Positions 1 to 64,000 of a stretch of DNA of 64,000 nt are shown here, in pieces. Each line of letters starts with the position of its first letter. Position 1 is the stretch's first letter. The stretch spans positions 10,592,001-10,656,000 of the forward strand of contig NZ_CP107942.1 of NCBI RefSeq assembly GCF_036053395.1. The letters are read 5' to 3'. Position numbers and translations under genes: made by a program. The notes under the pieces are model-generated. The model searched no databases and was not told the DNA's origin. It worked only from the letters and a program-made list of their open reading frames with translations. This DNA comes from Actinoplanes sp. NBC_00393. GTDB taxonomy: Bacteria; Actinomycetota; Actinomycetes; Mycobacteriales; Micromonosporaceae.

Positions 1-780
1 GCTCCTACCACGAGGCGGCCGGTAATGCTCGGCACGATCTCGACGCGCATCTCCGTCAGCCCGGCGGCGAACCACCGGCGCGGACCCGGCCCGGAGAGAT
101 CCGGATCAGGTCCCGGCCCGCAGGGCGAGCACCTCCTGAGTCATGCGCGCATCCCCTCGCGCGGCCTGCAGCATCAGGCCCACCCGTCGGACCAGCCATC
201 CCCCAGCCGGCGCCACCGCCGAATCCGCCGTCGGACCGGCCTCTTTCCCCGCCACTCGTCACCCTCGCCTTCGATCCGTCGCCCATCCACAGCCCAGCCT
301 CTTCGCCGCCGCGTCCAGGGCCGCTGCCTCCTGCTCCGGCTTTGCCGAGCATGGTGCCGGAAGGAGGAGGTCTGGCGACGGCCCGTGGGCCTGCCTGTGG
401 ATAACTCTCGTCGGAGCCGGTACTCCGATTTGCCGGCACACCCGCAACGGATGTGGATACACCCGCTGCGGGTGTGCTGCGTTTTCGAGGACTGCTTCGA
501 TCCGCCGATCCGTAACAGCGGGCCGGCAGGGGTGAGGACTGCTTCGAGCCGCCGATCCGTAACAGCGGGCCGGCAGGGGTGAGGAGTGCTTCCAGCGCTG
601 GTCCGTAGCAGCGGGCCGGCAGCGCTGAAGTGTCAGCGGTCAGCGGTCAGGACGGGCTGTGGCTCGAGACGGAGGCACGGCGGAGCCGGGACGGGTGCGG
701 CTGAGAGTGTGGGCCGAGTGCGCCTCCGGCGCGCCTGGTGGGATGTGTCGTGGGCTGGGCGGTCTATGGGGCGGGATGGG
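1..780. other. Left-edge region without a convincing gene
   Basis: I see no ORF here with the look of a real protein over its full length. On the minus strand a short frame at 106-255 (GTG start with GAGG upstream, 49 codons, ending RMTQEVLALRAGT) reads plausibly. A second minus-strand frame beginning ATG at 50 (MRVEIVPSITGRLVVG) runs off the left edge and could be the start of a gene outside the window. Both are too short to name. Positions 487-627 hold a tandem repeat listed separately. The long plus-strand frames in this region are compositionally biased and are probably shadows of high GC. Confidence 0.4.
487..627. repeat. 47-bp tandem repeat, three copies
   Basis: Copies begin at 487, 534 and 581, each starting GAGGA(C/G)TGCTTC and containing CCGATCCGTAACAGCGGG followed by CCGGCAG. 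The first two copies differ by about one base and the third is diverged. The unit contains CCGC...GCGG complementarity. It lies upstream of the 3' end of the oxidoreductase gene at 781, like the other 3'-end arrays in this window. Confidence 0.85.
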
Positions 781-1710
781 TCAGGGGACCAGTACCAGCC
801 GGCCCCGGAGGCCGCCGGCGGCCGCGCGGGTGTGTGCTTCGGCGGCCGACGTCAGCGGCAGGGTTCCTGCCACCCGCAACGTCAGGCGGCCCGCGTCGAC
901 CAGGGCGGACAGCTCGGTCAGCCGGGCGCCGTCGGCGTACACCTCCTGGACGACCACCCGCGTGCCGCGCAACGGCGGTGGGGCGAACGGGGCGACCAGC
1001 GCGACGAAGACGCCGCCGCCGCGCAGCGCCTCGTGGGCGGCGACCCCGGTCACCGCGGCGTCGACCACGGCATCCACTCCACCGGGGACGACCGCGCGGA
1101 CCGCGGCGCCGAGCCGGTCGGTGCGGGGGACGAACCAGGTGGCGCCGAGCGATTCCACGATCTTGCGGTCGTCCGGGCCGGCCACTGCCACCGTACGGAT
1201 GCCGCGCAGTGCCGCCAGCTGGAGAAGCGCACCGCCGACGCTGCCCGCCGCGCCGGTGACCAGCAGGGTTTCGCCGCGGCGCAGCCCGGCGAGGGCGAGG
1301 GACCGATCCGCGGTGAGCCCGGCCATCGGCAGGGTGGCGGCTTCGGCCGCCGACGCCGTGACCGGAGCCGGCGCGACCGCCGCCACGTCCAGAACCACGT
1401 GCTCGGCGTAGGTGCCCGGGGCGGAGAGCACGTCACGCAGGCCGATGACCCGGTCCCCGACGGTGAAGTCCGTCGCCGGGCCGACCGCGTCGATCTCGCC
1501 GGCCACGTCCCAGCCCAGCGAGTAGCTGTCGGCGCGGGTGAGCAGGCCGGCGTGGAAGAGTTTGCCGTCGCGGGTGGACAGATCGATCCGGTTGACGGCG
1601 GCAGCGGCCACCCTGATCCGGACCTGGCCGGGGCCCGGTTCCGGCAGGGGCAGGTCGGCGAATTCGATCGCTTCGGGGCCGCCGAAGTGGCGGACGATGG
1701 CAGCTCTCAT
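781..1710 (-). CDS. Zinc-type / quinone oxidoreductase-like NADP-dependent alcohol dehydrogenase
   Basis: A 309-residue medium-chain dehydrogenase/reductase of the quinone oxidoreductase branch. The start is ATG at 1710 (MRAAIVRHFGGPEAIEF), the typical beginning of the family; upstream in-frame codons belong to the divergent promoter. A GroES-like N-terminal half is followed by a Rossmann nucleotide-binding segment (LLVTGAAGSVGGALLQLAA, about residue 140) that fits NADPH. The structural-zinc cysteines of true alcohol dehydrogenases are absent, so it probably reduces quinones or enals. It is divergent from the HxlR regulator at 1790, a common arrangement for redox-responsive quinone or aldehyde reductases. 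The substrate cannot be read from sequence. Confidence 0.88.
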   Translation of the reverse strand: MRAAIVRHFGGPEAIEFADLPLPEPGPGQVRIRVAAAAVNRIDLSTRDGKLFHAGLLTRADSYSLGWDVAGEIDAVGPATDFTVGDRVIGLRDVLSAPGTYAEHVVLDVAAVAPAPVTASAAEAATLPMAGLTADRSLALAGLRRGETLLVTGAAGSVGGALLQLAALRGIRTVAVAGPDDRKIVESLGATWFVPRTDRLGAAVRAVVPGGVDAVVDAAVTGVAAHEALRGGGVFVALVAPFAPPPLRGTRVVVQEVYADGARLTELSALVDAGRLTLRVAGTLPLTSAAEAHTRAAAGGLRGRLVLVP

Positions 1711-1750
1711 GGCGACGACGCTATGTTCGGCGGCAGGGGCGCGGTAAGGA

Positions 1751-1766
1751 CGCACTTCGGAGTGCG
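1751..1766. promoter_or_regulatory. Candidate HxlR operator, CGCACT-TCGG-AGTGCG palindrome
   Basis: A perfect 6-bp inverted repeat separated by 4 bp lies in the 79-bp gap between the divergent oxidoreductase and hxlR-type genes, followed by a further GCAC half at 1771. Position and symmetry suit autoregulation by the adjacent dimeric winged-helix regulator. Inference from position only. Confidence 0.45.
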
Positions 1767-1789
1767 TAACGCACGGGGAGGTACGCGCG

Positions 1790-2212
1790 ATGGCGACCAC
1801 GACTGCGGCGCAGCGCCGGGCCGAGGAGAGCCGGCAGTACAACGCCAACCTGGCGGCCTGCCCGGGACACGAGCTGCTCGCCACGCTCAGCGACAAGTGG
1901 CTGACCCTGATCATCGACGCGCTCGCCGACGGGCCGCAGCGTTACGCCGAGCTGTCGCGCACGGTGGCCGGCGCGAGCCAGAAGATGCTCACCCAGACGC
2001 TGCGCAAGCTGGAACGCGACGGGCTGGTGGCCCGCCGGGTGACCCCGTCGGTGCCGGTGCGCACCGACTACGAGCTCACCGGCCTGGGCCGGGAGCTGCT
2101 GCCGCTCCAGCGCGCGATCAAGGCCTGGGCCGAGACGCACATCGAGCAGGTGCACCAGGCCCGCGCCGAGTACGACGGGATGACCGGCCGGGTGGCCGAT
2201 CGACAGCGATGA
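1790..2212 (+). CDS. HxlR-family winged-helix transcriptional regulator
   Basis: A 140-residue protein with the HxlR signature: CPGHELLATLSDKWLTLIIDAL (about 26-47, with the conserved cysteine used for thiol or quinone sensing in several family members), then RYAELSRTVAGASQKMLTQTLRKLERDGLVARR as the winged helix. ATG at 1790 is preceded by GGGGAGG at 1775-1781. It probably represses the divergent oxidoreductase gene in response to electrophiles; that role is inferred from family and position. The flavoprotein gene 44 bp downstream on the same strand may be cotranscribed. Confidence 0.92.
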   Translation: MATTTAAQRRAEESRQYNANLAACPGHELLATLSDKWLTLIIDALADGPQRYAELSRTVAGASQKMLTQTLRKLERDGLVARRVTPSVPVRTDYELTGLGRELLPLQRAIKAWAETHIEQVHQARAEYDGMTGRVADRQR

Positions 2213-2256
2213 CCGGCAACGTCCACTATGGCGGGAAGATCGAATTAAGGGAGACC

Positions 2257-3456
2257 ATGACAGATCCTAGGTTCGACGTCATCGTGGTGGGGGCGCGATG
2301 CGCCGGGGCGCCACTCGCGATGCTGCTGGCCCGCCGTGGCTACCGGACGCTGCTGGTGGACCGGGCCACGTTCCCCAGTGACACGGTGTCCACCCACGTC
2401 ATCCACCCGCCGGGCGCCGCCGCGCTGCAGCGGTGGGGTCTGCTCGACGAGGTCGCGGCGACCGGGTGCCCGCCGGTGGGGCGGTACTCGTTCGACTTCG
2501 GGCCGATCAGTCTGGCCGGGGCGCCGGGGACACCCGAGTCACCGTACGCCTACGCGCCCCGCCGCACCCTGCTCGACAAGATCCTGGTGGACGCCGCCGT
2601 GGCCGCCGGTGTCGAGGTCCGGGAGGGGTTCTCCGTCGACGAGGTGCTCTTCTCCGACGGCGCGGTGTCCGGGATCCGCGGCCGCGACCAGGGCGGCGCC
2701 ACAGTGGAGGAGCGGGCCCGCGTGGTGGTCGGCGCGGACGGGCGCAACTCGGTGGTGGCCAAGGCCGTGCAGCCCGCTGTGTACGAGGAGCACCCGCCCC
2801 TCACCGTCGGCTACTACGGGTACTGGAGCAACCTGCCGACCGACACCTTCGAGGCGTACAGCCGGCCCGGCCGGGGCTGGGCGGTCTGCCCGACCAACGA
2901 CGACCTGACGCTGGTGATCGGCGGCTGGCCGCACGCGGAGCTGGCCGAGCACCGCGACGACGTCGAGGGCACACTCCGGAAGACCTTCGAGCTGTCGCCG
3001 GCGTTCGCGGAGCGCATCCGCGGGGCGAAACTGGAGTCCCGGCTGGCCGGCACGTCGGTGCCGAACTACTTCCGCGCGCCGTACGGTCCGGGCTGGGCGC
3101 TGGTCGGCGACGCCGGTTACAACCGGGACTTCATCACCGCTCAGGGCATCACCGACGCCTTCCTGGACGCGGAGAACCTGGCGCAGGCGCTCGACGAGAC
3201 ACTGGCCGGCACCACGCCGTACGAGGAAGCGCTGGCCGGCTACCAGAAGCGCCGCGACACCCGGGCGATGCCGGTCTACCAGATGACGCTGGGGATCGCC
3301 TCGCTGCAACCGCCGGACGAGCAGATGGTCCAGCTGGTCTCCGCGATCATCGGCAACCAGGACGCGATGGACGCCTTCGCCCGCCTCAACTCGGGGGTGA
3401 CGTCGCCGGCCGAGTTCTTCGCGCCGGAGAATTTGGGCCGGCTGGTCGCGCCGTAA
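2257..3456 (+). CDS. FAD-dependent oxidoreductase of the GARCAG / geranylgeranyl-reductase-like type
   Basis: A 399-residue flavoprotein. The N terminus carries the FAD-binding beta-alpha-beta with VIVVGARCAGAPLAMLLAR (about 7-25), followed by a conserved DTVSTHVIHPPG segment, and the second FAD motif ALVGDAGYNRDFITAQG near residue 285. This pattern is typical of the NAD(P)/FAD-dependent oxidoreductases called GARCAG proteins, related to aromatic monooxygenases. ATG at 2257 follows AAGGGAG at 2248-2254 and replaces a much longer in-frame extension upstream that has no protein-like character. It may share a transcript with the HxlR gene. The substrate is unknown. Confidence 0.9.
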   Translation: MTDPRFDVIVVGARCAGAPLAMLLARRGYRTLLVDRATFPSDTVSTHVIHPPGAAALQRWGLLDEVAATGCPPVGRYSFDFGPISLAGAPGTPESPYAYAPRRTLLDKILVDAAVAAGVEVREGFSVDEVLFSDGAVSGIRGRDQGGATVEERARVVVGADGRNSVVAKAVQPAVYEEHPPLTVGYYGYWSNLPTDTFEAYSRPGRGWAVCPTNDDLTLVIGGWPHAELAEHRDDVEGTLRKTFELSPAFAERIRGAKLESRLAGTSVPNYFRAPYGPGWALVGDAGYNRDFITAQGITDAFLDAENLAQALDETLAGTTPYEEALAGYQKRRDTRAMPVYQMTLGIASLQPPDEQMVQLVSAIIGNQDAMDAFARLNSGVTSPAEFFAPENLGRLVAP

Positions 3457-3464
3457 CCGTGATG

Positions 3465-3491
3465 GACCGGCCGTCCCAGGGACGGCCGGTC
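3465..3491. terminator. Bidirectional hairpin terminator between convergent genes
   Basis: GACCGGCCGTC and its exact reverse complement GACGGCCGGTC surround a 5-nt loop, 8 bp after the flavoprotein stop and just before the carboxylesterase 3' end. There is no T-run, as is usual in actinomycetes. Confidence 0.75.
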
Positions 3492-3496
3492 TCCTC

Positions 3497-5017
3497 TCAG
3501 CGGCTCCAGAACCGGTAGTGGTGCTCTTCCGCGAAGTCGGCGCGTTTCCACTGGCCGGAGGTCAGTGACTGGACGTACCCGTCGGCGTCGTCCCGCAGCC
3601 GGGGCCAGGCGCTCTCGCCGGTGGCAGTCTCACCGGTCGCCGCGAATTCGATCCAGGTGCTGATCAGCCGGTCGGCGAGGGCGTCCTGCTGCGGGGTTCG
3701 CTTCTCGAAGAGCGGCAGGTCGAACAGGTACGCCAGCTCGGCCATGTGCTGGGCGGCGGCCGGGAAGCTCGGGGCGGGGTAGCCGGCGTACCACGGGGTG
3801 TTCTGCTCGGCGAACTCGTACATCCTGGTCGGGGTCCAGCGGGCGAGCGTACGCGCGGAGTCCAAGGTGGGCACCGCCCAGTTGGCGTCGGTGTGCACCG
3901 CGGCGAGCGTCTGGCCGGCCGAGGCGCCCAGCGGATAGCGGGCCAGCACGGCATCGGCCCGGGAACCGTACGCCGCGCGGACCGCCGGCTCGTAGTCCTC
4001 GGCGGGCATCGGCCGGCCGGTGGCGAGCTCCTGGCCGAGAATCCGGCCGTTCTCCTCGTCGTGATTGACGCCGATCAGGACCGGGACCCGGTGGAAGCGG
4101 CCGGTGCGCAGAGCCTCGTCGACCGGCAGGGGCAGGGTGGGCGTGCCGCTGACCGGGCGCGGCTCGCGGTCGGCGCCGAACGCGGCGAGCAGCTCGGCGA
4201 TCTTCACCTTGCGCAGGCAGGCGGCGACGTCGGCGCGGTCGGCGCAGCCGGCCTTCTCGATGACCGGGGCGCTGTCGGCCAGGGCTTCAGCCCGGGTACG
4301 GGAAGCGTTGCCCGGGACGCCGCACGGTGCGCTCTGGATGATCGCCCGATGGAACAACCCGCGGGAGGCGGGTGAGGCCAGATGGCCGCAGACCCCGTAA
4401 CCGCCGCCGGACTGGCCCATGATCGTCACCCGGCCGGGGTCGCCGCCGAACGCCCGGATGTTCTCCCGCACCCAGCGCAGCGCGGCCCGCTGGTCGTCCA
4501 GGGCGAGGGCGCCGGACTCTGGCAGGGACGGGTGCGTCAGGAAGCTGGTGACGCCCAGCCGGTAGTTCATCGACACCACGACGGCGCCGGCGGCGGTGAG
4601 CCGGTCCGGGCCGTAGAGGTCGCCCATCCCGAACATCATGCTGCCGCCGTGGATCCAGACGATCACCGGCAGCTTGCCGCGGGTGCGGGCCGGGGTGGTG
4701 ACGTTGAGGACGAGGCAGTCCTCGTCGGTGCTCGGTTTGCCGATCGGATAGCCGGCCGGCTGCGCGCACACCTTGCCGGGTGCGGTCGCCGGGCGCACGC
4801 CGGTCCAGGCGGGGACCGGGCGGGGCGCGGCGAAGCGCTCCGCGGTGGCGTAAGGGATGCCCTGGAAGGAGTGCACCTGCGGGCCCGCCGTGCCGCGGAC
4901 CGCGCCCTGCGTCGTCACGACGATCGGTGGGCCGGTGGTCGCCTCGGCAACCGGGGCAAGCGTGACGGCCGCGATCGTCGTGAGGGTGAGGGCGGTGGCA
5001 TAGAGGAGTTTCTTCAT
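3497..5017 (-). CDS. Secreted type-B carboxylesterase
   Basis: A 506-residue alpha/beta hydrolase of the carboxylesterase/para-nitrobenzyl esterase family. The N terminus MKKLLYATALTLTTIAAV ending near EATTG is a Sec signal peptide, so the enzyme should be extracellular. Visible landmarks are EDCLVLNVTTP, the oxyanion-hole region WIHGGSMMFG, the nucleophile elbow IMGQSGGGYG, and a later GVNHDEENG segment for the acid. ATG at 5017 is chosen because the signal peptide starts there; an upstream in-frame extension lacks hydrophobic character. It is divergent from a TetR regulator across a repeat-rich operator. The physiological ester is unknown. Confidence 0.92.
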   Translation of the reverse strand: MKKLLYATALTLTTIAAVTLAPVAEATTGPPIVVTTQGAVRGTAGPQVHSFQGIPYATAERFAAPRPVPAWTGVRPATAPGKVCAQPAGYPIGKPSTDEDCLVLNVTTPARTRGKLPVIVWIHGGSMMFGMGDLYGPDRLTAAGAVVVSMNYRLGVTSFLTHPSLPESGALALDDQRAALRWVRENIRAFGGDPGRVTIMGQSGGGYGVCGHLASPASRGLFHRAIIQSAPCGVPGNASRTRAEALADSAPVIEKAGCADRADVAACLRKVKIAELLAAFGADREPRPVSGTPTLPLPVDEALRTGRFHRVPVLIGVNHDEENGRILGQELATGRPMPAEDYEPAVRAAYGSRADAVLARYPLGASAGQTLAAVHTDANWAVPTLDSARTLARWTPTRMYEFAEQNTPWYAGYPAPSFPAAAQHMAELAYLFDLPLFEKRTPQQDALADRLISTWIEFAATGETATGESAWPRLRDDADGYVQSLTSGQWKRADFAEEHHYRFWSR

Positions 5018-5030
5018 GCCGGAGAAAGTA

Positions 5031-5068
5031 GCACGATCGCGCAAAACGATCGCGCAAAACGTTCGTGC
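5031..5068. promoter_or_regulatory. Candidate TetR operator with nested repeats
   Basis: GCACGA at 5031-5036 and TCGTGC at 5063-5068 form an inverted repeat. Between them the block CGATCGCGCAAAA appears twice in direct order (starting near 5034 and 5047), with a third diverged copy. This sits between the divergent esterase and TetR genes and probably controls both. Inference from symmetry and position. Confidence 0.5.
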
Positions 5069-5091
5069 AATTCTCCTGATAGGGTTCGGGC

Positions 5092-5661
5092 GTGGGAAAC
5101 CGGGAAGCCCTCCTCGACGGGGCCAAGCAGTGTCTGCGGGAGAAGGGTTACGACCGCACGAGCGTGCGCGACATCGCCGCGGCCGCCGGGGTCAGCACGG
5201 CGGCGATCGGCTATCACTACGGGTCCCGGGAGACGCTGCTCACCCAGGCGCTGTTCGCGATCCTCGACGAGTGGGGCGACAGCCTGGGCCGGGCCCTCGC
5301 CCCGGCGGCCGGCGACGACGCGGTGCGCGGTTTCGAGCGCATGTGGGAGAGCCTGGTCGAGCAGTTCGCCGCGCATCCGGACCTGTGGCTGGCGACTGTG
5401 GAGCTGTTCCTCCAGGCGCAGCGGCAGCCCGAGCTGCGCGCCCAACTGGCCGGCGGGATCGCGCAGGGCTGGCGCGGCATGGCCGGGATCCTGCAGAGCG
5501 TGCCGGAGGACGAGGTGAGCGAGCGCAGCACCCGCACGCTCGGCATGGTCCAGACAGCGTTGATCTCCGGCGTGATGGTTCAGACGCTCAGCGACCCGGC
5601 GAACGCCCCGACCGCCGCGGAGATCCTGGAGGGCCTGCGCCAGCTGGCGAAGCTGACCTGA
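5092..5661 (+). CDS. TetR-family transcriptional regulator
   Basis: 189 residues, GTG start at 5092. The HTH is clear: REALLDGAKQCLREKG, then TSVRDIAAAAGVSTAAIGYHYGSRETLL (about 24-51). The C-terminal ligand-binding part is similar in length to regulators with a TetR_C_6-type domain. It is encoded divergently from the secreted carboxylesterase, separated by 74 bp holding a symmetric repeat block, so it most likely represses that gene and itself. The ligand is unknown. Confidence 0.9.
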   Translation: MGNREALLDGAKQCLREKGYDRTSVRDIAAAAGVSTAAIGYHYGSRETLLTQALFAILDEWGDSLGRALAPAAGDDAVRGFERMWESLVEQFAAHPDLWLATVELFLQAQRQPELRAQLAGGIAQGWRGMAGILQSVPEDEVSERSTRTLGMVQTALISGVMVQTLSDPANAPTAAEILEGLRQLAKLT

Positions 5662-5691
5662 CCGCCGAGAGCCGGCGTGGAACGGGCCCGA

Positions 5692-5768
5692 CCACCGCAT
5701 CAGCCCGCCGGCGCTGCTGCGCCAGCGGCGCGGGAAGGCCGGCCCACCGCATCAGCCCGGCGGCGGCG
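5692..5768. repeat. 52-bp direct repeat downstream of the TetR gene
   Basis: CCACCGCATCAGCCCG occurs at 5692 and again at 5744 with similar flanks (GGCC/CGGCGGCG). There are two copies only. The gap 5662-5853 between convergent genes holds nothing else I can identify; a GCGCTGCTGCGCCAGCGGCGC inverted stretch near 5711 may act as a terminator. Confidence 0.6.
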
Positions 5769-5853
5769 TTACGGCCTGGAGCCGCGCTGAGGCCGCTCGG
5801 GTAGTTCGGGGAGGTGTAGCTTTCGGGGGCGGCTTAGGCGTACCCCGATGGGT

Positions 5854-6675
5854 CTATCTGCTTGCCCAGACGTCCAGGTTGAAGCGCTCCAGCACGCCCG
5901 GGACGAACAGGCCGGCGATGGAGAGCAGCGAGATCACCGTGAAGGCGGTGCGCAGGACGATCACCTCGACCTTGCCGCCGACCCGGACCGCCATGCTGTT
6001 CGGGATGCCGATCATCAGCCACATGCGGCGCTTGATCGGAATCGGCCACAGGATCGGCACGCCGTTCTTGGTGATCATGTCGCCGAGGATGTGCACGAAG
6101 CAGCCGACGGCGACCGCCAGACCCAGGAGTGGGTAGCCGCGGTCGCTGGGCAGGTTGGCTGCCGTGAACCAGGCGATCACGCCGGAGACCAGGGTGACGA
6201 TGACCCAGCCGGCGCGTTCCGCCCACTCGTCGAAGAGGCCGCGCAGCGCCAGGCCGGCCATGAAGAAGACGATGCCGACGACCGCCCAGTGGCCGTAGTT
6301 CGCGGCCAGGGCGGTCGTGCCCCAGCCGATCAGGGCGCAGAACGGCAGGGTGTGGGTGAAGGTGCGGTGCCCGTTGTCCCGCCGCGGGTCACGCTTGAGC
6401 TTGGTGGCGGTGTAGACGCCGAGCGAGAACTTCTCCACCACCTCGGCGACGAACAGCGAGAAGACGCCGAACGTGCGGGCGACCGTGGCGCCGCCCTGGT
6501 TGCGGGTCACCTTGCCGGACATGTCCAGGTCGGGCAGGAGCGCGCCACCCGCACAGATCGCCGTGCCGACCGCCACCTCGAGCGGCGTCTGGCTGACGTT
6601 GGCGAACTGGTCGAGCGCCCAACTGCCGGCCAGCCAGGCGGCCGCTCCCGAGAGAGCGTGCGACGGACCCATCAT
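5854..6675 (-). CDS. YdjM/DUF457-type membrane-bound metal-dependent hydrolase
   Basis: About 273 residues with five or more hydrophobic segments. Family landmarks are MMGPSHALSGAAAW at the N terminus (conserved His), LLPDLDMSG, HRTFTHTLPF and CFVHILGDMIT, which supply the His/Asp residues seen in the YdjM (DUF457, LexA-regulated inner-membrane hydrolase) family. The start is set at the first of two adjacent ATGs (6675) because upstream sequence is hydrophilic and has no family match that I recognise. The function in actinobacteria is not established; a role in envelope stress or membrane lipid hydrolysis is possible. It stands alone, convergent with the TetR gene. Confidence 0.85.
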   Translation of the reverse strand: MMGPSHALSGAAAWLAGSWALDQFANVSQTPLEVAVGTAICAGGALLPDLDMSGKVTRNQGGATVARTFGVFSLFVAEVVEKFSLGVYTATKLKRDPRRDNGHRTFTHTLPFCALIGWGTTALAANYGHWAVVGIVFFMAGLALRGLFDEWAERAGWVIVTLVSGVIAWFTAANLPSDRGYPLLGLAVAVGCFVHILGDMITKNGVPILWPIPIKRRMWLMIGIPNSMAVRVGGKVEVIVLRTAFTVISLLSIAGLFVPGVLERFNLDVWASR

Positions 6676-6776
6676 GTGCCTTGTCCCTCCCCGAACAAAC
6701 TCGGCCACTCTGGCAGAGCGAACGGGGAAGATCAACGACCGTCGTGTCCATCTTCGTCACCCGGGCGCCGCGGTGA

Positions 6777-7211
6777 TCAGATGTGGCCGTGGCGACCGAC
6801 GGTGTACTCCAACTTGTACCGCCCGTAGCGGGCATGCCGGATCAAGCCGATGACCAGGAAGGCCAGCGGGATCATCGGCCAGAAGAAGTCGGCGCCGGAG
6901 AGCAGCCAGACGCCGGTGAGAACACCGGCGATCACCATGATGAAGCTGGCATGCCGCTGCAGCGACCGGCGTGTCGCGACGCGGGCCTGCGGGGTACGCG
7001 CGAGTGCTCTCCGCCCGCCGTCGGGCAGATCCGCGGTGAGCGGGTGCAGCTCGTCGCGGAACCGGGCGGCGTACGCGGTGGCGAGCCGTTCCTCGCCCTC
7101 GGCCAGGTCGAGGCGGCCCTCGGTCATGTTGGCGCGCAGGATGTCGGCGACGTGCTCGCGTTCCGCGTCGGAGGCGCGGAGCCGGGCGGTGGGTGCCTGG
7201 GTCGGGTTCAT
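6777..7211 (-). CDS. DUF1707 / 2TM-domain membrane protein
   Basis: 144 residues. The N-terminal DUF1707 motif is clear: RASDAEREHVADILRANMTEGRLDLAEGEERL, with the family pattern of a helix carrying GRLxxxEFxER-like residues. Two transmembrane segments follow (about 92-110 and 113-128), then a short basic cytoplasmic tail. Such proteins are common in actinobacteria and may act as membrane-associated regulators or in envelope stability; the role is unknown. The gene is divergent from the sensor kinase at 7434 and shares with it a 222-bp control region containing an 18-bp palindrome. Confidence 0.88.
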   Translation of the reverse strand: MNPTQAPTARLRASDAEREHVADILRANMTEGRLDLAEGEERLATAYAARFRDELHPLTADLPDGGRRALARTPQARVATRRSLQRHASFIMVIAGVLTGVWLLSGADFFWPMIPLAFLVIGLIRHARYGRYKLEYTVGRHGHI

Positions 7212-7324
7212 GTCTGCCCCCTCGGGTCGATGTCTGCCACCAGCGTCGCGGTTCCGCGGTCGGCGCGCGTCGCCCCGGCGGAGCATTCCGCGGGAGTGCC
7301 GGGGGGAGATTCGGGGCCGTCGGT

Positions 7325-7342
7325 GTACTCCCTGGGGAGTAC
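7325..7342. promoter_or_regulatory. 18-bp perfect palindrome GTACTCCC-TG-GGGAGTAC
   Basis: Perfect 8-bp arms separated by 2 bp lie midway between the divergent DUF1707 gene and the two-component operon. It is a good candidate for the binding site of the NarL-type response regulator encoded at 8804, or of a repressor of either gene. Position-based inference. Confidence 0.5.
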
Positions 7343-7433
7343 GGGGAGGGGTGCCGGATCGCCCTGTGGGGGTACCGGCAATGGCCCCCGCACGGCGATG
7401 CCCGGAGCATGCCGGGTGCCGTAGGTTCGGCTC

Positions 7434-8807
7434 ATGGGAAAGCCGGAGCGCCGGTTCGACGCCGGGATGCGGATGGCCGCCGCCCGCGCCGACCAGCGGG
7501 AGAGGGCGCGGCAGCGCCGGCACGCCGGTTTCCCGCGCCGCCCCAAGCCCGAGTGGCCACCCGGCGCGGTGCTGGTGGCCACGCTGTTCCACATGGTCGG
7601 GGCACACAACCTGGCCGAGGAGGGCCGGGTCTACTGGACCATGGGCCCGATCGTCTACGCCCTGCTGATGGTCGGCCCGATCGCCCTGTTCTGGCGGCGG
7701 CGGGCGCCGGTCGTCGTGCTGGTGGTCGCCGCGGCCGCGTCGCTGGTGTTCGCGGCCGGCGCGACGCAGCACTTCACCTATGCGGCGGCGCCCGCGATCG
7801 CGCTGTTCACCCTGTCCCGGCTCGGCCGGTGGCGGACCGCGGCCATCGGCGCGGTGGCCGGCTTCGTCGCCTGGCTGTCGGTGGTCGTGGTGTTCGCCGA
7901 CCAGCTCGGCCTTCCGGCGGGCACCCGCCCGGACCTGCGCCTGATCGTGCTCGCCGCGCTCGGGTTGACCGGCTCGGTGGTGTTCGGCATGGCGTCGAAG
8001 GTGCATCACGAACACCTGGCCGAGATCAAGAAGGCGCGGGCCGAGCAGGCGCGGGCCGAGGAGGAGCAGGAGCGGCGGCAGGCCTCGGAGGAGCGGCTGC
8101 GGATCGCGCGGGAGCTGCACGACGTGCTCGGGCATCACCTGTCGCTGATCAACGTGCAGGCCGGGGTGGGGCTGCATCTGATGGACAACCGGCCGGAGCA
8201 GGCGCGGGAGGCGCTCACCGCGATCAAGAGCGCCAGCGCGGAGGCGTTGCGGGAGGTGCGGGCCGTGCTGGGGGTGTTGCGGACCGAGGGGGAGGCGGCG
8301 CCCCGGCAGCCGGCGCTCGGGCTGAACCGGCTGGACGAGTTGACCGCGGGGGCCGGGATCCCGGTGCGCACCGTGGTCAACGGGGAGCCGCGGGAGTTGC
8401 CTGCTGAGGTGGACCGCGCGGCGTACCGGATCGTGCAGGAGGCGCTGACCAACGTGCGGCGGCATGCCGGTGGGCCGGATCGGGGTGCGGAGGTGACGGT
8501 GGGCTATCTGCCTACGGCGCTGCATCTGTCGGTGCGTAACGGTGGGGATCCGGCGGGGGCGCCGCCGGCCGCGGACGGTGAGCGGGGCAGCGGGATCGCC
8601 GGGATGCGGGCGCGGGTGGAGGCGCTGGGTGGGCGGTTCGCGGCGGGGCGGCTGCCGGAGGGCGGCTTCCTGGTCTCGGTGATCCTGCCGGCGGCGAGCG
8701 GGGCGGCCGGCCCGGCAGCGAGCGAGGGGGCCGGCCCGGCGGCGAGCGAGGCGGCCGAGCCGGAATGCGGGCCGGTGCGGGTTTCGGGGCCGGAGGGGGA
8801 TGCATGA
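7434..8807 (+). CDS. NarL-type sensor histidine kinase (HisKA_3)
   Basis: 457 residues. The membrane part (about 40-200) has several hydrophobic segments, then a coiled-coil rich in E/A/R (about 195-222). The dimerisation/phosphoacceptor motif ERLRIARELHDVLGHHLSLI has the phospho-His near residue 229. An HATPase_c domain follows (YRIVQEALTNVRRHAGG N-box; GSGIAGMRARVEALGG G-box). The C terminus is an Ala/Pro/Glu-rich tail built on two AASEGAGPAASEAAEP repeats. The gene overlaps the response regulator by 4 bp (ATGA), so the two form one operon. The signal is unknown; with no periplasmic domain it probably senses the membrane. Confidence 0.95.
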   Translation: MGKPERRFDAGMRMAAARADQRERARQRRHAGFPRRPKPEWPPGAVLVATLFHMVGAHNLAEEGRVYWTMGPIVYALLMVGPIALFWRRRAPVVVLVVAAAASLVFAAGATQHFTYAAAPAIALFTLSRLGRWRTAAIGAVAGFVAWLSVVVVFADQLGLPAGTRPDLRLIVLAALGLTGSVVFGMASKVHHEHLAEIKKARAEQARAEEEQERRQASEERLRIARELHDVLGHHLSLINVQAGVGLHLMDNRPEQAREALTAIKSASAEALREVRAVLGVLRTEGEAAPRQPALGLNRLDELTAGAGIPVRTVVNGEPRELPAEVDRAAYRIVQEALTNVRRHAGGPDRGAEVTVGYLPTALHLSVRNGGDPAGAPPAADGERGSGIAGMRARVEALGGRFAAGRLPEGGFLVSVILPAASGAAGPAASEGAGPAASEAAEPECGPVRVSGPEGDA

Positions 8808-9478
8808 TCACGGTGTTGCTGGCGGACGATCAGGCGCTGGTCCGGGCCGGCTTCCGGGCGCTGCTCGGCGCGGAGCCGGGCATCGAGGTGGTCGGTGAGG
8901 CGGCCGACGGTCTGCAGGCGGTCGATCTGGTGCGCGCCAAGCACCCGGACGTCGTACTGATGGACATTCGGATGCCGGGCGTCGACGGGCTGGAGGCCAC
9001 CCGCCGGATCGCCGCCGACCCCGCCCTGGCCGGCACCCGGGTGGTCATTCTGACCACGTTCGAGCTGGACGAGTACGTGTTCGAGGCGCTGCGCACCGGG
9101 GCTTCCGGGTTCCTGGTGAAGGACACCGAGCCGGTCGAGTTGCTGCGGGCGGTGCGGGTGGTGGCGGCCGGTGAGGCGCTGCTGTCGCCGAGCGTGACCC
9201 GGCGGGTGATCGGCGAGTTCGCCGGTGGCACCGGGCGCGGGCGCGAGCCGGTGCCACCGCGCGAGCTGGAGCAGCTCACCGACCGGGAGCGCGAGGTGAT
9301 GGTGCTGGTCGCCGAAGGGCTGTCCAACGACGAGATCGCGGCCCGTCTGGTGATCAGTCCGGCCACGGCGAAGACGCACGTCAGCCGGACGATGATCAAG
9401 CTGGGCGCGCGGGATCGGGCACAGCTGGTGGTGCTGGCCTACGAGGCCGGCCTGATCCGCCCCGGCTGGCTCGCCTAG
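8804..9478 (+). CDS. NarL/LuxR-family response regulator
   Basis: 224 residues. The N-terminal receiver has the acidic pair in LLADDQALVRAG, phospho-acceptor Asp near residue 54 in VVLMDIRMPGVDG, and Lys in FLVKDTEPVELL. The C-terminal LuxR HTH is LTDREREVMVLVAEGLSNDEIAARLVISPATAKTHVSR (about 160-195). The start codon ATG at 8804 overlaps the kinase stop. Its stop codon TAG (9476-9478) is the first base triplet of a 45-bp tandem repeat. It likely binds the palindrome in front of the operon, an inference. Confidence 0.95.
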   Translation: MITVLLADDQALVRAGFRALLGAEPGIEVVGEAADGLQAVDLVRAKHPDVVLMDIRMPGVDGLEATRRIAADPALAGTRVVILTTFELDEYVFEALRTGASGFLVKDTEPVELLRAVRVVAAGEALLSPSVTRRVIGEFAGGTGRGREPVPPRELEQLTDREREVMVLVAEGLSNDEIAARLVISPATAKTHVSRTMIKLGARDRAQLVVLAYEAGLIRPGWLA

Positions 9479-9612
9479 CTCACCGCCGGCCCGACGCGGT
9501 CCCGGCCGCGACCAAGCGCCTAGCTCACTGCCGGCCCGACCCGGTTTCCGGCCGCGACCAAGCGCCTAGCTCACCGCCGGCTCGACCCGGTTCCCGGCCG
9601 CGACCGAGCGGT
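9474..9612. repeat. 45/46-bp tandem repeat joining two convergent stop codons
   Basis: Three copies of a unit starting (C)CTAGCTCAC(C/T)GCCGGC and ending GGCCGCGACC(A/G)AGCG begin at about 9474, 9519 and 9565. TAG in copy 1 is the stop of the response regulator gene; CTA in copy 3 is the stop of the convergent diguanylate cyclase gene, whose last codons (GNRVEPAVS) fall in copy 3. The 3' end of the cyclase gene therefore appears duplicated towards its neighbour. Confidence 0.88.
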
Positions 9613-11053
9613 TGCGGCCGCCGGCCTTGGCGGCGTAGAGCGCCTCGTCTGCCGCCTTCAACAATGCTTCGGGGTCGGCGATTCGGCCGGGTGCGCTTGC
9701 GGCGCCGACCGATGCGGTCACGCTGAGCAGGGCCTGCTCGCCCGCGTCGACCGGCAGGTCGCTGACCGCCAGGCGCATGCGTTCGGCGAAGGCGTACAGG
9801 GTGTCGCCGTCGGCCTGTGGGGCGAGCACCACGAACTCCTCGCCGCCGTAACGGGCGACCACGGAGCCGGCGCGGGCCACCGACTTCAGGCGGCGGGCCA
9901 CCTCCCGCAGGACGCGGTCGCCGGCCGGGTGCCCGTAGGTGTCGTTGATCGGTTTGAAGTGGTCGACGTCGATGACGAGCAGGCCGAGATCGTGACCGGT
10001 CCGCGCGGCCCGGCGGCATTCCACGGCGAGCGCCTCGGTGAAGTAGCGCCGGGTGTGCAGTCCGGTCAGCGGGTCGGTCACCGCGGCCCGGCGCTGTGCC
10101 GCCACCAGGCCGTACATGCGGGCTAGCACGAGCAGGAACATGATCGCGCAGGCTGCGCTCCACAGTGGCACGTTCACCGGGTCGTCGCGCAGGTGCTGCA
10201 GGAGCTGGACGACGGGCGCCATGAGCACGGCGATCGCGAGCACGGCGAGACGGGCCGGGGATGCGTCCGGGACCGCCGAGCTGCTTCGCTGGTCGAAGTG
10301 CCGGATCCCGGGGTGCAGCGCCGCGGCGCCGAGCAGGCCGAGCGAGAGCATCCACATGCCGTCGAGGAACGCCTCGTTCACGCCGCCGCCGTCGACGACG
10401 CCGAGCACCGCGTACACGGTGTCGACGGCCAGCATCAGCGTGAGGCTGGTCAGCAGCAGGCGCAGCACGGGGCCGCGGGTGCCCGGCCCGAGGATCAGGC
10501 GGACCGCCAGGATCAACAGCATGAGATCGAGGACCGGGTACGCCGACTGGGTCAGTTTGGCCGCCATCGGCAGTTCCGAGTCGGCGGTGAGCGGCTCGAT
10601 CAGGTAGATCCAGGTGAGCAGTCCGGCGCTGACCGCCACGATGAGGGCGTCGACCGCGCTGGGCAGGTCCCACCCGGGGGCCCGCCGGCGGATGAAGAGC
10701 AGCACGGCCGCCGCGATGAGCAGGTAGTAGACGAAGTAGAGCAGGTCCGCCGGGGTGGGTTCGAGGAACTCGCCGGACAGGTAGTTGTCCAGGACCGTGA
10801 GGGTGTCGGCGGCGGCGTAGAACAGCTGCGCCACGGCCAGCAGAAGCCAGCCCGCCCGGTGCGGGGGCCGGTGCCACAGCGTGCCGGCGAGAATGACGAA
10901 CGGCGTCGCGATGCTGACGGCGAGGTACGGCGCGCTGATGATCAGCTGCGAGTTGCCGGTCGTGTCGAGCCACACGCGTGCGCCGATGCAGACCGCCAGA
11001 ACGCCCAGCCACCAGCCCCATGCCCGCCCGGCGGACGGCGTTTCCCTGTTCAC
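9566..11053 (-). CDS. Membrane-bound diguanylate cyclase (GGDEF)
   Basis: About 495 residues from GTG at 11053; a TTG at 11083 would add ten residues, and neither has a good Shine-Dalgarno. Roughly ten transmembrane helices fill residues 10-310, arranged like other MASE-type actinobacterial sensors, followed by a GGDEF domain (DPLTGLHTRRYF; DVDHFKPINDTYGHPAGDRVL; active site RYGGEEF near residue 403). The RxxD inhibitory site normally five residues before GGEEF is replaced by RAGS, so product inhibition may be lost. It makes cyclic di-GMP from two GTP at the inner face of the membrane. No EAL domain is present. Confidence 0.93.
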   Translation of the reverse strand: MNRETPSAGRAWGWWLGVLAVCIGARVWLDTTGNSQLIISAPYLAVSIATPFVILAGTLWHRPPHRAGWLLLAVAQLFYAAADTLTVLDNYLSGEFLEPTPADLLYFVYYLLIAAAVLLFIRRRAPGWDLPSAVDALIVAVSAGLLTWIYLIEPLTADSELPMAAKLTQSAYPVLDLMLLILAVRLILGPGTRGPVLRLLLTSLTLMLAVDTVYAVLGVVDGGGVNEAFLDGMWMLSLGLLGAAALHPGIRHFDQRSSSAVPDASPARLAVLAIAVLMAPVVQLLQHLRDDPVNVPLWSAACAIMFLLVLARMYGLVAAQRRAAVTDPLTGLHTRRYFTEALAVECRRAARTGHDLGLLVIDVDHFKPINDTYGHPAGDRVLREVARRLKSVARAGSVVARYGGEEFVVLAPQADGDTLYAFAERMRLAVSDLPVDAGEQALLSVTASVGAASAPGRIADPEALLKAADEALYAAKAGGRNRSVAAGNRVEPAVS

Positions 11054-11110
11054 ATCAAGTAGCGTCGCGGTTACTAGTTGCAATTGGGGTGCGCGGCGAC
11101 GTTCGCCTCG

Positions 11111-13018
11111 TCACAGCCGGCGTACGCGCAGGTGCTCCGCCACCGACCAGGCCTGGAAGGGACAGCCGGTGGCGTCGTGCGGGGCGTCGCCGTACGCGGT
11201 CTCCGAGACCGACCCGAGCCCGTGCTCGGTGAGGTGGCCGTCGATGTCGGTGAGCACGTCATCGGCCGGCACCCCGAGGCGGCGCCAGGCGTCGGCGTAC
11301 GGGCCGGTCAGCCAGGGCCAGACCGTTCCGGTGTGGTACGCGCCGTCGCGTTCCGCCGGTCCGCCCCGGTGCACCCCGCGGTAGCCGGGCGTGCCGGGCG
11401 CCAGGCTGCGCAGCCCGAGTGGGGTCAGCAGGTGCGCGCCGATCCGTTCCAGGGCCTGCCGCTCGGGCCTGAGCGGGGCGTGCGGCAGCGACCAGGCCAG
11501 CAACTGGTTGGGCCGCAGGAGGGAGTCGTCCGGGCCGTCGACCACGTCGTGCAGCAGCCCGTCGCGGGCCGGGAACCGCCGGGCGAACCCGGCCAGGGCG
11601 GCCGCGTGGGCGTTCTCGGCCGTCGCGTGCCCGAACGAGGCGACCGTGGCCAGGCCGTTGACCCACAGGGCGTTCACCTCGACCGGTTTGCCGGCCCGCG
11701 CGGTCACCGGCACCCCGTCGACCCGGGCGTCCATCCAGGTCAGTGCCTCGCCGGGGGCGCCGTGGGTGAGCAGCCCGTCGGCCGGGTCGGCGACGATGCC
11801 GTACCGGGTGCCGGCCAGGTGGTGGTCGATGACGTCGCGCAGTGCGGGCAGCAGCTCGGCCACGAGGTCCTGGTCGCCGGTGACGGCCACGTGCCGGCCG
11901 ACCGCGTGCAGGAACCAGAGGGTGCCGTCGACTGTGTTGTACTCGACGTCGCCGGTGTCGGCAGTGTTGGCCAGCATGCCGCGCGACAGCGTGCCGGCGT
12001 AGCCGCGGAGCAGCTCACGGCCCAGTTCGGCGCGGCCGGTGGCGAGGAACAGCCCCTCGTAGCTGATCATCGTGTCCCGCGACCAGGCGCCGAACCAGGG
12101 GTAGCCGGCGACCACGTCCGGGCCGGTCGCGGTGCGGACCACGAAGGCGTCGGCGGCCAGGGCGAGCGCGGCCTGGGTCTCGTCGGCCGGCGACGCGGCG
12201 GCGACCACGGCCCGGTTGCGGGTGCGGGCGGCGTCCACGGCCAGGGCTGCCGGCGGCGGCGGTTCACCACCGGCCCAGGCCGACACCTCGACGGCCGAGC
12301 CGGGGCGGGGCAGGTCGGCATGGAAGCTTCCCGCGTACCAGAGATCTTCGGTGGGGGTGAGGCCGCGTTCTGCCTCCGCGCGGTATCGCACTCCCCGGTA
12401 CCACTCGCCGCTCGCGGCGAAGCCGGGGCCGGCGATCCGGTAGGCGCCCTCCACCTCGCACCCGTCGGCCGTGCTGGTCACCACCGGTGGTGGACCGCCG
12501 GCGGTGCGCTCGCCGTGCGCGTCCCGCCAGGTGCCGAGCGCTTCCAGCGCGATCGTGACGGGGCCACCGGCGATCAGGCGGTGCACCACCCCGACGGCGG
12601 GCCGGCCGGCGGTCATGGCGATCTCCCGTTCGATCACCGTCGCGCCGATCCGCCAGCGCCAGCGCGGCACCCCGTCGATCAGCGCGAAGCTCGCCAGCTG
12701 CCGATGTCCCTGCGGGGCGATCGCGCCGTCCGCCCATTGATGGACGCCGAGCCGCACCTGGGTCCCGGACGGGAGGGTGACCACCGCGTCCAGCGCGGCG
12801 AGCGCGAGGTGCCGGGCCGCCGGAGTGCGCCCGGCGACCACGAGAAGTCCGTGGTAGCGACGGGTACGCAGACCGCACACGGTCCCCATGGCATAACCCC
12901 CGGTACCGTCGGGTAGGAGCCATTCCCGGGTGGCGCCCTCAGTGAGGCGGGCGCACAGCTGTGGGCCGAAGGTGATCGGGCGGACCGTGGACACTGCGGA
13001 TTCGACCTCACTTGACAC
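11111..13018 (-). CDS. Amylo-alpha-1,6-glucosidase family glycogen-debranching enzyme
   Basis: 635 residues. An N-terminal GDE_N-like beta domain (WLLPDGTGGYAMGTVCGLRTRRYHGLL, the family hallmark) is followed by an (alpha/alpha)6 catalytic domain with WFGAWSRDTMISYEGL, DTGDVEYNTVDGTLWFLHAV and, near the C terminus, HTGTVWPWLTGPYADAW. This fits the archaeal/bacterial debranching enzyme group that hydrolyses alpha-1,6 branch stubs of glycogen-like polymers. GTG at 13018 is used; an internal GTG at 12994 is an alternative. It is divergent, 66 bp away, from another glycosidase of the same fold, which suggests coordinated use of storage glucan. Confidence 0.92.
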   Translation of the reverse strand: MSSEVESAVSTVRPITFGPQLCARLTEGATREWLLPDGTGGYAMGTVCGLRTRRYHGLLVVAGRTPAARHLALAALDAVVTLPSGTQVRLGVHQWADGAIAPQGHRQLASFALIDGVPRWRWRIGATVIEREIAMTAGRPAVGVVHRLIAGGPVTIALEALGTWRDAHGERTAGGPPPVVTSTADGCEVEGAYRIAGPGFAASGEWYRGVRYRAEAERGLTPTEDLWYAGSFHADLPRPGSAVEVSAWAGGEPPPPAALAVDAARTRNRAVVAAASPADETQAALALAADAFVVRTATGPDVVAGYPWFGAWSRDTMISYEGLFLATGRAELGRELLRGYAGTLSRGMLANTADTGDVEYNTVDGTLWFLHAVGRHVAVTGDQDLVAELLPALRDVIDHHLAGTRYGIVADPADGLLTHGAPGEALTWMDARVDGVPVTARAGKPVEVNALWVNGLATVASFGHATAENAHAAALAGFARRFPARDGLLHDVVDGPDDSLLRPNQLLAWSLPHAPLRPERQALERIGAHLLTPLGLRSLAPGTPGYRGVHRGGPAERDGAYHTGTVWPWLTGPYADAWRRLGVPADDVLTDIDGHLTEHGLGSVSETAYGDAPHDATGCPFQAWSVAEHLRVRRL

Positions 13019-13084
13019 AGCGGCATGACAGTCTCAGTGTGATCGACTCCGGGACGAATTTCGGGTTGTGGGGGATATCGGGTC

Positions 13085-15721
<2,637 letters not shown>

Positions 15722-15839
15722 TTTAACCATAAACCTGTTTCGATCCCGCCATGGCGTAAGCGCCGATGGTGTGAGTGCACGTTGGACAGTGAGACTGGCC
15801 CAGCAAGTCGTTGCACTTCTCGAAACAGGGAGTTGACAC

Positions 15840-16142
15840 ATGAGGGCAAAGGGATTCGTCGCCACCGCCGCGCTGGGTTTCGCGGCGGCGGGTGTGCTGG
15901 CGGTCGCGTCGCCGGCCTCGGCCGCCGACTACTACTGTGAGTACGGGCCGCGCACCATCAGCAGCGGCAAGCAGGCCGAGGCGCGGTGCAAGCACACCGG
16001 CCGCCAGGTGCGGATCAAGGCGGAGTGCGACTGGTCGCCGTTCAACATCTACTCGAACGCGTTCGGCACGTCGTACGAGTACCGCAAGACCAACGGTTCC
16101 TGCTCGCAGGGAATCGAGTCGGCGTACATCGCCTGGGTCTGA
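15840..16142 (+). CDS. Small secreted four-cysteine protein
   Basis: 100 residues. The signal peptide MRAKGFVATAALGFAAAG...ASA is cleaved near residue 29, leaving a mature protein of about 71 residues starting ADYYCEYG. Four cysteines (YYCEYG, ARCKH, ECDWS, GSCSQ) could form two disulfides. AGGGAG at 15827-15832 sits 7 bp before ATG. I do not recognise the family. It has a good hairpin terminator right after it and precedes an ABC exporter/permease pair, so it may be an extracellular signal, inhibitor or antimicrobial-like product, but that is speculation. Confidence 0.85.
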   Translation: MRAKGFVATAALGFAAAGVLAVASPASAADYYCEYGPRTISSGKQAEARCKHTGRQVRIKAECDWSPFNIYSNAFGTSYEYRKTNGSCSQGIESAYIAWV

Positions 16143-16172
16143 TCAATTTGGCCTAGGCCGCTAGCATTCGAC

Positions 16173-16205
16173 GGGTTCCGGACCAGTGACAGTGGCCCGG
16201 AACCC
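16173..16205 (+). terminator. Hairpin terminator after the small secreted protein gene
   Basis: GGGTTCCGG and CCGGAACCC form a perfect 9-bp stem around a loop containing a smaller CCA/TGG pairing, 30 bp after the stop. No T-run. Confidence 0.75.
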
Positions 16206-16233
16206 GGCTCCATTCTGCACCAGGAATGCATAA

Positions 16234-16965
16234 ATGAACGCCGATCGATGGGAATTGTTAACTGTGTCAGCGAGCGAGCGGGCCATCCTGGAGATGGTCA
16301 TGATCGAGAAGTCGTATCGCAGCGGGACATTGAACATCAAAGCCCTCGGCGGCGTCTCCCTGCAGGTGATGCCCGGTGAGCTGGTCGCGGTGATGGGGCC
16401 GAGCGGATGCGGCAAGTCGACCCTGCTGGCGATCGCCGGCGGCCTGCTCCCACCGGATCGCGGCGAGGTGCTGGTCACCGGGAAGCCCTTGGCGAAGCTG
16501 CGCGGCAGCGCCCTGCACAGCCTGCGGCGTAAGGCGATCGGCTACGTCTTCCAGGACTACAACCTGATGCGTACGCTCACCGCCGCCGAGAACGTCGCGC
16601 TGCCCGACGAACTCTCCGGGATGCGCCGCGCCGACGCCCGACGGCAGGCACAGCACGCGCTGGCCGCGGTCGGCATGGGCGACTACGCGGACCGGTTCCC
16701 CGACCAGCTCTCCGGCGGTCAGCAGCAGCGGGTGGCCCTGGCCCGGGCGATCGCCGGCGAGCGCCGGCTGATCCTCGCCGACGAGCCGACCGGCGCGCTC
16801 GACTCGACCACCGCCACGGCCGTGCTCGACGTGCTGCGTCACCTGGTCAACCAGGGGGTCGGTTGTGTGCTGGTCACCCACGACGCCACGGTGGCCGGCC
16901 GGGCCGACCGGGTGGTGACGATGCGGGACGGGCGTATCGAAGCGTCGGTCGGAGTGGCCCGGTGA
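16234..16965 (+). CDS. MacB/LolD-type ABC transporter ATP-binding protein
   Basis: 243 residues; an alternative GTG start at 16264 is possible. Walker A is MGPSGCGKSTLL, the Q-loop YVFQDYNLMRTLT, signature LSGGQQQRVALARAIAGERRLILADEPTGALD, H-loop LVTHDA. The spacing and the PTGALD segment place it with LolD/MacB/FtsE-type ATPases that partner with FtsX-like permeases. It overlaps the permease gene by 4 bp (GTGA). Together they form a mechanotransmission-type ABC pump acting on lipids, peptides or lipoproteins, not a solute importer. Confidence 0.95.
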   Translation: MNADRWELLTVSASERAILEMVMIEKSYRSGTLNIKALGGVSLQVMPGELVAVMGPSGCGKSTLLAIAGGLLPPDRGEVLVTGKPLAKLRGSALHSLRRKAIGYVFQDYNLMRTLTAAENVALPDELSGMRRADARRQAQHALAAVGMGDYADRFPDQLSGGQQQRVALARAIAGERRLILADEPTGALDSTTATAVLDVLRHLVNQGVGCVLVTHDATVAGRADRVVTMRDGRIEASVGVAR

Positions 16966-19535
16966 GCGGATTGCGTACGTTTGCGCTCGCCCTGCGCATC
17001 GCGTCCCGCTCGCTGCGCCGGACCCTGCGCCGCAGCCTGTTGCTGACCGCCTTCGTCGCGGTGCCGCTGGCTCTGGCCGCGTTCGTCAGCACGCTGACCA
17101 CCACGGCGGTGCCGAGCGGGGAGGAGTTCGCCACCCGCGCGCTGGGCACCGCCGCGCTGCGGGCCGAGCTGCCCGGCCTGGACCTGCCGCCGGCCGAGAA
17201 GCTGGCGCAGGGCACCACGACGATCCGCGGGCTGGTCCCCGGCGCGAGCGACGTCCAGGCCGTGATCACCCAGGAGTCCCGGCTGGTCAAGGGCGAGCGG
17301 GAGGTGGCCGGCGCCAGTTTCGGCCTGGACTCCGGCAGCCCGATGCACGCCGGGCGGTTCACGATCGAGGACGGCGAGCTGCCCAGGGGCGACAGCGAGG
17401 TGGCGCTCTCCGCCGCGATCGCCCGCCGGCTCGAGGTGGCCCCCGGCGGCACGATCACGGTCGAGGGGCAGGAACTCACCGTCGCCGGCACCGTGGTCGA
17501 CCGGGCCGACACCAACCGGATCTTCGCCGTGGTCAGCGTGCCGGCGGCGGTGACGATCGCCGAGCGGGCCGCGGCCGGCGCCCCGCCCGGCACCAGCCGG
17601 CAGGTCACCATCGCCTGGCATCTGAGCGGGGTCGAGGCCGGCGCCGCCGCCGAGACGCTGCGCAACGCCGAGTGGCGCACGCTGACCCGGGCCGACTTCG
17701 CCGAGCGCGGCGCCGACCAGCTCGGTGAGCTGCCCGGACTGACCCTGGGCGTGACCCTGCTGACCCTGGCGCTGGCCACCCTGCTGGTCGGTGCCGGCTT
17801 CGCCGTCGCCGCCAGTTCCAGCCGGCGCGAGATCGGCCTGCTCGCCGCCTCCGGGGCCAGCCCCGGGCAGCGGCGGCTGGTGCTGACCGCGAACGGGTTC
17901 GTGCTCGGCGCGGTCGCGGCGGTGCTGGGCCTCGGCGCCGGGGTGGGTGCGGCTGCCGTCGCCTATCCGGCGGTCGGCCGCAGCCTCGACCAGGTGTGGA
18001 CGCAGCTGCGGCTGGACACCACGATGCTGGCCGGGTTCGCCCTGCTCGGGCTGGCCGGGCCGGTCGTGGCCGCGTGGCTGGCCGGGCGGCAGACCGCCTC
18101 GATGGACCCGTGGACCGCGCTGCACGAGCGGCCGCTGGCGCTCGCCGTCCGGGCGGTACGGCGTACCCGTCGCTGGACCGTGACCGCCCTGTGCGCCGCG
18201 CTGGCGCTACTGGCGCTCGCCACCGTCTCCGCCGACGTCGCCGTGACCGCCCTGGCCGCTTTCATGACCGTGGTCGCCGTCGCGGCGGCCACCCGGGTCG
18301 CAGTGCCCCGGCTGGCCCGTTGGGCGGCGAACGCCCGGCCCGGGATGCGGGTGGCGCTGCGTTCACACGCCGCCGCACCGGGCCGCGGCGCCGCCCTGGT
18401 GGCCGCGATCGGCGCGGTGGTGACCGTCGCGGGCCTGGTCATGCTCGGCGCGGGCGGGCTGGCCGAACGCTCGGTCGCGTCCTACCGCCCGACCGCACCG
18501 GACGGCACCGCCGTCATCGACACCCACGACACGCTCCCGGCGAGCACGGTGGCCGAGGTGACCCGCCGGCTCGGGGCGACCGGGGTCGCCCGGATCAACC
18601 TGGCCATGCCGCCGGACGCGGCCGGCACCGACACCTACCTGATGACCGTCGACAACCCGGTGGCGCGGTGTTACCGCGACCCGCAGTCGGACCCGCGCGA
18701 GTGCATCGACCGCAGCGGCTTCCCGGACACCTCGTTCTGGTATTTGGGCATCGTCGAGCCGGCGCAGATGGCGGCCGTCCTCGGCCGGCCGATGACCGGC
18801 GCCGAGACCGACGCCTTCACGAAGGGCCAGGTGATCGCCCTTTCCGAGCAGGTGGTCGACGGCGGCTCGGTCCGGATCTACGACCGGGACCCGGAGAACT
18901 CGCCGGAGGCACGCTCCCGGACACACCCGGCCGTGGCCGCCGACGGCGCGCAGGCCTACGTCGAGTTGCCGTTCGCCTTCATCTCGCCGGAGGGCGCGCA
19001 GACCGCCGGGATGAAGCTGCACCCCCAGGTGCAGTACCTGATGCGGGGCGCGGGACGGCCGTCGGAAGCCGCCGAGGACACCGCGCGGGCGGTGCTCAGC
19101 GCGGACAGCGGAGGCCAGGCCCGGATCTATGTGGAGCGCGGCAATCCGGGCAGCCGCCAGCTCGCCACGGTCCTGACCACCTGCGCCGTCATCCTGCTCG
19201 CACTGACCGCGGCGGTCGCGGTGCTGGCCGTCGGCCTCGCCACCGAGGAGCTGGCCCCGGAGTTCGCCACGCTTGCCGCGGTCGGCGCGACCAGCCGGTT
19301 CCGGCGCGTGCTCACCTCGTCGTACTCGGCGGTGACCGCCACCTTGGGCGTGCTGCTGGGACTGATCACCCTGGTGCTGATCACCCCGGCGCAGACCCGG
19401 GCCATGGCGGTGCCGGTGAGCCCACAGGCATGGCTGCTGCTGCTCGGCACCGGGGCGGTCGCGGTCGTCGTCGCGGCGGCCGGCGGATGGGTGAGCAGCC
19501 CCCGGCCGCGGAGTCTGGTGCGCCGGGTGAACTGA
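16962..19535 (+). CDS. FtsX-like permease, two-copy architecture
   Basis: 857 residues from GTG at 16962. The first TM is at about 25-45 (LLLTAFVAVPLALAAFVST), followed by a large extracytoplasmic domain (about 50-255), three TMs with the FtsX signature (TLLVGAGFAVAASSSRREIGLLAASGAS), a central TM cluster (about 400-480), a second extracytoplasmic domain and three C-terminal TMs (LAVGLATEELAPEFATLAAVGAT). This duplicated layout is typical of actinobacterial macrolide-exporter or bacitracin-sensing-type permeases. The substrate may be the adjacent secreted peptide, a cell-wall-active antibiotic, or a lipoprotein; the sequence does not decide. Confidence 0.92.
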   Translation: MSGLRTFALALRIASRSLRRTLRRSLLLTAFVAVPLALAAFVSTLTTTAVPSGEEFATRALGTAALRAELPGLDLPPAEKLAQGTTTIRGLVPGASDVQAVITQESRLVKGEREVAGASFGLDSGSPMHAGRFTIEDGELPRGDSEVALSAAIARRLEVAPGGTITVEGQELTVAGTVVDRADTNRIFAVVSVPAAVTIAERAAAGAPPGTSRQVTIAWHLSGVEAGAAAETLRNAEWRTLTRADFAERGADQLGELPGLTLGVTLLTLALATLLVGAGFAVAASSSRREIGLLAASGASPGQRRLVLTANGFVLGAVAAVLGLGAGVGAAAVAYPAVGRSLDQVWTQLRLDTTMLAGFALLGLAGPVVAAWLAGRQTASMDPWTALHERPLALAVRAVRRTRRWTVTALCAALALLALATVSADVAVTALAAFMTVVAVAAATRVAVPRLARWAANARPGMRVALRSHAAAPGRGAALVAAIGAVVTVAGLVMLGAGGLAERSVASYRPTAPDGTAVIDTHDTLPASTVAEVTRRLGATGVARINLAMPPDAAGTDTYLMTVDNPVARCYRDPQSDPRECIDRSGFPDTSFWYLGIVEPAQMAAVLGRPMTGAETDAFTKGQVIALSEQVVDGGSVRIYDRDPENSPEARSRTHPAVAADGAQAYVELPFAFISPEGAQTAGMKLHPQVQYLMRGAGRPSEAAEDTARAVLSADSGGQARIYVERGNPGSRQLATVLTTCAVILLALTAAVAVLAVGLATEELAPEFATLAAVGATSRFRRVLTSSYSAVTATLGVLLGLITLVLITPAQTRAMAVPVSPQAWLLLLGTGAVAVVVAAAGGWVSSPRPRSLVRRVN

Positions 19536-19642
19536 TACGGATGTGCTCTGTCGATATGCCGACGCATGGACGATATTGGATGGCTGTTCCCCTTTCGGTA
19601 CCGTGATTGGCGGTTACCGAATCTGTCCACGGGGGAACGATT

Positions 19643-19921
19643 TTGCGAAACGACCAAGTGACATTGTGCCGGCATGATGCACAGCTCGAGGCGGCCGTCG
19701 CTCGTGTTCCACGCCTGAGTAACCGGGAACTGGAAGTCCTGATGGCACTGCCGTCCGGCCACACCAACGGCGCGCTCGCACACCGGTTGTGCATGACCGA
19801 GCGTACGCTGCGGGCACACATCGGTCAGATCCTGATCAAGTTGGATGTGGAGGGCAGGGTCCGCGCCGCCGTGGTGGCGTTCGCATGGCAGAACTGCTGC
19901 CGGGAAAAGATGATTCGCTAA
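19643..19921 (+). CDS. Orphan LuxR-type HTH protein
   Basis: 92 residues from TTG at 19643, chosen because GGGGGA lies 6 bp upstream; an upstream TTG at 19607 has no such site. Almost the whole protein is a LuxR/NarL DNA-binding domain: RLSNRELEVLMALPSGHTNGALAHRLCMTERTLRAHIGQILIKL (about 30-73), with a short N-terminal lead and no receiver. Single-domain LuxR regulators are common next to actinobacterial export or antibiotic genes. It follows the ABC pair by 107 bp and may regulate it. A TCGGTA-14-TACCGA inverted repeat at about 19595-19620 lies in its promoter. Confidence 0.85.
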   Translation: MRNDQVTLCRHDAQLEAAVARVPRLSNRELEVLMALPSGHTNGALAHRLCMTERTLRAHIGQILIKLDVEGRVRAAVVAFAWQNCCREKMIR

Positions 19922-19940
19922 GCAAATCAAATTGGCATGA

Positions 19941-19980
19941 GAACGGCCCGGCGTCCATTTCGCCGGGCCGTTCGCCTTTT
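19941..19980 (+). terminator. Strong rho-independent terminator
   Basis: GAACGGCCCGGCG (19941-19953) and CGCCGGGCCGTTC (19961-19973) form a perfect 13-bp stem with a 7-nt loop, followed by GCCTTTT. It ends the exporter/HTH transcription unit. Confidence 0.92.
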
Positions 19981-20067
19981 CGCGAGCGGTATACCGTTGC
20001 CGGCCGTTCTTCGGGTTCTCGCCCGTCTTTCCAGCATGGATGATCACGGCGCGTAGAGTTGCTGACC

Positions 20068-20475
20068 ATGACGGGGATCGAAGCCTCCACGCACGTACGG
20101 TTGGCCCGCCCGAGCCGCGACCTGGCCGCCGCCGAGCGCTTCTACGTCGACGGGCTGGGCCTCGAAGTCCTGTACCGGGCCACCGCCGAAGGCCCGGGCG
20201 AGCACGACCTGCTGATGCTCGGCCGGGCCGGCGCCGCGTGGCACCTCGAGCTGGTCGCCGGTCCGGAGCCGACCCCGTCCGAGCAGGACCTGTTCGTGCT
20301 CTACCTGGACGGGCCGGTGCCGGACGAACTGCTGGAGCGACTGGAGAACGCCGGCGGGCGGCGGGTCTCGCAGGGGCCCTACTGGGACCAGTGGGGCGTC
20401 ACGGTCGTCGACCCCGACGGATACCGCCTGGTGCTGTCTACCCGCCGCTGGCACAACACCCCGCTCGCCGCCTGA
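20068..20475 (+). CDS. VOC-family (glyoxalase/dioxygenase-like) protein
   Basis: 135 residues, ATG at 20068. One vicinal-oxygen-chelate module pair: RLARPSRDLAAAERFYVDGLGLEVLYR, a central HLELV strand, and the C-terminal signature WGVTVVDPDGYRLVLSTR. A metal-binding Glu/His set is not obvious, so it could be a glyoxalase-type enzyme or a drug-binding protein of the bleomycin-resistance class. It is a monocistronic gene between a terminator and a repeat block. Confidence 0.88.
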   Translation: MTGIEASTHVRLARPSRDLAAAERFYVDGLGLEVLYRATAEGPGEHDLLMLGRAGAAWHLELVAGPEPTPSEQDLFVLYLDGPVPDELLERLENAGGRRVSQGPYWDQWGVTVVDPDGYRLVLSTRRWHNTPLAA

Positions 20476-20531
20476 TCCCCTTCCGCCGCGCTCTTCCCGC
20501 CGCCCAGCCCCACGCAAGCCCACCGTTGCAT

Positions 20532-20640
20532 GTCTGTGCGGCGGCTGGTGGTGGCGAGCCGCCGCTGAGGTGGGTTTCGGGGTGGGTGTTGGGTGTCTGT
20601 GCGGCGGCTGGTGGTCGCGAGCCGCCGTCCGGGCGTGTCT
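20532..20640. repeat. 63-bp repeat with GCGGCGGCT hairpin, two copies
   Basis: GTCTGTGCGGCGGCTGGTGG begins at 20532 and 20595. Each copy carries GCGGCGGCT ... AGCCGCCG(C/T) arms that can form a 9-bp hairpin. It fills the 196-bp gap between convergent genes (20476-20671) and has the same 63-bp period as the arrays at 45.6 and 59.8 kb, although the sequence differs. Confidence 0.8.
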
Positions 20641-20671
20641 CAAGTCTGGTGTTGCGGGGCCGGCCGGTGGG

Positions 20672-20944
20672 TCAGGACGCGCGGGCCACGATTTCCTCGG
20701 CTACGTGGCGCAACTGGTCGCGGTCGGGGTGGAAGCCGGCGGCGATGTCGGGGTGCAGGCCTGCTTTGGCCTGGTCCAGCAGCATCCAGGTGACCTGGTC
20801 GACGCTTTCCCCGGCGTACCTCTGCCTGATCTTGACCGTTGCTGCCTGCAGCGCGGAACTCAGCTGGTCCTCGAGCGGGCCGCGGAGTTTCTCCTCCACG
20901 GGGTTGAGTGACTGCGGGTCGAGGGTGACGTGCGGCTCGGCCAA
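20672..20944 (-). CDS. Small all-helical hypothetical protein
   Basis: 90 residues from TTG at 20944, chosen because GGAGG sits 5 bp upstream (reading CGGAGGGCATCTTG). No family assigned. The sequence is amphipathic helical (NPVEEKLRGPLEDQLSSALQAATVKIRQRY, then ESVDQVTWMLLDQAKAGLHPDI and HPDRDQLRHVAEEIVARAS), like small three-helix proteins of actinomycetes. It is divergent from trpB across a 143-bp region with twin operators, so it may be co-regulated with tryptophan synthase. Confidence 0.6.
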   Translation of the reverse strand: MAEPHVTLDPQSLNPVEEKLRGPLEDQLSSALQAATVKIRQRYAGESVDQVTWMLLDQAKAGLHPDIAAGFHPDRDQLRHVAEEIVARAS

Positions 20945-21028
20945 GATGCCCTCCGAATGAGAACGATGACGCCGCGCGGGATACCCGGGAGCAAGGGCGC
21001 GGTAAACCACGATCACCTGCACGGTGGA

Positions 21029-21074
21029 ACTGTTCTAGAACTGTGTGCTACAACTACAGCACTGTTCTAGAACT
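21029..21074. promoter_or_regulatory. Twin GTTCTAGAAC palindromes in front of trpBA
   Basis: ACTGTTCTAGAACT occurs at 21029-21042 and again at 21061-21074, 32 bp apart (three helical turns). The core GTTCTAGAAC is a perfect palindrome and resembles the GntR/HutC-type sites such as the DasR element ACTGGTCTAGACCACT, differing by symmetric changes. The second copy lies immediately before the AGGAGG ribosome site, so a bound protein would block transcription. No GntR gene lies in the window. Confidence 0.65.
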
Positions 21075-21087
21075 CTAGGAGGCTGTC

Positions 21088-22269
21088 GTGGACCAGCTGG
21101 TACGCGCCGACTCTCGCCGCCCGGCGGGACTCGGCAGGTTCGGGGAGTACGGCGGGAGGTTCGTCCCGGAGTCGCTCGTCCCGGCGTGCGAGGAGGTGGA
21201 GCGGGCGTTCGCCGAGGCCTGGGCCGATCCGGTGTTCCACGCCGAGTTGCATCACCTGCTCTCGGTCTACGTGGGCCGGCCGACGCCGCTGACTCCGGCG
21301 GTGCGGCTCTCCGCGGAGCTGGGAATCACCCTGCTGCTCAAGCGCGAGGACCTGACCCACACCGGATCCCACAAGATCAATAACGTGCTGGGGCAGGCGC
21401 TGCTGGCCCGGCGGATGGGCAAGCGCCGGCTGATCGCCGAGACCGGGGCCGGCCAGCACGGCGTCGCCACCGCCACCGCGGGCGCGCTGCTCGGCCTCGA
21501 CGTCACGGTGTTCATGGGCGAGCGCGACATCGAGCGGCAAGAACTCAACGTCTTCCGGATGAAGATGCTCGGCGCCGAGGTGGTGCCGGTGACCGCGGGC
21601 AGCCGCACCCTCAAGGACGCGACCAGCGAGGCGTTCCGGCACTGGGTGACCGTGGTCGACGACTCCTACTACTGCCTCGGCTCGGCGCTCGGGCCACACC
21701 CGTACCCGTGGATGGTCCGCCAGTTCCAGCGGGTGATCGGCGACGAGGCCCGCGCGCAGTGCGCCGGCCGGCTGTCCGCCGCGACACCGGACTTCGTGGT
21801 CGCCTGCGTCGGCGGCGGGTCCAACGCGGCCGGCACGTTCGCCGGCTTCCTCGACACCCCGGCCCGGCTGATCGGGGTGGAGGCGGCCGGCGGAGCGGCG
21901 ATCGGCGCGGGACGACCCGGGGTGCTGCACGGGTTCCGCTCCCGGGTGCTGCAGGACGAGCACGGGCAGATCACCGAGGCGCACTCGATCTCGGCGGGGC
22001 TGGACTATCCGGGGGTGGGCCCGGAGCACGCCTATCTGGCGGAGACCGGCCGGGCGACGTACGTGACGGCGGACGACGCCGAGGTGGTGGCCGCGACCCA
22101 CCGGCTGGCCCGCAGCGAAGGAATCCTCTGCGCCCTGGAGTCGGCGCACGCCGTGGCCTGGGTGCTGCGGGCGGCGCAGGACGGAACGATCCCGCAGGGC
22201 TCGACGGTGGTGCTCACGCTGTCCGGCCGCGGGGACAAGGACATGGCGACCCTGATGGAGCTGTCGTGA
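21088..22269 (+). CDS. trpB: Tryptophan synthase beta chain
   Basis: 393 residues, GTG at 21088 with TAGGAGG 8 bp upstream. Standard TrpB1 features: GRFGEYGGRFVPESLVPACEEVE at the N terminus, HTGSHKINN with the PLP lysine at about residue 96, GAGQHGVATAT, VACVGGGSNA (phosphate-binding glycine loop) and LSGRGDKDM near the C terminus. It converts indole and serine to tryptophan, in complex with TrpA encoded next (4-bp overlap). The pair lacks trpC/trpF/trpD beside it. A distinct operator with two palindromes precedes it. Confidence 0.97.
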   Translation: MDQLVRADSRRPAGLGRFGEYGGRFVPESLVPACEEVERAFAEAWADPVFHAELHHLLSVYVGRPTPLTPAVRLSAELGITLLLKREDLTHTGSHKINNVLGQALLARRMGKRRLIAETGAGQHGVATATAGALLGLDVTVFMGERDIERQELNVFRMKMLGAEVVPVTAGSRTLKDATSEAFRHWVTVVDDSYYCLGSALGPHPYPWMVRQFQRVIGDEARAQCAGRLSAATPDFVVACVGGGSNAAGTFAGFLDTPARLIGVEAAGGAAIGAGRPGVLHGFRSRVLQDEHGQITEAHSISAGLDYPGVGPEHAYLAETGRATYVTADDAEVVAATHRLARSEGILCALESAHAVAWVLRAAQDGTIPQGSTVVLTLSGRGDKDMATLMELS

Positions 22270-23003
22270 AGATGCTGGTGCCGTACGTGACCGCCGGAGC
22301 CACCGGCGACTGGACCGACCTGCTGCGCGCCGCGGTCGACGCCGGGGCGGACGCGATCGAGGTGGGGCTGCCGTTCTCCGACCCGACCATGGACGGGCCG
22401 GTCATCCAGCAGGCCTCCTACCAGGCGCTGTGCCGCGGTACGACGGTCGCCGGCGTGTTCGACGAGGTGTCCCGGCTCGACCTGGGGGTGCCGCTGATCG
22501 CGTTCACGTACGCCAACCTGGTCCTGAACCGGGGCGCCGACGCCTTCTGCTCCGCGCTGCGGGACGCCGGGATGAGCGGCCTGCTCGCCCCGGACCTGCC
22601 GATCGACGAGGCCGGGCCGGTCAGCGCGGCCGCGGAACGCCACGGGGTGGACGTCGTCCTGCTGGCGTCGCCGTCCACCCCGCCGGCCCGGCGCGCCGAG
22701 ATCGCCAAGCGCAGCCAGGGCTTCGTCTACGCGGTCAGCGTGATGGCCCCGACCGGGGAGCAGGCATCCCTGCGGTCCCCCGGCCGGGAACTGGTCATGT
22801 CGCTGAAGCAGCACACCGACCTGCCGGTGGTGCTCGGCTTCGGCATCTCCGGCGCCGAGCAGGCGGCCGCGGCGTGCGAGTACGCCGACGGGGTGGCGAT
22901 CGGCTCGGCGGTCATGCGCCGGGTCTTGGCCGGCGAGTCACCGGCCGAGATCGGAGCGATGCTGGCCGGCATCCGCAGAGCGATCAGCCTCGGCCGCGCC
23001 TGA
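22266..23003 (+). CDS. trpA: Tryptophan synthase alpha chain
   Basis: 245 residues from GTG at 22266, overlapping the trpB stop (GTGA). The TIM-barrel enzyme cleaves indole-3-glycerol phosphate. The catalytic Glu and Asp are in AIEVGLPFSDPTMDGPVIQ, and the phosphate loop in VLGFGISGAEQAAAA and ADGVAIGSAVM. It is about 20 residues shorter than usual at the N terminus (starts MKMLVPYVTAGA, directly at strand 1), so the helix 0 of E. coli TrpA is missing. Its stop codon is embedded in a 31-bp tandem repeat. Confidence 0.96.
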   Translation: MKMLVPYVTAGATGDWTDLLRAAVDAGADAIEVGLPFSDPTMDGPVIQQASYQALCRGTTVAGVFDEVSRLDLGVPLIAFTYANLVLNRGADAFCSALRDAGMSGLLAPDLPIDEAGPVSAAAERHGVDVVLLASPSTPPARRAEIAKRSQGFVYAVSVMAPTGEQASLRSPGRELVMSLKQHTDLPVVLGFGISGAEQAAAACEYADGVAIGSAVMRRVLAGESPAEIGAMLAGIRRAISLGRA

Positions 23004-23056
23004 CGGCGGGTGCCTCAGCCTCGGCCGCGCCTGACGGCGGGTGCCTCAGCCTCGGC
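22985..23056. repeat. 31-bp tandem repeat spanning two convergent stop codons
   Basis: Units starting CAGCCTCGGCCGCGCCTGAC repeat with 31-bp period (about 22985, 23016, 23047; the third is CAGCCTCGGCCGCGTTTGAC). TGA in copy 1 ends trpA. The TCA just ahead of copy 3 is the stop of the convergent gene, whose last codons (RGRG) lie in copy 3. Each unit has a CGCC-TGAC-GGCG hairpin. Confidence 0.85.
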
Positions 23057-23624
23057 CGCGTTTGACCTCGAAGAACGTGCCGACGCGGATCAGGGCGGCG
23101 GTCGCGTCCCAGATCTGCAGCGACTCGTCGAGCGACGGCACCTCGCCGATGATCGGGCCGTGCAGGCCCCGCTCGGCCCCGGCGACCTGCAGCACCGGCG
23201 AGCCGATGCCGGGGCCGGCGAGCGCCATGGCGGCCTCGTGCGACTCGCGGACCGCCTCGTCCCAGGCCGGGTCGTCGAGAACGGTGTCCGCCTTCTCGAC
23301 ACCGGCGGCCTCGGCGGCCGCGGCCACGATCTCGTCGCTGATCCTGGCGTCGGCCTCGTGCGTACGGTTGCCGATCTCGGTGTAGAAGTCGCCGAGTTGA
23401 TCCTGCCGGCCGTCCGCGCTCAGGGCCGCGACCAGCCGCAGCGCCCGGCTGGACGCGGCCATGGCCGCGCGGAACTGTTCCGGCACGTTGCCCTCGTTGA
23501 GGATGGCCAGGCTGAACGGGCGCCACCGCAGGGTGAGCCCGCGCTCGGGCGCGACCGTGCGCAGCCACCGCGAGGTACGCCAGGTGAACGGGCACGCCGG
23601 GTCGAAATAGAAGGTAACCTCCAT
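23046..23624 (-). CDS. Rv2466c-type mycothiol-dependent nitroreductase / DsbA-like protein
   Basis: 192 residues, ATG at 23624 (MEVTFYFDPACPFTWRTSRW). It has the thioredoxin-like fold of the DsbA/FrnE branch. DPxCPxxWxTSRWL is the hallmark of the actinobacterial Rv2466c family, but here the active site is CPFT, keeping only the first cysteine, as in single-cysteine members. Other family segments are LRWRPFSLAILNEG, and GIGSPVLQV with the cis-Pro. It probably reduces nitroaromatic or disulfide substrates with mycothiol. The gene is convergent with trpA and shares a repeat with it. Confidence 0.85.
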   Translation of the reverse strand: MEVTFYFDPACPFTWRTSRWLRTVAPERGLTLRWRPFSLAILNEGNVPEQFRAAMAASSRALRLVAALSADGRQDQLGDFYTEIGNRTHEADARISDEIVAAAAEAAGVEKADTVLDDPAWDEAVRESHEAAMALAGPGIGSPVLQVAGAERGLHGPIIGEVPSLDESLQIWDATAALIRVGTFFEVKRGRG

Positions 23625-23766
23625 GCCGCCGATCCTAGGTAGTGGATCGCGATTGCGGGGTATGTGCCGAGCGCGACGTTCGTGCAATCAACGAATTCTC
23701 TGGTCGGCGGGAACTGTCATCGCGCCTCGTCGTTGGACCGGTGAACCGACCGTACTGGAGTAAGTG

Positions 23767-24783
23767 ATGCAATCGACCCGGCCGCGTGGCAGTGCATACG
23801 CGGAGCTCTCCCGCAAGATCAAGGGCGCCGGCCTGCTCGACCGGTGTCCGGGCTACTACGCCGTGCAGGGTGCTCTGCTCGGCGGGCTGGTCCTGCTGAC
23901 CGGGGTGGCCCTGGTCCTGATCGGTGACTCCTGGTGGCAGATCGCGGTGGCGGTCGTCGCGGCGGTGGTCTCCACGCAGGTCGGCTTCTTCGGGCACGAC
24001 ACCGGGCACCGGCAGATCTTCACCTCCGGGCGGGCGAACCACGCCCTCGGCACGGTGCTCGCGAATCTGGGCGTCGGCTTCAGCTACGGCTGGTGGATCG
24101 ACAAGCACAACCGGCACCACGCCCACCCGAACGACGAGGAGAAGGATCCGGACGTCGAGGCCGGGGCGCTGGCCTTCACCATCGGGCAGGCGCTCGGCAG
24201 CGGGCGGGTGGCCCAGACCTACTACCGCTACCAGGCCTGGATCTTCTTCCCCCTGCTGCTGCTCGAGGCGCTCAGCCTGCGCGCCTCCAGCGTGCGGTAC
24301 CTGCTGAGCGGCGGCGGGGAGCGGCGCATCTGGGAGGCGGTGCTGCTGATGACACATCTGGTCGGGTACACCGCGCTGGTCTTCCTGTCGATGTCACCGC
24401 TCAAGGCCGTCGTCTTCATCGTTGTGCACCAGGGGCTGTTCGGCCTCTACCTGGGCTGCGCGTTCGCGCCGAACCACAAGGGGATGCCGTCGCTGAGCGA
24501 GGAGGAGGCCGCGGACTTCCTCCGCCGGCAGGTGCTCACCTCCCGCAACGTGCGCGGCAACTGGCTCACCGACTTCGCCCTGGGCGGGCTGAATTACCAG
24601 ATCGAGCACCATCTGTTCCCGTCGATGCCGCGCCGGAACCTGCGGCACGCCCAGTTGATCGTGCGGGACTTCTGCGCCGAGCACCGGATCCCGTACCTGG
24701 AGACCGGCCTCTTCGAGTCATACGCGCAGGCCCTGCGGCATCTCGACCAGGTCGGCCGGGCGCCCTTCGCATCGACGCGCTGA
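23767..24783 (+). CDS. Membrane fatty acid desaturase (acyl-lipid type)
   Basis: 338 residues; ATG at 23767 with GGAG 6 bp upstream (GTG at 23764 is in frame but too close to it). The three His boxes of the membrane di-iron desaturases are present: HDTGHR (about 79), HNRHHAHPN (about 117) and QIEHHLFPSMPRRN (about 277). Hydrophobic pairs sit at about 40-75 and 155-220. The QIEHH box indicates a front-end or delta-6/linoleoyl-CoA-like desaturase, although without a fused cytochrome b5. Electrons would come from a ferredoxin encoded elsewhere. The gene is monocistronic with a terminator after it. Confidence 0.93.
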   Translation: MQSTRPRGSAYAELSRKIKGAGLLDRCPGYYAVQGALLGGLVLLTGVALVLIGDSWWQIAVAVVAAVVSTQVGFFGHDTGHRQIFTSGRANHALGTVLANLGVGFSYGWWIDKHNRHHAHPNDEEKDPDVEAGALAFTIGQALGSGRVAQTYYRYQAWIFFPLLLLEALSLRASSVRYLLSGGGERRIWEAVLLMTHLVGYTALVFLSMSPLKAVVFIVVHQGLFGLYLGCAFAPNHKGMPSLSEEEAADFLRRQVLTSRNVRGNWLTDFALGGLNYQIEHHLFPSMPRRNLRHAQLIVRDFCAEHRIPYLETGLFESYAQALRHLDQVGRAPFASTR

Positions 24784-24790
24784 CATACGG

Positions 24791-24834
24791 GCCGGTGGCC
24801 CAAGGAGAGGCTCTCGATCGCCTTGGACCACCGA
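24791..24834 (+). terminator. Imperfect hairpin terminator after the desaturase gene
   Basis: CGGTGG-CCCAAGG and CCTTGGA-CCACCG arms pair over 11 positions with a small internal bulge around a roughly 15-nt loop, then ACAATGTTTTC. It separates the desaturase from the convergent trpE-type gene. Confidence 0.65.
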
Positions 24835-24845
24835 CAATGTTTTCG

Positions 24846-26630
24846 CTACCCGCTAATCGAGGGGCTAATCACGTCTGACAGAAGAGGCGGCAAGAGTTCC
24901 CGCAACACGTCCACGCCGTCGCGGCTGAGCACCGATTCCGGGTGGAACTGCACCCCGGCGAAGCCCGGCCCGCGCAGCGCGTGCACCAGCCCGTCCTGGG
25001 GATCGCAGGCCACCTCGACCGGCCGGGCGGTGGCCGGCGCCGGCCCGGCCGCCGCGAAACTCGAGTAGAACCCGACCCGCCGGACCGTTCCGAACAGGTC
25101 CACCTCGCGGGCCAGCCCCTGGTAGGGCGAGTCCCGCCGGCGCAGCGGGAAGCCCAGCAGCGAGGCCAGGATCTGCTGCCCCAGGCAGACCGCGAAGACC
25201 GGCCGGCCCGCGTCGAGCAGAGAGCGGACCAGCGCGTGCAGCCTCGCCATCTTCGGGTCGGTGAGGTCGGACGGGTCACCCGGCCCGGGGCCGACGACCA
25301 CCAGATCCGCGTCCGGCACCTCCGCGGTCCACGGCTGGACGGTCACGCTGAGCCCGAGCGCCTTCAGCTGGTGGGCCAGCATCGCGGTGAAGGTGTCCTC
25401 GGCGTCGACGATGACCGCGCTCCGGCCGTCGAGCTCGGGGACCACCAGGGCGCCCGGCTCGCGGGAGTCGAGCCAGAACCGGGCCAGTTCGTCGTTGCGG
25501 GCGGCGAGCAGGGACCTCACCTCGGGGGAGTGCGCGCTCACGCGTACCGGGGAGGGGTTTGCCGGAACCGCGCCCAGTGCGGCCAGCACGCCCGCGGCCT
25601 TGGTGTGTGTCTCGGCCACCTCGCCGGCCGGCGTGGAATGCCGGACCAGGGTGGCGCCGACCGGTACCCGCAGGGTGCCGTCGGGAGAGATCTCGGCGGT
25701 ACGGATCAGGATGGGCGCGTCCAGGGTCTGGCGCCCGGCCTCGTCGTGGTCGAGCAGCGCGAGCACGCCGGCGTAGTAGCGGCGGCCGCGGCGTTCGTGG
25801 CGGGCGATCACCCGGCAGGCGTTCTCGATCGGGCTGCCGGTGACGGTCGGCGCGAACATGGTCTCGCGCAGCACCTCGCGCACGTCCAGCGAGCCCCGCC
25901 CGGCCAGCAGGTACTCGGTGTGGGTGAGGTGGGCCATCTCCTTGAGGTACGGGCCGGCGACCTGCCCACCGTGCTCGGCGACGGTGGCCATCATCTTGAG
26001 CTCCTCGTCGAGGACCATGTAGAGCTCCTCGATCTCCTTGGGATCGCGCAGGAAGTCGAGCAGATCGCCGGAGCCGTTCCGGAACGTGCCGCTGATCGGG
26101 TTCATCATGGTGATCCCGTCGGCGACGCTGACGTGCCGTTCCGGCGTGGCGCCGACCAGGGTCCGGGTGCCGGTGTGCACCAAGAAGGTCCAGTAGGTGC
26201 CCTGCTCCTGGGCGAGCAGCCGGCCGAACGCGGCGCGGGCGGCCTCGACCGGATCGCCGTCGACGCTCGCCTGGAACACCCGGTGGATCACGAAGTTGGC
26301 GCCCTCGCCGTGGCCGATCTCGTCGCGCAGCACCTGCTCGACGATCGCGCCGTACTCGTCGTCGGAGAGGTCGAACGCGCCGTCGCGGACCCGCAGGTCG
26401 CCGGCCGGGAAGGCGTCCAGCGGCTCGGTGCGGCGGTCGCTGATTAGCAGGCACTCCAGCGGGGTGCCGTCGTCGACGCACTCGAAGCCGCGTTCGGCGA
26501 TCTGCCGGTAGGGGATCAGCGCGAGCGTCGGCCCGATCGGGATGTCGGCGAGCGTGGACACGGTGACGACGTCACCGCTGAGCACTTCGACGTGGTCGGC
26601 GCCGTCACGGTGGAGCAGGGCGAAAGGCAT
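24846..26630 (-). CDS. Fused anthranilate-synthase-type enzyme (TrpE-TrpG, PhzE-like)
   Basis: 594 residues, ATG at 26630. The N-terminal chorismate-binding domain (about 1-390) contains LVGATPERHVSVADGITMMNPISGT, EELKMMATVAEHGG and TVTGSPIENACRVIARHERRGRRYYAGVLAL, as in PhzE-class enzymes. The C-terminal class I glutamine amidotransferase (about 410-590) has FAVCLGQQIL nucleophile Cys and VQFHPESVLS His-Glu. Such fusions make anthranilate, or 2-amino-2-deoxyisochorismate in phenazine producers. A Trp-Trp leader peptide and attenuator lie just upstream, so in this genome it most likely serves tryptophan synthesis as TrpE(G). No phenazine genes are present in the window. Confidence 0.93.
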   Translation of the reverse strand: MPFALLHRDGADHVEVLSGDVVTVSTLADIPIGPTLALIPYRQIAERGFECVDDGTPLECLLISDRRTEPLDAFPAGDLRVRDGAFDLSDDEYGAIVEQVLRDEIGHGEGANFVIHRVFQASVDGDPVEAARAAFGRLLAQEQGTYWTFLVHTGTRTLVGATPERHVSVADGITMMNPISGTFRNGSGDLLDFLRDPKEIEELYMVLDEELKMMATVAEHGGQVAGPYLKEMAHLTHTEYLLAGRGSLDVREVLRETMFAPTVTGSPIENACRVIARHERRGRRYYAGVLALLDHDEAGRQTLDAPILIRTAEISPDGTLRVPVGATLVRHSTPAGEVAETHTKAAGVLAALGAVPANPSPVRVSAHSPEVRSLLAARNDELARFWLDSREPGALVVPELDGRSAVIVDAEDTFTAMLAHQLKALGLSVTVQPWTAEVPDADLVVVGPGPGDPSDLTDPKMARLHALVRSLLDAGRPVFAVCLGQQILASLLGFPLRRRDSPYQGLAREVDLFGTVRRVGFYSSFAAAGPAPATARPVEVACDPQDGLVHALRGPGFAGVQFHPESVLSRDGVDVLRELLPPLLSDVISPSISG

Positions 26631-26681
26631 CGTGGTCCTCCGGAGTCCGGCGGCGCCCGACCGAGACCCGGCCATGCAGAA

Positions 26682-26704
26682 CGGCCGCCTCGGAGAGGCG
26701 GCCG
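26682..26704 (-). terminator. trp attenuator terminator hairpin (regions 3 and 4)
   Basis: Perfect 10-bp stem CGGCCGCCTC / GAGGCGGCCG with a 3-nt loop, read on the minus strand just before the TrpE-type gene and followed by TTCTGC. A competing partner GGCGGCC (region 2, plus-strand positions 26732-26738) can pair with region 3 to form an antiterminator, and region 2 itself can pair with TGGCC of the Trp codons (region 1). Confidence 0.85.
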
Positions 26705-26740
26705 CGGTGGTTGGTTACGCGCGGGGGGTGTGGCCGCCGG

Positions 26741-26776
26741 TCAGGCGGGCCACCACATGGTCAAATGTGCGCGCAT
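26741..26776 (-). CDS. trpL: trp leader peptide MRAHLTMWWPA
   Basis: An 11-codon ORF with tandem TGG TGG codons (residues 8 and 9), ending TGA 37 bp before the terminator hairpin and 111 bp before the TrpE-type start. It is too short for usual gene callers. Ribosome stalling at the Trp codons when charged tRNA-Trp is scarce would cover region 1 and free region 2 to pair with region 3, allowing transcription into the enzyme gene. The arrangement matches classical actinomycete trpE attenuators. The ribosome-binding site upstream is weak. Confidence 0.85.
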   Translation of the reverse strand: MRAHLTMWWPA

Positions 26777-26794
26777 GGCGGTGAGCCTACACTC

Positions 26795-27037
26795 TCACCC
26801 GGCTCCATTGGTGAACGCCGACTGGATCGCGCTGCGGGCCCACAGCATCCGGCTGATAGCGCAGTCCGGGTGTTCGCCGAACTCCTGGGCGACCAGTTCC
26901 GCGCACCCGGCCTCGCCGAGGCGGTCGACGGTGGCGTGCACGGCGGCGCGGATGATCTCCGCGGTCGGTTCCTGCGAGCGTTGCAGGTAGGAGACGAAGA
27001 GCGCGTCACAGCGGGCGTCGTCGATCACAGCGGTCAT
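26795..27037 (-). CDS. Small hypothetical protein upstream of the trp leader
   Basis: 80 residues, ATG at 27037 with GGAGGATCCG directly upstream (strong site). No family recognised. Mostly helical (PTAEIIRAAVHATVDRLGEAGCAELVAQEFGEHPDCAISRMLWAR), with three cysteines. It ends 19 bp before the trp leader peptide and is on the same strand, so the leader may be transcribed either from its own promoter within this gene or by read-through. A role near tryptophan regulation is possible but unsupported. Confidence 0.7.
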   Translation of the reverse strand: MTAVIDDARCDALFVSYLQRSQEPTAEIIRAAVHATVDRLGEAGCAELVAQEFGEHPDCAISRMLWARSAIQSAFTNGAG

Positions 27038-27198
27038 CGGATCCTCCAGCCGTTCGGTAGCGCGGTGGTTGCCTGCTGACCAGCACACCGTCTCCGGGAT
27101 GCAACCGAGGCGCGGAACGGTTGCGGCTGGGTTGCTCCACATACCGTCTTTTAACGGTATATCTTCGACAGGTAGTTGACGACTCGGGGGGAGCTGCC

Positions 27199-27573
27199 GT
27201 GACGACGGTCCTGGTGGCCGACGACGATGCCGACATCCGCGACCTGGTGGCGTTCAAGCTGGAACAGGCGGGGCTGGAGGTCATCACCGTCGGGGACGGG
27301 CAGGCCGCCGTGGAGACCGCGCGGGCGCGTCAACCGGACCTCGCGGTGCTGGACGTGTCGATGCCGGGGCTCTCCGGCATCGACGTCTGCCGGACCCTCC
27401 GTGCCGAGCCGGCCACCTCCGGCATGCTGATCATCATGCTCACCGCCCGGGTGCAGGAGCAGGACGTCGAGGGCGGGTTCAGCGCCGGCGCCGACGACTA
27501 CGTGACCAAGCCGTTCAGCCCGCGCGAGCTGGTCTCCCGGATCCAGGCGCTGCTCACCCGGGCCCGCACCTGA
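27199..27573 (+). CDS. Single-domain response regulator (CheY/PatA-like receiver)
   Basis: 124 residues from GTG at 27199 with GGGGGAG 6 bp upstream. A complete receiver domain with acidic residues VADDDADIRD, phospho-acceptor LAVLDVSMPGLSG, Thr in IMLTARVQ and Lys in YVTKPFSPREL. There is no output domain, so it probably works by protein-protein contact or as a phosphorelay intermediate. A TTTTAACGGTATATC AT-rich stretch at about 27148-27163 may hold its promoter. No kinase gene is adjacent. Confidence 0.93.
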   Translation: MTTVLVADDDADIRDLVAFKLEQAGLEVITVGDGQAAVETARARQPDLAVLDVSMPGLSGIDVCRTLRAEPATSGMLIIMLTARVQEQDVEGGFSAGADDYVTKPFSPRELVSRIQALLTRART

Positions 27574-27595
27574 CGGACCCGGGTGAGAGAGCGCG

Positions 27596-29824
27596 TCACT
27601 CGTTGGCGGCCTCGACCAGCTTGTCCAGCAGATCGGCCCGCAGCGGGCTGCCCGGGAAACTCGCCATCCGGCTCAGCGGCAGGCTGCCCAGCATCATCAG
27701 CATGCCCGGGTCGGCGGCCATCGCGGCCATCGGGCTGTCGCTGCCGGCCCCGGCCGTCGCCGCCGCGAACGCTTCACCGAGCAGGGCGGCGCCGCGCGCG
27801 TCGGCGAACCACTCACCGACGCTGGACTCGGCGGTCAGCGGCACCCGGGCCGGGTCGCCGGCCACCTGCACGGTCACCGTGGCGCGTAGATCGCGGGAGG
27901 ACGATCCGACGGCGATCAGGTACTCGCCGCCCTCGACGATCCACCGGTTCAGCCGGGTGTCCCAGTAGGCCAGGTCGTCGCGGTCGACGGTCAGCACCAC
28001 CTCGGCGGTGTCACCCGCGGTGATCGCGACGCTGGCGAACGCCTTCAGCTCGCGCGGGGCCCGCTGCACCTTCGAGCCGGGCACACTCACGTACACCTGG
28101 ACGACCTCACGCCCGTCCCGGCTGCCGGTGTTGGTCACCGGGACGCGGACCTCGAGGCCGGTCGCGGTGGCCGACGCGCGCGCCGCGCCGTAGGAGAAGG
28201 TGGTGTACGAGAGACCGAAGCCGAACGGGTACGCCACCTCCCGGTCCTGCGCGTCGAAGCCCCGGTAGCCGACGTGCAGGCCCTCGCCGTACCGGACGTG
28301 GCCGTGCTCGCCCGGGAAGTCCAGGTGTGACGGGTGGTGGGCCAGCTTGACCGGGATCGTCTCGGCGAGCCGCCCGGACGGGTTGACCCGGCCGAACAGC
28401 ACGTCGGCGATGGCGCTGCCGCCGGCCTGGCCGAGCAGCCAGCCCTCCAGCAGCGCCGGCACCTTCTCGTCCCACGGCTTGGTCGCGAGCACCGCGCCGT
28501 TGTTGAGCACCACGATCGTCTTCGGGTTGACCGCGGCGACCCGCTCGATCAGCGCCAGCTGCGCGGCCGGCAGGTCGATCGACTCGCGATCGGCGCCTTC
28601 GGTCTCGTGCACGCTGCCCACGAAGACGATCGCCACGTCGGAGTGCCGCGCGATCTCCACGGCCTCGGCCAGCAGGCCCTCGTCCTCGCCGTCGGCCGTA
28701 TAGCCCGCCGCGAACCGCACTGGGCCGGTGGACGCCGCCGTGATCGCGGTGAGCGCGTCGTCCAGTTGGGTCGGGGTGATCTGCGAACTGCCGCCGCCCT
28801 GGTAACGAGGGGTGCGGGCGAACTCGCCGAGGACACCGATGGTGATGCCGTCGACCGGCAACGGCAGCAGATCATCGTCATTCTTCAACAGCACGATCGC
28901 CCTTCCGGCGATCTCCCGGGCCAGCGCGTGGTGCGCTTCGGCGTCATAGCCGCCGGCCGGGCGCTTCCCGGCCTTCTCGATCAGCTTGCGTACGCGTTCC
29001 GCGCTGATCCGCAGCAGAGCCGGGTCGAGCTGCCCCGACTCGACCGCCGCGACCAGGGCCTCGTCGCCCTCGGCGTCCGGTCCCGGCATGGTCAGGTCGA
29101 GGCCGGCCGCGACCGCCTTCACCCGGTCCACCACGGCGCCCCAGTCCGAGACGACCAGGCCCTCGAATCCCCACTCGTCGCGCAGCACCTCGGTGAGCAG
29201 CCAGTGGTGCTCGCTCGCGTACACGCCGTTGATCTTGTTGTAGGCACACATCACGGTCCACGGCTGCGCCTGCGTGACCACCCGCTGGAAGGCCCGCAGG
29301 TACATCTCCCGCAGCGTGCGCTCGTCGATGTCGGCGCTGACCCGCATCCGGTCGGTCTCCTGGCTGTTGACCGCGAAGTGCTTCAGCGAGGCGCCGACGC
29401 CGCGGCTCTGGATGCCGCGCACCCACTCGGTGGCGAGCACGCCGGTGAGGATCGGGTCCTCGGAGAAGTACTCGAAGTTGCGGCCGCCGAGCGGGCTGCG
29501 CTTGAGGTTGATGCCGGGGCCGAGCAGGACCGCGACGTCCTGGGCCCGGCACTCGTCGCCGAGCGCCTCGCCCATCCGGCGCAGCAGCTCCGGGTCCCAG
29601 GTGGAGGCGCTGGCGACGGCGGGCGGGAAGCAGGTGGCCGGGACGCCGGCGAGCAGGTCGCCGCCGGTGGCCTGCATGCGTACGCCGTGCGGTCCGTCGG
29701 TCACGGTGACGGCGGGGATGCCGGCGGACTCGACCGGCGCCGTGTGCCAGAAGTCGCCACCGCTGGTGAGCGCCGCCTGTTCGACGGTCGTGAGCTCTTC
29801 GGCGGTCGTGGGCTCGGAGGACAT
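27596..29824 (-). CDS. Family 3 beta-glucosidase
   Basis: 742 residues, ATG at 29824, no signal peptide. The GH3 N-terminal barrel contains TVTDGPHGVRMQ, GPGINLKRSPLGGRNFEYFSEDP, KHFAVNSQETDRM and the nucleophile Asp in GLVVSDWGAVVDR. The alpha/beta GH3_C domain (IAIVFVGSVHETEGADRESIDLP) and a C-terminal fibronectin-type III-like domain (VTNTGSRDGREVVQVYV) follow. It is cytoplasmic and probably acts on imported cellobiose-like or plant-derived beta-glucosides. It lies 18 bp downstream of the MFS gene in one operon with it. Confidence 0.95.
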   Translation of the reverse strand: MSSEPTTAEELTTVEQAALTSGGDFWHTAPVESAGIPAVTVTDGPHGVRMQATGGDLLAGVPATCFPPAVASASTWDPELLRRMGEALGDECRAQDVAVLLGPGINLKRSPLGGRNFEYFSEDPILTGVLATEWVRGIQSRGVGASLKHFAVNSQETDRMRVSADIDERTLREMYLRAFQRVVTQAQPWTVMCAYNKINGVYASEHHWLLTEVLRDEWGFEGLVVSDWGAVVDRVKAVAAGLDLTMPGPDAEGDEALVAAVESGQLDPALLRISAERVRKLIEKAGKRPAGGYDAEAHHALAREIAGRAIVLLKNDDDLLPLPVDGITIGVLGEFARTPRYQGGGSSQITPTQLDDALTAITAASTGPVRFAAGYTADGEDEGLLAEAVEIARHSDVAIVFVGSVHETEGADRESIDLPAAQLALIERVAAVNPKTIVVLNNGAVLATKPWDEKVPALLEGWLLGQAGGSAIADVLFGRVNPSGRLAETIPVKLAHHPSHLDFPGEHGHVRYGEGLHVGYRGFDAQDREVAYPFGFGLSYTTFSYGAARASATATGLEVRVPVTNTGSRDGREVVQVYVSVPGSKVQRAPRELKAFASVAITAGDTAEVVLTVDRDDLAYWDTRLNRWIVEGGEYLIAVGSSSRDLRATVTVQVAGDPARVPLTAESSVGEWFADARGAALLGEAFAAATAGAGSDSPMAAMAADPGMLMMLGSLPLSRMASFPGSPLRADLLDKLVEAANE

Positions 29825-29842
29825 GATCTTCCTTTCCGCTTT

Positions 29843-31096
29843 TCAGCGAACCGATTTGATGGGCACGACGGCCAGGCCGCCGAGAAGCATGAGGGCGATG
29901 CCGACCGGGAAGAGCGGGCTGTACCCGCCGAGGGCGACGACGATCGCGCCGGCCGCGCCGGGCGCCACCACCTGCGGCAGGGTGGCCGCGATGTTGACCA
30001 CGCCGATGTCCTTGGCGAAGTCCTCCTGGGCCGGCAGCACCTCGGTGATCAGCGCGGTGTCGACCGCCTGGAACAGCCCGAAACCGAAGCCGGAGATCAC
30101 CGCGTAGAGCAGCATGCCGGTCTTCGTCGGCAGCACCCACGGGATCACCAGGGCGACCGCGCAGATGACGGACGCGGCGAAGACGAAGATCCGGCGACGG
30201 CCGAACCGGTCCGAGAGCGGGCCGCCGACCACCGTGGCGATCAGGGTGGTGACCAGCGCGGCGACACCGAGCACGGGCACGAACGCCACCGCGTCGTCGC
30301 CGAGCCCGATGTGCTCCTGCAGGATGTACAGCTGGTAGCCGCTGACCAGGAAGTAACCGAGGTAGAGCAGCAGCCGGCCGAGGAAGGCCCAGCCCAGGTC
30401 GGGGTGCCGGCGCGGGTTGAACCAGAAGCTGTGCAGCAGCGCGGCGAGCGAGAACGGCCGGCGCTCCTCGCCCCGGTTGTCGCGGTCCGGGCAGAAGAGC
30501 ACGAACAGGGTCAGCGCGATCAGGGTGATCCCGGCGAAGGTCAGGTAGCCGGCGCTGATGTTCTCGGCGAAGCCGGTGGCGGCGATCTGCCCGCCCATCG
30601 CGCCGAGCATCAGGCCCAGACCGCTGACCGCGGCGAATGTGCCCCGCAGCGCGGCCGGCACCCGGTCCGGCATGATCGCGCCGAGCGGGCCCTGCGCGAA
30701 GTTGTAGGCGATCTGCGTGATCGTCCAGGCGATCGCGATCTGCACCAGGGTGTTCGCCGAGGCGAGGCCGACCAGGGCGAGTCCGCCGGTCAGGGCGCCG
30801 CCGACGATCCACGGGGCGCGGCGGCCGAACCGGGTGCGGGTGCGGTCGGAGATGGTGCCGGCGAGGGGCTGGGCCAGCATCGCGGCGAACGCGCCGATGG
30901 TCGCCACGACGGCCAGGTTGCCGGCCTTGTTCGCCGGGTCGATCTCCTCGATCTGCAGTGGCAGCAGGATGCCGGGGATGGCGCCCCAGAGCAGGTACAT
31001 GCCGACGTTGGCGGGGAACATCCCGATCAGCAGGCGCAGGTTCGCGCCGCGCAGTTTCGGGCGGGCTATCTCATCGCTTGGTGACGTCGTCGTCAC
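29843..31096 (-). CDS. MFS sugar transporter
   Basis: 417 residues, GTG at 31096 with AGAGGAC upstream. Twelve predicted TM helices. Major-facilitator motifs DRTRTRFGRRAPWIVGGAL after TM2 (motif A-like) and GPLSDRFGRRRIFV after TM8. This is the GPH/maltose-type group often paired with glycoside hydrolases. Operon with the beta-glucosidase, so the natural cargo is likely a beta-glucoside or disaccharide. Expression is probably controlled by the divergent TetR regulator through the palindrome at 31166. Confidence 0.92.
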   Translation of the reverse strand: MTTTSPSDEIARPKLRGANLRLLIGMFPANVGMYLLWGAIPGILLPLQIEEIDPANKAGNLAVVATIGAFAAMLAQPLAGTISDRTRTRFGRRAPWIVGGALTGGLALVGLASANTLVQIAIAWTITQIAYNFAQGPLGAIMPDRVPAALRGTFAAVSGLGLMLGAMGGQIAATGFAENISAGYLTFAGITLIALTLFVLFCPDRDNRGEERRPFSLAALLHSFWFNPRRHPDLGWAFLGRLLLYLGYFLVSGYQLYILQEHIGLGDDAVAFVPVLGVAALVTTLIATVVGGPLSDRFGRRRIFVFAASVICAVALVIPWVLPTKTGMLLYAVISGFGFGLFQAVDTALITEVLPAQEDFAKDIGVVNIAATLPQVVAPGAAGAIVVALGGYSPLFPVGIALMLLGGLAVVPIKSVR

Positions 31097-31165
31097 GGAG
31101 TGTCCTCTCAGAGGGGTGTGGGACACCGCGGAAAGGGGGATCAAGCTGGGGAGATTCTTACTGAG

Positions 31166-31178
31166 TACCTACTAGGTA
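31166..31178. promoter_or_regulatory. Candidate TetR operator TACCTA-C-TAGGTA
   Basis: A perfect 6-bp palindrome around a single C lies in the AT-rich 149-bp gap between the divergent MFS operon and TetR gene. Flanking sequence GAG...TTAACTAC contributes AT-rich promoter elements. It is probably the regulator's binding site; inference. Confidence 0.6.
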
Positions 31179-31245
31179 TTAACTACTTGGCAACATAGCG
31201 ACGGCTCGCCGGGCAAGGCAATAGGTTGCTGGTAGGAAAGACGCT

Positions 31246-31854
31246 GTGAAGAGGGCACAGCCATTACGCCGCGACCGCGCCCGCCTGCCCGCAGCCGAAC
31301 GGCGCCGGCAGATCATCGAGGTGACCACCCGGCTGATCGCCGAGCGCGGGTTCTGGGGGCTGTCGATGCAGGACGTGGCGGACGACTGCGGCCTCACCGT
31401 GCCCGGCCTGCTGCACCACGTCGGGTCCAAGGACAGCCTGCTCGTCGCCGTCCTGGAGCACCGCGACGAGGCCGACGCCCGCTCGCTGGCCGGCGAACTC
31501 GGCGTGCCGGTCGAACGGCTCTACTCGGACGGTCCCGCGCTGGTCAGCCTCCAGCAGGTCTGCGCCGCGCTGGTCCGCCGCAACGCCGGGCAGCCGGAGA
31601 TCGTCCGGCTCTTCGCGGTGCTGGAGGCCGAGTCACTGGCCCCGGACCATCCGGCGCACGACTACTTCCAGGCGCGCCAGGAGCGCACCATGAACACCCT
31701 CGCCGCGCTGGTGCCGCCGCCCGCCGATCCGCGTGCCGTGGCCAGCCAGGTCGTCGCGATGATGGACGGCCTGCAGATCCAGTGGCTGCGCGAACCCGGG
31801 ACGATCGACCTGGTCGCCGCCTGGGACGCCGCCGCCGCGCGTCTTTTCGCGTAA
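31246..31854 (+). CDS. TetR-family regulator of the glucoside operon
   Basis: 202 residues, GTG at 31246. HTH: RRRQIIEVTTRLIAERGFWGLSMQDVADDCGLTVPGLLHHVGSKDSLL (about 19-66). The C-terminal half has the leader VLEHRDEADARSLAG and MMDGLQIQWLREP, typical of TetR_C_6/BetI-like ligand domains in sugar-operon repressors. Divergence from the MFS/beta-glucosidase operon points to a local substrate-responsive repressor. Confidence 0.92.
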   Translation: MKRAQPLRRDRARLPAAERRRQIIEVTTRLIAERGFWGLSMQDVADDCGLTVPGLLHHVGSKDSLLVAVLEHRDEADARSLAGELGVPVERLYSDGPALVSLQQVCAALVRRNAGQPEIVRLFAVLEAESLAPDHPAHDYFQARQERTMNTLAALVPPPADPRAVASQVVAMMDGLQIQWLREPGTIDLVAAWDAAAARLFA

Positions 31855-31894
31855 CCCCGGTCAGCTGGCTGACAGCCCTGTCAACCAGCCGGGG

Positions 31895-33127
31895 TCAGGG
31901 GTTGGCGCCCAGCCAGGAGCGGACCTGGGCGGCCTCGTCGTCGGTGAGGTTGATCGAGGCGGCCTCGGCGCGGTTCAGCACGTTGGCGGCGAAGGCGACG
32001 GCGATCTCGGCGGCGTCCGGCGGTGGCTGGCGGTAGAGCGGGGCGCCGCCGAACGCCGTACCCCGGGTGACGAAGGCGATCGCCGCCCGGCTGACGTCCA
32101 CGCCCTGCTCGGCCAGCCGGTCCCGGGCCCAGCGGGTGGCCTCGGTCAGGTTGAAATGGTGCGAGGCGGCGTAGTCGGCGAGCGCCTGGTACACCGCCGG
32201 CCACATCTCCTGCGGCAGGCGGGGCAGGCTGAGCAGCGCGCTGAGACGGCCCACCGGTTCCGGGGTGGGGCCGGCCGCACCGGACGACTCCGGCGGGTCG
32301 TGCCGGCTGTCGTCCCAGACGAAATGGTTGGAGAACTTGGCGTGCGCCAGGCCGAGGCTCTCCAGGGCGCGGACGAAGCCGCCGTAGCTGAACCAGTTCG
32401 TCTGGTCGACGCTCGGGCCGAGCTGGCGGCGCAGGTCGTGGGCGAGCGAGGCCAGGTTGAGCGGGCCGGGCGCGGCGTCGTACCGCCAGCGGACCAGGTC
32501 CCGGAACTGTTCGTAGGTGACCGGGCCGTCGGACTCGCCGGGCTCCACCGCCACCGGGTCCTCGTCGCTGTCCACCGGCTCGCCCTGGACCAGCTCCAAC
32601 AGCTCCTGGCTGGTGATCAACCGGTCGGCGACGGCGATGAACGCCTCCGCCGCGTCCGACGGCGAGACGATCGTGGTCCGCCGGTCGGACCGGCGCAGCC
32701 GGACCAGCAGCGGGGTCATGTCGGAGTCACCCGACGCGATCACGAACTCCTCGTAGACCACCGGGTCGGCCAGCGCGTCCACCGCGTCGACCACCATCCG
32801 GATGTCCGCGGCGTTCTTGGTGTGGGTCAGCCGCGGGCAGTCGATCACCTCGAAGCCGGCGTTCACGAAGAACGGCCGGAACTGCGAGTAGTAGAGCCGT
32901 GGCTGACCGGCGGTGGGATCGGGGTGCGGCACCCAGCCGCCCGGGTTCATGTAGCAGCGAACGATCAGCCAGCGGCGCGGACCGTCGACCGTCAGCGTCG
33001 TGGTCAGGCGGGACAGCCAGGCGCCCGGCTCCTTGGCGAACTGGATCGCCACGTCCGGGTCCTGCTTGATGAGTCCGCTGAACACATTGTCGAAGTCGAG
33101 ATACAGAGCGGCGCGTACGCGGGCCAT
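31895..33127 (-). CDS. NYN-domain (PIN-like) protein with OST-HTH-type C-terminal region
   Basis: 410 residues, ATG at 33127. The N-terminal NYN nuclease domain (about 1-165) has conserved acids in ALYLDFDNVFSGL, DIRMVVDAVDALAD and EFVIASGDSDMTPLL. Two C-terminal helical wing domains (about 205-285, VTYEQFRDLVRWRYDAAPGPLNLASLAHDLRRQLG; and about 305-405) look like LOTUS/OST-HTH modules that bind RNA or G4 structures. The family is predicted to process or degrade RNA. No partner gene is evident. The gene is preceded by a terminator. Confidence 0.9.
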   Translation of the reverse strand: MARVRAALYLDFDNVFSGLIKQDPDVAIQFAKEPGAWLSRLTTTLTVDGPRRWLIVRCYMNPGGWVPHPDPTAGQPRLYYSQFRPFFVNAGFEVIDCPRLTHTKNAADIRMVVDAVDALADPVVYEEFVIASGDSDMTPLLVRLRRSDRRTTIVSPSDAAEAFIAVADRLITSQELLELVQGEPVDSDEDPVAVEPGESDGPVTYEQFRDLVRWRYDAAPGPLNLASLAHDLRRQLGPSVDQTNWFSYGGFVRALESLGLAHAKFSNHFVWDDSRHDPPESSGAAGPTPEPVGRLSALLSLPRLPQEMWPAVYQALADYAASHHFNLTEATRWARDRLAEQGVDVSRAAIAFVTRGTAFGGAPLYRQPPPDAAEIAVAFAANVLNRAEAASINLTDDEAAQVRSWLGANP

Positions 33128-33144
33128 GACCGAAACCTACCGTG

Positions 33145-33172
33145 CCGGGCCCGGCCGGGTGGCCGGGCCCGG
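33145..33172 (-). terminator. GC-rich hairpin terminator
   Basis: CCGGGCCCGGCC and GGCCGGGCCCGG form a perfect 12-bp stem with a GGGT loop, 12 bp after the YeaQ-type gene and before the NYN gene on the minus strand. Confidence 0.8.
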
Positions 33173-33183
33173 GCGCGGCTCGC

Positions 33184-33450
33184 TCAGGGGCGCCGGGCGC
33201 GCGTGCCGGCGACCAGGGCCACGCCACCGGCCGCGAGGCCGATCTGCAGGGCGAGTTCGATCCAGTCGATGCCACGGGTGTCGTCCACGCCGAGGATGCC
33301 GGCCAGGAACGTACCGAGAATCGCGGCGACGACGCCGATCACGAGGGTGAGCCAGAGCGGGATGCTCTGCTTGCCGGGCAGGACCAGCCGGCCCAGTGCT
33401 CCGATGATCAGACCGATGATGATGGCGGTGAAGAAGCCGGTTACTTCCAC
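33184..33450 (-). CDS. GlsB/YeaQ/YmgE-family small membrane protein
   Basis: 88 residues with three TM segments: FFTAIIIGLIIGALGRLVLPG, LWLTLVIGVVAAILGTFLAG and the C-terminal LALQIGLAAGGVALVAG. The glycine-rich motif GALGRLVLPGKQ is diagnostic for the transglycosylase-associated protein family. The role in bacteria is uncertain; many are stress-induced. The gene is monocistronic with its own terminator and a strong GGAG-type site directly upstream. Confidence 0.93.
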   Translation of the reverse strand: MEVTGFFTAIIIGLIIGALGRLVLPGKQSIPLWLTLVIGVVAAILGTFLAGILGVDDTRGIDWIELALQIGLAAGGVALVAGTRARRP

Positions 33451-33607
33451 TGCAGCTCCTCGGGTCCGGGGTGGATGCGCCCACGGAGTTCCCAGACGAC
33501 CGCCGGCGGCAAACCGGCTGAGCCGGGGATCACGGGCGCACCTTCAGCATGACTCCTCCATGCCATCCGGCCGCATCGCACAATGTGGGTGACCCGGTGC
33601 GGGCCCG

Positions 33608-34114
33608 ATGGCGTTGGCTGGAGCCGTGCACCTCTCCCGGATCCTCGACGTCATCGAGGCGCTGGTCACCGCGAGCGGCCACCCCGAGATCACCGCGGTC
33701 GAACGCTACGGCCACGACCTGGTGCCCGGCGGCGCGTCGCCGGCGGGCATCCGCGTCCGGTACGAGACGGGCGCGGAGGCGTACCTCTGGGGTGCGGTGT
33801 GGCCGCGGGAGAACGCCCTGCCCACGCCGGAGCAACTGCCGCCGCCGTCCCGGCGCGTCGACCGGATCGCCGTGTTCACCGCCTGGCTGCTCGACACCGC
33901 CCGCCCGGCCGCCCTGCGCTCCTGGCAGCTGGTGGCGCTGCCCGACCTCGGTCCGACCGAAGAGCGGGGCAAGGCGCCGTGCGGACTGCGCCTCGACTGC
34001 GCCGACGGGACCTCGCTGCTGCTGCGGGCCACGGCGGCGGGTGGGCCGGAACAGGATCCGGACGTGGACCCGTACCCCGAATGGCAGGTCCCGGCGGCAC
34101 TCAGCGCAAGCTGA
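33608..34114 (+). CDS. Hypothetical protein
   Basis: 168 residues, ATG at 33608 (GTG at 33626 is an alternative). No domain recognised. Protein-like composition with repeated hydrophobic and acidic patches (RILDVIEALVTASGHPEITAVERYGHDLV; RIAVFTAWLLDTARP; CGLRLDCADGTSLLLRA); no signal peptide and no TM. It ends 13 bp before the stop of the convergent sigma-factor fusion gene and starts in the 157-bp space divergent from the YeaQ gene. Confidence 0.7.
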   Translation: MALAGAVHLSRILDVIEALVTASGHPEITAVERYGHDLVPGGASPAGIRVRYETGAEAYLWGAVWPRENALPTPEQLPPPSRRVDRIAVFTAWLLDTARPAALRSWQLVALPDLGPTEERGKAPCGLRLDCADGTSLLLRATAAGGPEQDPDVDPYPEWQVPAALSAS

Positions 34115-34126
34115 AAGCCGGGCCGG

Positions 34127-36280
34127 TCAATCTCCGGACATCGAGGCGCCCACGCCGTTGCCGGTGCTGAGGTACGACGTGCCGGGCAGCCCGCCGTCCC
34201 CGGCGCGCGCCCCCTCGGCGACCGACGCGTCCGTGGACCCGAAGGCCGACTCCGACCAGGCGCCCTCCTGCCAGCTGTTGTTGTTCGCCTTGGCGCCGGT
34301 GGACAGGCCGAACTCGCCCTGGGTGTTGCCCAGCGCCACGTTGTTGCGCAGCACGGCCGGGGCGGTGGTCATCGCGAACCCGAGGTTGACGTTGCGGAAC
34401 GCGGTGTTGTTGCCCAGCTCGATCGCGGCGGAATTGCCCTCGTCGACGAAGCCGTGCCCGTTGTTGCCCCAGGAGGCGTTGTGGCGCACCCGGTGCGCGG
34501 CGGCTGCGGCCGGGCTGCCACCGCCGACCGCGAAGCCGTTCGCCCCGTTGTCGTACGACCAGTTGTACTGAACCGACACCGCACTGCCGAACGCGCCCAG
34601 GTTGATCCCGTCGCCACCGTTGCGGAACGAGCGGTTGCCGCGCAGCACGTTCCCGTCGCCCTCGCCGAACTGCACGGCCAGCCCGGAGCCCCGGTTGGCG
34701 TAGAAGTCGCTGTCCAGAACCTGGTTGCCGGCCGTCCCGGCGTTGCGCAGCATCAGCCCGGAGCCGGCCGCGTCGTGCACGCTCAGCCGCTGGAAGATGC
34801 TGTTCGTGCAGGCCAGGCAGGTGTACGCGGCGTTGCGTGCCCCGGAGATCTCGAGGTCCCGAACGGTCCAGAACGACGACTCCTGGGTGATCGCCCACTC
34901 GTCGGCCGGGATCGCCGAGGCGTCGACGACGGCCCGCTCACCGCGGTAGCCGCTGAGCACGATGGGCTGCGACGAGGTGCCGCTCGTCGTGATCGCGATC
35001 GGGCTGGTGGGGCGGTGGGTTCCGCCTCGCAGCGCGATCGTCTGGCCCGGCCGGACCACCGCCACGGCCTTCGCCAGGCTCGCGAACGGGCGGCCCAGGG
35101 AGCCGTCGCCGTCGTCCGAGCCGGTCGGGGAGACGTAGATGTCGGCCGCGTTGACGCCGAGACCGGCGACGGGGCGTGCGGTCGGGGCGGCCTTGCTCGC
35201 CGCGGGCGCGGCACTGGCGCTTCGGCTCGCGGCCGGTGCGGGCCCGGCCGAGGCCGGGGGCTGGGCGGGGACCGTGGCCGGCGCCGGGGCCAGCGCGCCG
35301 GGAGTGTCCAGGTCGGCGGGGGTGTGGAGTACGGCGTACGCGAAACCGCCGCCCGCCGCGACCGTCACCGCGGTGGCCGCCGCCAGGGTCTTGTGGTGCA
35401 CCAGCGATTGCACGTGCGCGACCAGAGACGTGCCGCCGGCCAGGGCGGCCGGCGCGGTCACCGCCGCGCCGCCGTGCACGGCCGCCTGGATCCCGGCGAG
35501 CAGCGCGGCCGGAACCGGCAGCGCCACCACGCCGAGCAGCAGCTGCTCCGGCGTGATCAGGCCACGCTGGTGGATCCGGCACTTCGGGCAGTCCCGGACG
35601 TGCCGGGCCAGGCGCTTGCGCCAGACCGAGTCGGTGCTGCCGTCCCAGAACCGGACGTGCTCCGCCAGCTCCGGGCAGATCGGCTTGGCCCGCAGCGACC
35701 GGACCACGCTGCGGCTCAGGTCGAGCTGCGCCTTCATCCGCTGCACCTTGACCGCGGCGTGGTTCGGCTTCACACCGAGCGCGGTGGCCAGCTCGGCGCG
35801 GGTCAGGTCGCCGGACGCCTCCTGCCACCAGAGCGCCAGCAGCCGGCGGTCGCTCTCGTCCAGCCAGCGGCCGGCCTCGGCCAGCTCGCGGCGCTGCTCG
35901 GTGACGACCAGCTCGGCGGTGGTGCGCTCGGCGAAGTCGCCGACCGGGTCGGCCACGTCGACCGGCTCCGGGTGGCGCCGGGACAGGGTCATCTTGCGCG
36001 TGCGCAGGTGCATCTGGACCCGGCGGTACGCGATCGCGATCAGCCAGGAACGGAAACGATCGGGGTCGCGCAGGGAACCGAGGCCGCGGAAGGCCTGCAG
36101 CATGGTGTCCTGGACCAGGTCGTCGACGTCCGGGTGGCCGTCCAGCGCCCGGCCGATGATGTTGTAGATCAGCGAGAGGTGACCGGCGATGAGCTGATCC
36201 ACGGCGCCGACACTGCCACCCTGTGCGGCGCGGACCAGACTTCCGACATCGTCCGCGACCGCAGTCTGACTGTCTGTCAC
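34127..36280 (-). CDS. ECF sigma factor fused to zinc-finger, TM anchor and extracellular beta-helix
   Basis: 717 residues from GTG at 36280 (GGGAGAGA upstream; an ATG at 36307 adds nine). Order: sigma-70 region 2 (about 20-90, DVDDLVQDTMLQAFRGL, then RSWLIAIAYRRVQMHLR), sigma-70 region 4 (about 125-185, ATALGVKPNHAAVKVQRMK), a zinc-finger-like HVRDCPKC (HxxxCxxC, about 225-232), hydrophobic helices (about 245-275 and 295-317), a Pro/Ala linker (about 320-375) and a right-handed beta-helix (about 378-717; YVSPTGSDDGDGSLGRPFASLAKA opening; many NN and G-N-x-F coils). This looks like a one-protein sensor: DNA-binding sigma inside, polysaccharide-lyase-like domain outside. Family members with ECF-ZAS-TM fusions are known; the beta-helix end is the unusual part. 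Confidence 0.9.
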   Translation of the reverse strand: MTDSQTAVADDVGSLVRAAQGGSVGAVDQLIAGHLSLIYNIIGRALDGHPDVDDLVQDTMLQAFRGLGSLRDPDRFRSWLIAIAYRRVQMHLRTRKMTLSRRHPEPVDVADPVGDFAERTTAELVVTEQRRELAEAGRWLDESDRRLLALWWQEASGDLTRAELATALGVKPNHAAVKVQRMKAQLDLSRSVVRSLRAKPICPELAEHVRFWDGSTDSVWRKRLARHVRDCPKCRIHQRGLITPEQLLLGVVALPVPAALLAGIQAAVHGGAAVTAPAALAGGTSLVAHVQSLVHHKTLAAATAVTVAAGGGFAYAVLHTPADLDTPGALAPAPATVPAQPPASAGPAPAASRSASAAPAASKAAPTARPVAGLGVNAADIYVSPTGSDDGDGSLGRPFASLAKAVAVVRPGQTIALRGGTHRPTSPIAITTSGTSSQPIVLSGYRGERAVVDASAIPADEWAITQESSFWTVRDLEISGARNAAYTCLACTNSIFQRLSVHDAAGSGLMLRNAGTAGNQVLDSDFYANRGSGLAVQFGEGDGNVLRGNRSFRNGGDGINLGAFGSAVSVQYNWSYDNGANGFAVGGGSPAAAAAHRVRHNASWGNNGHGFVDEGNSAAIELGNNTAFRNVNLGFAMTTAPAVLRNNVALGNTQGEFGLSTGAKANNNSWQEGAWSESAFGSTDASVAEGARAGDGGLPGTSYLSTGNGVGASMSGD

Positions 36281-36546
36281 CGTCCCGCTCTCTCCCGCCG
36301 CGTACATCGACGCTCATGCCTGGCTGGGATCAGGGGTGCGTCCGCTAGCTGCGGCAATGTGCGACTGGCTGATGATCGAGCCGTATCGTGGCACAGCCCC
36401 GGAGGGCTGTAAAGCGAGGATGGTCACGCTCCCATCGAGAGGTTTCGTGGTTTCTCGGGCTCACCTGGGGTTACTTCAGCCGGTCTTGTCATACCCCCGG
36501 CCTAGTCTTCGGGGGTGTGGTGTGACGGGTGGGCGGGGGAGGGCCG
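36281..36546. other. Divergent control region, sigma fusion / DNA polymerase IV
   Basis: 266 bp without a gene. Contains CAGCCC-CGGA-GGGCTG hairpin at about 36396 and ACCCCCG-N10-CGGGGGT inverted repeat at about 36494-36517. I do not see a LexA box of the actinobacterial type. GGGGGAGGG at about 36535-36543 is the ribosome site of the polymerase gene. Confidence 0.5.
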
Positions 36547-38229
36547 ATGAGGGCCGAGCCGAGCATCCTGCACGTCGACCTGGACGCGATGTTCGCCGCG
36601 GTGGAGCAGCGAGACAAGGTCTCTCTGCGCGGCCGGCCGGTCATCGTCGGCGGGGTGGCCGGCCGGGGCGTGGTGTCCACTGCGTCCTACGAGGCACGGG
36701 CGTTCGGTGCGCGCTCCGCGATGCCGATGGCCCAGGCCAGGCGGCTCTGCCCACCCGGTACGGCGTATCTGTCACCGCGATTCGCGGCGTACAAGATGAC
36801 CAGCCAGGTCGTGATGGCGCTGCTGGCCGAGGTGAGCCCGCTGGTCGAGCAGGTGAGCATCGACGAGGCGTACCTTGACTTGGCCGCCGGCGACCACGAT
36901 CTGAGCCCGCGCGGCGTCACCGAGCTCGCCCTGCGCCTGAAACGCGAGATCGCCGAGGCTACCGGCGGCGTCACCGGGTCGGTCGGCGTGGCCTCGTCCA
37001 AGCTTCTCGCCAAGATCGGCTCGGAGCTCAACAAGCCGGACGGTCTGACGGTGGTCCCGGCCGGCGGCGAGCTCACGGTCCTGCACCCCCTGCCGGTGGG
37101 CCGGCTGGGCGGCGTCGGCCCGGCCACCGAGCAACGCCTGCACCGAGCCGGAGTTCGTACGGTCGGGCAGCTCGCCAAGGTCCCCCTGGAAGACCTCGTC
37201 GACTGGTTCGGGGTGGCGCACGGCGGCGGGCTGTACCGTCTGGCCCGCGCCGACGACGACCGGCCGGTGGTGGGGGAGCGGGAGGCCAAATCGGTCTCGG
37301 CGGAGGAGACCTTCGACGTCGACCTCACCGATGCCGGGCGGCTCAACCGGGAGCTGGATCTGCTGTCCGCCCGGGTCGCGGGCCGCCTGCGGGCCGGCGG
37401 CATCACCGGGCGGACCGTGAACATCAAGGTCCGCCACCATGACTTCACCACGGTGACCAGGGCGATCACCCGAGACCAGCCGACCGACGACCCCCGCCTG
37501 GTGGCCCAGCTGGCCCGGCGACTGCTCGCCGAGATCGACACGTCGGGCGGGATCCGGTTGCTCGGCGTGGGCGTGTCGACCCTGGCGGATTTCGCGCAGG
37601 ACGATTTGTTCTCGTCGCTGCCGGAATCCGCGCGGGGCGAGCTGTTCTCGTCGCTGCCTGAATCTGCGCGGGGCGAGCTGTTCTCGTCGCTGCCGGAATC
37701 CGCGCGGGACGAGCCGTTCTCGTCGCTGCCGGCTTCGTTGTGGTCGGCGGCGGTTCCGGCCGGGCCGGCAAGCCTGGCGGACGAGGGGTTCGACCATGTC
37801 TTTGCCGGCCCGCCGGGTGATCCGCCGGAGGCGGCGGATTCTGGGCAGCAGCGTGCTCCGGAAGCCGGTCGGCCAAGGGACCAGGCATCGGACCTGACGG
37901 AGCGGATGAGCCCGGCCGGGGTTTTGGTCGGCGGGCCGGGCTCCCCGGTGGCTGGTGGGCCGAGTTCCGCCGGGCCCGCACTGCAAGATCGGGAGTCTGT
38001 GGATACGACCGGGACAGACCGTGCGGGGGCGGCGGTGGTCTGGCGGCCGGGACAGGACGTGTGGCATGAGGAGCGCGGCGCGGGCTGGGTTTGGGGGAGC
38101 GGGCTGGGCCGGGTCACGGTCCGGTTCGAAGGGCCGCACACTCCGCCGGGGCCGGTGCGGACCTTTGCTGCGGACGATCCATGCCTGCGGCCCGCGGACC
38201 CACCCGATTGGCGGGAGAAGGAGGGGTGA
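36547..38229 (+). CDS. dinB: DNA polymerase IV with extended C terminus
   Basis: 560 residues, ATG at 36547. Y-family polymerase core (about 1-350): ILHVDLDAMFAAVEQRD, STASYEARAFGARSAMPMAQARRLCP, VSIDEAYLDLA, SVGVASSKLLAKIGSELNKPDGLTV and the little-finger domain. After that lies a 12-residue tandem repeat (about 352-399; FSSLPESARGEL), then a Pro/Gly-rich linker and a C-terminal module VVWRPGQDVWHEERGAGWVWGSGLGRVTVRFEGP (about 500-550) present in other actinobacterial DinB proteins. It bypasses lesions without proofreading. Confidence 0.93.
   Translation: MRAEPSILHVDLDAMFAAVEQRDKVSLRGRPVIVGGVAGRGVVSTASYEARAFGARSAMPMAQARRLCPPGTAYLSPRFAAYKMTSQVVMALLAEVSPLVEQVSIDEAYLDLAAGDHDLSPRGVTELALRLKREIAEATGGVTGSVGVASSKLLAKIGSELNKPDGLTVVPAGGELTVLHPLPVGRLGGVGPATEQRLHRAGVRTVGQLAKVPLEDLVDWFGVAHGGGLYRLARADDDRPVVGEREAKSVSAEETFDVDLTDAGRLNRELDLLSARVAGRLRAGGITGRTVNIKVRHHDFTTVTRAITRDQPTDDPRLVAQLARRLLAEIDTSGGIRLLGVGVSTLADFAQDDLFSSLPESARGELFSSLPESARGELFSSLPESARDEPFSSLPASLWSAAVPAGPASLADEGFDHVFAGPPGDPPEAADSGQQRAPEAGRPRDQASDLTERMSPAGVLVGGPGSPVAGGPSSAGPALQDRESVDTTGTDRAGAAVVWRPGQDVWHEERGAGWVWGSGLGRVTVRFEGPHTPPGPVRTFAADDPCLRPADPPDWREKEG
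37600..37743 (+). repeat. 36-bp in-frame tandem repeat inside dinB
   Basis: Four copies of 36 bp encode (D/G)(D/E)LFSSLPESAR, the last diverged (DEPFSSLPASLW). Copies begin at about 37600, 37636, 37672 and 37708. The frame is preserved, so the linker is extended by 12 residues per copy. Confidence 0.9.
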
Positions 38230-38522
38230 CGTGACTTGGAAGTAGGGCCGCAGACGACACCGGCCGCAGCGCGCATCGCGCCTCGATCATCGTCGCCTTC
38301 TGCGGTCGGCAGATCTGCCTCGGGCAAGCGCGCATCGCGCCCCAATCTTCGGTTGCTTTCAGCGGTCGGCAGATCTGCCTCGGGCAAGCGCGCATCGCGC
38401 CTCGATCTTCGGTTGCTTTCTGCGGCCGGCAGATCTGCCTCGGGCAGAGGCGGGTGCGGCAAAGTGGACCTTGCCTGATGAAGGCGGCATATCGGATCGC
38501 TGGGGCGGCCTAGCGTCGGCGC
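38230..38522. repeat. 59/60-bp tandem repeat, three copies
   Basis: GCGCGCATCGCGCC begins at 38269, 38328 and 38388. Each unit also carries the 12-bp perfect palindrome GGCAGATCTGCC followed by TCGGGCA. The array occupies most of the 293-bp gap between dinB and the S41 protease gene. No gene is visible in it. Confidence 0.88.
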
Positions 38523-39434
38523 ATGAGTGATGTGACTGACCACGCAGGGGCAGGCGCTGGGGCTGGGGCTGGGGACACTGTGGCCGGCGTTGCTGCTGCC
38601 ATCGGGACGTGGGTTGAGCGGCTGCTGCCGGACCGGGAACGGGCGGGACTGCTCGCGGGGGCGCTGGGTCGGGAGTTCAGGGGCGCGACCGAGCGGATCA
38701 CCGCGGAGAACTGTCGGCGGATCGAGAAGGTGTGTCACGCCTACTCGCGGCATTTGACTCTTGAGTTCCGGCGGGGCGGTGGGCTCGTACCGGATCAGGG
38801 GCAGCCGATGGGCTGGCCGCCGCCGGACGGTGCGGCCGTTGCTCGGGCCGGGGGTGGGGTGGCGTCGGTGGAGCGGCATGCGGACGTCGCGGTGGTGCGG
38901 GTCGACAGCCTGGAGGCCTGGAAGTTTGCGGGGCCGTTCGTCGAGGAGGCGCTCGGCCGTGCACGTGACTGCCGGGGCGTGATCCTCGACCTGCGCCGCA
39001 ACGGGGGTGGTGACATGGAGACCCTCGCCCGGTTCGCCAGTTTCGTCCTCGGGCCCGAGGTGGTTCCACTGGCGACGGTCACCACCAACGAGCGGGTCGA
39101 TGAATACCGCACGATTCCGATGGGCTCGGCAAAGACAGGCGCAGTGCTGGTCAGCGAGCGCACCTACTCGTCCGGGGAGGCGCTGGCGTACGTCCTGCAG
39201 AACCGCGGCGTCGCGGTGGTCGGCCGGCGCACTGCCGGGGCCGCGGACCATTGTGTTCCGGTGCGCGTCTCGGCGTACGTCGTCGCTCTTGTTCCCTATG
39301 GGGTGGTCCTTGATCCACTGACCGGGAGCAACTGGGAAGGCACCGGCGTGATCCCGGATATCGAGGTCGCCGAAGGCGACGAGATGGCGGCCGCGATGCT
39401 TGCTTGTGCAGATGGTGCACGTCCCGGGGCTTGA
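38523..39434 (+). CDS. S41-family (tail-specific) peptidase-like protein
   Basis: 303 residues, ATG at 38523. After a helical N-terminal part (about 1-90; similar to the IRBP-type leader), the C-terminal crotonase-like S41 domain has VILDLRRNGGGDMETLARFAS and the nucleophile segment VSERTYSSGEALAYVLQ, then GVVVLDP-type strands. No PDZ domain and no signal peptide, so it is probably cytoplasmic. Ser is present in the nucleophile position; whether the Lys of the dyad is conserved I cannot tell. The gene is monocistronic. Confidence 0.85.
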   Translation: MSDVTDHAGAGAGAGAGDTVAGVAAAIGTWVERLLPDRERAGLLAGALGREFRGATERITAENCRRIEKVCHAYSRHLTLEFRRGGGLVPDQGQPMGWPPPDGAAVARAGGGVASVERHADVAVVRVDSLEAWKFAGPFVEEALGRARDCRGVILDLRRNGGGDMETLARFASFVLGPEVVPLATVTTNERVDEYRTIPMGSAKTGAVLVSERTYSSGEALAYVLQNRGVAVVGRRTAGAADHCVPVRVSAYVVALVPYGVVLDPLTGSNWEGTGVIPDIEVAEGDEMAAAMLACADGARPGA

Positions 39435-39527
39435 TCCGCGCTGATGGATGTGGCCGGGTTGGCAACCTGCCGCAACAGCGGTACGAACGGTGCAGAGCGG
39501 GTAGTCGATGCCCCGGAGGAGTTTCCG

Positions 39528-41276
39528 ATGACCGCTGTCGCACCGCGCCCTGTGCAGACCCGGCCGCACCCTGTTCGCCGCCAGGTCCGCGGCTCCTGGC
39601 TGGCCCGGACCCTTCGCACCACGGACGCGAAACAGATCGGCATCATGTATGGGGCGACCGCCCTGGCCTGGTTCGTGATCGGCGGCGCGATGGCGCTGAT
39701 GATGCGGGCCGAGCTGGGCCGGCCGGGCATGCAGATTCTCTCGCCGGAGCAGTACAACCAGCTGTTCACCATGCACGGCACGATCATGCTGCTGTTCTTC
39801 GCGACACCGATCGTGTTCGCCTTCGCGAACTTCGTGGTGCCGATCCAGATCGGCGCGCCGGACGTGGCGTTCCCGCGGCTCAACGCCTTCGCCTACTGGC
39901 TGTACCTGTTCGGTGGCCTGATCGCGTTCGGTGGGTTCTTCGTGCCGGGCGGGGCGGCGGATTTCGGCTGGACGGCGTACACGCCATTGAGCACCGGGGC
40001 GCACTCGCCGGGCGTCGGCGGCAACATGTGGGTGGTCGGCCTGGCGATCTCCGGTGTCGGCACGATCCTCGGCGCGGTCAACATGATCACCACGGTGATC
40101 TGCCTGCGGGCACCGGGCATGACCATGTTCCGGATGCCGATCATGACATGGAACATTCTGCTCACCAGTTTGCTGGTGGTGCTGGTCTTCCCGTTCCTGG
40201 CGGCGGCGCTGTTCGCTCTCGCCGCCGACCGGATCCTCGACGCGCAAGTGTTCAACGTGGAGACCGGCGGCCCGATGCTGTGGCAGCACCTCTTCTGGTT
40301 CTTCGGCCATCCCGAGGTCTACATCATCGCCCTGCCGTTCTTCGGCATCATCACCGAGGTCGTCCCGGTCTTCAGCCGCAAGCCGGTGTTCGGCTACAAG
40401 ACCCTGGTCGCCGCAACGATCCTGATCACGGTGTTGTCGATGAGCGTGTGGGCGCACCACATGTTCGCCACCGGTCAGGTGCTGCTGCCGTTCTTCAGCC
40501 TGCTCAGCTTCCTGATCGCGATCCCGACCGGGATGAAGTTCTTCGTCTGGATCGGCACGATGTGGCGCGGCCAGATCAGTTTCGAGTCACCGATGCTGTG
40601 GGCGATCGGCTTCATGGTCACCTTCCTGCTCGGTGGCCTGACCGGGGTGTTGCTCGCGTCGCCGCCGATCGACTTCCAGGTGCACGACAGCTATTTCGTG
40701 GTGGCCCACTTCCACTACGTGCTGTTCGGCACGATCGTGTTCGCGGTGTTCGCCGGCATCTACTTCTGGTTCCCGAAGATGTTCGGCCGGATGCTCGACG
40801 AGCGGCTCGCCAAGCTGCATTTCTGGTTGACCTTGATCGGGTTCCACACCACGTTCCTGGTGCAGCACTGGCTGGGCGCCGAGGGCATGCCCCGGCGGTA
40901 CGCGGACTACCTGCCCGGCGACGGCTTCACCACGCTCAACATGGTCTCGACGATCGGCTCGTTCATCCTGGGCATCGCGACGCTGCCGTTCCTCTACAAC
41001 GTGTGGAAGTCGTACAAGGCCGGTCAGGTGACGACTCTCGACGACCCTTGGGGGCACGGGAACTCGCTGGAGTGGGCGACCTCGAGCCCGCCGCCGCTGC
41101 GCAACTTCGACCGGATGCCGCGGATCCGCTCCGAGCGCCCGGCGTTCGACGAGAAGTTCCCCGAACTGGCAGCCGGCGAGCAGTCCGTGGCCGGGCCGCC
41201 CGAGGGCGGGGCGCGCCCGCTGACCGAGGAATCCACTGGCGGGGCGACGTACCAGGAGGACCGGACGGATCGTTGA
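39528..41276 (+). CDS. ctaD: Cytochrome c oxidase subunit I
   Basis: 582 residues, ATG at 39528 with GGAGGA 8 bp upstream. Twelve TM helices and all metal ligands: heme a His in [13 protein letters not shown], CuB His-Tyr in [15 protein letters not shown] in [10 protein letters not shown], and heme a/a3 ligands in [13 protein letters not shown]. It is the haem-copper subunit that reduces O2 to water and pumps protons. No ctaC, ctaE or ctaF is nearby, so this is a solitary copy separated from the main aa3 operon or a second isoform. Confidence 0.95.
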
Positions 41277-41415
41277 ACGACGCAGCTGCGCCCCGGTAAC
41301 TAGGTATCTGCCCCTTTTGCCGGTGTGTGCTCATCGTGAGTGCTGCTCAAAACCCCCGTAGCTCTCCAACCGGGCGAGGCGATGAAAGGTCGGACAACTT
41401 CCCCACCCGGAATGG

Positions 41416-42768
41416 ATGCTCATGCCGATCGCCCGTCTCGGAGCCGCCTCAGCCGTGGCCGCCCTGCTGATGCCCGCCACACCTGCCGCTGCTGCGGCTT
41501 TCCAAGGCAGCCCGGACTGCTCGGTCGGCGGCTTCACCGCCCGCTCGCAGGCCGACCTCGCGAAGATCACGGTGCTCGACCCCGGCCCGCTCGCGCCCGA
41601 CCTGCCCGCCCTCGCCGACGTGCGGCTCGCCGTCGCTCAGGGCCGCGCGGACAGTTCCGGCAAGCCGCACAAGGCCGTCGCCACCGGCCGGTACGCCGAC
41701 GGCCGCATCCTCGGCATCCCGCTCACCGACGCGGCCGCCGTGCACCGGGCGCCGAGCCGCTCCGGACCGGCCGGTGTGGACCTCGCGGGCCTGGACGTCG
41801 GCGGCATCGCGACGGTGAAACTCGGCAGGGCGACCGCCGCGGCGACCTGGGAGGACGGGTACCGGTGTGGGCGTACCGGCCCGCTCACCCGGTCCGCGAC
41901 CATGCTCGGCGGGCTGTCCGTGTTCGAGGGCAACGCCAAGGTGCCCGGCATCCAGGCGATCAACGACATCACCCACAGTGCGCGCAGGACCAGCCTGCTC
42001 CGGGTCGGGCCGACCGGATCAACGCAGAGCGCCACCGATCTCGTGCCGTTGCGGGGCGGGCGCATCGGCGTACGCTCCGGGGCCGGTGTCGCCCTGGGTG
42101 ACCTCAGCCTCTTCGCCGGCACCCCGCAGGAAGTCTCGATCAAGGTAGTCACCCAGCCCACCCTCGAAGTCACCGCCGGCGGCGACCGCGCCCACTCCAA
42201 GGTCGACTATCGGCCCGCGGTGCTCGAGATCAGCACCGGCGGCAAGAAGGTGAGCACGCTCAAGGACGCCGGCGCCGACGTGTCGCTCAGCCTGCTCGGC
42301 CGGATCACCGAGCGGCAGCCGTCCGCGCTCGCTGTGCGCCTCTCGCTCGGCAAGGTGCGCTCGGAGTTCCGCGGGCGGCAGGTGGGCGCCGAGGCGTCCA
42401 CCCTGCGCCTCGAAGTCAAGATCGGGCGGGTGCATCTGCTCGACGTGGCGCTCGGGCATCTGTCGGTGGCTGCCTGCGCTCCGGCGCCGGCCCGCGGCCG
42501 GTCCGTCACCCACCAGCCGGTCCCGACGCCTGCGGTCACGTCCCGCTTGGCTTCGCCCTCCGCCTCGCCTTCGGCCTCGGCCACGCCGTCCAAGCCGCCG
42601 GCCACCCAGCCGGTTGCGGTGAGTGCCCCGATCAAGAGCAGCGGGGGTACGGGTGGAGGCGCACTTGCCCTGACCGGTACGAATGTGGCCGCGATCGGTG
42701 TCGGCGGTGCCGGCCTGGTCGTGGCGGGGGTGGTCGCGCTCGTCCTGGGTCGACGCCGCCAGCGCTGA
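41416..42768 (+). CDS. LALTG-type sortase-anchored surface protein
   Basis: 450 residues, ATG at 41416 (a second ATG at 41422). Signal peptide MLMPIARLGAASAVAALLMPATPAAAAA, then about 370 residues of beta-rich secreted sequence (two cysteine pairs, with SPDCSVGG near the N terminus and GYRCGRTG), a Pro/Ser linker (about 370-410), then LALTG (about 417-421), a hydrophobic helix and RRRQR. LAxTG is the recognition motif for class E sortases. It is thus probably covalently attached to the peptidoglycan. Repeated beta-domain content suggests an adhesion or structural role, unproven. Confidence 0.88.
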   Translation: MLMPIARLGAASAVAALLMPATPAAAAAFQGSPDCSVGGFTARSQADLAKITVLDPGPLAPDLPALADVRLAVAQGRADSSGKPHKAVATGRYADGRILGIPLTDAAAVHRAPSRSGPAGVDLAGLDVGGIATVKLGRATAAATWEDGYRCGRTGPLTRSATMLGGLSVFEGNAKVPGIQAINDITHSARRTSLLRVGPTGSTQSATDLVPLRGGRIGVRSGAGVALGDLSLFAGTPQEVSIKVVTQPTLEVTAGGDRAHSKVDYRPAVLEISTGGKKVSTLKDAGADVSLSLLGRITERQPSALAVRLSLGKVRSEFRGRQVGAEASTLRLEVKIGRVHLLDVALGHLSVAACAPAPARGRSVTHQPVPTPAVTSRLASPSASPSASATPSKPPATQPVAVSAPIKSSGGTGGGALALTGTNVAAIGVGGAGLVVAGVVALVLGRRRQR

Positions 42769-42776
42769 GCGCCAGC

Positions 42777-43014
42777 GGCCCCAGCCCCGGCCCCGGCCCC
42801 GGCCCCAGCCCCGGCCCGAGCCCCCGGCCCCAGCCCCCGGCCCCGGCCCCAGCCCCCGGCCCCGGCCCCAGCCCCAGCCCCGGCCCCAGCCCCCGGCCCC
42901 GGCCCCAGCCCCGGCCCGAGCCCCCGGCCCCAGCCCCCGGCCCCGGCCCCAGCCCCCGGCCCCGGCCCCAGCCCCAGCCCCGGCCCCAGCCCCCGGCCCC
43001 GGCCCGGCCCCGGC
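42777..43014. repeat. GGGGCC/GGGGCT hexanucleotide-type low-complexity array
   Basis: About 240 bp, 8 bp after the LALTG gene stop, consists almost entirely of CCCCGG and CCCCAG hexamers with occasional CCCGAG. A higher-order block of about 120 bp seems to occur twice (compare 42795-42895 with 42910-43010). The minus strand is (GGGGCC)n-like and can form G-quadruplexes. The long frames across it (poly-Pro/Ala, poly-Gly/Ala) are not genes. The rest of the gap to 43141 holds another GCCGGTTCGCGGCTGGGGC direct repeat (43036 and 43070). Confidence 0.9.
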
Positions 43015-43141
43015 TTGAGGCTCGGACTTGCCGCTGGCCGGTTCGCGGCTGGGGCCGGCGCGGGTGCCGGTTCGCGGCTGGGGCAGGCGCCGATCGGCCT
43101 GGTGTTCCGGGTCGGTCGGCGCCGCGCCATAGGATGGGCCG

Positions 43142-43699
43142 GTGCCGCCGCCGAACCCCCCGTCCCGGGACGCGATTCGTTGCGCGGCGACCGAATTGTT
43201 CGTGCGCGACGGTTATGCGGCCACCACCGTGCGGGCCATCGCGTCGGTCGCCGGCTGTGATCCGGCCCTGGTGATCCGGCATTTCGGGTCGAAGGAAGGG
43301 CTGTTCCTGGCCACCGTGCCGGCCTCCGCCGAGCTGCCGGGCATCCTGGCCGGGCCGATCGAGACACTCGGGCGGGAGCTTGTCCGTTTCGTCCTCGAGG
43401 CGTCGGAGAGCCGGGTCGCCGGGGTCTACCGGGCGATGCTCAGCGCCTCGGACCGGCCGGAGATCAAGGAGCGGTTGCGGGCTTCGATGCACGACGTGTT
43501 CGCCGGACCGCTCGCGGACCGCATCGGTGGCGCCCACCCGGAACTGCGGGCGCGGCTGGCTGCGGCTCAGTTCGCCGGGCTGATCAGCGCGTACTGGCTG
43601 GTCGCTGATCCGGTGCTGCGGAGCGCCGACCGGCCGGTGATCGTCGAGCTCTACGGAGACGCGATCCAGCGGCTGCTCGACAGCGACGACCCGGCCTGA
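43142..43699 (+). CDS. TetR-family regulator
   Basis: 185 residues, GTG at 43142. HTH: RDAIRCAATELFVRDGYAATTVRAIASVAGCDPALVIRHFGSKEGLF (about 9-55); C-terminal TetR_C_33-like helices. Convergent with the GtrA-like gene, whose ORF overlaps this one antisense by 116 bp. The twin TGTCAAC palindromes at 44262-44299 are candidates for its operator. Confidence 0.92.
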   Translation: MPPPNPPSRDAIRCAATELFVRDGYAATTVRAIASVAGCDPALVIRHFGSKEGLFLATVPASAELPGILAGPIETLGRELVRFVLEASESRVAGVYRAMLSASDRPEIKERLRASMHDVFAGPLADRIGGAHPELRARLAAAQFAGLISAYWLVADPVLRSADRPVIVELYGDAIQRLLDSDDPA

Positions 43700-44222
43700 A
43701 GCACTGCATCCGGCCGGGCGCCTCGTCTGCCGGCTGGTGCGCGGTTAGTTGATCCGCCGGCCGGTGCGCGGGTGGTTGATCTGCCCGCCGGTGCCGGGGT
43801 GGTTGATCTGTCGGCTGGTGCCGGTGCGCGGCGAAGACCCAGCTGCGAAGCAGCAGGTAACGGGCGCCGCCGATCAGGCTTCCGGTGAGTGCCAGGATCA
43901 GCGCCTCGGTCACCGCATGCGGGTTCGGGCCGGCAAGTCCGTCGAACAACGGCGCGGCAGCCAGATTCGCCAGGTAGACCGCGACCGACGTGAGGCCGGC
44001 CTCCCCATGCAGCCGCCCGACCGCGCTGACCTGCACACCGAACGTGACTCGCCGGTGCAGCTCGGTGTTGAGCGGGGTCACCACCAGCAACGCCAGCCAG
44101 CTCGCCCAGGTCGCCGGGACAGCCTCCCGGACACCCACATAGACGATCGTCTGCACGACCGTGCTGACTGCGCCGACCAGCATGAACCAGAGCAGGCGGC
44201 GGTGCGCGGCAGTGAGACGCAT
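43584..44222 (-). CDS. GtrA-family membrane protein with repeat-derived C-terminal tail
   Basis: 212 residues, ATG at 44222. The first 115 residues form four TM helices of the GtrA family (LLWFMLVGAVSTVVQTIVYVGV; TPLNTELHRRVTFG; LLLRSWVFAAHRH), proteins that move or flip lipid-linked sugars in membrane glycosylation. The remaining 90 residues (TDQPPRHRRADQPPAHRP...) come from a 27-bp tandem repeat and then read antisense into the TetR gene up to 43584. The natural stop was probably lost by repeat expansion; the tail may not be functional. Confidence 0.75.
   Translation of the reverse strand: MRLTAAHRRLLWFMLVGAVSTVVQTIVYVGVREAVPATWASWLALLVVTPLNTELHRRVTFGVQVSAVGRLHGEAGLTSVAVYLANLAAAPLFDGLAGPNPHAVTEALILALTGSLIGGARYLLLRSWVFAAHRHQPTDQPPRHRRADQPPAHRPADQLTAHQPADEAPGRMQCFRPGRRCRAAAGSRLRRARRSPAGRRSAAPDQRPASTR
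43728..43833. repeat. 27-bp tandem repeat, about four copies
   Basis: Units like TCTGCCGGCTGGTGCGCGG(G)T(G/A)GTTGA begin at about 43728, 43755, 43782 and 43809. They encode RADQPPAHRP-like 9-residue repeats in the tail of the GtrA-type protein on the minus strand. Confidence 0.85.
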
Positions 44223-44261
44223 GACTGAACGCTTTCGGACAGCGATGATGACCGTCGTAGT

Positions 44262-44299
44262 GTCAACAGTGTTGACCCCGGCTGTCAACGCTGTTGACA
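44262..44299. promoter_or_regulatory. Twin operators GTCAAC-AGT-GTTGAC and TGTCAAC-GCT-GTTGACA
   Basis: Two palindromes at 44262-44276 and 44283-44299 with centres 22 bp apart (about two helical turns). They lie between the divergent GtrA-like gene (start 44222) and the M20 amidohydrolase (start 44406). They are the strongest operator candidates in this part of the window and would suit dimers of a TetR-type protein, such as that encoded at 43142. Confidence 0.75.
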
Positions 44300-44405
44300 C
44301 CGTGAGAAGGCTTACCCCATCACTGTCCGTATGTGGACAGTTTCTCTACGGCACTGCCCGGGAACCGACCGGGTTGCGGGGTCCGAGCGGGTCGAGAGGA
44401 GCGGC

Positions 44406-45584
44406 GTGGGATACACGGTTACCGACACCACGATCGACGAATGGCAGGACCGGCTGACCGCGCTCAGCCACAGCTTGCACGCCGAACCCGAGGTCGCGTT
44501 CGCCGAACACGCCTCGGCCGGGAAGCTGGCCGCGCTGCTCGACGACGCCGGCTTCAAGGTCACCGAGGGCGTCGGCGAGCTGCCGACCGCGCTCACCGCC
44601 GAGTACGGCGACGGCGACCTGACCATCGGGATCTGCGCCGAGTACGACGCGCTGCCCGGCATCGGCCACGGCTGCGGTCACAACATCATCTGCGCGGCGT
44701 CGGCCGGCGCGGCGATAGCCCTCAAAGCTGCCGCCGATCGGTACGGGTTCCGCGTCAAACTCCTCGGCACACCAGCCGAGGAGAGCGGCGGAGGCAAGCA
44801 GTTGATGCTCGCCGCCGGCGCTTTCGACGACGTGACCGTGGCGATGATGGCCCACCCCGGCCCGTCCGACCTCGCCGGCGCCGGCGACAGCACCCAGGCC
44901 TGCAGCCGTTTCGAAGTCACCTACCGGGGCCGGCCCGCGCACGCCGCCGCTGCACCGTGGGAGGGCGTGAACGCCGCGGACGCCGCAGTGGTCGCCCAGG
45001 TCGCGATCGGCCTGCTGCGCCATCAGACACCTCCGGCGTACCGAATAGCGGGTTTTATCCGTGCCGGCGGTGACAAGACCAACATCATCCCGGAAAACTG
45101 CATTCTTGAGTACGAAGTGCGCACTCCCGAAGCCGCCCAGCTACCCACTTTGCGCCGCCGCGTCCACGCCTGCTTCGAAGCCGGCGCCCTGGCCACCGGC
45201 GCAACCGTCGCCTTCCGCCCCACCGGCCCCGACTATCTGGACCTGCGCAACGACCCGTGGCTGATCGAACGGTACGCGAGCCACCTCCCCGACTTCGGCC
45301 GCACAGCGGTACACCTGCCACCCGGCCTGAACGCAGCCTCCACCGACATGGGCAATGTCAGCCACGCCCTCCCATCCATCCACCCGACGATCGCCCTGCA
45401 CGGCGTGACCGCGATGCCCCACACCCACGAGTTCGCCGCCTACGCGATCACCCCCGCTGCTGACGAGGCCTTGGCGCACGCGGCGAAGCTGCTCGCCCGC
45501 ACCGGCCTGGACCTGGCCCGAGACCCAGCCGCCCGAGCCGCTTACATCAACCTCCACGCTTCCCGCCCAACGCACCCCAGCTGA
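44406..45584 (+). CDS. M20-family amidohydrolase (AbgA/AbgB-like)
   Basis: 392 residues, GTG at 44406 with GAGGAG 5 bp upstream. Binuclear-zinc peptidase fold: ICAEYDALPGIGHGCGHNIICA (metal His and Asp region), LLGTPAEESGGGKQLML, and a dimerisation domain with RGRPAHAAAAPWEGVNAADA. The C-terminal TAMPHTHEFAAYAI carries another ligand. This is the amidohydrolase group that hydrolyses N-acyl or aminobenzoyl-glutamate and other amides. It is divergent from the GtrA gene across the twin operators, so its expression is probably controlled by a TetR dimer pair. Its stop codon (TGA 45582) starts a repeat array. Confidence 0.93.
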   Translation: MGYTVTDTTIDEWQDRLTALSHSLHAEPEVAFAEHASAGKLAALLDDAGFKVTEGVGELPTALTAEYGDGDLTIGICAEYDALPGIGHGCGHNIICAASAGAAIALKAAADRYGFRVKLLGTPAEESGGGKQLMLAAGAFDDVTVAMMAHPGPSDLAGAGDSTQACSRFEVTYRGRPAHAAAAPWEGVNAADAAVVAQVAIGLLRHQTPPAYRIAGFIRAGGDKTNIIPENCILEYEVRTPEAAQLPTLRRRVHACFEAGALATGATVAFRPTGPDYLDLRNDPWLIERYASHLPDFGRTAVHLPPGLNAASTDMGNVSHALPSIHPTIALHGVTAMPHTHEFAAYAITPAADEALAHAAKLLARTGLDLARDPAARAAYINLHASRPTHPS

Positions 45585-46140
45585 CAGCCACTGCTGCCTC
45601 CGCAGCCGGAAGGCAACCCTCGCCGTCAGCCGAGCACCCCCGGCTGACAGCTGGCGTTGTTTCCGCGGTCGGGAGGCAACCGTGGGCGTCAGCCGATCAC
45701 CCCGGCTGACGGCGGGTGCTGCTTCCGCGGCCGGGAAGCGACCGTGGGCGTCAGCCGAGCATCCCCGGCTGACAGCTGGCGTTGTTTCCGCGGCCGGGAG
45801 GCAACCGTGGGCGTCAGCCGATCACCCCGGCTGACGGCGGGTGCTGCTTCCGCGGCCGGGAAGCGACCGTGGGCGTCAGCCGAGCATCCCCGGCTGACGG
45901 CGAGTGTTGTTTCCGCGGTCGGGAGGCAACCGTGGGCGTCAGCCGAGTGATCCGGCTGACGGCGGGTGCTGCTTCCGCGGCCGGGAAGCGACCGTGGGCG
46001 TCGGCCGAGCATCCCCGGCTGACAGCGAGTGTTGTTTCCGCGGTTGAGAGGCAACGCTGGGGGTCAGCCGAGTGATTCGGCTGACGGCGAGTGCTGCTTG
46101 CGCGGTTGGGAAGCGACGCTCGGGGTCAGCTGGACTGATC
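45578..46140. repeat. 62/63-bp hairpin-forming tandem array, nine units
   Basis: Units start at CAGCTGAC/CGGCTGAC at 45578, 45641, 45703, 45766, 45828, 45891, 45953, 46016 and 46078; the period alternates 62 and 63, because two subtypes (GTTGTTTCCGCGG-GGGAGGCAACC and GCTGCTTCCGCGG-GGGAAGCGACC) alternate, giving a 125-bp dimer. Each unit contains GTCAGCCG ... CGGCTGAC, an 8-bp hairpin. The M20 stop codon lies in the first unit. No gene is present from 45585 to 46170, and the reading frames across it are repeat-derived. Confidence 0.95.
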
Positions 46141-46170
46141 TAGGTGGTGGGACGGCGGTCGCGGGAGGGT

Positions 46171-47070
46171 CTACGGTCGGGCCGCCAGGAAGTCGGCGAA
46201 CGTGCGAGCAGGGGTCCAGCCCTGGTCCCGCGCGCGGGAGATGTCGAGGACGACGCTGTTGGTCAGTTGCTCTACGGCGTACCGGGAAAGGGTTGCCTCG
46301 CGGTGGGTGAGGCGCGCTAAGCCGGTGGTGATTGTGGCGGCCGCGCGGGTCAGGGTGATCGGTACGTGCTGGACCGGGACGCCGCAGGCCGCGGCGACCA
46401 CCTCGTCGCGCTGGTAGGGGGTGGCGTCTGCGATGTTGTAGGCGCCGGATGGCCAGGTGTGGGCGGTCAGGCAGGCGTCGGCCAGGTTTTCTACCGCCGT
46501 CAGGCTCAGTGGAATGTCCGGTCCGGGGAGTATTGCCCGGCCGCGGCGGACCGCCTGGCGTAGTCGCGGCAGCAGGTGCGGATCACCCGGGCCGTAGACC
46601 GCTCGCGGCCGCAGGATCACCGCCCCGGCCGATAGGGCCAGCCGCTCGCCGGCGGCCTTGGTGCGACCGTAAGCGGTCAGCCCGCCCAGCGGATGATCTT
46701 CACGGATTGGTTCTGGGCCGGACCTGGCGTAGACGCTGGCGCTGCTCACCCAGACCACCGGGCGGTCGCCGGCGGATTCCAGCAGGCGGGCGGTGCCGTC
46801 GACGTTCACCGCGTGGAACGCGGACTCCGCAGCGCGGCCGGGCAGGGGGTCACCCACTGCGGCCGCGAGATGCAGCACGAGATCAGTTCCGGTCAGATCG
46901 GGCGGGGTACGCGTAGCGTCCCAGAACCGCGACTCCCCGACTGGACCGGGCCGCCGCCCCAGGCAGACGACCTCGGCTCCGGCGGCCGCGGCGGCTTGTG
47001 CGACGACGCCGCCGCAGAAACCGCTCGCCCCGGTCACCGCGATCCGCAAACCCCGCAACTGGACTTTCAC
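46171..47070 (-). CDS. Extended SDR: NAD(P)-dependent epimerase/3-beta-HSD-like reductase
   Basis: 299 residues, GTG at 47070. Rossmann TGxxGxxG in IAVTGASGFCGGVVAQAA, AADAVG-type binding, SSASVY and catalytic YGRTKAAGERL (YxxxK). C-terminal segments VENLADACLTAHTW and YNIADATPYQRDEVV follow the usual pattern. The branch contains UDP-sugar epimerases and OleD-type beta-keto acid reductases. It is the last gene of the minus-strand KAS III operon, separated from the P450 by 277 bp of 24-bp repeats, so its membership in the operon is probable rather than certain. Confidence 0.88.
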   Translation of the reverse strand: MKVQLRGLRIAVTGASGFCGGVVAQAAAAAGAEVVCLGRRPGPVGESRFWDATRTPPDLTGTDLVLHLAAAVGDPLPGRAAESAFHAVNVDGTARLLESAGDRPVVWVSSASVYARSGPEPIREDHPLGGLTAYGRTKAAGERLALSAGAVILRPRAVYGPGDPHLLPRLRQAVRRGRAILPGPDIPLSLTAVENLADACLTAHTWPSGAYNIADATPYQRDEVVAAACGVPVQHVPITLTRAAATITTGLARLTHREATLSRYAVEQLTNSVVLDISRARDQGWTPARTFADFLAARP

Positions 47071-47082
47071 AGGCTGCCCACC

Positions 47083-47280
47083 CGGCCACGATCGATGGCC
47101 ACCGCGCGGCCGCGATCGATTGCCGGCGCCCGGCCGCGATCGATTGGCACCGCGCGGCCGCGATCGGTTGCCGTTGCCCGGCCGCGATCGATTGGCACCG
47201 CGCGGCCGCGATCGAACGCCGGCGCCCGACCACGATCGATTGGCACCGCCCGGCCACGATTGACTGCCGCCGGCCGGCCT
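47083..47280. repeat. 24-bp tandem repeat with CGATCGATTG core, eight copies
   Basis: CGATCG/CGATTG cores at 47089, 47113, 47137, 47161, 47185, 47209, 47233 and 47257 give a strict 24-bp period. Two subtypes (GGCACCGCGCGGCCG and GCCGGCGCCCGGCCG) alternate to a 48-bp dimer. The array fills the gap between the P450 and epimerase genes and keeps all reading frames open (8-residue repeats) but is not a gene. Confidence 0.93.
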
Positions 47281-47347
47281 GTGGCGTCTGCGGTGCTTCG
47301 CGTGTGAGCTGGTCGGCGCCAGGCGTCCGCGGCGTGCCGGCTGCCGG

Positions 47348-48415
47348 TCATCGTCCGGCTCGGACGGTCAGGGATGACCAACCGGGGAGGGCGCTTCGCC
47401 GGTCGACCTTGGCGCGGATTACCACCGGACGGTGGGCGGCCAGCGCGACCAGCGCGTCGGTCAGCTGCTGCCGGGCGAGGCGGGCGCCGGGGCAGGCGTG
47501 TGGGCCGGCGCCGAAGACGAGTTGCGCGGTTTGTGGTGGTGCCGGGTGCTCTGGGGACGGGTTGCGACGGTGGGCGTCTACGGCGTGCCGGGCGATCAGG
47601 ATCAGGCGGTCGCCCTTGCCTACCGGGCGGCCTGCGACCTGTCCGTTCTCCGCTGCTACCCGGGGGAGCAACGGTGTCGGCGCGGTGACCCGCAACAGTT
47701 CTGTGGTCAGGGTGTCGGGGGCGGTTTCCGCGTACCCCCAAAGGTTGTCGTCGGCGCACCAAGCCGCAGCCCGGGGCAGTGCCGCGACCGTCGTATTGAT
47801 CGCCGCGACTGCGAGCATCGCCGCGAGGCCGTCGGTGGGGTGTGCCAGCAGGGCGTTCAAGTGGTTCGCGGCGGCCTGCGCGGTGCGGCGGGCGCCCGGG
47901 CGGGGTGGGCTGGGCAGGTGCTCGCGGGCGCCGGCTGCGGCCGCGTTGCGGGCGGCGGTGGCTAGTTCGCGGCCGTCCACGTCGAGATCGAGCAGGGCGG
48001 CCGCGGTTGTTCCGGCCAGGTCGGCTGCTACGTCCACCAGATCCACTTCGGATCCGGTAGCGAGTGGGGCCAGCCGGCGCTCCAGCACTTTCTGCCAGGT
48101 CGGGCGGAGGCGTGCTACGCCGTCCGCGCCGAGAGAGTCGGCCAGGGAGCGGCGGGTGCCGCGGTGGGCGTCGCCTTCCTGATCGAACAGGAGGCTGCCG
48201 CCGGTGAGCTGACCGGCGGCGCCCCCGGTGGTGCCTTCGGCCGTGCGGTCCAGGGGTACCCGGGTCAGGCCGTCCACAAAGGCTTCCCGGGAATGCGCCA
48301 GGACGGTGCCGCCGAGCCGGGTCACCGGACGCCGCCGGGTGGCTGCCAGCAGCGCGAACAGGACCGGATGGCTGAGCAGGTAGACCCGCCGGTCCCGCCG
48401 TCGTGCCCGGGTCAT
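47348..48415 (-). CDS. Short cytochrome P450
   Basis: 355 residues from ATG at 48415, overlapping the glycosyltransferase stop (ATGA). Helix K ExxR is in TELLRVTAPTPLLPR, the haem loop FGAGPHACPGARLA carries the Cys ligand. Helix I is NTTVAALP without the usual AGxDTT. The protein is 40-50 residues shorter than typical bacterial P450s, mainly at the start (no proline-rich anchor) and before helix I. It would hydroxylate or dehydrogenate the product of this cluster, using a ferredoxin from elsewhere. Confidence 0.9.
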   Translation of the reverse strand: MTRARRRDRRVYLLSHPVLFALLAATRRRPVTRLGGTVLAHSREAFVDGLTRVPLDRTAEGTTGGAAGQLTGGSLLFDQEGDAHRGTRRSLADSLGADGVARLRPTWQKVLERRLAPLATGSEVDLVDVAADLAGTTAAALLDLDVDGRELATAARNAAAAGAREHLPSPPRPGARRTAQAAANHLNALLAHPTDGLAAMLAVAAINTTVAALPRAAAWCADDNLWGYAETAPDTLTTELLRVTAPTPLLPRVAAENGQVAGRPVGKGDRLILIARHAVDAHRRNPSPEHPAPPQTAQLVFGAGPHACPGARLARQQLTDALVALAAHRPVVIRAKVDRRSALPGWSSLTVRAGR

Positions 48416-49170
48416 CGGACGTGGACCTCGGCGGACGAGCCGGGGCGCCAGCGGCGGTCCCAGTACCAGAGCAGGGTTCGGCGGGCGCCCCACGCCCGTA
48501 GGCGGCGCAGGCTGGCCTCCACGACCAGGTCCTCGGCGCGGATGATGCGGTCGGTGTGGCGGCGGGCGCGGTTCAGCAGGGTCACGTCCTCGGAGCCGGC
48601 TTCCAGGGGTTCGCGGGCGGTACCGCCGCAGGTCAGGTACAGGTCGGCGGTGAGGGCCAGGTTGTGCCCGTGCACCAGCACGTATGGGGTGCGGAATCCG
48701 GGGGCGCGATGGGCGCGCCGGAACCGGCCGTACAGGGCGGCGGCGCGGACCGCGGTGGGAAAGACATGGCGTTCGGGCCAGGACGGTCGTTCGTCACGGC
48801 GCGGCACGCTGCGGCCGCAGACCAGGGCGGCTCCGCCGATGAGGTACGCGCGAGCAGTCGCCACCCAGTCGGGGGCCGGCCGGCAGTCGGCGTCGGTGCG
48901 GGCGAGCAGCATCGCACCGGCGGCGATGGCGTGCCGGAAGCCGGTGTCGGCCGCGGTTCCGGCGCCGCGTTCGGTCTCGGTGATCACCTCGACGGGGAAG
49001 GGTGCGCGGGCTGCGAATGTGCGCACGACATCGCCGGTCCCGTCGGTGGAGCCGTTGTCGACGACGACCAGCCGGAAGCCGGTGTCGGTCTGCGCGGCGA
49101 GCGCTTCCAGGGTGTCGCCGATGGAGGCGGCCTCGTTGTAGGCGGGCACGACCACCGCGAACGCCGTCAC
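48412..49170 (-). CDS. Family 2 glycosyltransferase (copy B)
   Basis: 252 residues, GTG at 49170 with GGGAG 8 bp upstream. The GT-A fold starts AFAVVVPAYNEAASIGDTLEALAAQTDT, with LVVVDNGSTDGTGDVVR and the DxD-type motif LLARTDADCRPAPDW, then ALVCGRSVPRRDE. Clearly paralogous to the glycosyltransferase at 50785 (similar in length and with the same blocks ADTGFRHAIAAGA and CGG). No TM. Overlaps the P450 gene by 4 bp. The acceptor is unknown; in this operon it may be a hydroxylated lipid or beta-keto product. Confidence 0.9.
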   Translation of the reverse strand: MTAFAVVVPAYNEAASIGDTLEALAAQTDTGFRLVVVDNGSTDGTGDVVRTFAARAPFPVEVITETERGAGTAADTGFRHAIAAGAMLLARTDADCRPAPDWVATARAYLIGGAALVCGRSVPRRDERPSWPERHVFPTAVRAAALYGRFRRAHRAPGFRTPYVLVHGHNLALTADLYLTCGGTAREPLEAGSEDVTLLNRARRHTDRIIRAEDLVVEASLRRLRAWGARRTLLWYWDRRWRPGSSAEVHVR

Positions 49171-49197
49171 CGTCCGGCTCCCGCAGGACTGACCGCG

Positions 49198-49287
49198 GAG
49201 GCGGGGCCGCGGGTGGAAGGAATGCCGGAGGCAGGGCCGCGGGTGGAAGGAGGGCCGGAGGCGGGGCCGCGGGTGGAAGAAGGGGCG
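49198..49287. repeat. 30-bp tandem repeat, three copies
   Basis: Units GAGGC(G/A)GGGCCGCGGGTGGAAG(G/A) begin at 49198, 49228 and 49258. They lie between the AMP-ligase gene and the downstream glycosyltransferase gene, just upstream of the latter's GTG start. Confidence 0.9.
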
Positions 49288-49330
49288 CAGGTCGCCGTGG
49301 GGCAGGGGCCGCTGAGGGCGGTTCGGGTGC

Positions 49331-50782
49331 TCATGCGCGTACCCCGAAGGGTTTCCGCTGGTGAGGGATGCCGGCGGCGAGCAACGCGGCCGCACCCCGG
49401 TCGGGTTTGCGGGAGCGGCCGGCCAGCGGAACGGCGGCGAAGAGCACCCGGTCCGGGGCGGCCGCGCCCATCCGGCGTAGCGGTTCGCGCAGGGCGGCCC
49501 GGACCGAAGCCTCGCTCGCGCCCGGCGCCGTCTCGATCACCGCGACCACCTTTTCATCGCCGTCACCTGCGGGAACGCCGACCAGCACGGCCAGAGCGAC
49601 GCCGGGAACATGCAGCGCCGGCTCGTAGAGGCCGGGATAGATGTTCTCGGCGCGGCGCAGGATCATGTCCTTGCAGCGTCCACCGAGGACCACCCGCCGG
49701 CCGGACAGGCGAGCGATATCGCCGGTCCCGACCCATTCGTGCGGTTCCGCACCGAGGTAGCGGTCGCACACCCCGGCGCCCGCCAGCAGCAGCTCGCCGC
49801 CCTCAGCGAGGCGGGCTCGGACGCCGGGAAGCAGATCGCCGACCAGATCTCCGGGATCATCGAATTCGGACTTCTCCCGGGATTCCACCGCCGCTGCAGG
49901 GAACACCTCGGTCAGCGCGTAGACACCCCACGCCTCATCAGCACCGGCCGCGCGGACCCGGTTGAGCAGGTTCGCGGAGACCGGCGCCGAGCCACTGTAG
50001 ACACGGCCCGTGAACGGCACGCCACCGTCGAGGGCGGCGCGCAGCTGCGGCGGGGTGAGATAGGTGGCCTGCGGGCGCAGCGTGGCGATCTGCCGGGCCA
50101 GGTTGCGCGGGCGGCGGGCGGGCAGCGCCACCGGGGCGCCGGCGGCGAGTGACGGCAGCATCACGAAGAAGGTGCCACCCAGAACCGGTACGCCCGGGCG
50201 CGGCCTGACCAGCTCGGATACCGCCCGGAGTCCGGTGCCGAGACCGGACCGGGTGTGCACGACAGCCCGTGGGCTGCTGGTCGTGCCGGAAGTGAAGATG
50301 ATGACCGCGTCGCCGTCCCCGTCGTACGTGGGCGCCGGTCCGGTGGCCGGCGGCAGAGCGGGCGCGGAGCCGGGCAGACGCCGGCCCACGGTCACGGTGG
50401 GTGCCAGCGCAGCGAGGTCGGGCAGGGCGAGCCCGGCCCGGCGGGCCAGCGGCGCGGCCCACCCGGCGACCGCCTGCGCGGCCGCGTCGGCGACGATCAG
50501 ATTCGGACGGGCCACAGCGAGGCGTGCGGTGAGCACGTCGGGTCCGGCGGTCGGGTCCAGGACCGCGACGCGAACCCCCAGCCGGTACGCGGCAAGCACC
50601 ACCGTCAGCGCCCGGGGCCCCGGACGGACGGCCAGCCCGAGCGTGTCCCCGGGTCGCAGTCCGCGCGCGTGCAGCGCGGCGGCATACCGGTCGCGGAGTT
50701 CGGCGAGATCACCCCGGGAGACGACCCGCCGGCCACGGATCAGGGCCGGGGTGTCGTCGCCCGGTCGCAGGTCGGCGAGCAT
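49331..50782 (-). CDS. Acyl-CoA/AMP ligase (OleC- or FAAL-like)
   Basis: 483 residues, ATG at 50782, 2 bp after the upstream glycosyltransferase stop with GAGG overlapping it. ANL-superfamily motifs: VIIFTSGTTSSPRAVVHT (P-loop, with Arg where Lys is usual), VYALTEVFP (A5), GTGDIARLSGRRVVLGGRCKDMILRRAENIYP (A7/A8), and the C-terminal catalytic Lys in LAGRSRKPDRG. It activates a carboxylate as adenylate. The lack of an acyl carrier protein and the presence of KAS III suggest that it activates a fatty or beta-hydroxy acid; an OleC-type beta-lactone synthetase role is possible but not shown. Confidence 0.88.
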   Translation of the reverse strand: MLADLRPGDDTPALIRGRRVVSRGDLAELRDRYAAALHARGLRPGDTLGLAVRPGPRALTVVLAAYRLGVRVAVLDPTAGPDVLTARLAVARPNLIVADAAAQAVAGWAAPLARRAGLALPDLAALAPTVTVGRRLPGSAPALPPATGPAPTYDGDGDAVIIFTSGTTSSPRAVVHTRSGLGTGLRAVSELVRPRPGVPVLGGTFFVMLPSLAAGAPVALPARRPRNLARQIATLRPQATYLTPPQLRAALDGGVPFTGRVYSGSAPVSANLLNRVRAAGADEAWGVYALTEVFPAAAVESREKSEFDDPGDLVGDLLPGVRARLAEGGELLLAGAGVCDRYLGAEPHEWVGTGDIARLSGRRVVLGGRCKDMILRRAENIYPGLYEPALHVPGVALAVLVGVPAGDGDEKVVAVIETAPGASEASVRAALREPLRRMGAAAPDRVLFAAVPLAGRSRKPDRGAAALLAAGIPHQRKPFGVRA

Positions 50783-50784
50783 CG

Positions 50785-51525
50785 TCACCTCGGATCCGGG
50801 CTCAGCACGCCGCTGCCCCGGTCTAGGTACCACTTGGCGGTCCGCAGCACGCCGTACGCCTTCAGCCGCCGGGTCGAGTTCTCCACCACCATCGTGCGGC
50901 TGCGGGCGATCGACGCCGTGGTGCTGCGGACCCGGTTCAGGAAGAGCCGGTCGGTCGGCGACGGCCGCCGCGGCATCCCGCCGCAGGCCTGGTAGAGCTC
51001 GCCGGTGATGGCCATGTTGTTGCCGGCGTGCATCCGGTACGGCGCGAGGTAACCGCTGCCACGGTGCGCGGGGCGCAACCGGCCGAAGAGCGCGGCGAGC
51101 GCGACCAGACCGGAGAAGACCGCGCGGCCGGCCGGCCCGTGCTCGTCACGGCGGGCGGTGATCCGGCCGCAGACCATGCCGGCGCCGGACTCCAGGGCAG
51201 CGCGGGCGGCGGCCACCCAGCCGGGTCGGGGCAGGCAATCCGCATCGGTACGCGCGATCAGCACCGCCCCCGCCGCGATGGCGTGCCGGAACCCGGTGTC
51301 GACCGCACAGCCCACCCCCTTCTCCGGCTCGACCAGGACGTGCACCGGGAACGGCGCGCACCCCTCGAAGGCGCGCACCGCGTCGACGGTGGTGTCGGTG
51401 GAACCGTTGTCGACCACGAGCAGAGTGAAGTCGGTGTCGGTCTGTGCGGCCAGGGCGTACAGGGTGGCGCTGATCCGGGCCGCCTCGTTGTACGCCGGGA
51501 CCACCACCCACATCCGGGTCGTCAC
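50785..51525 (-). CDS. Family 2 glycosyltransferase (copy A)
   Basis: 246 residues from GTG at 51525, which overlaps the KAS III stop by 4 bp (GTGA); a GTG at 51531 is also in frame. Core: MWVVVPAYNEAARISATLYALAAQTDT, LLVVDNGSTDTTVDAVR, LIARTDADCLPRPGW and AGNNMAITGELYQACGG. It shares about half its residues with copy B at 48412, so the pair probably arose by duplication within the cluster. Overlap with its neighbours indicates translational coupling in the operon. Confidence 0.9.
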   Translation of the reverse strand: MTTRMWVVVPAYNEAARISATLYALAAQTDTDFTLLVVDNGSTDTTVDAVRAFEGCAPFPVHVLVEPEKGVGCAVDTGFRHAIAAGAVLIARTDADCLPRPGWVAAARAALESGAGMVCGRITARRDEHGPAGRAVFSGLVALAALFGRLRPAHRGSGYLAPYRMHAGNNMAITGELYQACGGMPRRPSPTDRLFLNRVRSTTASIARSRTMVVENSTRRLKAYGVLRTAKWYLDRGSGVLSPDPR

Positions 51526-52517
51526 GAACACTCCCAGACCATCGTCATGATGCTGACCCCGCCGCCGAGTCCCATCAACAGCACCCGGTCGCCGGCCCGC
51601 AGCTCCGGGCGGGCGCGGTGCAGCTGCACGCCGAGCGTGGCGCTGGCCAGGTTGCCCAGCCCGGTCACGGTCACCTCCAGCCGGTCCCGGGGCACGCCGG
51701 TCACCTCCACGAAGCGATCCAGGTACGGCAGCGTCACCTGGTGCACGAGGATCCGGGCGTAGTCGGCGTACTCGAATCCGGTCCGGCTGCGGACCCGGTC
51801 CAGGATGCTCGCGCCGACCTTCTCGAAGACGCCGCGCAGCCGGTGGCCGTCGCCCGCGAAGTACGTGTGCTCGTCGCCGCGCGGATGCCGGGACCCGCCG
51901 CCGGGGATGCCGCCGACCGTCCAGTGCTCGGAGTGCGTCTCGGTGTCGACGTCCAGGATGCCGCCGCGCTGCACCGGCTCGACCACCACGGCCGCGCCGG
52001 CGTCGCCGAACGTGTACCCGGCGAACGAGCGCCGCGCCTCGGCCAGGTCGGCGACCCCGGGGCGCATCACCCGCGACGGCGTCTCCCCGGTCACCACCAG
52101 GGCTCGCCGGGCCCGGCCGGCGAGGATCATCGACCGGGCCAGGTCGATGCCGTTGACGAAGCTGTTGCAGGCGTTCGTGACGTCGAGCGCGTGGGCCCGG
52201 CTGCCCAGGCTGTCCTGCAGGATGTGCGCGGTGGCCGGCTCGACCATGTCCCGGCTGGCCGAGGCGAACAGCAGCAGGTCGATGTCGAGCGGGTCCAGCT
52301 CGGCGTCGGCGAGGGCGTTGCGTGCGGCGTGCAGGCCGAGCGTGGAGGCGTACTCGTCGTCGGCTGCCAGCCGGCGCCGCTCGATGCCGGTGAGCCGGGC
52401 GAACAGGCCGCGTGGCAGCCGCACCGCCCCGGACCGGGAGACGCTGTCCTGCAGCTCGGCCGTGGTCACCTCGCGCTCCGGCAGATGGGCGCCCACGCCC
52501 GTGATCCCGACCCGCAT
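51522..52517 (-). CDS. 3-oxoacyl-ACP synthase III family condensing enzyme
   Basis: 331 residues, ATG at 52517. The KAS III/thiolase fold has ITGVGAHLPEREVT, nucleophile Cys in ALDVTNACNSFVNGIDLA, His in ILVHQVTLPYLDRFVE and Asn in GLGNLASATLGVQL. In the FabH class it would condense an acyl-CoA with malonyl-ACP; in the OleA class two acyl-CoAs head to head. First gene of the minus-strand operon KAS III - GT2 - AMP ligase - GT2 - P450 (- epimerase). It is divergent from a hybrid histidine kinase, with GATGATCA repeated at 52541 and 52562 between them. Confidence 0.93.
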   Translation of the reverse strand: MRVGITGVGAHLPEREVTTAELQDSVSRSGAVRLPRGLFARLTGIERRRLAADDEYASTLGLHAARNALADAELDPLDIDLLLFASASRDMVEPATAHILQDSLGSRAHALDVTNACNSFVNGIDLARSMILAGRARRALVVTGETPSRVMRPGVADLAEARRSFAGYTFGDAGAAVVVEPVQRGGILDVDTETHSEHWTVGGIPGGGSRHPRGDEHTYFAGDGHRLRGVFEKVGASILDRVRSRTGFEYADYARILVHQVTLPYLDRFVEVTGVPRDRLEVTVTGLGNLASATLGVQLHRARPELRAGDRVLLMGLGGGVSIMTMVWECS

Positions 52518-52540
52518 CAGCTGCGCGTTTCCCCTCGTCA

Positions 52541-52569
52541 GATGATCATTTTCCCGTTCTGGATGATCA
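52541..52569. promoter_or_regulatory. Direct repeat GATGATCA in the KAS III / kinase control region
   Basis: GATGATCA occurs at 52541-52548 and 52562-52569, 21 bp apart (two helical turns), in the 155-bp gap between divergent genes. It is a candidate regulator binding site; nothing else in the window identifies the protein. Confidence 0.35.
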
Positions 52570-52672
52570 CGGCCGACCATTGTCCATCGCGCGGTCGAGG
52601 CCGCGGTACCCACCTATCGTCCAGCGCGGGCGGAATCCTCAGAAGCGCCGCTGCCCGACCGAAGAGACGACC

Positions 52673-54598
52673 GTGCCGGAACAGCTCTTCCTGGTCGGCA
52701 ATCTGGGCACCATGATCACGTACGCGGCGATCACGGTGGCTGTCGCGGTGCCGGTCGCGCGGGCCGGACAGCTGCGCAGCAACAAACTCGCGGTGGCCAC
52801 CGCGCTGATCTTCCTGACCGCGGCGATCGGGCACGGTCTGCACGCCTTCCTGGCGTTCCGCAACCTGGACCGCGCCGAGCACTCCGTACCGCTCTTCTGG
52901 GTCTGGGCGCTGGCCTGGTGGAACGTGGTCTGCGGCCTGGCCGGCGCCTACTATTGGACGCTGCGCCGCCGGATCATCGTGAACCCGGGCGCGATCTACG
53001 TCGACCCGGAGGCGGAACGCTGCTTCGCCGAGGCCGCCGCCCGGGAACAGGCGGCCCGCTCCACCCTCGAAGCGGTCGTGGAGCACACCGACGACGGCAT
53101 CGTGGGCGTCACCCTGGACGGCGTGATCACCGCCTGGAACGGCGGCGCGGAACGGCTTTTCGGCTACTCGGCCGCCGAGATCATCGGCCGGCCGGCGGCG
53201 CTGCTGGCCGATCCGTCCGGCGCCCGGGAGCAGCGTGACGTGATCACCCGGATCATGCGCGGTGAACGCGGCGTCTACTACGAGTCGCGGCGCTATGCCA
53301 AGGACGGCACCCCGGTCGAGGCCGCGCTGACCGTCGCGCCGATCCGGGACGCGGCCGGCCGGGTGACCGGCATCTCGGTGGTGGTCCGGGACATCACCGC
53401 GGCCAAGGAGGCGGCCGAACGGCAGCGGGCCGTCGAGGAGCGGACCAACCAGGCGCAGCGGATGGAGAGCCTCGGGAGACTGGCCGGCGGGGTGGCGCAC
53501 GACTTCAACAACATCCTGGCGATCATCGTCAACTACACCGACTTCGCCGCCGAGGAGGCCGCCGGCAACCCGGCGCTGGAGGCCGACCTGAAACACGTCC
53601 GCAGCGCCGCCGACCGGGCCATCAACCTGACCCGGCAGCTGCTGACCTTCACCCGCGGCGACACCATCCAGCCGCAGGACGTCGACCTGAACGGGGCCAT
53701 CGCCGAGGTGCACGCGATGCTCGGGCGGACCATCGGAGAACACATCAACTTGATGGCCGTACCGTCGAAGGAACCGGTCGTCGTGCACGCCGACCCCGGG
53801 CAGATCCAGCAGGTGCTGCTCAACCTCGCGATCAACGCGCGGGACGCGATGCCGGACGGCGGCACCCTGGTCCTGGAGGCCAACGCCGCCGAGCTGGACG
53901 GCGACGAGCTCGCCATGCAGCCGCCGCTGCCGGCCGGCCGGTACGCCCGGCTGCTGGTCAGCGACACCGGGGAGGGCATGTCGGCGGAGGTGGCGGAGCG
54001 GATCTTCGAGCCGTTCTACACGACGAAGCCGCGGGGCAAGGGCACCGGACTGGGCCTGTCCACCGTCTACGGGATCGTCACCGAAGCCGGCGGCAGCCTG
54101 AACGTGTACTCCGAGCTCGGCGTCGGCACCACCTTCCGGATCTACCTGCCGATGGTCGTGTCGCCCGGCCGGTCCCCGGCCACCGCGCTGCGGCAGGCGC
54201 CCCCACCGCGCGGCGACGGCCGGACGATCCTGGTGGCCGAGGACGAGCCGGCGCTGGCCCGGGTGGTCACCCGGATCCTCGTGAACGGCGGATACCACGT
54301 GCTGACCGCGACCGGTGGCGCCGAGGCGCTCAGCCTGTTCCGGCAGCACGGCTGCGACGTCCTGCTCACCGACGTGATCATGCCGGAGATGTCCGGGCGG
54401 CGGGTGGCCGAGGTGATCCACGAGAGCCGGCCCGACCTGCCGGTGCTGTACATGTCCGGATACAGCAACGGGCTGCTCGGCACCACGCACGTGCTGGACG
54501 GCGACATCGCGTTCATCGAGAAGCCGTTCACCGCGCACGACCTGCTGCACAAGATCGCCGAGGTGGTCCGGGAACGCGCTACGACCCCATTGCGCTGA
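52673..54598 (+). CDS. Hybrid histidine kinase with PAS and receiver domains
   Basis: 641 residues, GTG at 52673. Three N-terminal TM helices (about 7-30, 38-60, 71-95), then PAS (about 130-250; GIVGVTLDGVITAWNGGAERLFGYSAAEIIGR), HisKA with LAGGVAHDFNNILAI, HATPase (NLAINARDAMPDGG; GTGLGLSTVYGIV) and a C-terminal receiver (about 515-635; VAEDEPALARVV, LLTDVIMPEMSG, IEKPFTAHDLL). The family is the blue-light-type/NtrB-like hybrid group. Divergent from the KAS III operon, it may be its regulator. Its last 20 bp overlap the convergent Ser/Thr kinase gene. Confidence 0.93.
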   Translation: MPEQLFLVGNLGTMITYAAITVAVAVPVARAGQLRSNKLAVATALIFLTAAIGHGLHAFLAFRNLDRAEHSVPLFWVWALAWWNVVCGLAGAYYWTLRRRIIVNPGAIYVDPEAERCFAEAAAREQAARSTLEAVVEHTDDGIVGVTLDGVITAWNGGAERLFGYSAAEIIGRPAALLADPSGAREQRDVITRIMRGERGVYYESRRYAKDGTPVEAALTVAPIRDAAGRVTGISVVVRDITAAKEAAERQRAVEERTNQAQRMESLGRLAGGVAHDFNNILAIIVNYTDFAAEEAAGNPALEADLKHVRSAADRAINLTRQLLTFTRGDTIQPQDVDLNGAIAEVHAMLGRTIGEHINLMAVPSKEPVVVHADPGQIQQVLLNLAINARDAMPDGGTLVLEANAAELDGDELAMQPPLPAGRYARLLVSDTGEGMSAEVAERIFEPFYTTKPRGKGTGLGLSTVYGIVTEAGGSLNVYSELGVGTTFRIYLPMVVSPGRSPATALRQAPPPRGDGRTILVAEDEPALARVVTRILVNGGYHVLTATGGAEALSLFRQHGCDVLLTDVIMPEMSGRRVAEVIHESRPDLPVLYMSGYSNGLLGTTHVLDGDIAFIEKPFTAHDLLHKIAEVVRERATTPLR

Positions 54599-56018
54599 AA
54601 CTGTTCAGCACGACAGTGAGCCGGGGCAGGCCGTCGACCCAGCCGGCCCGATCGGTACGCCACTCCAGCTGATAGGTCTGACCAGCAGTGCCGATCACCC
54701 GGCGCAGCCCGCGCATCGACACCTCACCGGCGGCCAGGAACGTGTACTCCCAGATCGCGCCGGGCGGGGTGGCCAGCGCCTCGATCCGCAACCGCCGGTA
54801 CGCCTCCAACTGGATCTTCTGCTCCTCGGCGAGCAGGGCGGCGACCAGGTTCTTCGGCCGTTTCGGCCAACGGGTCACCTGCAGCGTCGGCCCACCGCGC
54901 GGATCGGCGAACACGACGGACCCGTCCGGGCCGGACATCATCTTCCAGCCCTGCGGCAGCGCGACCCGGAACCCGCTCGGGTCGACCCACCAGACGAAGT
55001 CGGCGGGCCGGGTGACCCCGGTATCCGAGGTGGCGATCAACGGGGCGACTGCCTGCGGCGTACCGGAGATCTGCCCACCCTGGGCGCTGGCGGCGACCGA
55101 AGCGAGAGTGATGAGCACGGTGCCGGCCGCGGCCAGCGCGGTGACCCGGCGCCGGACCGCCCGGCGCGGTCGGCGGGCGACCGCGTGCTGCGGCCGCGCG
55201 GCCTTGCCCAGCAGGACCTCGACCTCGGCGGCGGTGAGACGGTCCGCCGGGTTGCGGCGCAGCAGGCCGGTGAGCACCGGGGTGAGCAGGCCGGCCTGCC
55301 GGGGCGGATCGGGCAGGCTGTCGGCCAGCGCGCGCAGGATCGCAGTGGTGTTCTCCCGGACGAACGGCGGCCGGCCCTCCACCGCGTGGTAGAGGGTGGC
55401 GCCGAGCGACCACAGGTCGGAGCGCTCGTCGGAGACCCGCTCGAAAAGGCGTTCCGGAGCGATGTACTTCGGCGAGCCGAGCACGACCCCGGCCCGGGCG
55501 AGCGCGGCGATCCCGGCCGGGCTGACCGCGGGGCCGAAATCGGTGAGCACCACCCGGCCGTCGGCCGTGACCAGCACGTTGCCGGGTTTGACGTCGAGGT
55601 GCAGCAGACCGGCGCGGCGCACCGCCTTCAGCGCGGCGAGCACGGCCAGCCCGATCTCGGCGACCCGGGCCGGGGGCAGGGCGCCGGAATCCTCGACGAT
55701 CTCCTGCAGTGAGCGGGACGGCAGGTACTCCATCACGATCCACGGGCCGTCCCGGTCGGGCAGCACCCGGTAGGTATGGATCAGGTTGGGGTGCAGCAGC
55801 CGGGCCGCGGCCTCCGCCTCGTGCAGCGCCCACCGGTGCACGACCGCGCGCTGCGGAGGAGCGAGCCCTTCCGGGACAGTGCACTGTTTCACCACGACCA
55901 GCGGAGGAATGGGCGCGGTGGAGGCCTCGTCGGACGCGAGCCAGACACGGCTCATGCCCCCGGCGGAAAGCGGGCGGATGATGCGGTAGCGCCCGGAGAC
56001 GAGTCCTGGAGGCGTCAT
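54579..56018 (-). CDS. Membrane-anchored Ser/Thr protein kinase
   Basis: 479 residues, ATG at 56018 with GAGGT 7 bp upstream. Hanks domain (about 8-265): RYRIIRPLSAGGMSRVWLA, VVVKQC, EYLPSRSLQEIVEDSG, catalytic loop LLHLDVKPGNVLV (HLD instead of HRD), DFGPAVSPAG and SPKYIAPERLF. A juxtamembrane basic stretch, one TM (about 298-318) and an extracellular domain (about 330-479; GFRVALPQGWKMM) follow. The HLD motif suggests weak or differently regulated activation-loop control. The ligand of the sensor domain is unknown. Confidence 0.93.
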   Translation of the reverse strand: MTPPGLVSGRYRIIRPLSAGGMSRVWLASDEASTAPIPPLVVVKQCTVPEGLAPPQRAVVHRWALHEAEAAARLLHPNLIHTYRVLPDRDGPWIVMEYLPSRSLQEIVEDSGALPPARVAEIGLAVLAALKAVRRAGLLHLDVKPGNVLVTADGRVVLTDFGPAVSPAGIAALARAGVVLGSPKYIAPERLFERVSDERSDLWSLGATLYHAVEGRPPFVRENTTAILRALADSLPDPPRQAGLLTPVLTGLLRRNPADRLTAAEVEVLLGKAARPQHAVARRPRRAVRRRVTALAAAGTVLITLASVAASAQGGQISGTPQAVAPLIATSDTGVTRPADFVWWVDPSGFRVALPQGWKMMSGPDGSVVFADPRGGPTLQVTRWPKRPKNLVAALLAEEQKIQLEAYRRLRIEALATPPGAIWEYTFLAAGEVSMRGLRRVIGTAGQTYQLEWRTDRAGWVDGLPRLTVVLNSFSAMGS

Positions 56019-56121
56019 GCCGTCACCTCTGATGTGCGTCAGCAGCCCATCCGACATTACTGCAGCCGCGCCAGCCGGCAACTGTCGGATTTTGGGGCAT
56101 GACCGGACCTTGACGGGCGGC

Positions 56122-56147
56122 GTAACGTCGGCGGAGACGTAACCGTC
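56122..56147 (+). promoter_or_regulatory. Candidate ECF-type promoter GTAAC-N17-CGTC
   Basis: GTAAC at 56122-56126 and CGTC at 56144-56147 with 17-bp spacing resemble ECF sigma-dependent promoters (AAC, about 16-17, CGTC). They lie 75 bp upstream of the duplicated helical protein/sortase operon. Weak pattern; a related GTAACC direct repeat overlaps it. Confidence 0.3.
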
Positions 56148-56221
56148 GGCAGTCGCCCGGTTGTCCACAGTGACCCCCATTGCGGGCGCCGGGCGCATCG
56201 CATCCTGGGCGAAGAGGCGAC

Positions 56222-57484
56222 ATGCGGACACACTCGATCGCGCTCCTCTGTGCCGGCCTGCTCGCGGCACTTGTGAGCGGGCCACCGTCCTCTGCCGGGC
56301 CGCGGACGCCGGTGCACAGTCATCCCCCCGCGCGCGCGGCGCTCGCCCCCGCCGGCGCGGCCGACCACGCGATCCGTCTCCAGGCGCTCCTCGGCCAGCA
56401 CTCGGTGCTCGCCGCCGACCTGATGCGCAGCCGGATCCGCGGCGACAACGACTTCGTGCAGGCCGCCGACGCGGCCCTCGGCAAGAACACCGACGCCATG
56501 ACCGACCTGATGGACACCCTCTTCGGCGAGGACATGGTCAGCACGTTCGGTCCGTTGTGGGCGGAGCACGTCGTCGAGCTGGTGGCGTACGCCAGCGCGC
56601 TCGCCGCCCGCGACGACACCGCCCGGGAGCACGCCCGCGACGAGCTGATCGAGTACGAACGCGAGCTCAGCGAGTTCCTGGCCGGCCTGTCCAAGGGGCG
56701 GCTCAAGACCGCCGACGCCCACCACGCCCTCGGCATGCACGTCACGCACCTCACCGAGCAGGCCGACGCGTACGCGGCCGGCGACTACCTCACCGCCGAC
56801 CGCACCAACCGCCAGGGCTACCAGCACATGTACGACCTGGGACTCACCCTGGCCGAGACGCTGCTGCCCGCCGGTGACCGCTCGGCCCTGCGCGCACCGG
56901 TCTGGCGGCTGCGCTCCCAGCTCGGCAAACTCCTCGCCGAACACGTCGTCCTGGTCGAGGACGTGACCCGGGCCGCGGTCACCAACACCGCCGACTTCGA
57001 CGCCGCCGCCCGGATGATCAACGCGAACACGCGCGATCTGACAGTCGCGATGGACAGCCTGTTCGGCGCCAGCACGGCCCGGCAGTTCCAGAAACTGTGG
57101 GGATCGCATGTGGAGGAGCTGGTGGCGTACGCCGGGGCGACCGCCGAAGGCGATCAGGCGGGACGCGACGAGGCCCGGGCCGAGCTGCAGAAATACGAGC
57201 AGGGCGTCGCGGGCTTCCTGAGCAAGGCCACCGCGGACCGGATGACCCGGCCGGAACTCAGCGCGGCTTTCGCCGCGCACGACGAGATGCTGCTGAAACA
57301 CGCCGATGCGTACGCGGCACGCGACTACGCGACCGCCCATGACATCGCCTATCAGACGTACGAGCACGGGTTCGACCTGGCGCGCCAGCTCGCGGACGCG
57401 TTCGGGGAGACGGTCGCGGAGCGCCTCCCGCAAGGCGGTGCCCAGACGGGGTACGGCGGCCTCGCGCGGACCGGCACCGGATGA
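56222..57484 (+). CDS. Secreted protein with duplicated four-helix-type domain
   Basis: 420 residues, ATG at 56222 (GAAGAGGCGAC upstream). Signal peptide to about residue 25-35. Two homologous halves of about 170 residues follow: first LLGQHSVLAADLMRSRIRGDNDFVQAADAAL, second LLAEHVVLVEDVTRAAVTNTADFDAAARMI, both continuing with xxLFGxxxxxxFxxLWxxHVxELVAYAxA and HxxxLxxQADAYAAxDYxTA. The helical pattern suggests a ferritin-like or metal-binding bundle; I do not know the family name. The C terminus ends GLARTGTG, an LAxTG-like motif without a TM. Overlaps the class F sortase gene by 4 bp, so the two are coupled. Confidence 0.88.
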   Translation: MRTHSIALLCAGLLAALVSGPPSSAGPRTPVHSHPPARAALAPAGAADHAIRLQALLGQHSVLAADLMRSRIRGDNDFVQAADAALGKNTDAMTDLMDTLFGEDMVSTFGPLWAEHVVELVAYASALAARDDTAREHARDELIEYERELSEFLAGLSKGRLKTADAHHALGMHVTHLTEQADAYAAGDYLTADRTNRQGYQHMYDLGLTLAETLLPAGDRSALRAPVWRLRSQLGKLLAEHVVLVEDVTRAAVTNTADFDAAARMINANTRDLTVAMDSLFGASTARQFQKLWGSHVEELVAYAGATAEGDQAGRDEARAELQKYEQGVAGFLSKATADRMTRPELSAAFAAHDEMLLKHADAYAARDYATAHDIAYQTYEHGFDLARQLADAFGETVAERLPQGGAQTGYGGLARTGTG

Positions 57485-58143
57485 GACTGCGGCGTGGGGC
57501 GTACGTCCGCGGGTTGGTGTTGCTCCTTCTGGTGGCCGGCGGCATCGCCGGACTGGCCGGCGCACAGCCCGCAGGCCGCGGCGCCGGACAGCTTCCCGCG
57601 GCGCAGCCCGCGCACGGCCGGGCCGGCGGCGAACAACCCGTGCCGGCGGTGAGCGGGCCGATCGCGGCTGACCGATTCCGATCGGAGAGCGACTACGCGG
57701 AGGTGGCCCTGCCGGTGCGCCTGCGGATTCCCTCCCTACGGGTCGACAGCAGACTGGACCGTCTCGGCAAGCAGCGGGACGGCACGGTCGCTGTGCCGTC
57801 GAGCCCGCACGTCGCCGGCTGGTACGCGCACGGGCCCCGCCCCGGCCAGCCCGGCCCGGCGGTGATCCTCGGCCACGTCGACTCCAAAGCCGGGCCGGGC
57901 ATCTTCGCCGAACTGGCCGGCGCCCCGGACGGCACCGAGATCCAGGTGGACCGCGCCGACAGCACCACGGTGACCTTCCGGATCAGCCGGATCACCCGGG
58001 TGCCGAAGGACGAGTTCCCCACCGACCTGGTGTACGCCCCCACCCTCGACGCCACGCTGCGGCTGGTCACTTGCGGCGGCGGCTTCGACCGGAGCAGAGG
58101 GAGCTACCGCGACAATGTCATCGCGTACGCCGACCCGGCCTGA
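57481..58143 (+). CDS. Class F sortase
   Basis: 220 residues, ATG at 57481. An N-terminal TM (about 10-30) is followed by a linker and the sortase beta-barrel: RLRIPSLRVDSRLDRLG, GPAVILGHVDSKAGPG (catalytic His), LRLVTCGGGFD (catalytic Cys) and Arg in SRGSYRDN. No positively charged C-terminal anchor. Class F sortases of actinobacteria act on few or unknown substrates; the gene upstream, ending LARTGTG, may be the partner. Operon with it and with the VWA-like gene downstream. Confidence 0.93.
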   Translation: MRLRRGAYVRGLVLLLLVAGGIAGLAGAQPAGRGAGQLPAAQPAHGRAGGEQPVPAVSGPIAADRFRSESDYAEVALPVRLRIPSLRVDSRLDRLGKQRDGTVAVPSSPHVAGWYAHGPRPGQPGPAVILGHVDSKAGPGIFAELAGAPDGTEIQVDRADSTTVTFRISRITRVPKDEFPTDLVYAPTLDATLRLVTCGGGFDRSRGSYRDNVIAYADPA

Positions 58144-59815
58144 CTCCCACCCGCCGGGCCCCTCCGCCGCCTGCGCTGCCGCCCAGGCTGCCGCCCTTGT
58201 TGCCGCCCACGCTGCCGCCCTTGTTGCTGCCCGACCGGGGAAGTCCGGTCGGCGGGCGCCGCGGCTGCCGGCCGTGTTGCTCGCTGCTGTGTTCGTGGTG
58301 CCGCCGGCGATGCCGGTCCCGGCGGAGATTCCTCCGCCGCTGCCGCTTCCGGTTGCGGCCACGATCACCTCCGGGTCGGAGACCACCGTTGTGGTCGATC
58401 TGATCTCGGATCCGCCCGCCGCGACGAGCACTGCCACCGTCACCCACGACGGTGCTGCTCAGACGGCCCGGCTGGAACCGGTTGTCGCCGACGGACTGGC
58501 GGTCACCCTGGTCGTCGACGCCTCCGCCGCCGGTGCCGCGACCCTGCCGGCCTGGCTCAGCGCCGCCGCCCGGTTCGTCCTCGCCGCACCCGGCGGCACC
58601 CGTGCCGTGATCATTCCGGATCGCGCGCCCGCGGCCGTCGTCGGACCACCGCAGCGCGGCTCCTACGGAATCGTCCGCTCTCTGAACACGGTGCGCTCCG
58701 GCGGCGAACGCGACACCGCCGCCGCCCTGGAACTGGCCGGGCAACAGTTCCCCGAGACTGCGGCCGGCCGGCGTGTGGTGCTGCTCTACACGACCGCGGC
58801 GGACGCGGGTGGGCTCAGCGCGGACCGGTTGGCGGCGCGCTACCGTACCGCCGGCACGATCCTGGTCGTGGTCGGCACCGCGGCAGCCGGCCCCTACTGG
58901 TCGGCGGCGGCAGCCGGCACCGGCGGATTCTTCGCCCCGGCCGGCGACCCGGTGGTGGTTCCGGCCCTGGACCAGGTGGAGACCACCCTGAGCGGCCGCT
59001 ACCTGGTGCGTTTCCCGACACCGCCCGACCTGCCGGCCCGGGTGGAGGTCACCGTGAACACCGGCGACTCCACGTTCACCGGCGAAGCCGTAGTAGCCGA
59101 GCAGCCCGGCTCATCCTCACCACGAAACTGGCTCTTGGCAGCCGCGGCCGCCGGCCTGTTCCTGCTGCTCATCGCGGTCATCCTCCGGTCGCGACGCGCA
59201 TCCCGCCGATCCGCGCCGACAAGCCCAGCCGCCGGCCGACCCACATCCCCCGCACCCGTCGGCCGCGCCTCGTCCCCGGCACCCGTCGGCCGAGCCTCGT
59301 CCCCGGCACGCGGCGGTCGCGCCTCGTCTCCAGCAGCCGGCGGCCGCGCCTCGTCTCCAGCACCCGGCGGCGGCGCCTCGTCTCCGGCATCGGCCGGCCA
59401 ACCCGCATCCTCGACACCCGCCGGTCAACGCATGTCCGCGGCATTGGCCGGCCGAGCCACGTCCGCGGCCGGCCCGAGGCGGCCCCGGGCCGGTGCCGAC
59501 CGTTCAGCATCGTCGGCAGCTTCCGGACAACCCGCGGGCTCTGCCGCCCGCGGACCGTCCGGCGGTCTCGGCAGCCCGGAGCCCTCGGCGCATGGCGATC
59601 CGGGCCGATCAGGGCTGCGCAGCGGCCGCCCGGACCGGCTGGTCGGCGGCGAACTCGGAGGCACGGCGGACCGCCCGGTGACGGGTGACTTCGGCGCCGG
59701 CCCGCGTTCCCCGAACCCGATGTCCCCACCGGCCCAGGGCCGAGCCACCGTCCCGAACGGATCAAGCCCACCCGACGCCGAGAGCAGCCCAGATCCACCC
59801 GAAGAAGCACTGTGA
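58115..59815 (+). CDS. VWA-like membrane protein with repetitive cytoplasmic tail
   Basis: 566 residues, ATG at 58115, overlapping the sortase gene by 29 bp. The first 40 residues (AAAQAAALVAAHAAALVAA) are a 9-residue repeat. A TM-like stretch ends near 65, followed by an extracellular VWA-like region (about 85-320; VTLVVDASAAG, GERDTAAALELAGQQFPE, RVVLLYTTAADAGG, ILVVVGTA), TM (about 335-355) and a long S/A/P/G-rich tail (about 360-566) with SSPA(P/R)(V/G)GRA repeats. It may cooperate with the sortase pair at the surface. Confidence 0.8.
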   Translation: MSSRTPTRPDSHPPGPSAACAAAQAAALVAAHAAALVAARPGKSGRRAPRLPAVLLAAVFVVPPAMPVPAEIPPPLPLPVAATITSGSETTVVVDLISDPPAATSTATVTHDGAAQTARLEPVVADGLAVTLVVDASAAGAATLPAWLSAAARFVLAAPGGTRAVIIPDRAPAAVVGPPQRGSYGIVRSLNTVRSGGERDTAAALELAGQQFPETAAGRRVVLLYTTAADAGGLSADRLAARYRTAGTILVVVGTAAAGPYWSAAAAGTGGFFAPAGDPVVVPALDQVETTLSGRYLVRFPTPPDLPARVEVTVNTGDSTFTGEAVVAEQPGSSSPRNWLLAAAAAGLFLLLIAVILRSRRASRRSAPTSPAAGRPTSPAPVGRASSPAPVGRASSPARGGRASSPAAGGRASSPAPGGGASSPASAGQPASSTPAGQRMSAALAGRATSAAGPRRPRAGADRSASSAASGQPAGSAARGPSGGLGSPEPSAHGDPGRSGLRSGRPDRLVGGELGGTADRPVTGDFGAGPRSPNPMSPPAQGRATVPNGSSPPDAESSPDPPEEAL

Positions 59816-60140
59816 GTCAGCCGGGCTCCCCCAGCTGACGCCCAGGGCTGTGTCGGCGGCGCCGAAGCAGCCCTGTGTGTCAGCCAGGCATCCGAGCTGA
59901 CGGTCAGGGTCGTTTCCCGCGCGTTGAGGCAGCGCTGGCTGTCAGCCGGGCGGGCTGGGCTGACGGTCAGGGCTGTATCCCGTGGGTTGAGGCAGCGCTG
60001 GGCGTCAGCCGGGCGGGCTGGGCTGACGGTCAGGGCTGTATCCCGTGGGTTGAGGCAGCGCTGGCTGTCAGCCGGGAGGGCGGGGCTGACGGTCAGGGTT
60101 GGTTCGTGTGGGTTGAGGCAGCAGTGAGGGTCAGCTGGGG
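59816..60140. repeat. 62/63-bp hairpin-forming tandem array, six units
   Basis: GTCAGCC starts at 59816, 59879, 59941, 60004, 60067 and (as GTCAGCT) 60130. Each unit holds GTCAGCC ... GGCTGAC arms and a GGTTGAGGCAGCGCTGG-type block, homologous to the array at 45578. The stop codon of the upstream gene (59813-59815) touches the first unit. From 60141 to 60338 I see no gene. Confidence 0.95.
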
Positions 60141-60316
60141 GTGGAGGCGGTGGAGTGGCTGGGGTGAGGTGGGGGCTGGGGAGGGTGACCGCCTGCATGA
60201 GCCCGGCGGGCGCGCTGTGGCATTGAGCTGAGCGGAGATCGCGTGGGAGAGCGGGGACCCTGCGCAAACGCGTACCGGAAAAGGTCAGTGACCGAGAAGC
60301 GGACCGCAACCAATAG

Positions 60317-60338
60317 ATCGATTCCTTACGATCGATGG
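60317..60338 (+). promoter_or_regulatory. Candidate operator ATCGAT-N8-ATCGAT before the ABC ATPase
   Basis: GATCGATTCCTTACGATCGAT immediately precedes the ATG at 60339, with GATCGAT occurring at both ends. No clear ribosome-binding site is present, so the transcript may be leaderless or use a weak site. Confidence 0.4.
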
Positions 60339-61109
60339 ATGCTGGAAGTTCGCGGGCTGACCCACACCTATCCGGACGGGCACGTGGCGATCCGCGCCGT
60401 CTACCTGCGGGTTGCGGAGGGTGCGCTGGTCAGCATCGTCGGGCCGTCCGGGTGTGGGAAGTCGACGCTGCTGCGGTGCGTGGCCGGGCTGCAGAGGCCG
60501 GCCGAAGGGGAGATCCGGCTGGACGGTGAGCCGATCGACGGCGTGCCGGACGGGCTGGCGGTGGTTTTTCAGGATTACAGCCGGTCGCTGTACCCGTGGT
60601 TGACGGTGCGGGACAACGTCGCGCTGCCGCTGCGGCGGCGGGGGATGGACCGGGCGGCGCGCCGGAGGGTGGCGGGGGAGGCGCTGGAGTCGGTGGGGCT
60701 GGGGCCGTCGGCGGGGAAGCATCCGTGGCAGCTGTCCGGTGGCATGCAGCAGCGGGTGTCGATTGCGCGGGCGCTGGCGTTCCGGCCGCGGCTGTTGCTG
60801 ATGGACGAGCCGTTCGGGTCGGTGGATGCGCAGACCCGGGAGGAGCTGGAGGACCTGCTGCTGGCGATCCGCGGCGGGTACGGGATGACGATCCTGCTGG
60901 TCACGCATGACATCGACGAGAGCGTGTACGTGGGGGACCGGGTCGTGGTGTTCGGTGGTTCGCCGGGTGGGGTGCGCGCTGATCTGCCGGTGGTGTTGCC
61001 GAGCCCGCGGGAGCAGATCGCCACCCGGGAGTTGCCGGAGTTCGTGGCGTTGCGGTCGGAGGTGGGGCGCCTGGTGCGCGGGCGCGGGTCAGTAGAGCGA
61101 ACCGCCTGA
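60339..61109 (+). CDS. ABC transporter ATP-binding protein (nitrate/taurine/sulfonate type)
   Basis: 256 residues, ATG at 60339 (MLEVRGLTHTYPDGHVAIRAVY), in-frame upstream sequence not family-like. Walker A VGPSGCGKSTLLRCVAGL, Q-loop VFQDYSRSLYPWLTV, signature LSGGMQQRVSIARALAF, Walker B LLLMDEPFGSVDAQTR and H-loop LVTHDIDES, as in SsuB/TauB/NrtD. It likely powers the two permeases encoded on the opposite strand at 62645 and 63370. Its 3' end overlaps the convergent decarboxylase gene by 21 bp. Confidence 0.92.
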   Translation: MLEVRGLTHTYPDGHVAIRAVYLRVAEGALVSIVGPSGCGKSTLLRCVAGLQRPAEGEIRLDGEPIDGVPDGLAVVFQDYSRSLYPWLTVRDNVALPLRRRGMDRAARRRVAGEALESVGLGPSAGKHPWQLSGGMQQRVSIARALAFRPRLLLMDEPFGSVDAQTREELEDLLLAIRGGYGMTILLVTHDIDESVYVGDRVVVFGGSPGGVRADLPVVLPSPREQIATRELPEFVALRSEVGRLVRGRGSVERTA

Positions 61110-62648
61110 GGTGGTGACGTGGACGTCGAGCAGGTACGGGCCGTCGAGCGCCCGCTTCAAGGCTGCCGGTAGTGCGGCGGCGCTGGTCACCCGCGCGGCG
61201 GGGACACCGAAGCCGTGGGCCAGCGAGGTCAGGTCCAGTTCGGGCAGGGCCACGCCGGGCAGTGACGTGATGCCGATCCGGCGGCCGAGTGAGGCGACCG
61301 CCTCGTAGCCGCGGTTGTTCAGCACGATCACGGTCAGCGGAGCGCGTCGCTGGGCCGCGGTCCACAGGGCCTGGATCGAGTAGAGGCTGGAGCCGTCGCC
61401 GACTACGCAGATCACCCGTTCGCCGGTGAGCGCGCGGCCGACCGCGACCGGCAGGCCCCAGCCGAGGGCGCCGCTGCCGGTGGTGACATAGCCGAGTGGC
61501 CGGGTGATCGGGACCTGCTCGTGCACGGTGTCCTTGTGCGACGGCGCCTCCTCGACCAGCACCGACTCCATCGGGTGCAGCAGGGCGAGCACCGCGGAGG
61601 CGGTGAGCGGATCGGTCAGGGGAGCGGCCGGCGGCCGGGAGCGGGCCGGCGGTGCGGGCCGGGACGACGGCTCGACCAGATCCAGCAGCGCGGTGAGACC
61701 GGCACGCACGGTGGTCAGGATGCTGGTCCCGGCCGCCGCCCACGCGGCTGCCGCTGGGTCGCAGTCCAGGTGGAACAGCCTGGTGCCGTCCGCGACGATC
61801 GGGCCTTCGCTGTGCACGTGGTAGGTGAACACCGGCGCCCCGATCACCAGGACCACGTCGTGCGGGGCCAGCAGGGACGCCACCGACGACCGGACCGGTG
61901 GCAGGTAGCCCTGGAACAGCGGGTGGTCCTCGGGGAACGCGGCCCGGCTCGGCATCGGCGCCGCCCACACCGCGGCCCGCACGGTTTCGGCGAGCGCGAC
62001 CGCCTGGTCCCAGGCGCCGTCCTCGTCGATGCCCGGTCCGGCCACCACCGCCGGCGCCCGAGCGGTGTTCAGGGCTTCCGCGACCTCATGCAGGGCACCG
62101 GGCGAGGTGGTGAAGGCGGTGTGCACGAACCGCCGCGGCACCGGGCCGGCGGGACGATCCCAGTCGTCCTCCGGCACCGACAGGAACACCGGACCGCGGG
62201 GCGGCGTCATCGCCACCCGCAGCGCCTCGGCCAGCGCGGCGGGCACGTCGGCGGCGCGTTCCGGCTGGCGGCTCCATTTGACGTACGGGCGGGGGAACGT
62301 CGCCGGCTCGTCAGCGCCCAGGAACGGCCGGGTCGGCAGCATCGCCCGGGTCTGCTGCCCGGCCACCACGACCAGCGGAACCCGGTCCCGGTGGGCGTTG
62401 AAGATCGCACCGAGCGCGTGCCCCACCCCGCCCGCCGAGTGCAGGCTGACCAGCGCCGGACCGCCGGTGGCGATCGCGTGGCCGGCGGCGATCCCGACCG
62501 CCGACGCCTCCTGCAGGGCCAGCACGTACTCGAAGCCGTCCGGCCAGTCCCGCAGCATCCGCAGCTCGGTCGAGCCGGGATTGCCGAACCAGGTGGTCAG
62601 ACCGGCGTCCCGGCACACGTCGAAGAAGACCTCGCGAACTGTCGTCAT
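61089..62648 (-). CDS. ThDP-dependent enzyme, benzoylformate decarboxylase-like
   Basis: 519 residues, ATG at 62648 overlapping the permease stop (ATGA). Three ThDP domains. Near the N terminus GNPGSTELRML (Glu) and LVSLHSAGGVGHALG with the His seen in benzoylformate decarboxylase; mid-domain VFTYHVHSEG has the second catalytic His. The ThDP/Mg motif is GDGSSLYSIQALWTAAQRRAPLTVIVLNN. It would decarboxylate a 2-oxo acid such as benzoylformate or a related aryl-glyoxylate. Cotranscription with ABC permeases suggests the imported substrate is related. Confidence 0.9.
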   Translation of the reverse strand: MTTVREVFFDVCRDAGLTTWFGNPGSTELRMLRDWPDGFEYVLALQEASAVGIAAGHAIATGGPALVSLHSAGGVGHALGAIFNAHRDRVPLVVVAGQQTRAMLPTRPFLGADEPATFPRPYVKWSRQPERAADVPAALAEALRVAMTPPRGPVFLSVPEDDWDRPAGPVPRRFVHTAFTTSPGALHEVAEALNTARAPAVVAGPGIDEDGAWDQAVALAETVRAAVWAAPMPSRAAFPEDHPLFQGYLPPVRSSVASLLAPHDVVLVIGAPVFTYHVHSEGPIVADGTRLFHLDCDPAAAAWAAAGTSILTTVRAGLTALLDLVEPSSRPAPPARSRPPAAPLTDPLTASAVLALLHPMESVLVEEAPSHKDTVHEQVPITRPLGYVTTGSGALGWGLPVAVGRALTGERVICVVGDGSSLYSIQALWTAAQRRAPLTVIVLNNRGYEAVASLGRRIGITSLPGVALPELDLTSLAHGFGVPAARVTSAAALPAALKRALDGPYLLDVHVTTSGGSLY

Positions 62649-63373
62649 GTGGCGGCCCTCCCGGCGAGCACCCGGCGCTCCACCAGCTGGAGCCCGGCGT
62701 TCAGCAGATATCCGAGGATGCCGAGCAGCACGATCGCCGCCCAGACGGTTTCGTAGTCGAAGCGGGTGGTGGCCTCCTGCAGCCGGAACCCGATGCCGTT
62801 CGCGACGCCCGGCTGCAGCTCGGAGAAGACCATCAGGATCAGCGACAGGGACAGCGCTAGCCGCAGCCCGGCGAAGAGTTTCGGCAGCGTGGCCGGCAGG
62901 ATCACGAACCCGAGGCGTTCCGTGGCGGTGAGCCGGAAGGCGCGGGCGGTCTCGATCTGCAGCGGCTCCACGGTGCGGGCGCCGTCGGCGGTGTTGAGCA
63001 GCACCGGCCAGAGCACGCTGAAGACGATCGAGGCGACCTGCATGGCCGGCCCGATGGAGAACAGCACGATGAAGACCGGGACCAGGGTGGGCGGCGGGAT
63101 GGCCCGGAAGAACTGGAGCACCGGGTCGAGGAACTCGTAGGCCCACACGGACCGCCCGATCGCGACGCCGAGGACCGCCCCGATCAGGGAACCGAGCAGG
63201 AATCCGGCGGCGAGCCGGGCCAGGCTGGGCAGCACGTCGCCGGTGAGCGCGCCGAGATGCCGCACGATCGTCGCCGGCGGCGGGAAGAACGGGTCGGCAG
63301 CGGCCGAGGCCGCCAACTGCCAGGCCAGCACACCGGCCAGGAAGATGAGCCAGCGTTGCAGAAAGCGATTCAT
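62645..63373 (-). CDS. ABC transporter permease (SsuC/TauC-like)
   Basis: 242 residues, ATG at 63373, overlapping both neighbours by 4 bp. Six TM helices: LIFLAGVLAWQLAASAAADPFFPPPATIVRHLG at the start and the EAA-like loop ARAFRLTATERLGFVILPATLPKLFAGLRLAL. This is the binding-protein-dependent permease type of aliphatic sulfonate, nitrate and taurine systems. Second gene of a minus-strand operon: permease - permease - decarboxylase. Confidence 0.93.
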   Translation of the reverse strand: MNRFLQRWLIFLAGVLAWQLAASAAADPFFPPPATIVRHLGALTGDVLPSLARLAAGFLLGSLIGAVLGVAIGRSVWAYEFLDPVLQFFRAIPPPTLVPVFIVLFSIGPAMQVASIVFSVLWPVLLNTADGARTVEPLQIETARAFRLTATERLGFVILPATLPKLFAGLRLALSLSLILMVFSELQPGVANGIGFRLQEATTRFDYETVWAAIVLLGILGYLLNAGLQLVERRVLAGRAAT

Positions 63374-64000
63374 CGGTACGCCCACCCGAACACCCGCCGC
63401 TCGCCACGCCAGAGCAGCCCGTTGATCAGCAGCCCGAGCGCACCGGCCCACACCGTCGCCGCGAGGGTGTCGCCGATGCCGCCGGGATAGTTCGCGGCCT
63501 GGGCGATGAAGATGCCGATGCCCGAGCCGAACCCGCCGAACATCTCCGCGGTGACGGCCAGGATCAGCGCCACCGCGGCGGCCATCCGCACTCCGGTGGC
63601 GACGAACGGCGCGGTCGACGGCAGCGAGACCATCAGCAGCACGGCGAACCGGCCGAACCCGAACGACCGCAACGTCTCCTTGGCGAGCGGGTCGACCTCG
63701 CGCAGGCCGTAGATCGTGTTGAACAGGATCGGCCAGACGGAGGCGTACACGATCACGGTCAGCCGCATCTCCAGGCCGGTGCCGAGCAGCATCGCGACCA
63801 GCGGGATCAGCGCCACCGACGGGATCGGCCGGAGGAACTCGACGATCGTGGTGACTGCCCGGGACACTGCCGGGACGCTGCCGAGGACCAGGCCGAGCGG
63901 GACGGCGACGCCGATCGCGATCAGCAGCCCCAGCGCCCACGCGGTCATGGTGGCCAGGACGTCGCTGCGGAACAGCGGGTCGAACGCCAGCTCGCCGGCC
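63370..64000 (-). CDS. ABC transporter permease, 5' end outside the window
   Basis: At least 210 residues, reading from beyond the right edge (AGELAFDPLFRSDVLATMTAW) to a TGA at 63370-63372. Permease features AWALGLLIAIGVAVPLGLVLGS, RPIPSVALIPLVAMLLGTG and EAA-type loop AKETLRSFGFGRFAVLLMVSLPSTAPFVATG. Overlaps the next permease by 4 bp. Substrate-binding protein gene presumably lies beyond 64000. Confidence 0.9.
   Translation of the reverse strand, partial: AGELAFDPLFRSDVLATMTAWALGLLIAIGVAVPLGLVLGSVPAVSRAVTTIVEFLRPIPSVALIPLVAMLLGTGLEMRLTVIVYASVWPILFNTIYGLREVDPLAKETLRSFGFGRFAVLLMVSLPSTAPFVATGVRMAAAVALILAVTAEMFGGFGSGIGIFIAQAANYPGGIGDTLAATVWAGALGLLINGLLWRGERRVFGWAYR

Follow-up and report, generated by a model that had tools for sequence, protein, structure and literature searches.

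Does a sigma factor joined to a polysaccharide-lyase-type beta-helix correspond to a genuine single protein and, if so, what would such a protein sense and which genes would it control? These questions are raised by an open reading frame of the window, that is, the whole 64,000-nucleotide stretch of Actinoplanes DNA analysed here.

A sigma factor and a beta-helix in one reading frame

The fusion ORF occupies positions 34127..36307 of the minus strand, the strand on which all features of the protein described below are located. It encodes 726 residues from an ATG at 36307, with no internal stop over the 726 codons, or 717 residues from a GTG at 36280. The GTG is the likely start because a database protein 100% identical to the fusion (P0003) is 717 residues long. 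The uninterrupted frame joining the sigma factor to the beta-helix, reported in the preliminary description, is upheld on the minus strand. A forward-strand reading of 34127..36280 was rejected, its translation being unrelated.

A homologue search with the fusion protein scored 8000 candidates, of which 461 had E values up to 1e-5 and 120 were listed. All 120 listed homologues (of 461) contain the Pfam sigma and helix domains within a single protein, at 50-100% identity and with at least 95% coverage of the query. The nearest named homologues among the matches listed belong to Actinoplanes. An assembly artefact can be dismissed, since the sigma and helix parts are united in 120/120 listed homologues. 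A frameshift joining two genes at about 35150, which had been raised as a possible flaw, is excluded, and the beta-helix, whose conservation had been left to be checked, is indeed a constant part of the listed proteins.

The sigma domain spans residues 35-195 (35723..36205). It matches the sigma70-ECF profile TIGR02937 above cut-off (68.7 bits, 4.5e-19, profile positions 2-161 of 165), and on this ground the protein is classed as a predicted ECF sigma factor. Region 2 is also recognised by Pfam (Sigma70_r2, residues 39-105, 35993-36193, 1e-11). Region 4 is supported by the span of the TIGR02937 match and by a weak HTH match, while none of the Pfam region-4 models scored against the fusion protein. 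The sigma factor had been called complete; this holds well for region 2 and is carried for region 4 by TIGR02937 and the HTH match.

The signature of zinc-binding anti-sigma (ZAS) domains consists of an upstream Cys or His plus HxxxCxxC. Such a motif, C211-x24-H236-x3-C240-x2-C243 (35579..35677), was read from the sequence of the fusion protein, against which Pfam zf-HC2 did not score. The four residues are invariant in five paralogues and in a 60-row homologue alignment, and the HxxxCxxC zinc finger noted earlier is thus present as a predicted ZAS motif. We also located the motif in 199 of 200 distinct proteins of the wider family described below. Since the motif itself was used for locating, its invariance in the alignment is the better support.

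Two hydrophobic segments follow. Segment 1 (about residues 255-276, 35480..35545) was delimited by hydropathy. Segment 2 (about residues 306-327, 35327..35392) was delimited by hydropathy and charge bias and is a probable transmembrane helix with an N-in/C-out orientation. A Pro/Ala/Ser linker, recognised by eye at residues 328-388 (35144..35326), leads to the beta-helix.

Five neighbourhood ORFs, the fusion ORF counted, were scanned with Pfam, and no anti-sigma gene was found among them besides the fusion, in agreement with the earlier remark that no separate anti-sigma gene lies beside it. A convergent 168-residue ORF beside the fusion gene gave zero Pfam matches. The divergent neighbour encodes a DinB-type DNA polymerase (36529..38229, plus strand, IMS 2.4e-40), whose C-terminal part contains an in-frame ELFSSLPESARG-like repeat. 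An NYN-domain protein (31895-33127, minus strand) and an S41-family peptidase-like protein (38523-39434, plus strand) are also encoded nearby.

The architecture is real, conserved and, in outline, known. In Streptomyces coelicolor, the ECF52 protein SCO4117 is described as combining sigma, zinc finger, transmembrane, proline-rich and carbohydrate-binding domains in one protein (PMC5826349). According to the same report, ECF52 is exclusive to Actinobacteria, a proteolytic or conformational release of the sigma factor was proposed, and a truncated SCO4117 devoid of the zinc finger, the membrane part and the carbohydrate module is active. ECF48 and ECF53 are described as sigma factors with a C-terminal zinc-finger and transmembrane extension, and some ECF52/53 members have predicted glycosyl hydrolase and carbohydrate-binding domains (PMC8999054, PMC10766802). 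By these published descriptions, the fusion matches the domain order of ECF52/ECF53 (PMC5826349, PMC8999054). What differs is the sensor, which is of a new kind. In SCO4117 it is reported to be a carbohydrate-binding module (smart00776), with a role in development and secondary metabolism (PMC5826349), whereas the fusion carries a dead PL9 helix and has pectinases as predicted targets. In the passages that describe ECF48/ECF53, neither a PL9-like domain nor a pseudo-enzyme nor a pectin regulon appears (PMC8999054, PMC10766802). A search of the open-licence literature returned no PL9-like sigma fusion and no pectin regulon for such a sigma factor, a weak negative.

The PL9-like helix and its lost catalytic residues

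The right-handed beta-helix covers residues 390-713 (34169..35140). Over exactly this span, its best PDB match is the pectate lyase Pel9A (1ru4, 7.8e-23). Pfam recognises Beta_helix at residues 476-635 (2.7e-12) and gives a Pel9A-like match at residues 390-443 (2.5e-5) that falls short of the Pfam cut-off. A beta-helix of polysaccharide-lyase type had been proposed; it is confirmed and can be assigned to family PL9.

As described for PL9 catalysis, Lys273 is the base and Asp209, Asp233 and Asp237 bind calcium (PMC10992409, PMC6627557). The corresponding positions were examined in an alignment of 121 rows consisting of the fusion, 119 homologues and a paralogue of the same genome (L002); the forward reading (P0001) and the 100% copy (P0003) were dropped from the counts. 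At the place of Lys273 the fusion has A593 (34529..34531), and lysine is found in 0/121 sequences. At the place of Asp209 it has S541 (34685..34687), with Asp in 0/121. The places of Asp233 and Asp237 are taken by G565 and N569, the aspartates being kept in 21/121 and 81/121 sequences, respectively. Thus, none of the four PL9 residues is present in the fusion protein. Whereas it shares family and fold with the PL9 pectate lyases, it departs from them by the loss of Lys273 and Asp209 and by the attached sigma factor. A stand-alone PL9-like protein encoded by the same genome without a sigma factor (L007), apparently secreted as judged by eye, retains Lys273 together with Asp209, Asp233 and Asp237.

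When the comparison is extended to 34 distinct PL9-like sigma proteins, one row of which cannot be read at the residues counted, the catalytic lysine is retained by a Hamadaea protein (L102) alone and Asp at position 209 by two members. These remnants suggest that the PL9-like helix of the sigma proteins descends from an active enzyme. In view of the absence of the catalytic lysine in 121/121 sequences, the helix is probably no lyase, and the earlier idea that it cuts an external polysaccharide is not borne out. The helix also contains a CxxC (C497, C500; 34808..34819) conserved in 121/121 sequences. The pair, for which a disulphide, metal or redox role is conceivable, is missing from L007 at the corresponding position.

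Predicted promoters, pectinase genes and the proposed switch

Spaced word pairs were collected upstream of sigma genes and compared by sensor class. A bipartite promoter, TGTTRTC-N14-GCATCTAC, was discovered in this way beside orthologous PL9-like sigma genes. Within the PL9-like class, it was found at 18/40 loci, on the opposite strand only and directed away from the sigma gene. Autoregulation through this promoter was considered for the class and rejected, with 0/40 occurrences on the same strand against 18/40 on the opposite strand.

In the 11.4 Mb genome of the strain, the pattern occurs at three sites, as compared to 0 for the reversed control, and a wider form of the pattern gave the same three sites again. 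Allowing two mismatches led to 27 sites as compared to 30 in the reversed control; because this count is no higher than that of the control, weaker sites were not used. The three sites lie 55 to 89 bases upstream of genes for a family-11 rhamnogalacturonan lyase (RGL11_C, 9e-112), a pectinesterase (2.4e-53) and a pectate lyase (7.4e-38), all of them ricin-lectin-bearing and apparently secreted. Across 60 genomes of the genus, that of the strain counted, 44 sites were found in 28 genomes, and again 0 in the reversed control. Downstream of them are 24 pectinesterase, nine rhamnogalacturonan lyase and two pectate lyase genes. Four sites precede DinB beside the sigma gene, and the targets of the other five, initially unassigned, were identified as two GH43 proteins, a ricin-lectin arabinofuranosidase, a CBM2-bearing pectate lyase and one protein without any match. 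Altogether, pectin- or arabinan-degrading enzymes, three arabinan-type included, are encoded downstream of 39/44 sites. In the stretches examined, 16/44 sites adjoin a PL9-like sigma gene. Since the sigma-adjacent sites gave the motif, the 28 distant targets are predictions, and 27/28 of these distant sites precede pectin- or arabinan-degrading enzymes. With predicted promoters preceding pectinases at 3/3 sites in its own genome and 39/44 in the 60 genomes, the PL9-like sigma factor qualifies as a putative pectin-responsive regulator having a well-supported predicted pectinase regulon.

The intergenic region of the window itself contains no TGTTRTC-N14-GCATCTAC site. The best match within the window has three mismatches, which is chance level, and is found elsewhere. 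The copy studied here is therefore tied to the promoter through its orthologues and the three sites of its genome. Before the sigma gene, a different promoter-like element, TTTACA-N17-CACGAT (36385..36413, minus strand), has one match in the genome. Elements of this housekeeping-like type are found at 26/40 PL9-like loci and 1/168 other loci, and a narrower pattern at 7/40 PL9-like loci.

The distribution of the sites was compared with that of the sigma factor in 36 genomes of the genus, of which 18 have a PL9-like sigma and 18 do not. Sites are present in 16/18 genomes with the sigma and in 1/18 without it (Fisher p 6e-7, kinship ignored). The exact site is absent in 2/18 genomes with the sigma, and the lone site in a sigma-less genome is the one lacking a recognised target. 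Pectinesterase is encoded by 18/18 genomes with the PL9-like sigma and by 9/18 without it; among these nine, the site occurs in 1/9. Thus, the sites follow the sigma factor rather than the pectinases.

Gene neighbourhoods were also compared. Pectinase genes are found in the examined flanks of 18/34 distinct PL9-like loci as compared to 0/132 loci from the remaining sensor classes (the flanks being shorter for some of these), and in 16/19 named PL9-like loci with longer flanks, representing nine genera. DinB adjoins 12/34 PL9-like sigma loci, and in many relatives a pectinesterase gene takes the DinB position or lies between sigma and DinB. In A. utahensis (L039), sigma, site, pectinesterase and DinB are arranged in this order, as they are at a second locus (L258). 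In the window, the missing pectinesterase between sigma and DinB, together with the missing site, looks like a loss. The second PL9-like sigma of the genome, the paralogue L002 (G000:C1:3515443-3518997), has a ricin-lectin pectinesterase directly downstream, in tandem. The motif is absent upstream of L002, and a search for it at the pectinesterase, also in relaxed form, found no site. L002 may read a different promoter, or it could read the three sites of the genome.

The fusion, the lost catalytic residues, the motif with its pectinase targets, the gene linkage and the co-occurrence were all computed directly. We consider it probable that they reflect a switch for pectin utilisation made of one transmembrane protein, with a PL9-derived receptor outside, an ECF sigma factor inside and a pectinase regulon as output. 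From these observations we infer that the sigma factor reads the TGTTRTC promoter, that the helix lies outside the cell, what its ligand is and how the sigma factor is released. Outside the cell, a helix derived from a PL9 pectate lyase and devoid of the catalytic lysine would receive pectin or its fragments. Inside, the zinc anti-sigma-type domain of the same chain would hold the sigma factor. Upon ligand binding, a conformational change would make the zinc domain let go, or proteolysis would cut the chain, leaving the sigma factor free or active. It would then transcribe pectinases from TGTTRTC-N14-GCATCTAC promoters; in its own genome, the outputs would be the rhamnogalacturonan lyase, pectinesterase and pectate lyase described above, and the pectinase products may feed back. 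The switch for an external polysaccharide advanced in the preliminary description is thus retained in part, the predicted regulon and the neighbourhood being pectin-degrading, whereas its cutting activity is abandoned. If the proposal is true, an enzyme has been turned into a receptor inside a transcription factor. As sensor, promoter sequence and targets are proposed together, a single reporter assay could address both the signal and the response.

The weak point of this mechanism is the membrane topology, the two segments being equal in hydropathy. In the PL9-like class, the mean Kyte-Doolittle values are 1.82 for segment 1 and 1.80 for segment 2, and both segments might cross the membrane, in which case the helix would be cytoplasmic and would sense no outside polysaccharide, an arrangement that had been named as fatal to the idea. 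We give this little credence: segment 1 contains two prolines, several sister sensors belong to enzyme or binding families that act outside the cell, and in 34/34 distinct PL9-like members positive charge is greater in the N-side flank of segment 2 than in the C-side flank. This charge bias favours an outside helix domain and a single crossing by segment 2. An outside helix could, however, still be an active lyase or hydrolase processing a surface polysaccharide, its catalysis driving the signalling. The clear PL9 homology, the lysine of the distant member L102 and the motifs retained by the sister GH128 sensors (see below) speak for such activity; with the Lys273 and Asp209 positions lost in 121/121 sequences, it seems very improbable. 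It is also highly implausible that the helix has a structural function or anchors the protein to the cell wall and that the sigma factor in truth responds to envelope stress, as do ordinary ECF systems. Versions of the protein with CAP and DUF domains and without obvious sugar ligand would fit such a role, whereas the predicted targets and neighbours of the PL9-like sigma are pectin genes, not stress genes.

A further explanation leaves the receptor aside and attributes the promoter to another sigma factor or regulator, the PL9-like sigma being a mere neighbour or a component that works in parallel within the same pathway. The window copy without an adjacent motif and the presence of L002 in the genome are compatible with it, and the link between sigma and promoter was drawn by sequence comparison. 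The co-occurrence data nevertheless make this explanation unlikely, as the sites track the sigma factor (16/18 against 1/18) and occur in 1/9 of the pectinesterase genomes devoid of it. Moreover, the bipartite promoter that precedes GH128 sigma genes is related and has its -35-like half in common with the PL9-like one, which would be expected if every sigma factor recognised its own variant.

The nearest working analogue of the proposed pectin switch is SigI3-RsgI3 of Clostridium thermocellum, whose working principle is alike (PMC4711584). In SigI3-RsgI3 and SigI6-RsgI6, a membrane anti-sigma factor is reported to carry an outside pectin-binding or GH10 domain (PMC4711584, PMC6056542), and pectin genes such as pl11 are among those with SigI3-dependent promoters (PMC4711584). 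As described there, SigI-RsgI systems consist of two proteins, with another sigma family and PA14/GH10 sensors, whereas the present system is a single chain with a PL9 sensor. Instead of a separate anti-sigma gene beside the sigma gene, one ORF holds both. For IutY, a sigma factor fused to its own anti-sigma, cutting has been described (PMC8999054).

One chassis with exchangeable sensors

The part of the protein that precedes the sensor, here termed the chassis, recurs with other C-terminal domains. Five chassis proteins are encoded by the genome of the strain, two with a PL9-like helix, one with Glyco_hydro_cc (3.4e-52), which we take to be GH128, and two with AbfB. Solved structural relatives were found for the GH128 domain. 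The chassis model matched in 36/60 genomes, namely that of the strain, 34/35 same-genus relatives and 1/24 genomes from other families of the order. Among the best 80 of 401 loci, the genera represented are Actinoplanes, Dactylosporangium, Catellatospora, Kineosporia, Hamadaea, Kitasatospora, Streptomyces and others. The C-terminal parts of 194 chassis ORFs, repeats included, were classed as AbfB (47), PL9-like (40), GH128 (40), CAP (35), an unnamed domain termed X3 (12), other (11) and short or cut (9), ORFs cut by contig ends being classed as short. Removal of repeats reduced 209 chassis loci to 200 distinct proteins, of which the PL9-like class accounts for 34. Ten sensors outside the main classes were scanned, and among them are Lcl_C, GH99, DUF4185 and further helix-like domains; the loci concerned include L170, L177, L197, L203, L198, L200, L201 and L204, and X3 is seen for instance at L088 and L105.

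A quick tree of the sigma and zinc domains (194 rows, 180 labelled) requires ten changes for nine sensor labels, as compared to a minimum of eight and a shuffled mean of 108.7. Sensor and sigma factor therefore mostly travel together. Supports are low, with values of 62 for the PL9-like split and 65 for the GH128 split.

With a single pattern, pairs resembling TGTTATC...CGTCTCC were found before the own sigma genes of 32/40 GH128, 13/35 CAP and 8/12 X3 loci, and before 0/47 AbfB-class sigma genes. The GH128 class has the promoter TGTTATC-N15/16-SGTCTCC, located mostly before its own sigma genes; the GH128 sigma of the strain is encoded at G000:C1:6362649-6365677 (L215, with the sigma ORF in L004). 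The GH128-type pattern was found in 56/60 genomes of the genus, with one control match in total. Among the sites listed, 30 were assigned, 20 of which precede a chassis sigma gene and ten other genes. Four of these ten were scanned: L315 encodes a GH16 protein with ricin lectin and L298 a GH64 beta-1,3-glucanase, each in a single relative, L292 a DUF1996 protein and L297 a BTAD regulator. By eye, L296 and L318 are similar to L292, as are L304 and L306 to L297; downstream of the sites at L302 and L316, no clear target was found. As the pattern also precedes genes without an obvious glucan link, the picture for the GH128 regulon is not as clear-cut as for the pectin regulon. The GH128 sensors retain the NEP and [TS]E[FYW] motifs in 38/38 cases. 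Judging from the promoter sites, the GH128-bearing sigma is likely a switch for beta-1,3-glucan or fungal walls.

Overall, we lean towards the view that Actinobacteria possess a family of transmembrane sigma switches, each a single chain with a plug-in sensor, in which one chassis would be combined with eight or more types of C-terminal domain. For two clades at least, the PL9-like and the GH128 one, this sensor would be a dead or seemingly intact copy of an enzyme acting on the very polysaccharide that the regulon of the sigma factor degrades. Each clade would have its promoter variant, the dead pectate lyase would be a true receptor, and sensor type would predict the regulon. If this holds, the outside domain names the polysaccharide and the promoter names the regulon, explaining how such actinobacteria time their attack on plant pectin or, with the GH128 version, on beta-1,3-glucan.

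The BTAD-type regulator genes at L297, L304 and L306, one of which was scanned, start within a few bases of the GH128-type match. At these three loci the spacer is also identical between genomes, and the match may be a coincidence with a conserved leader.
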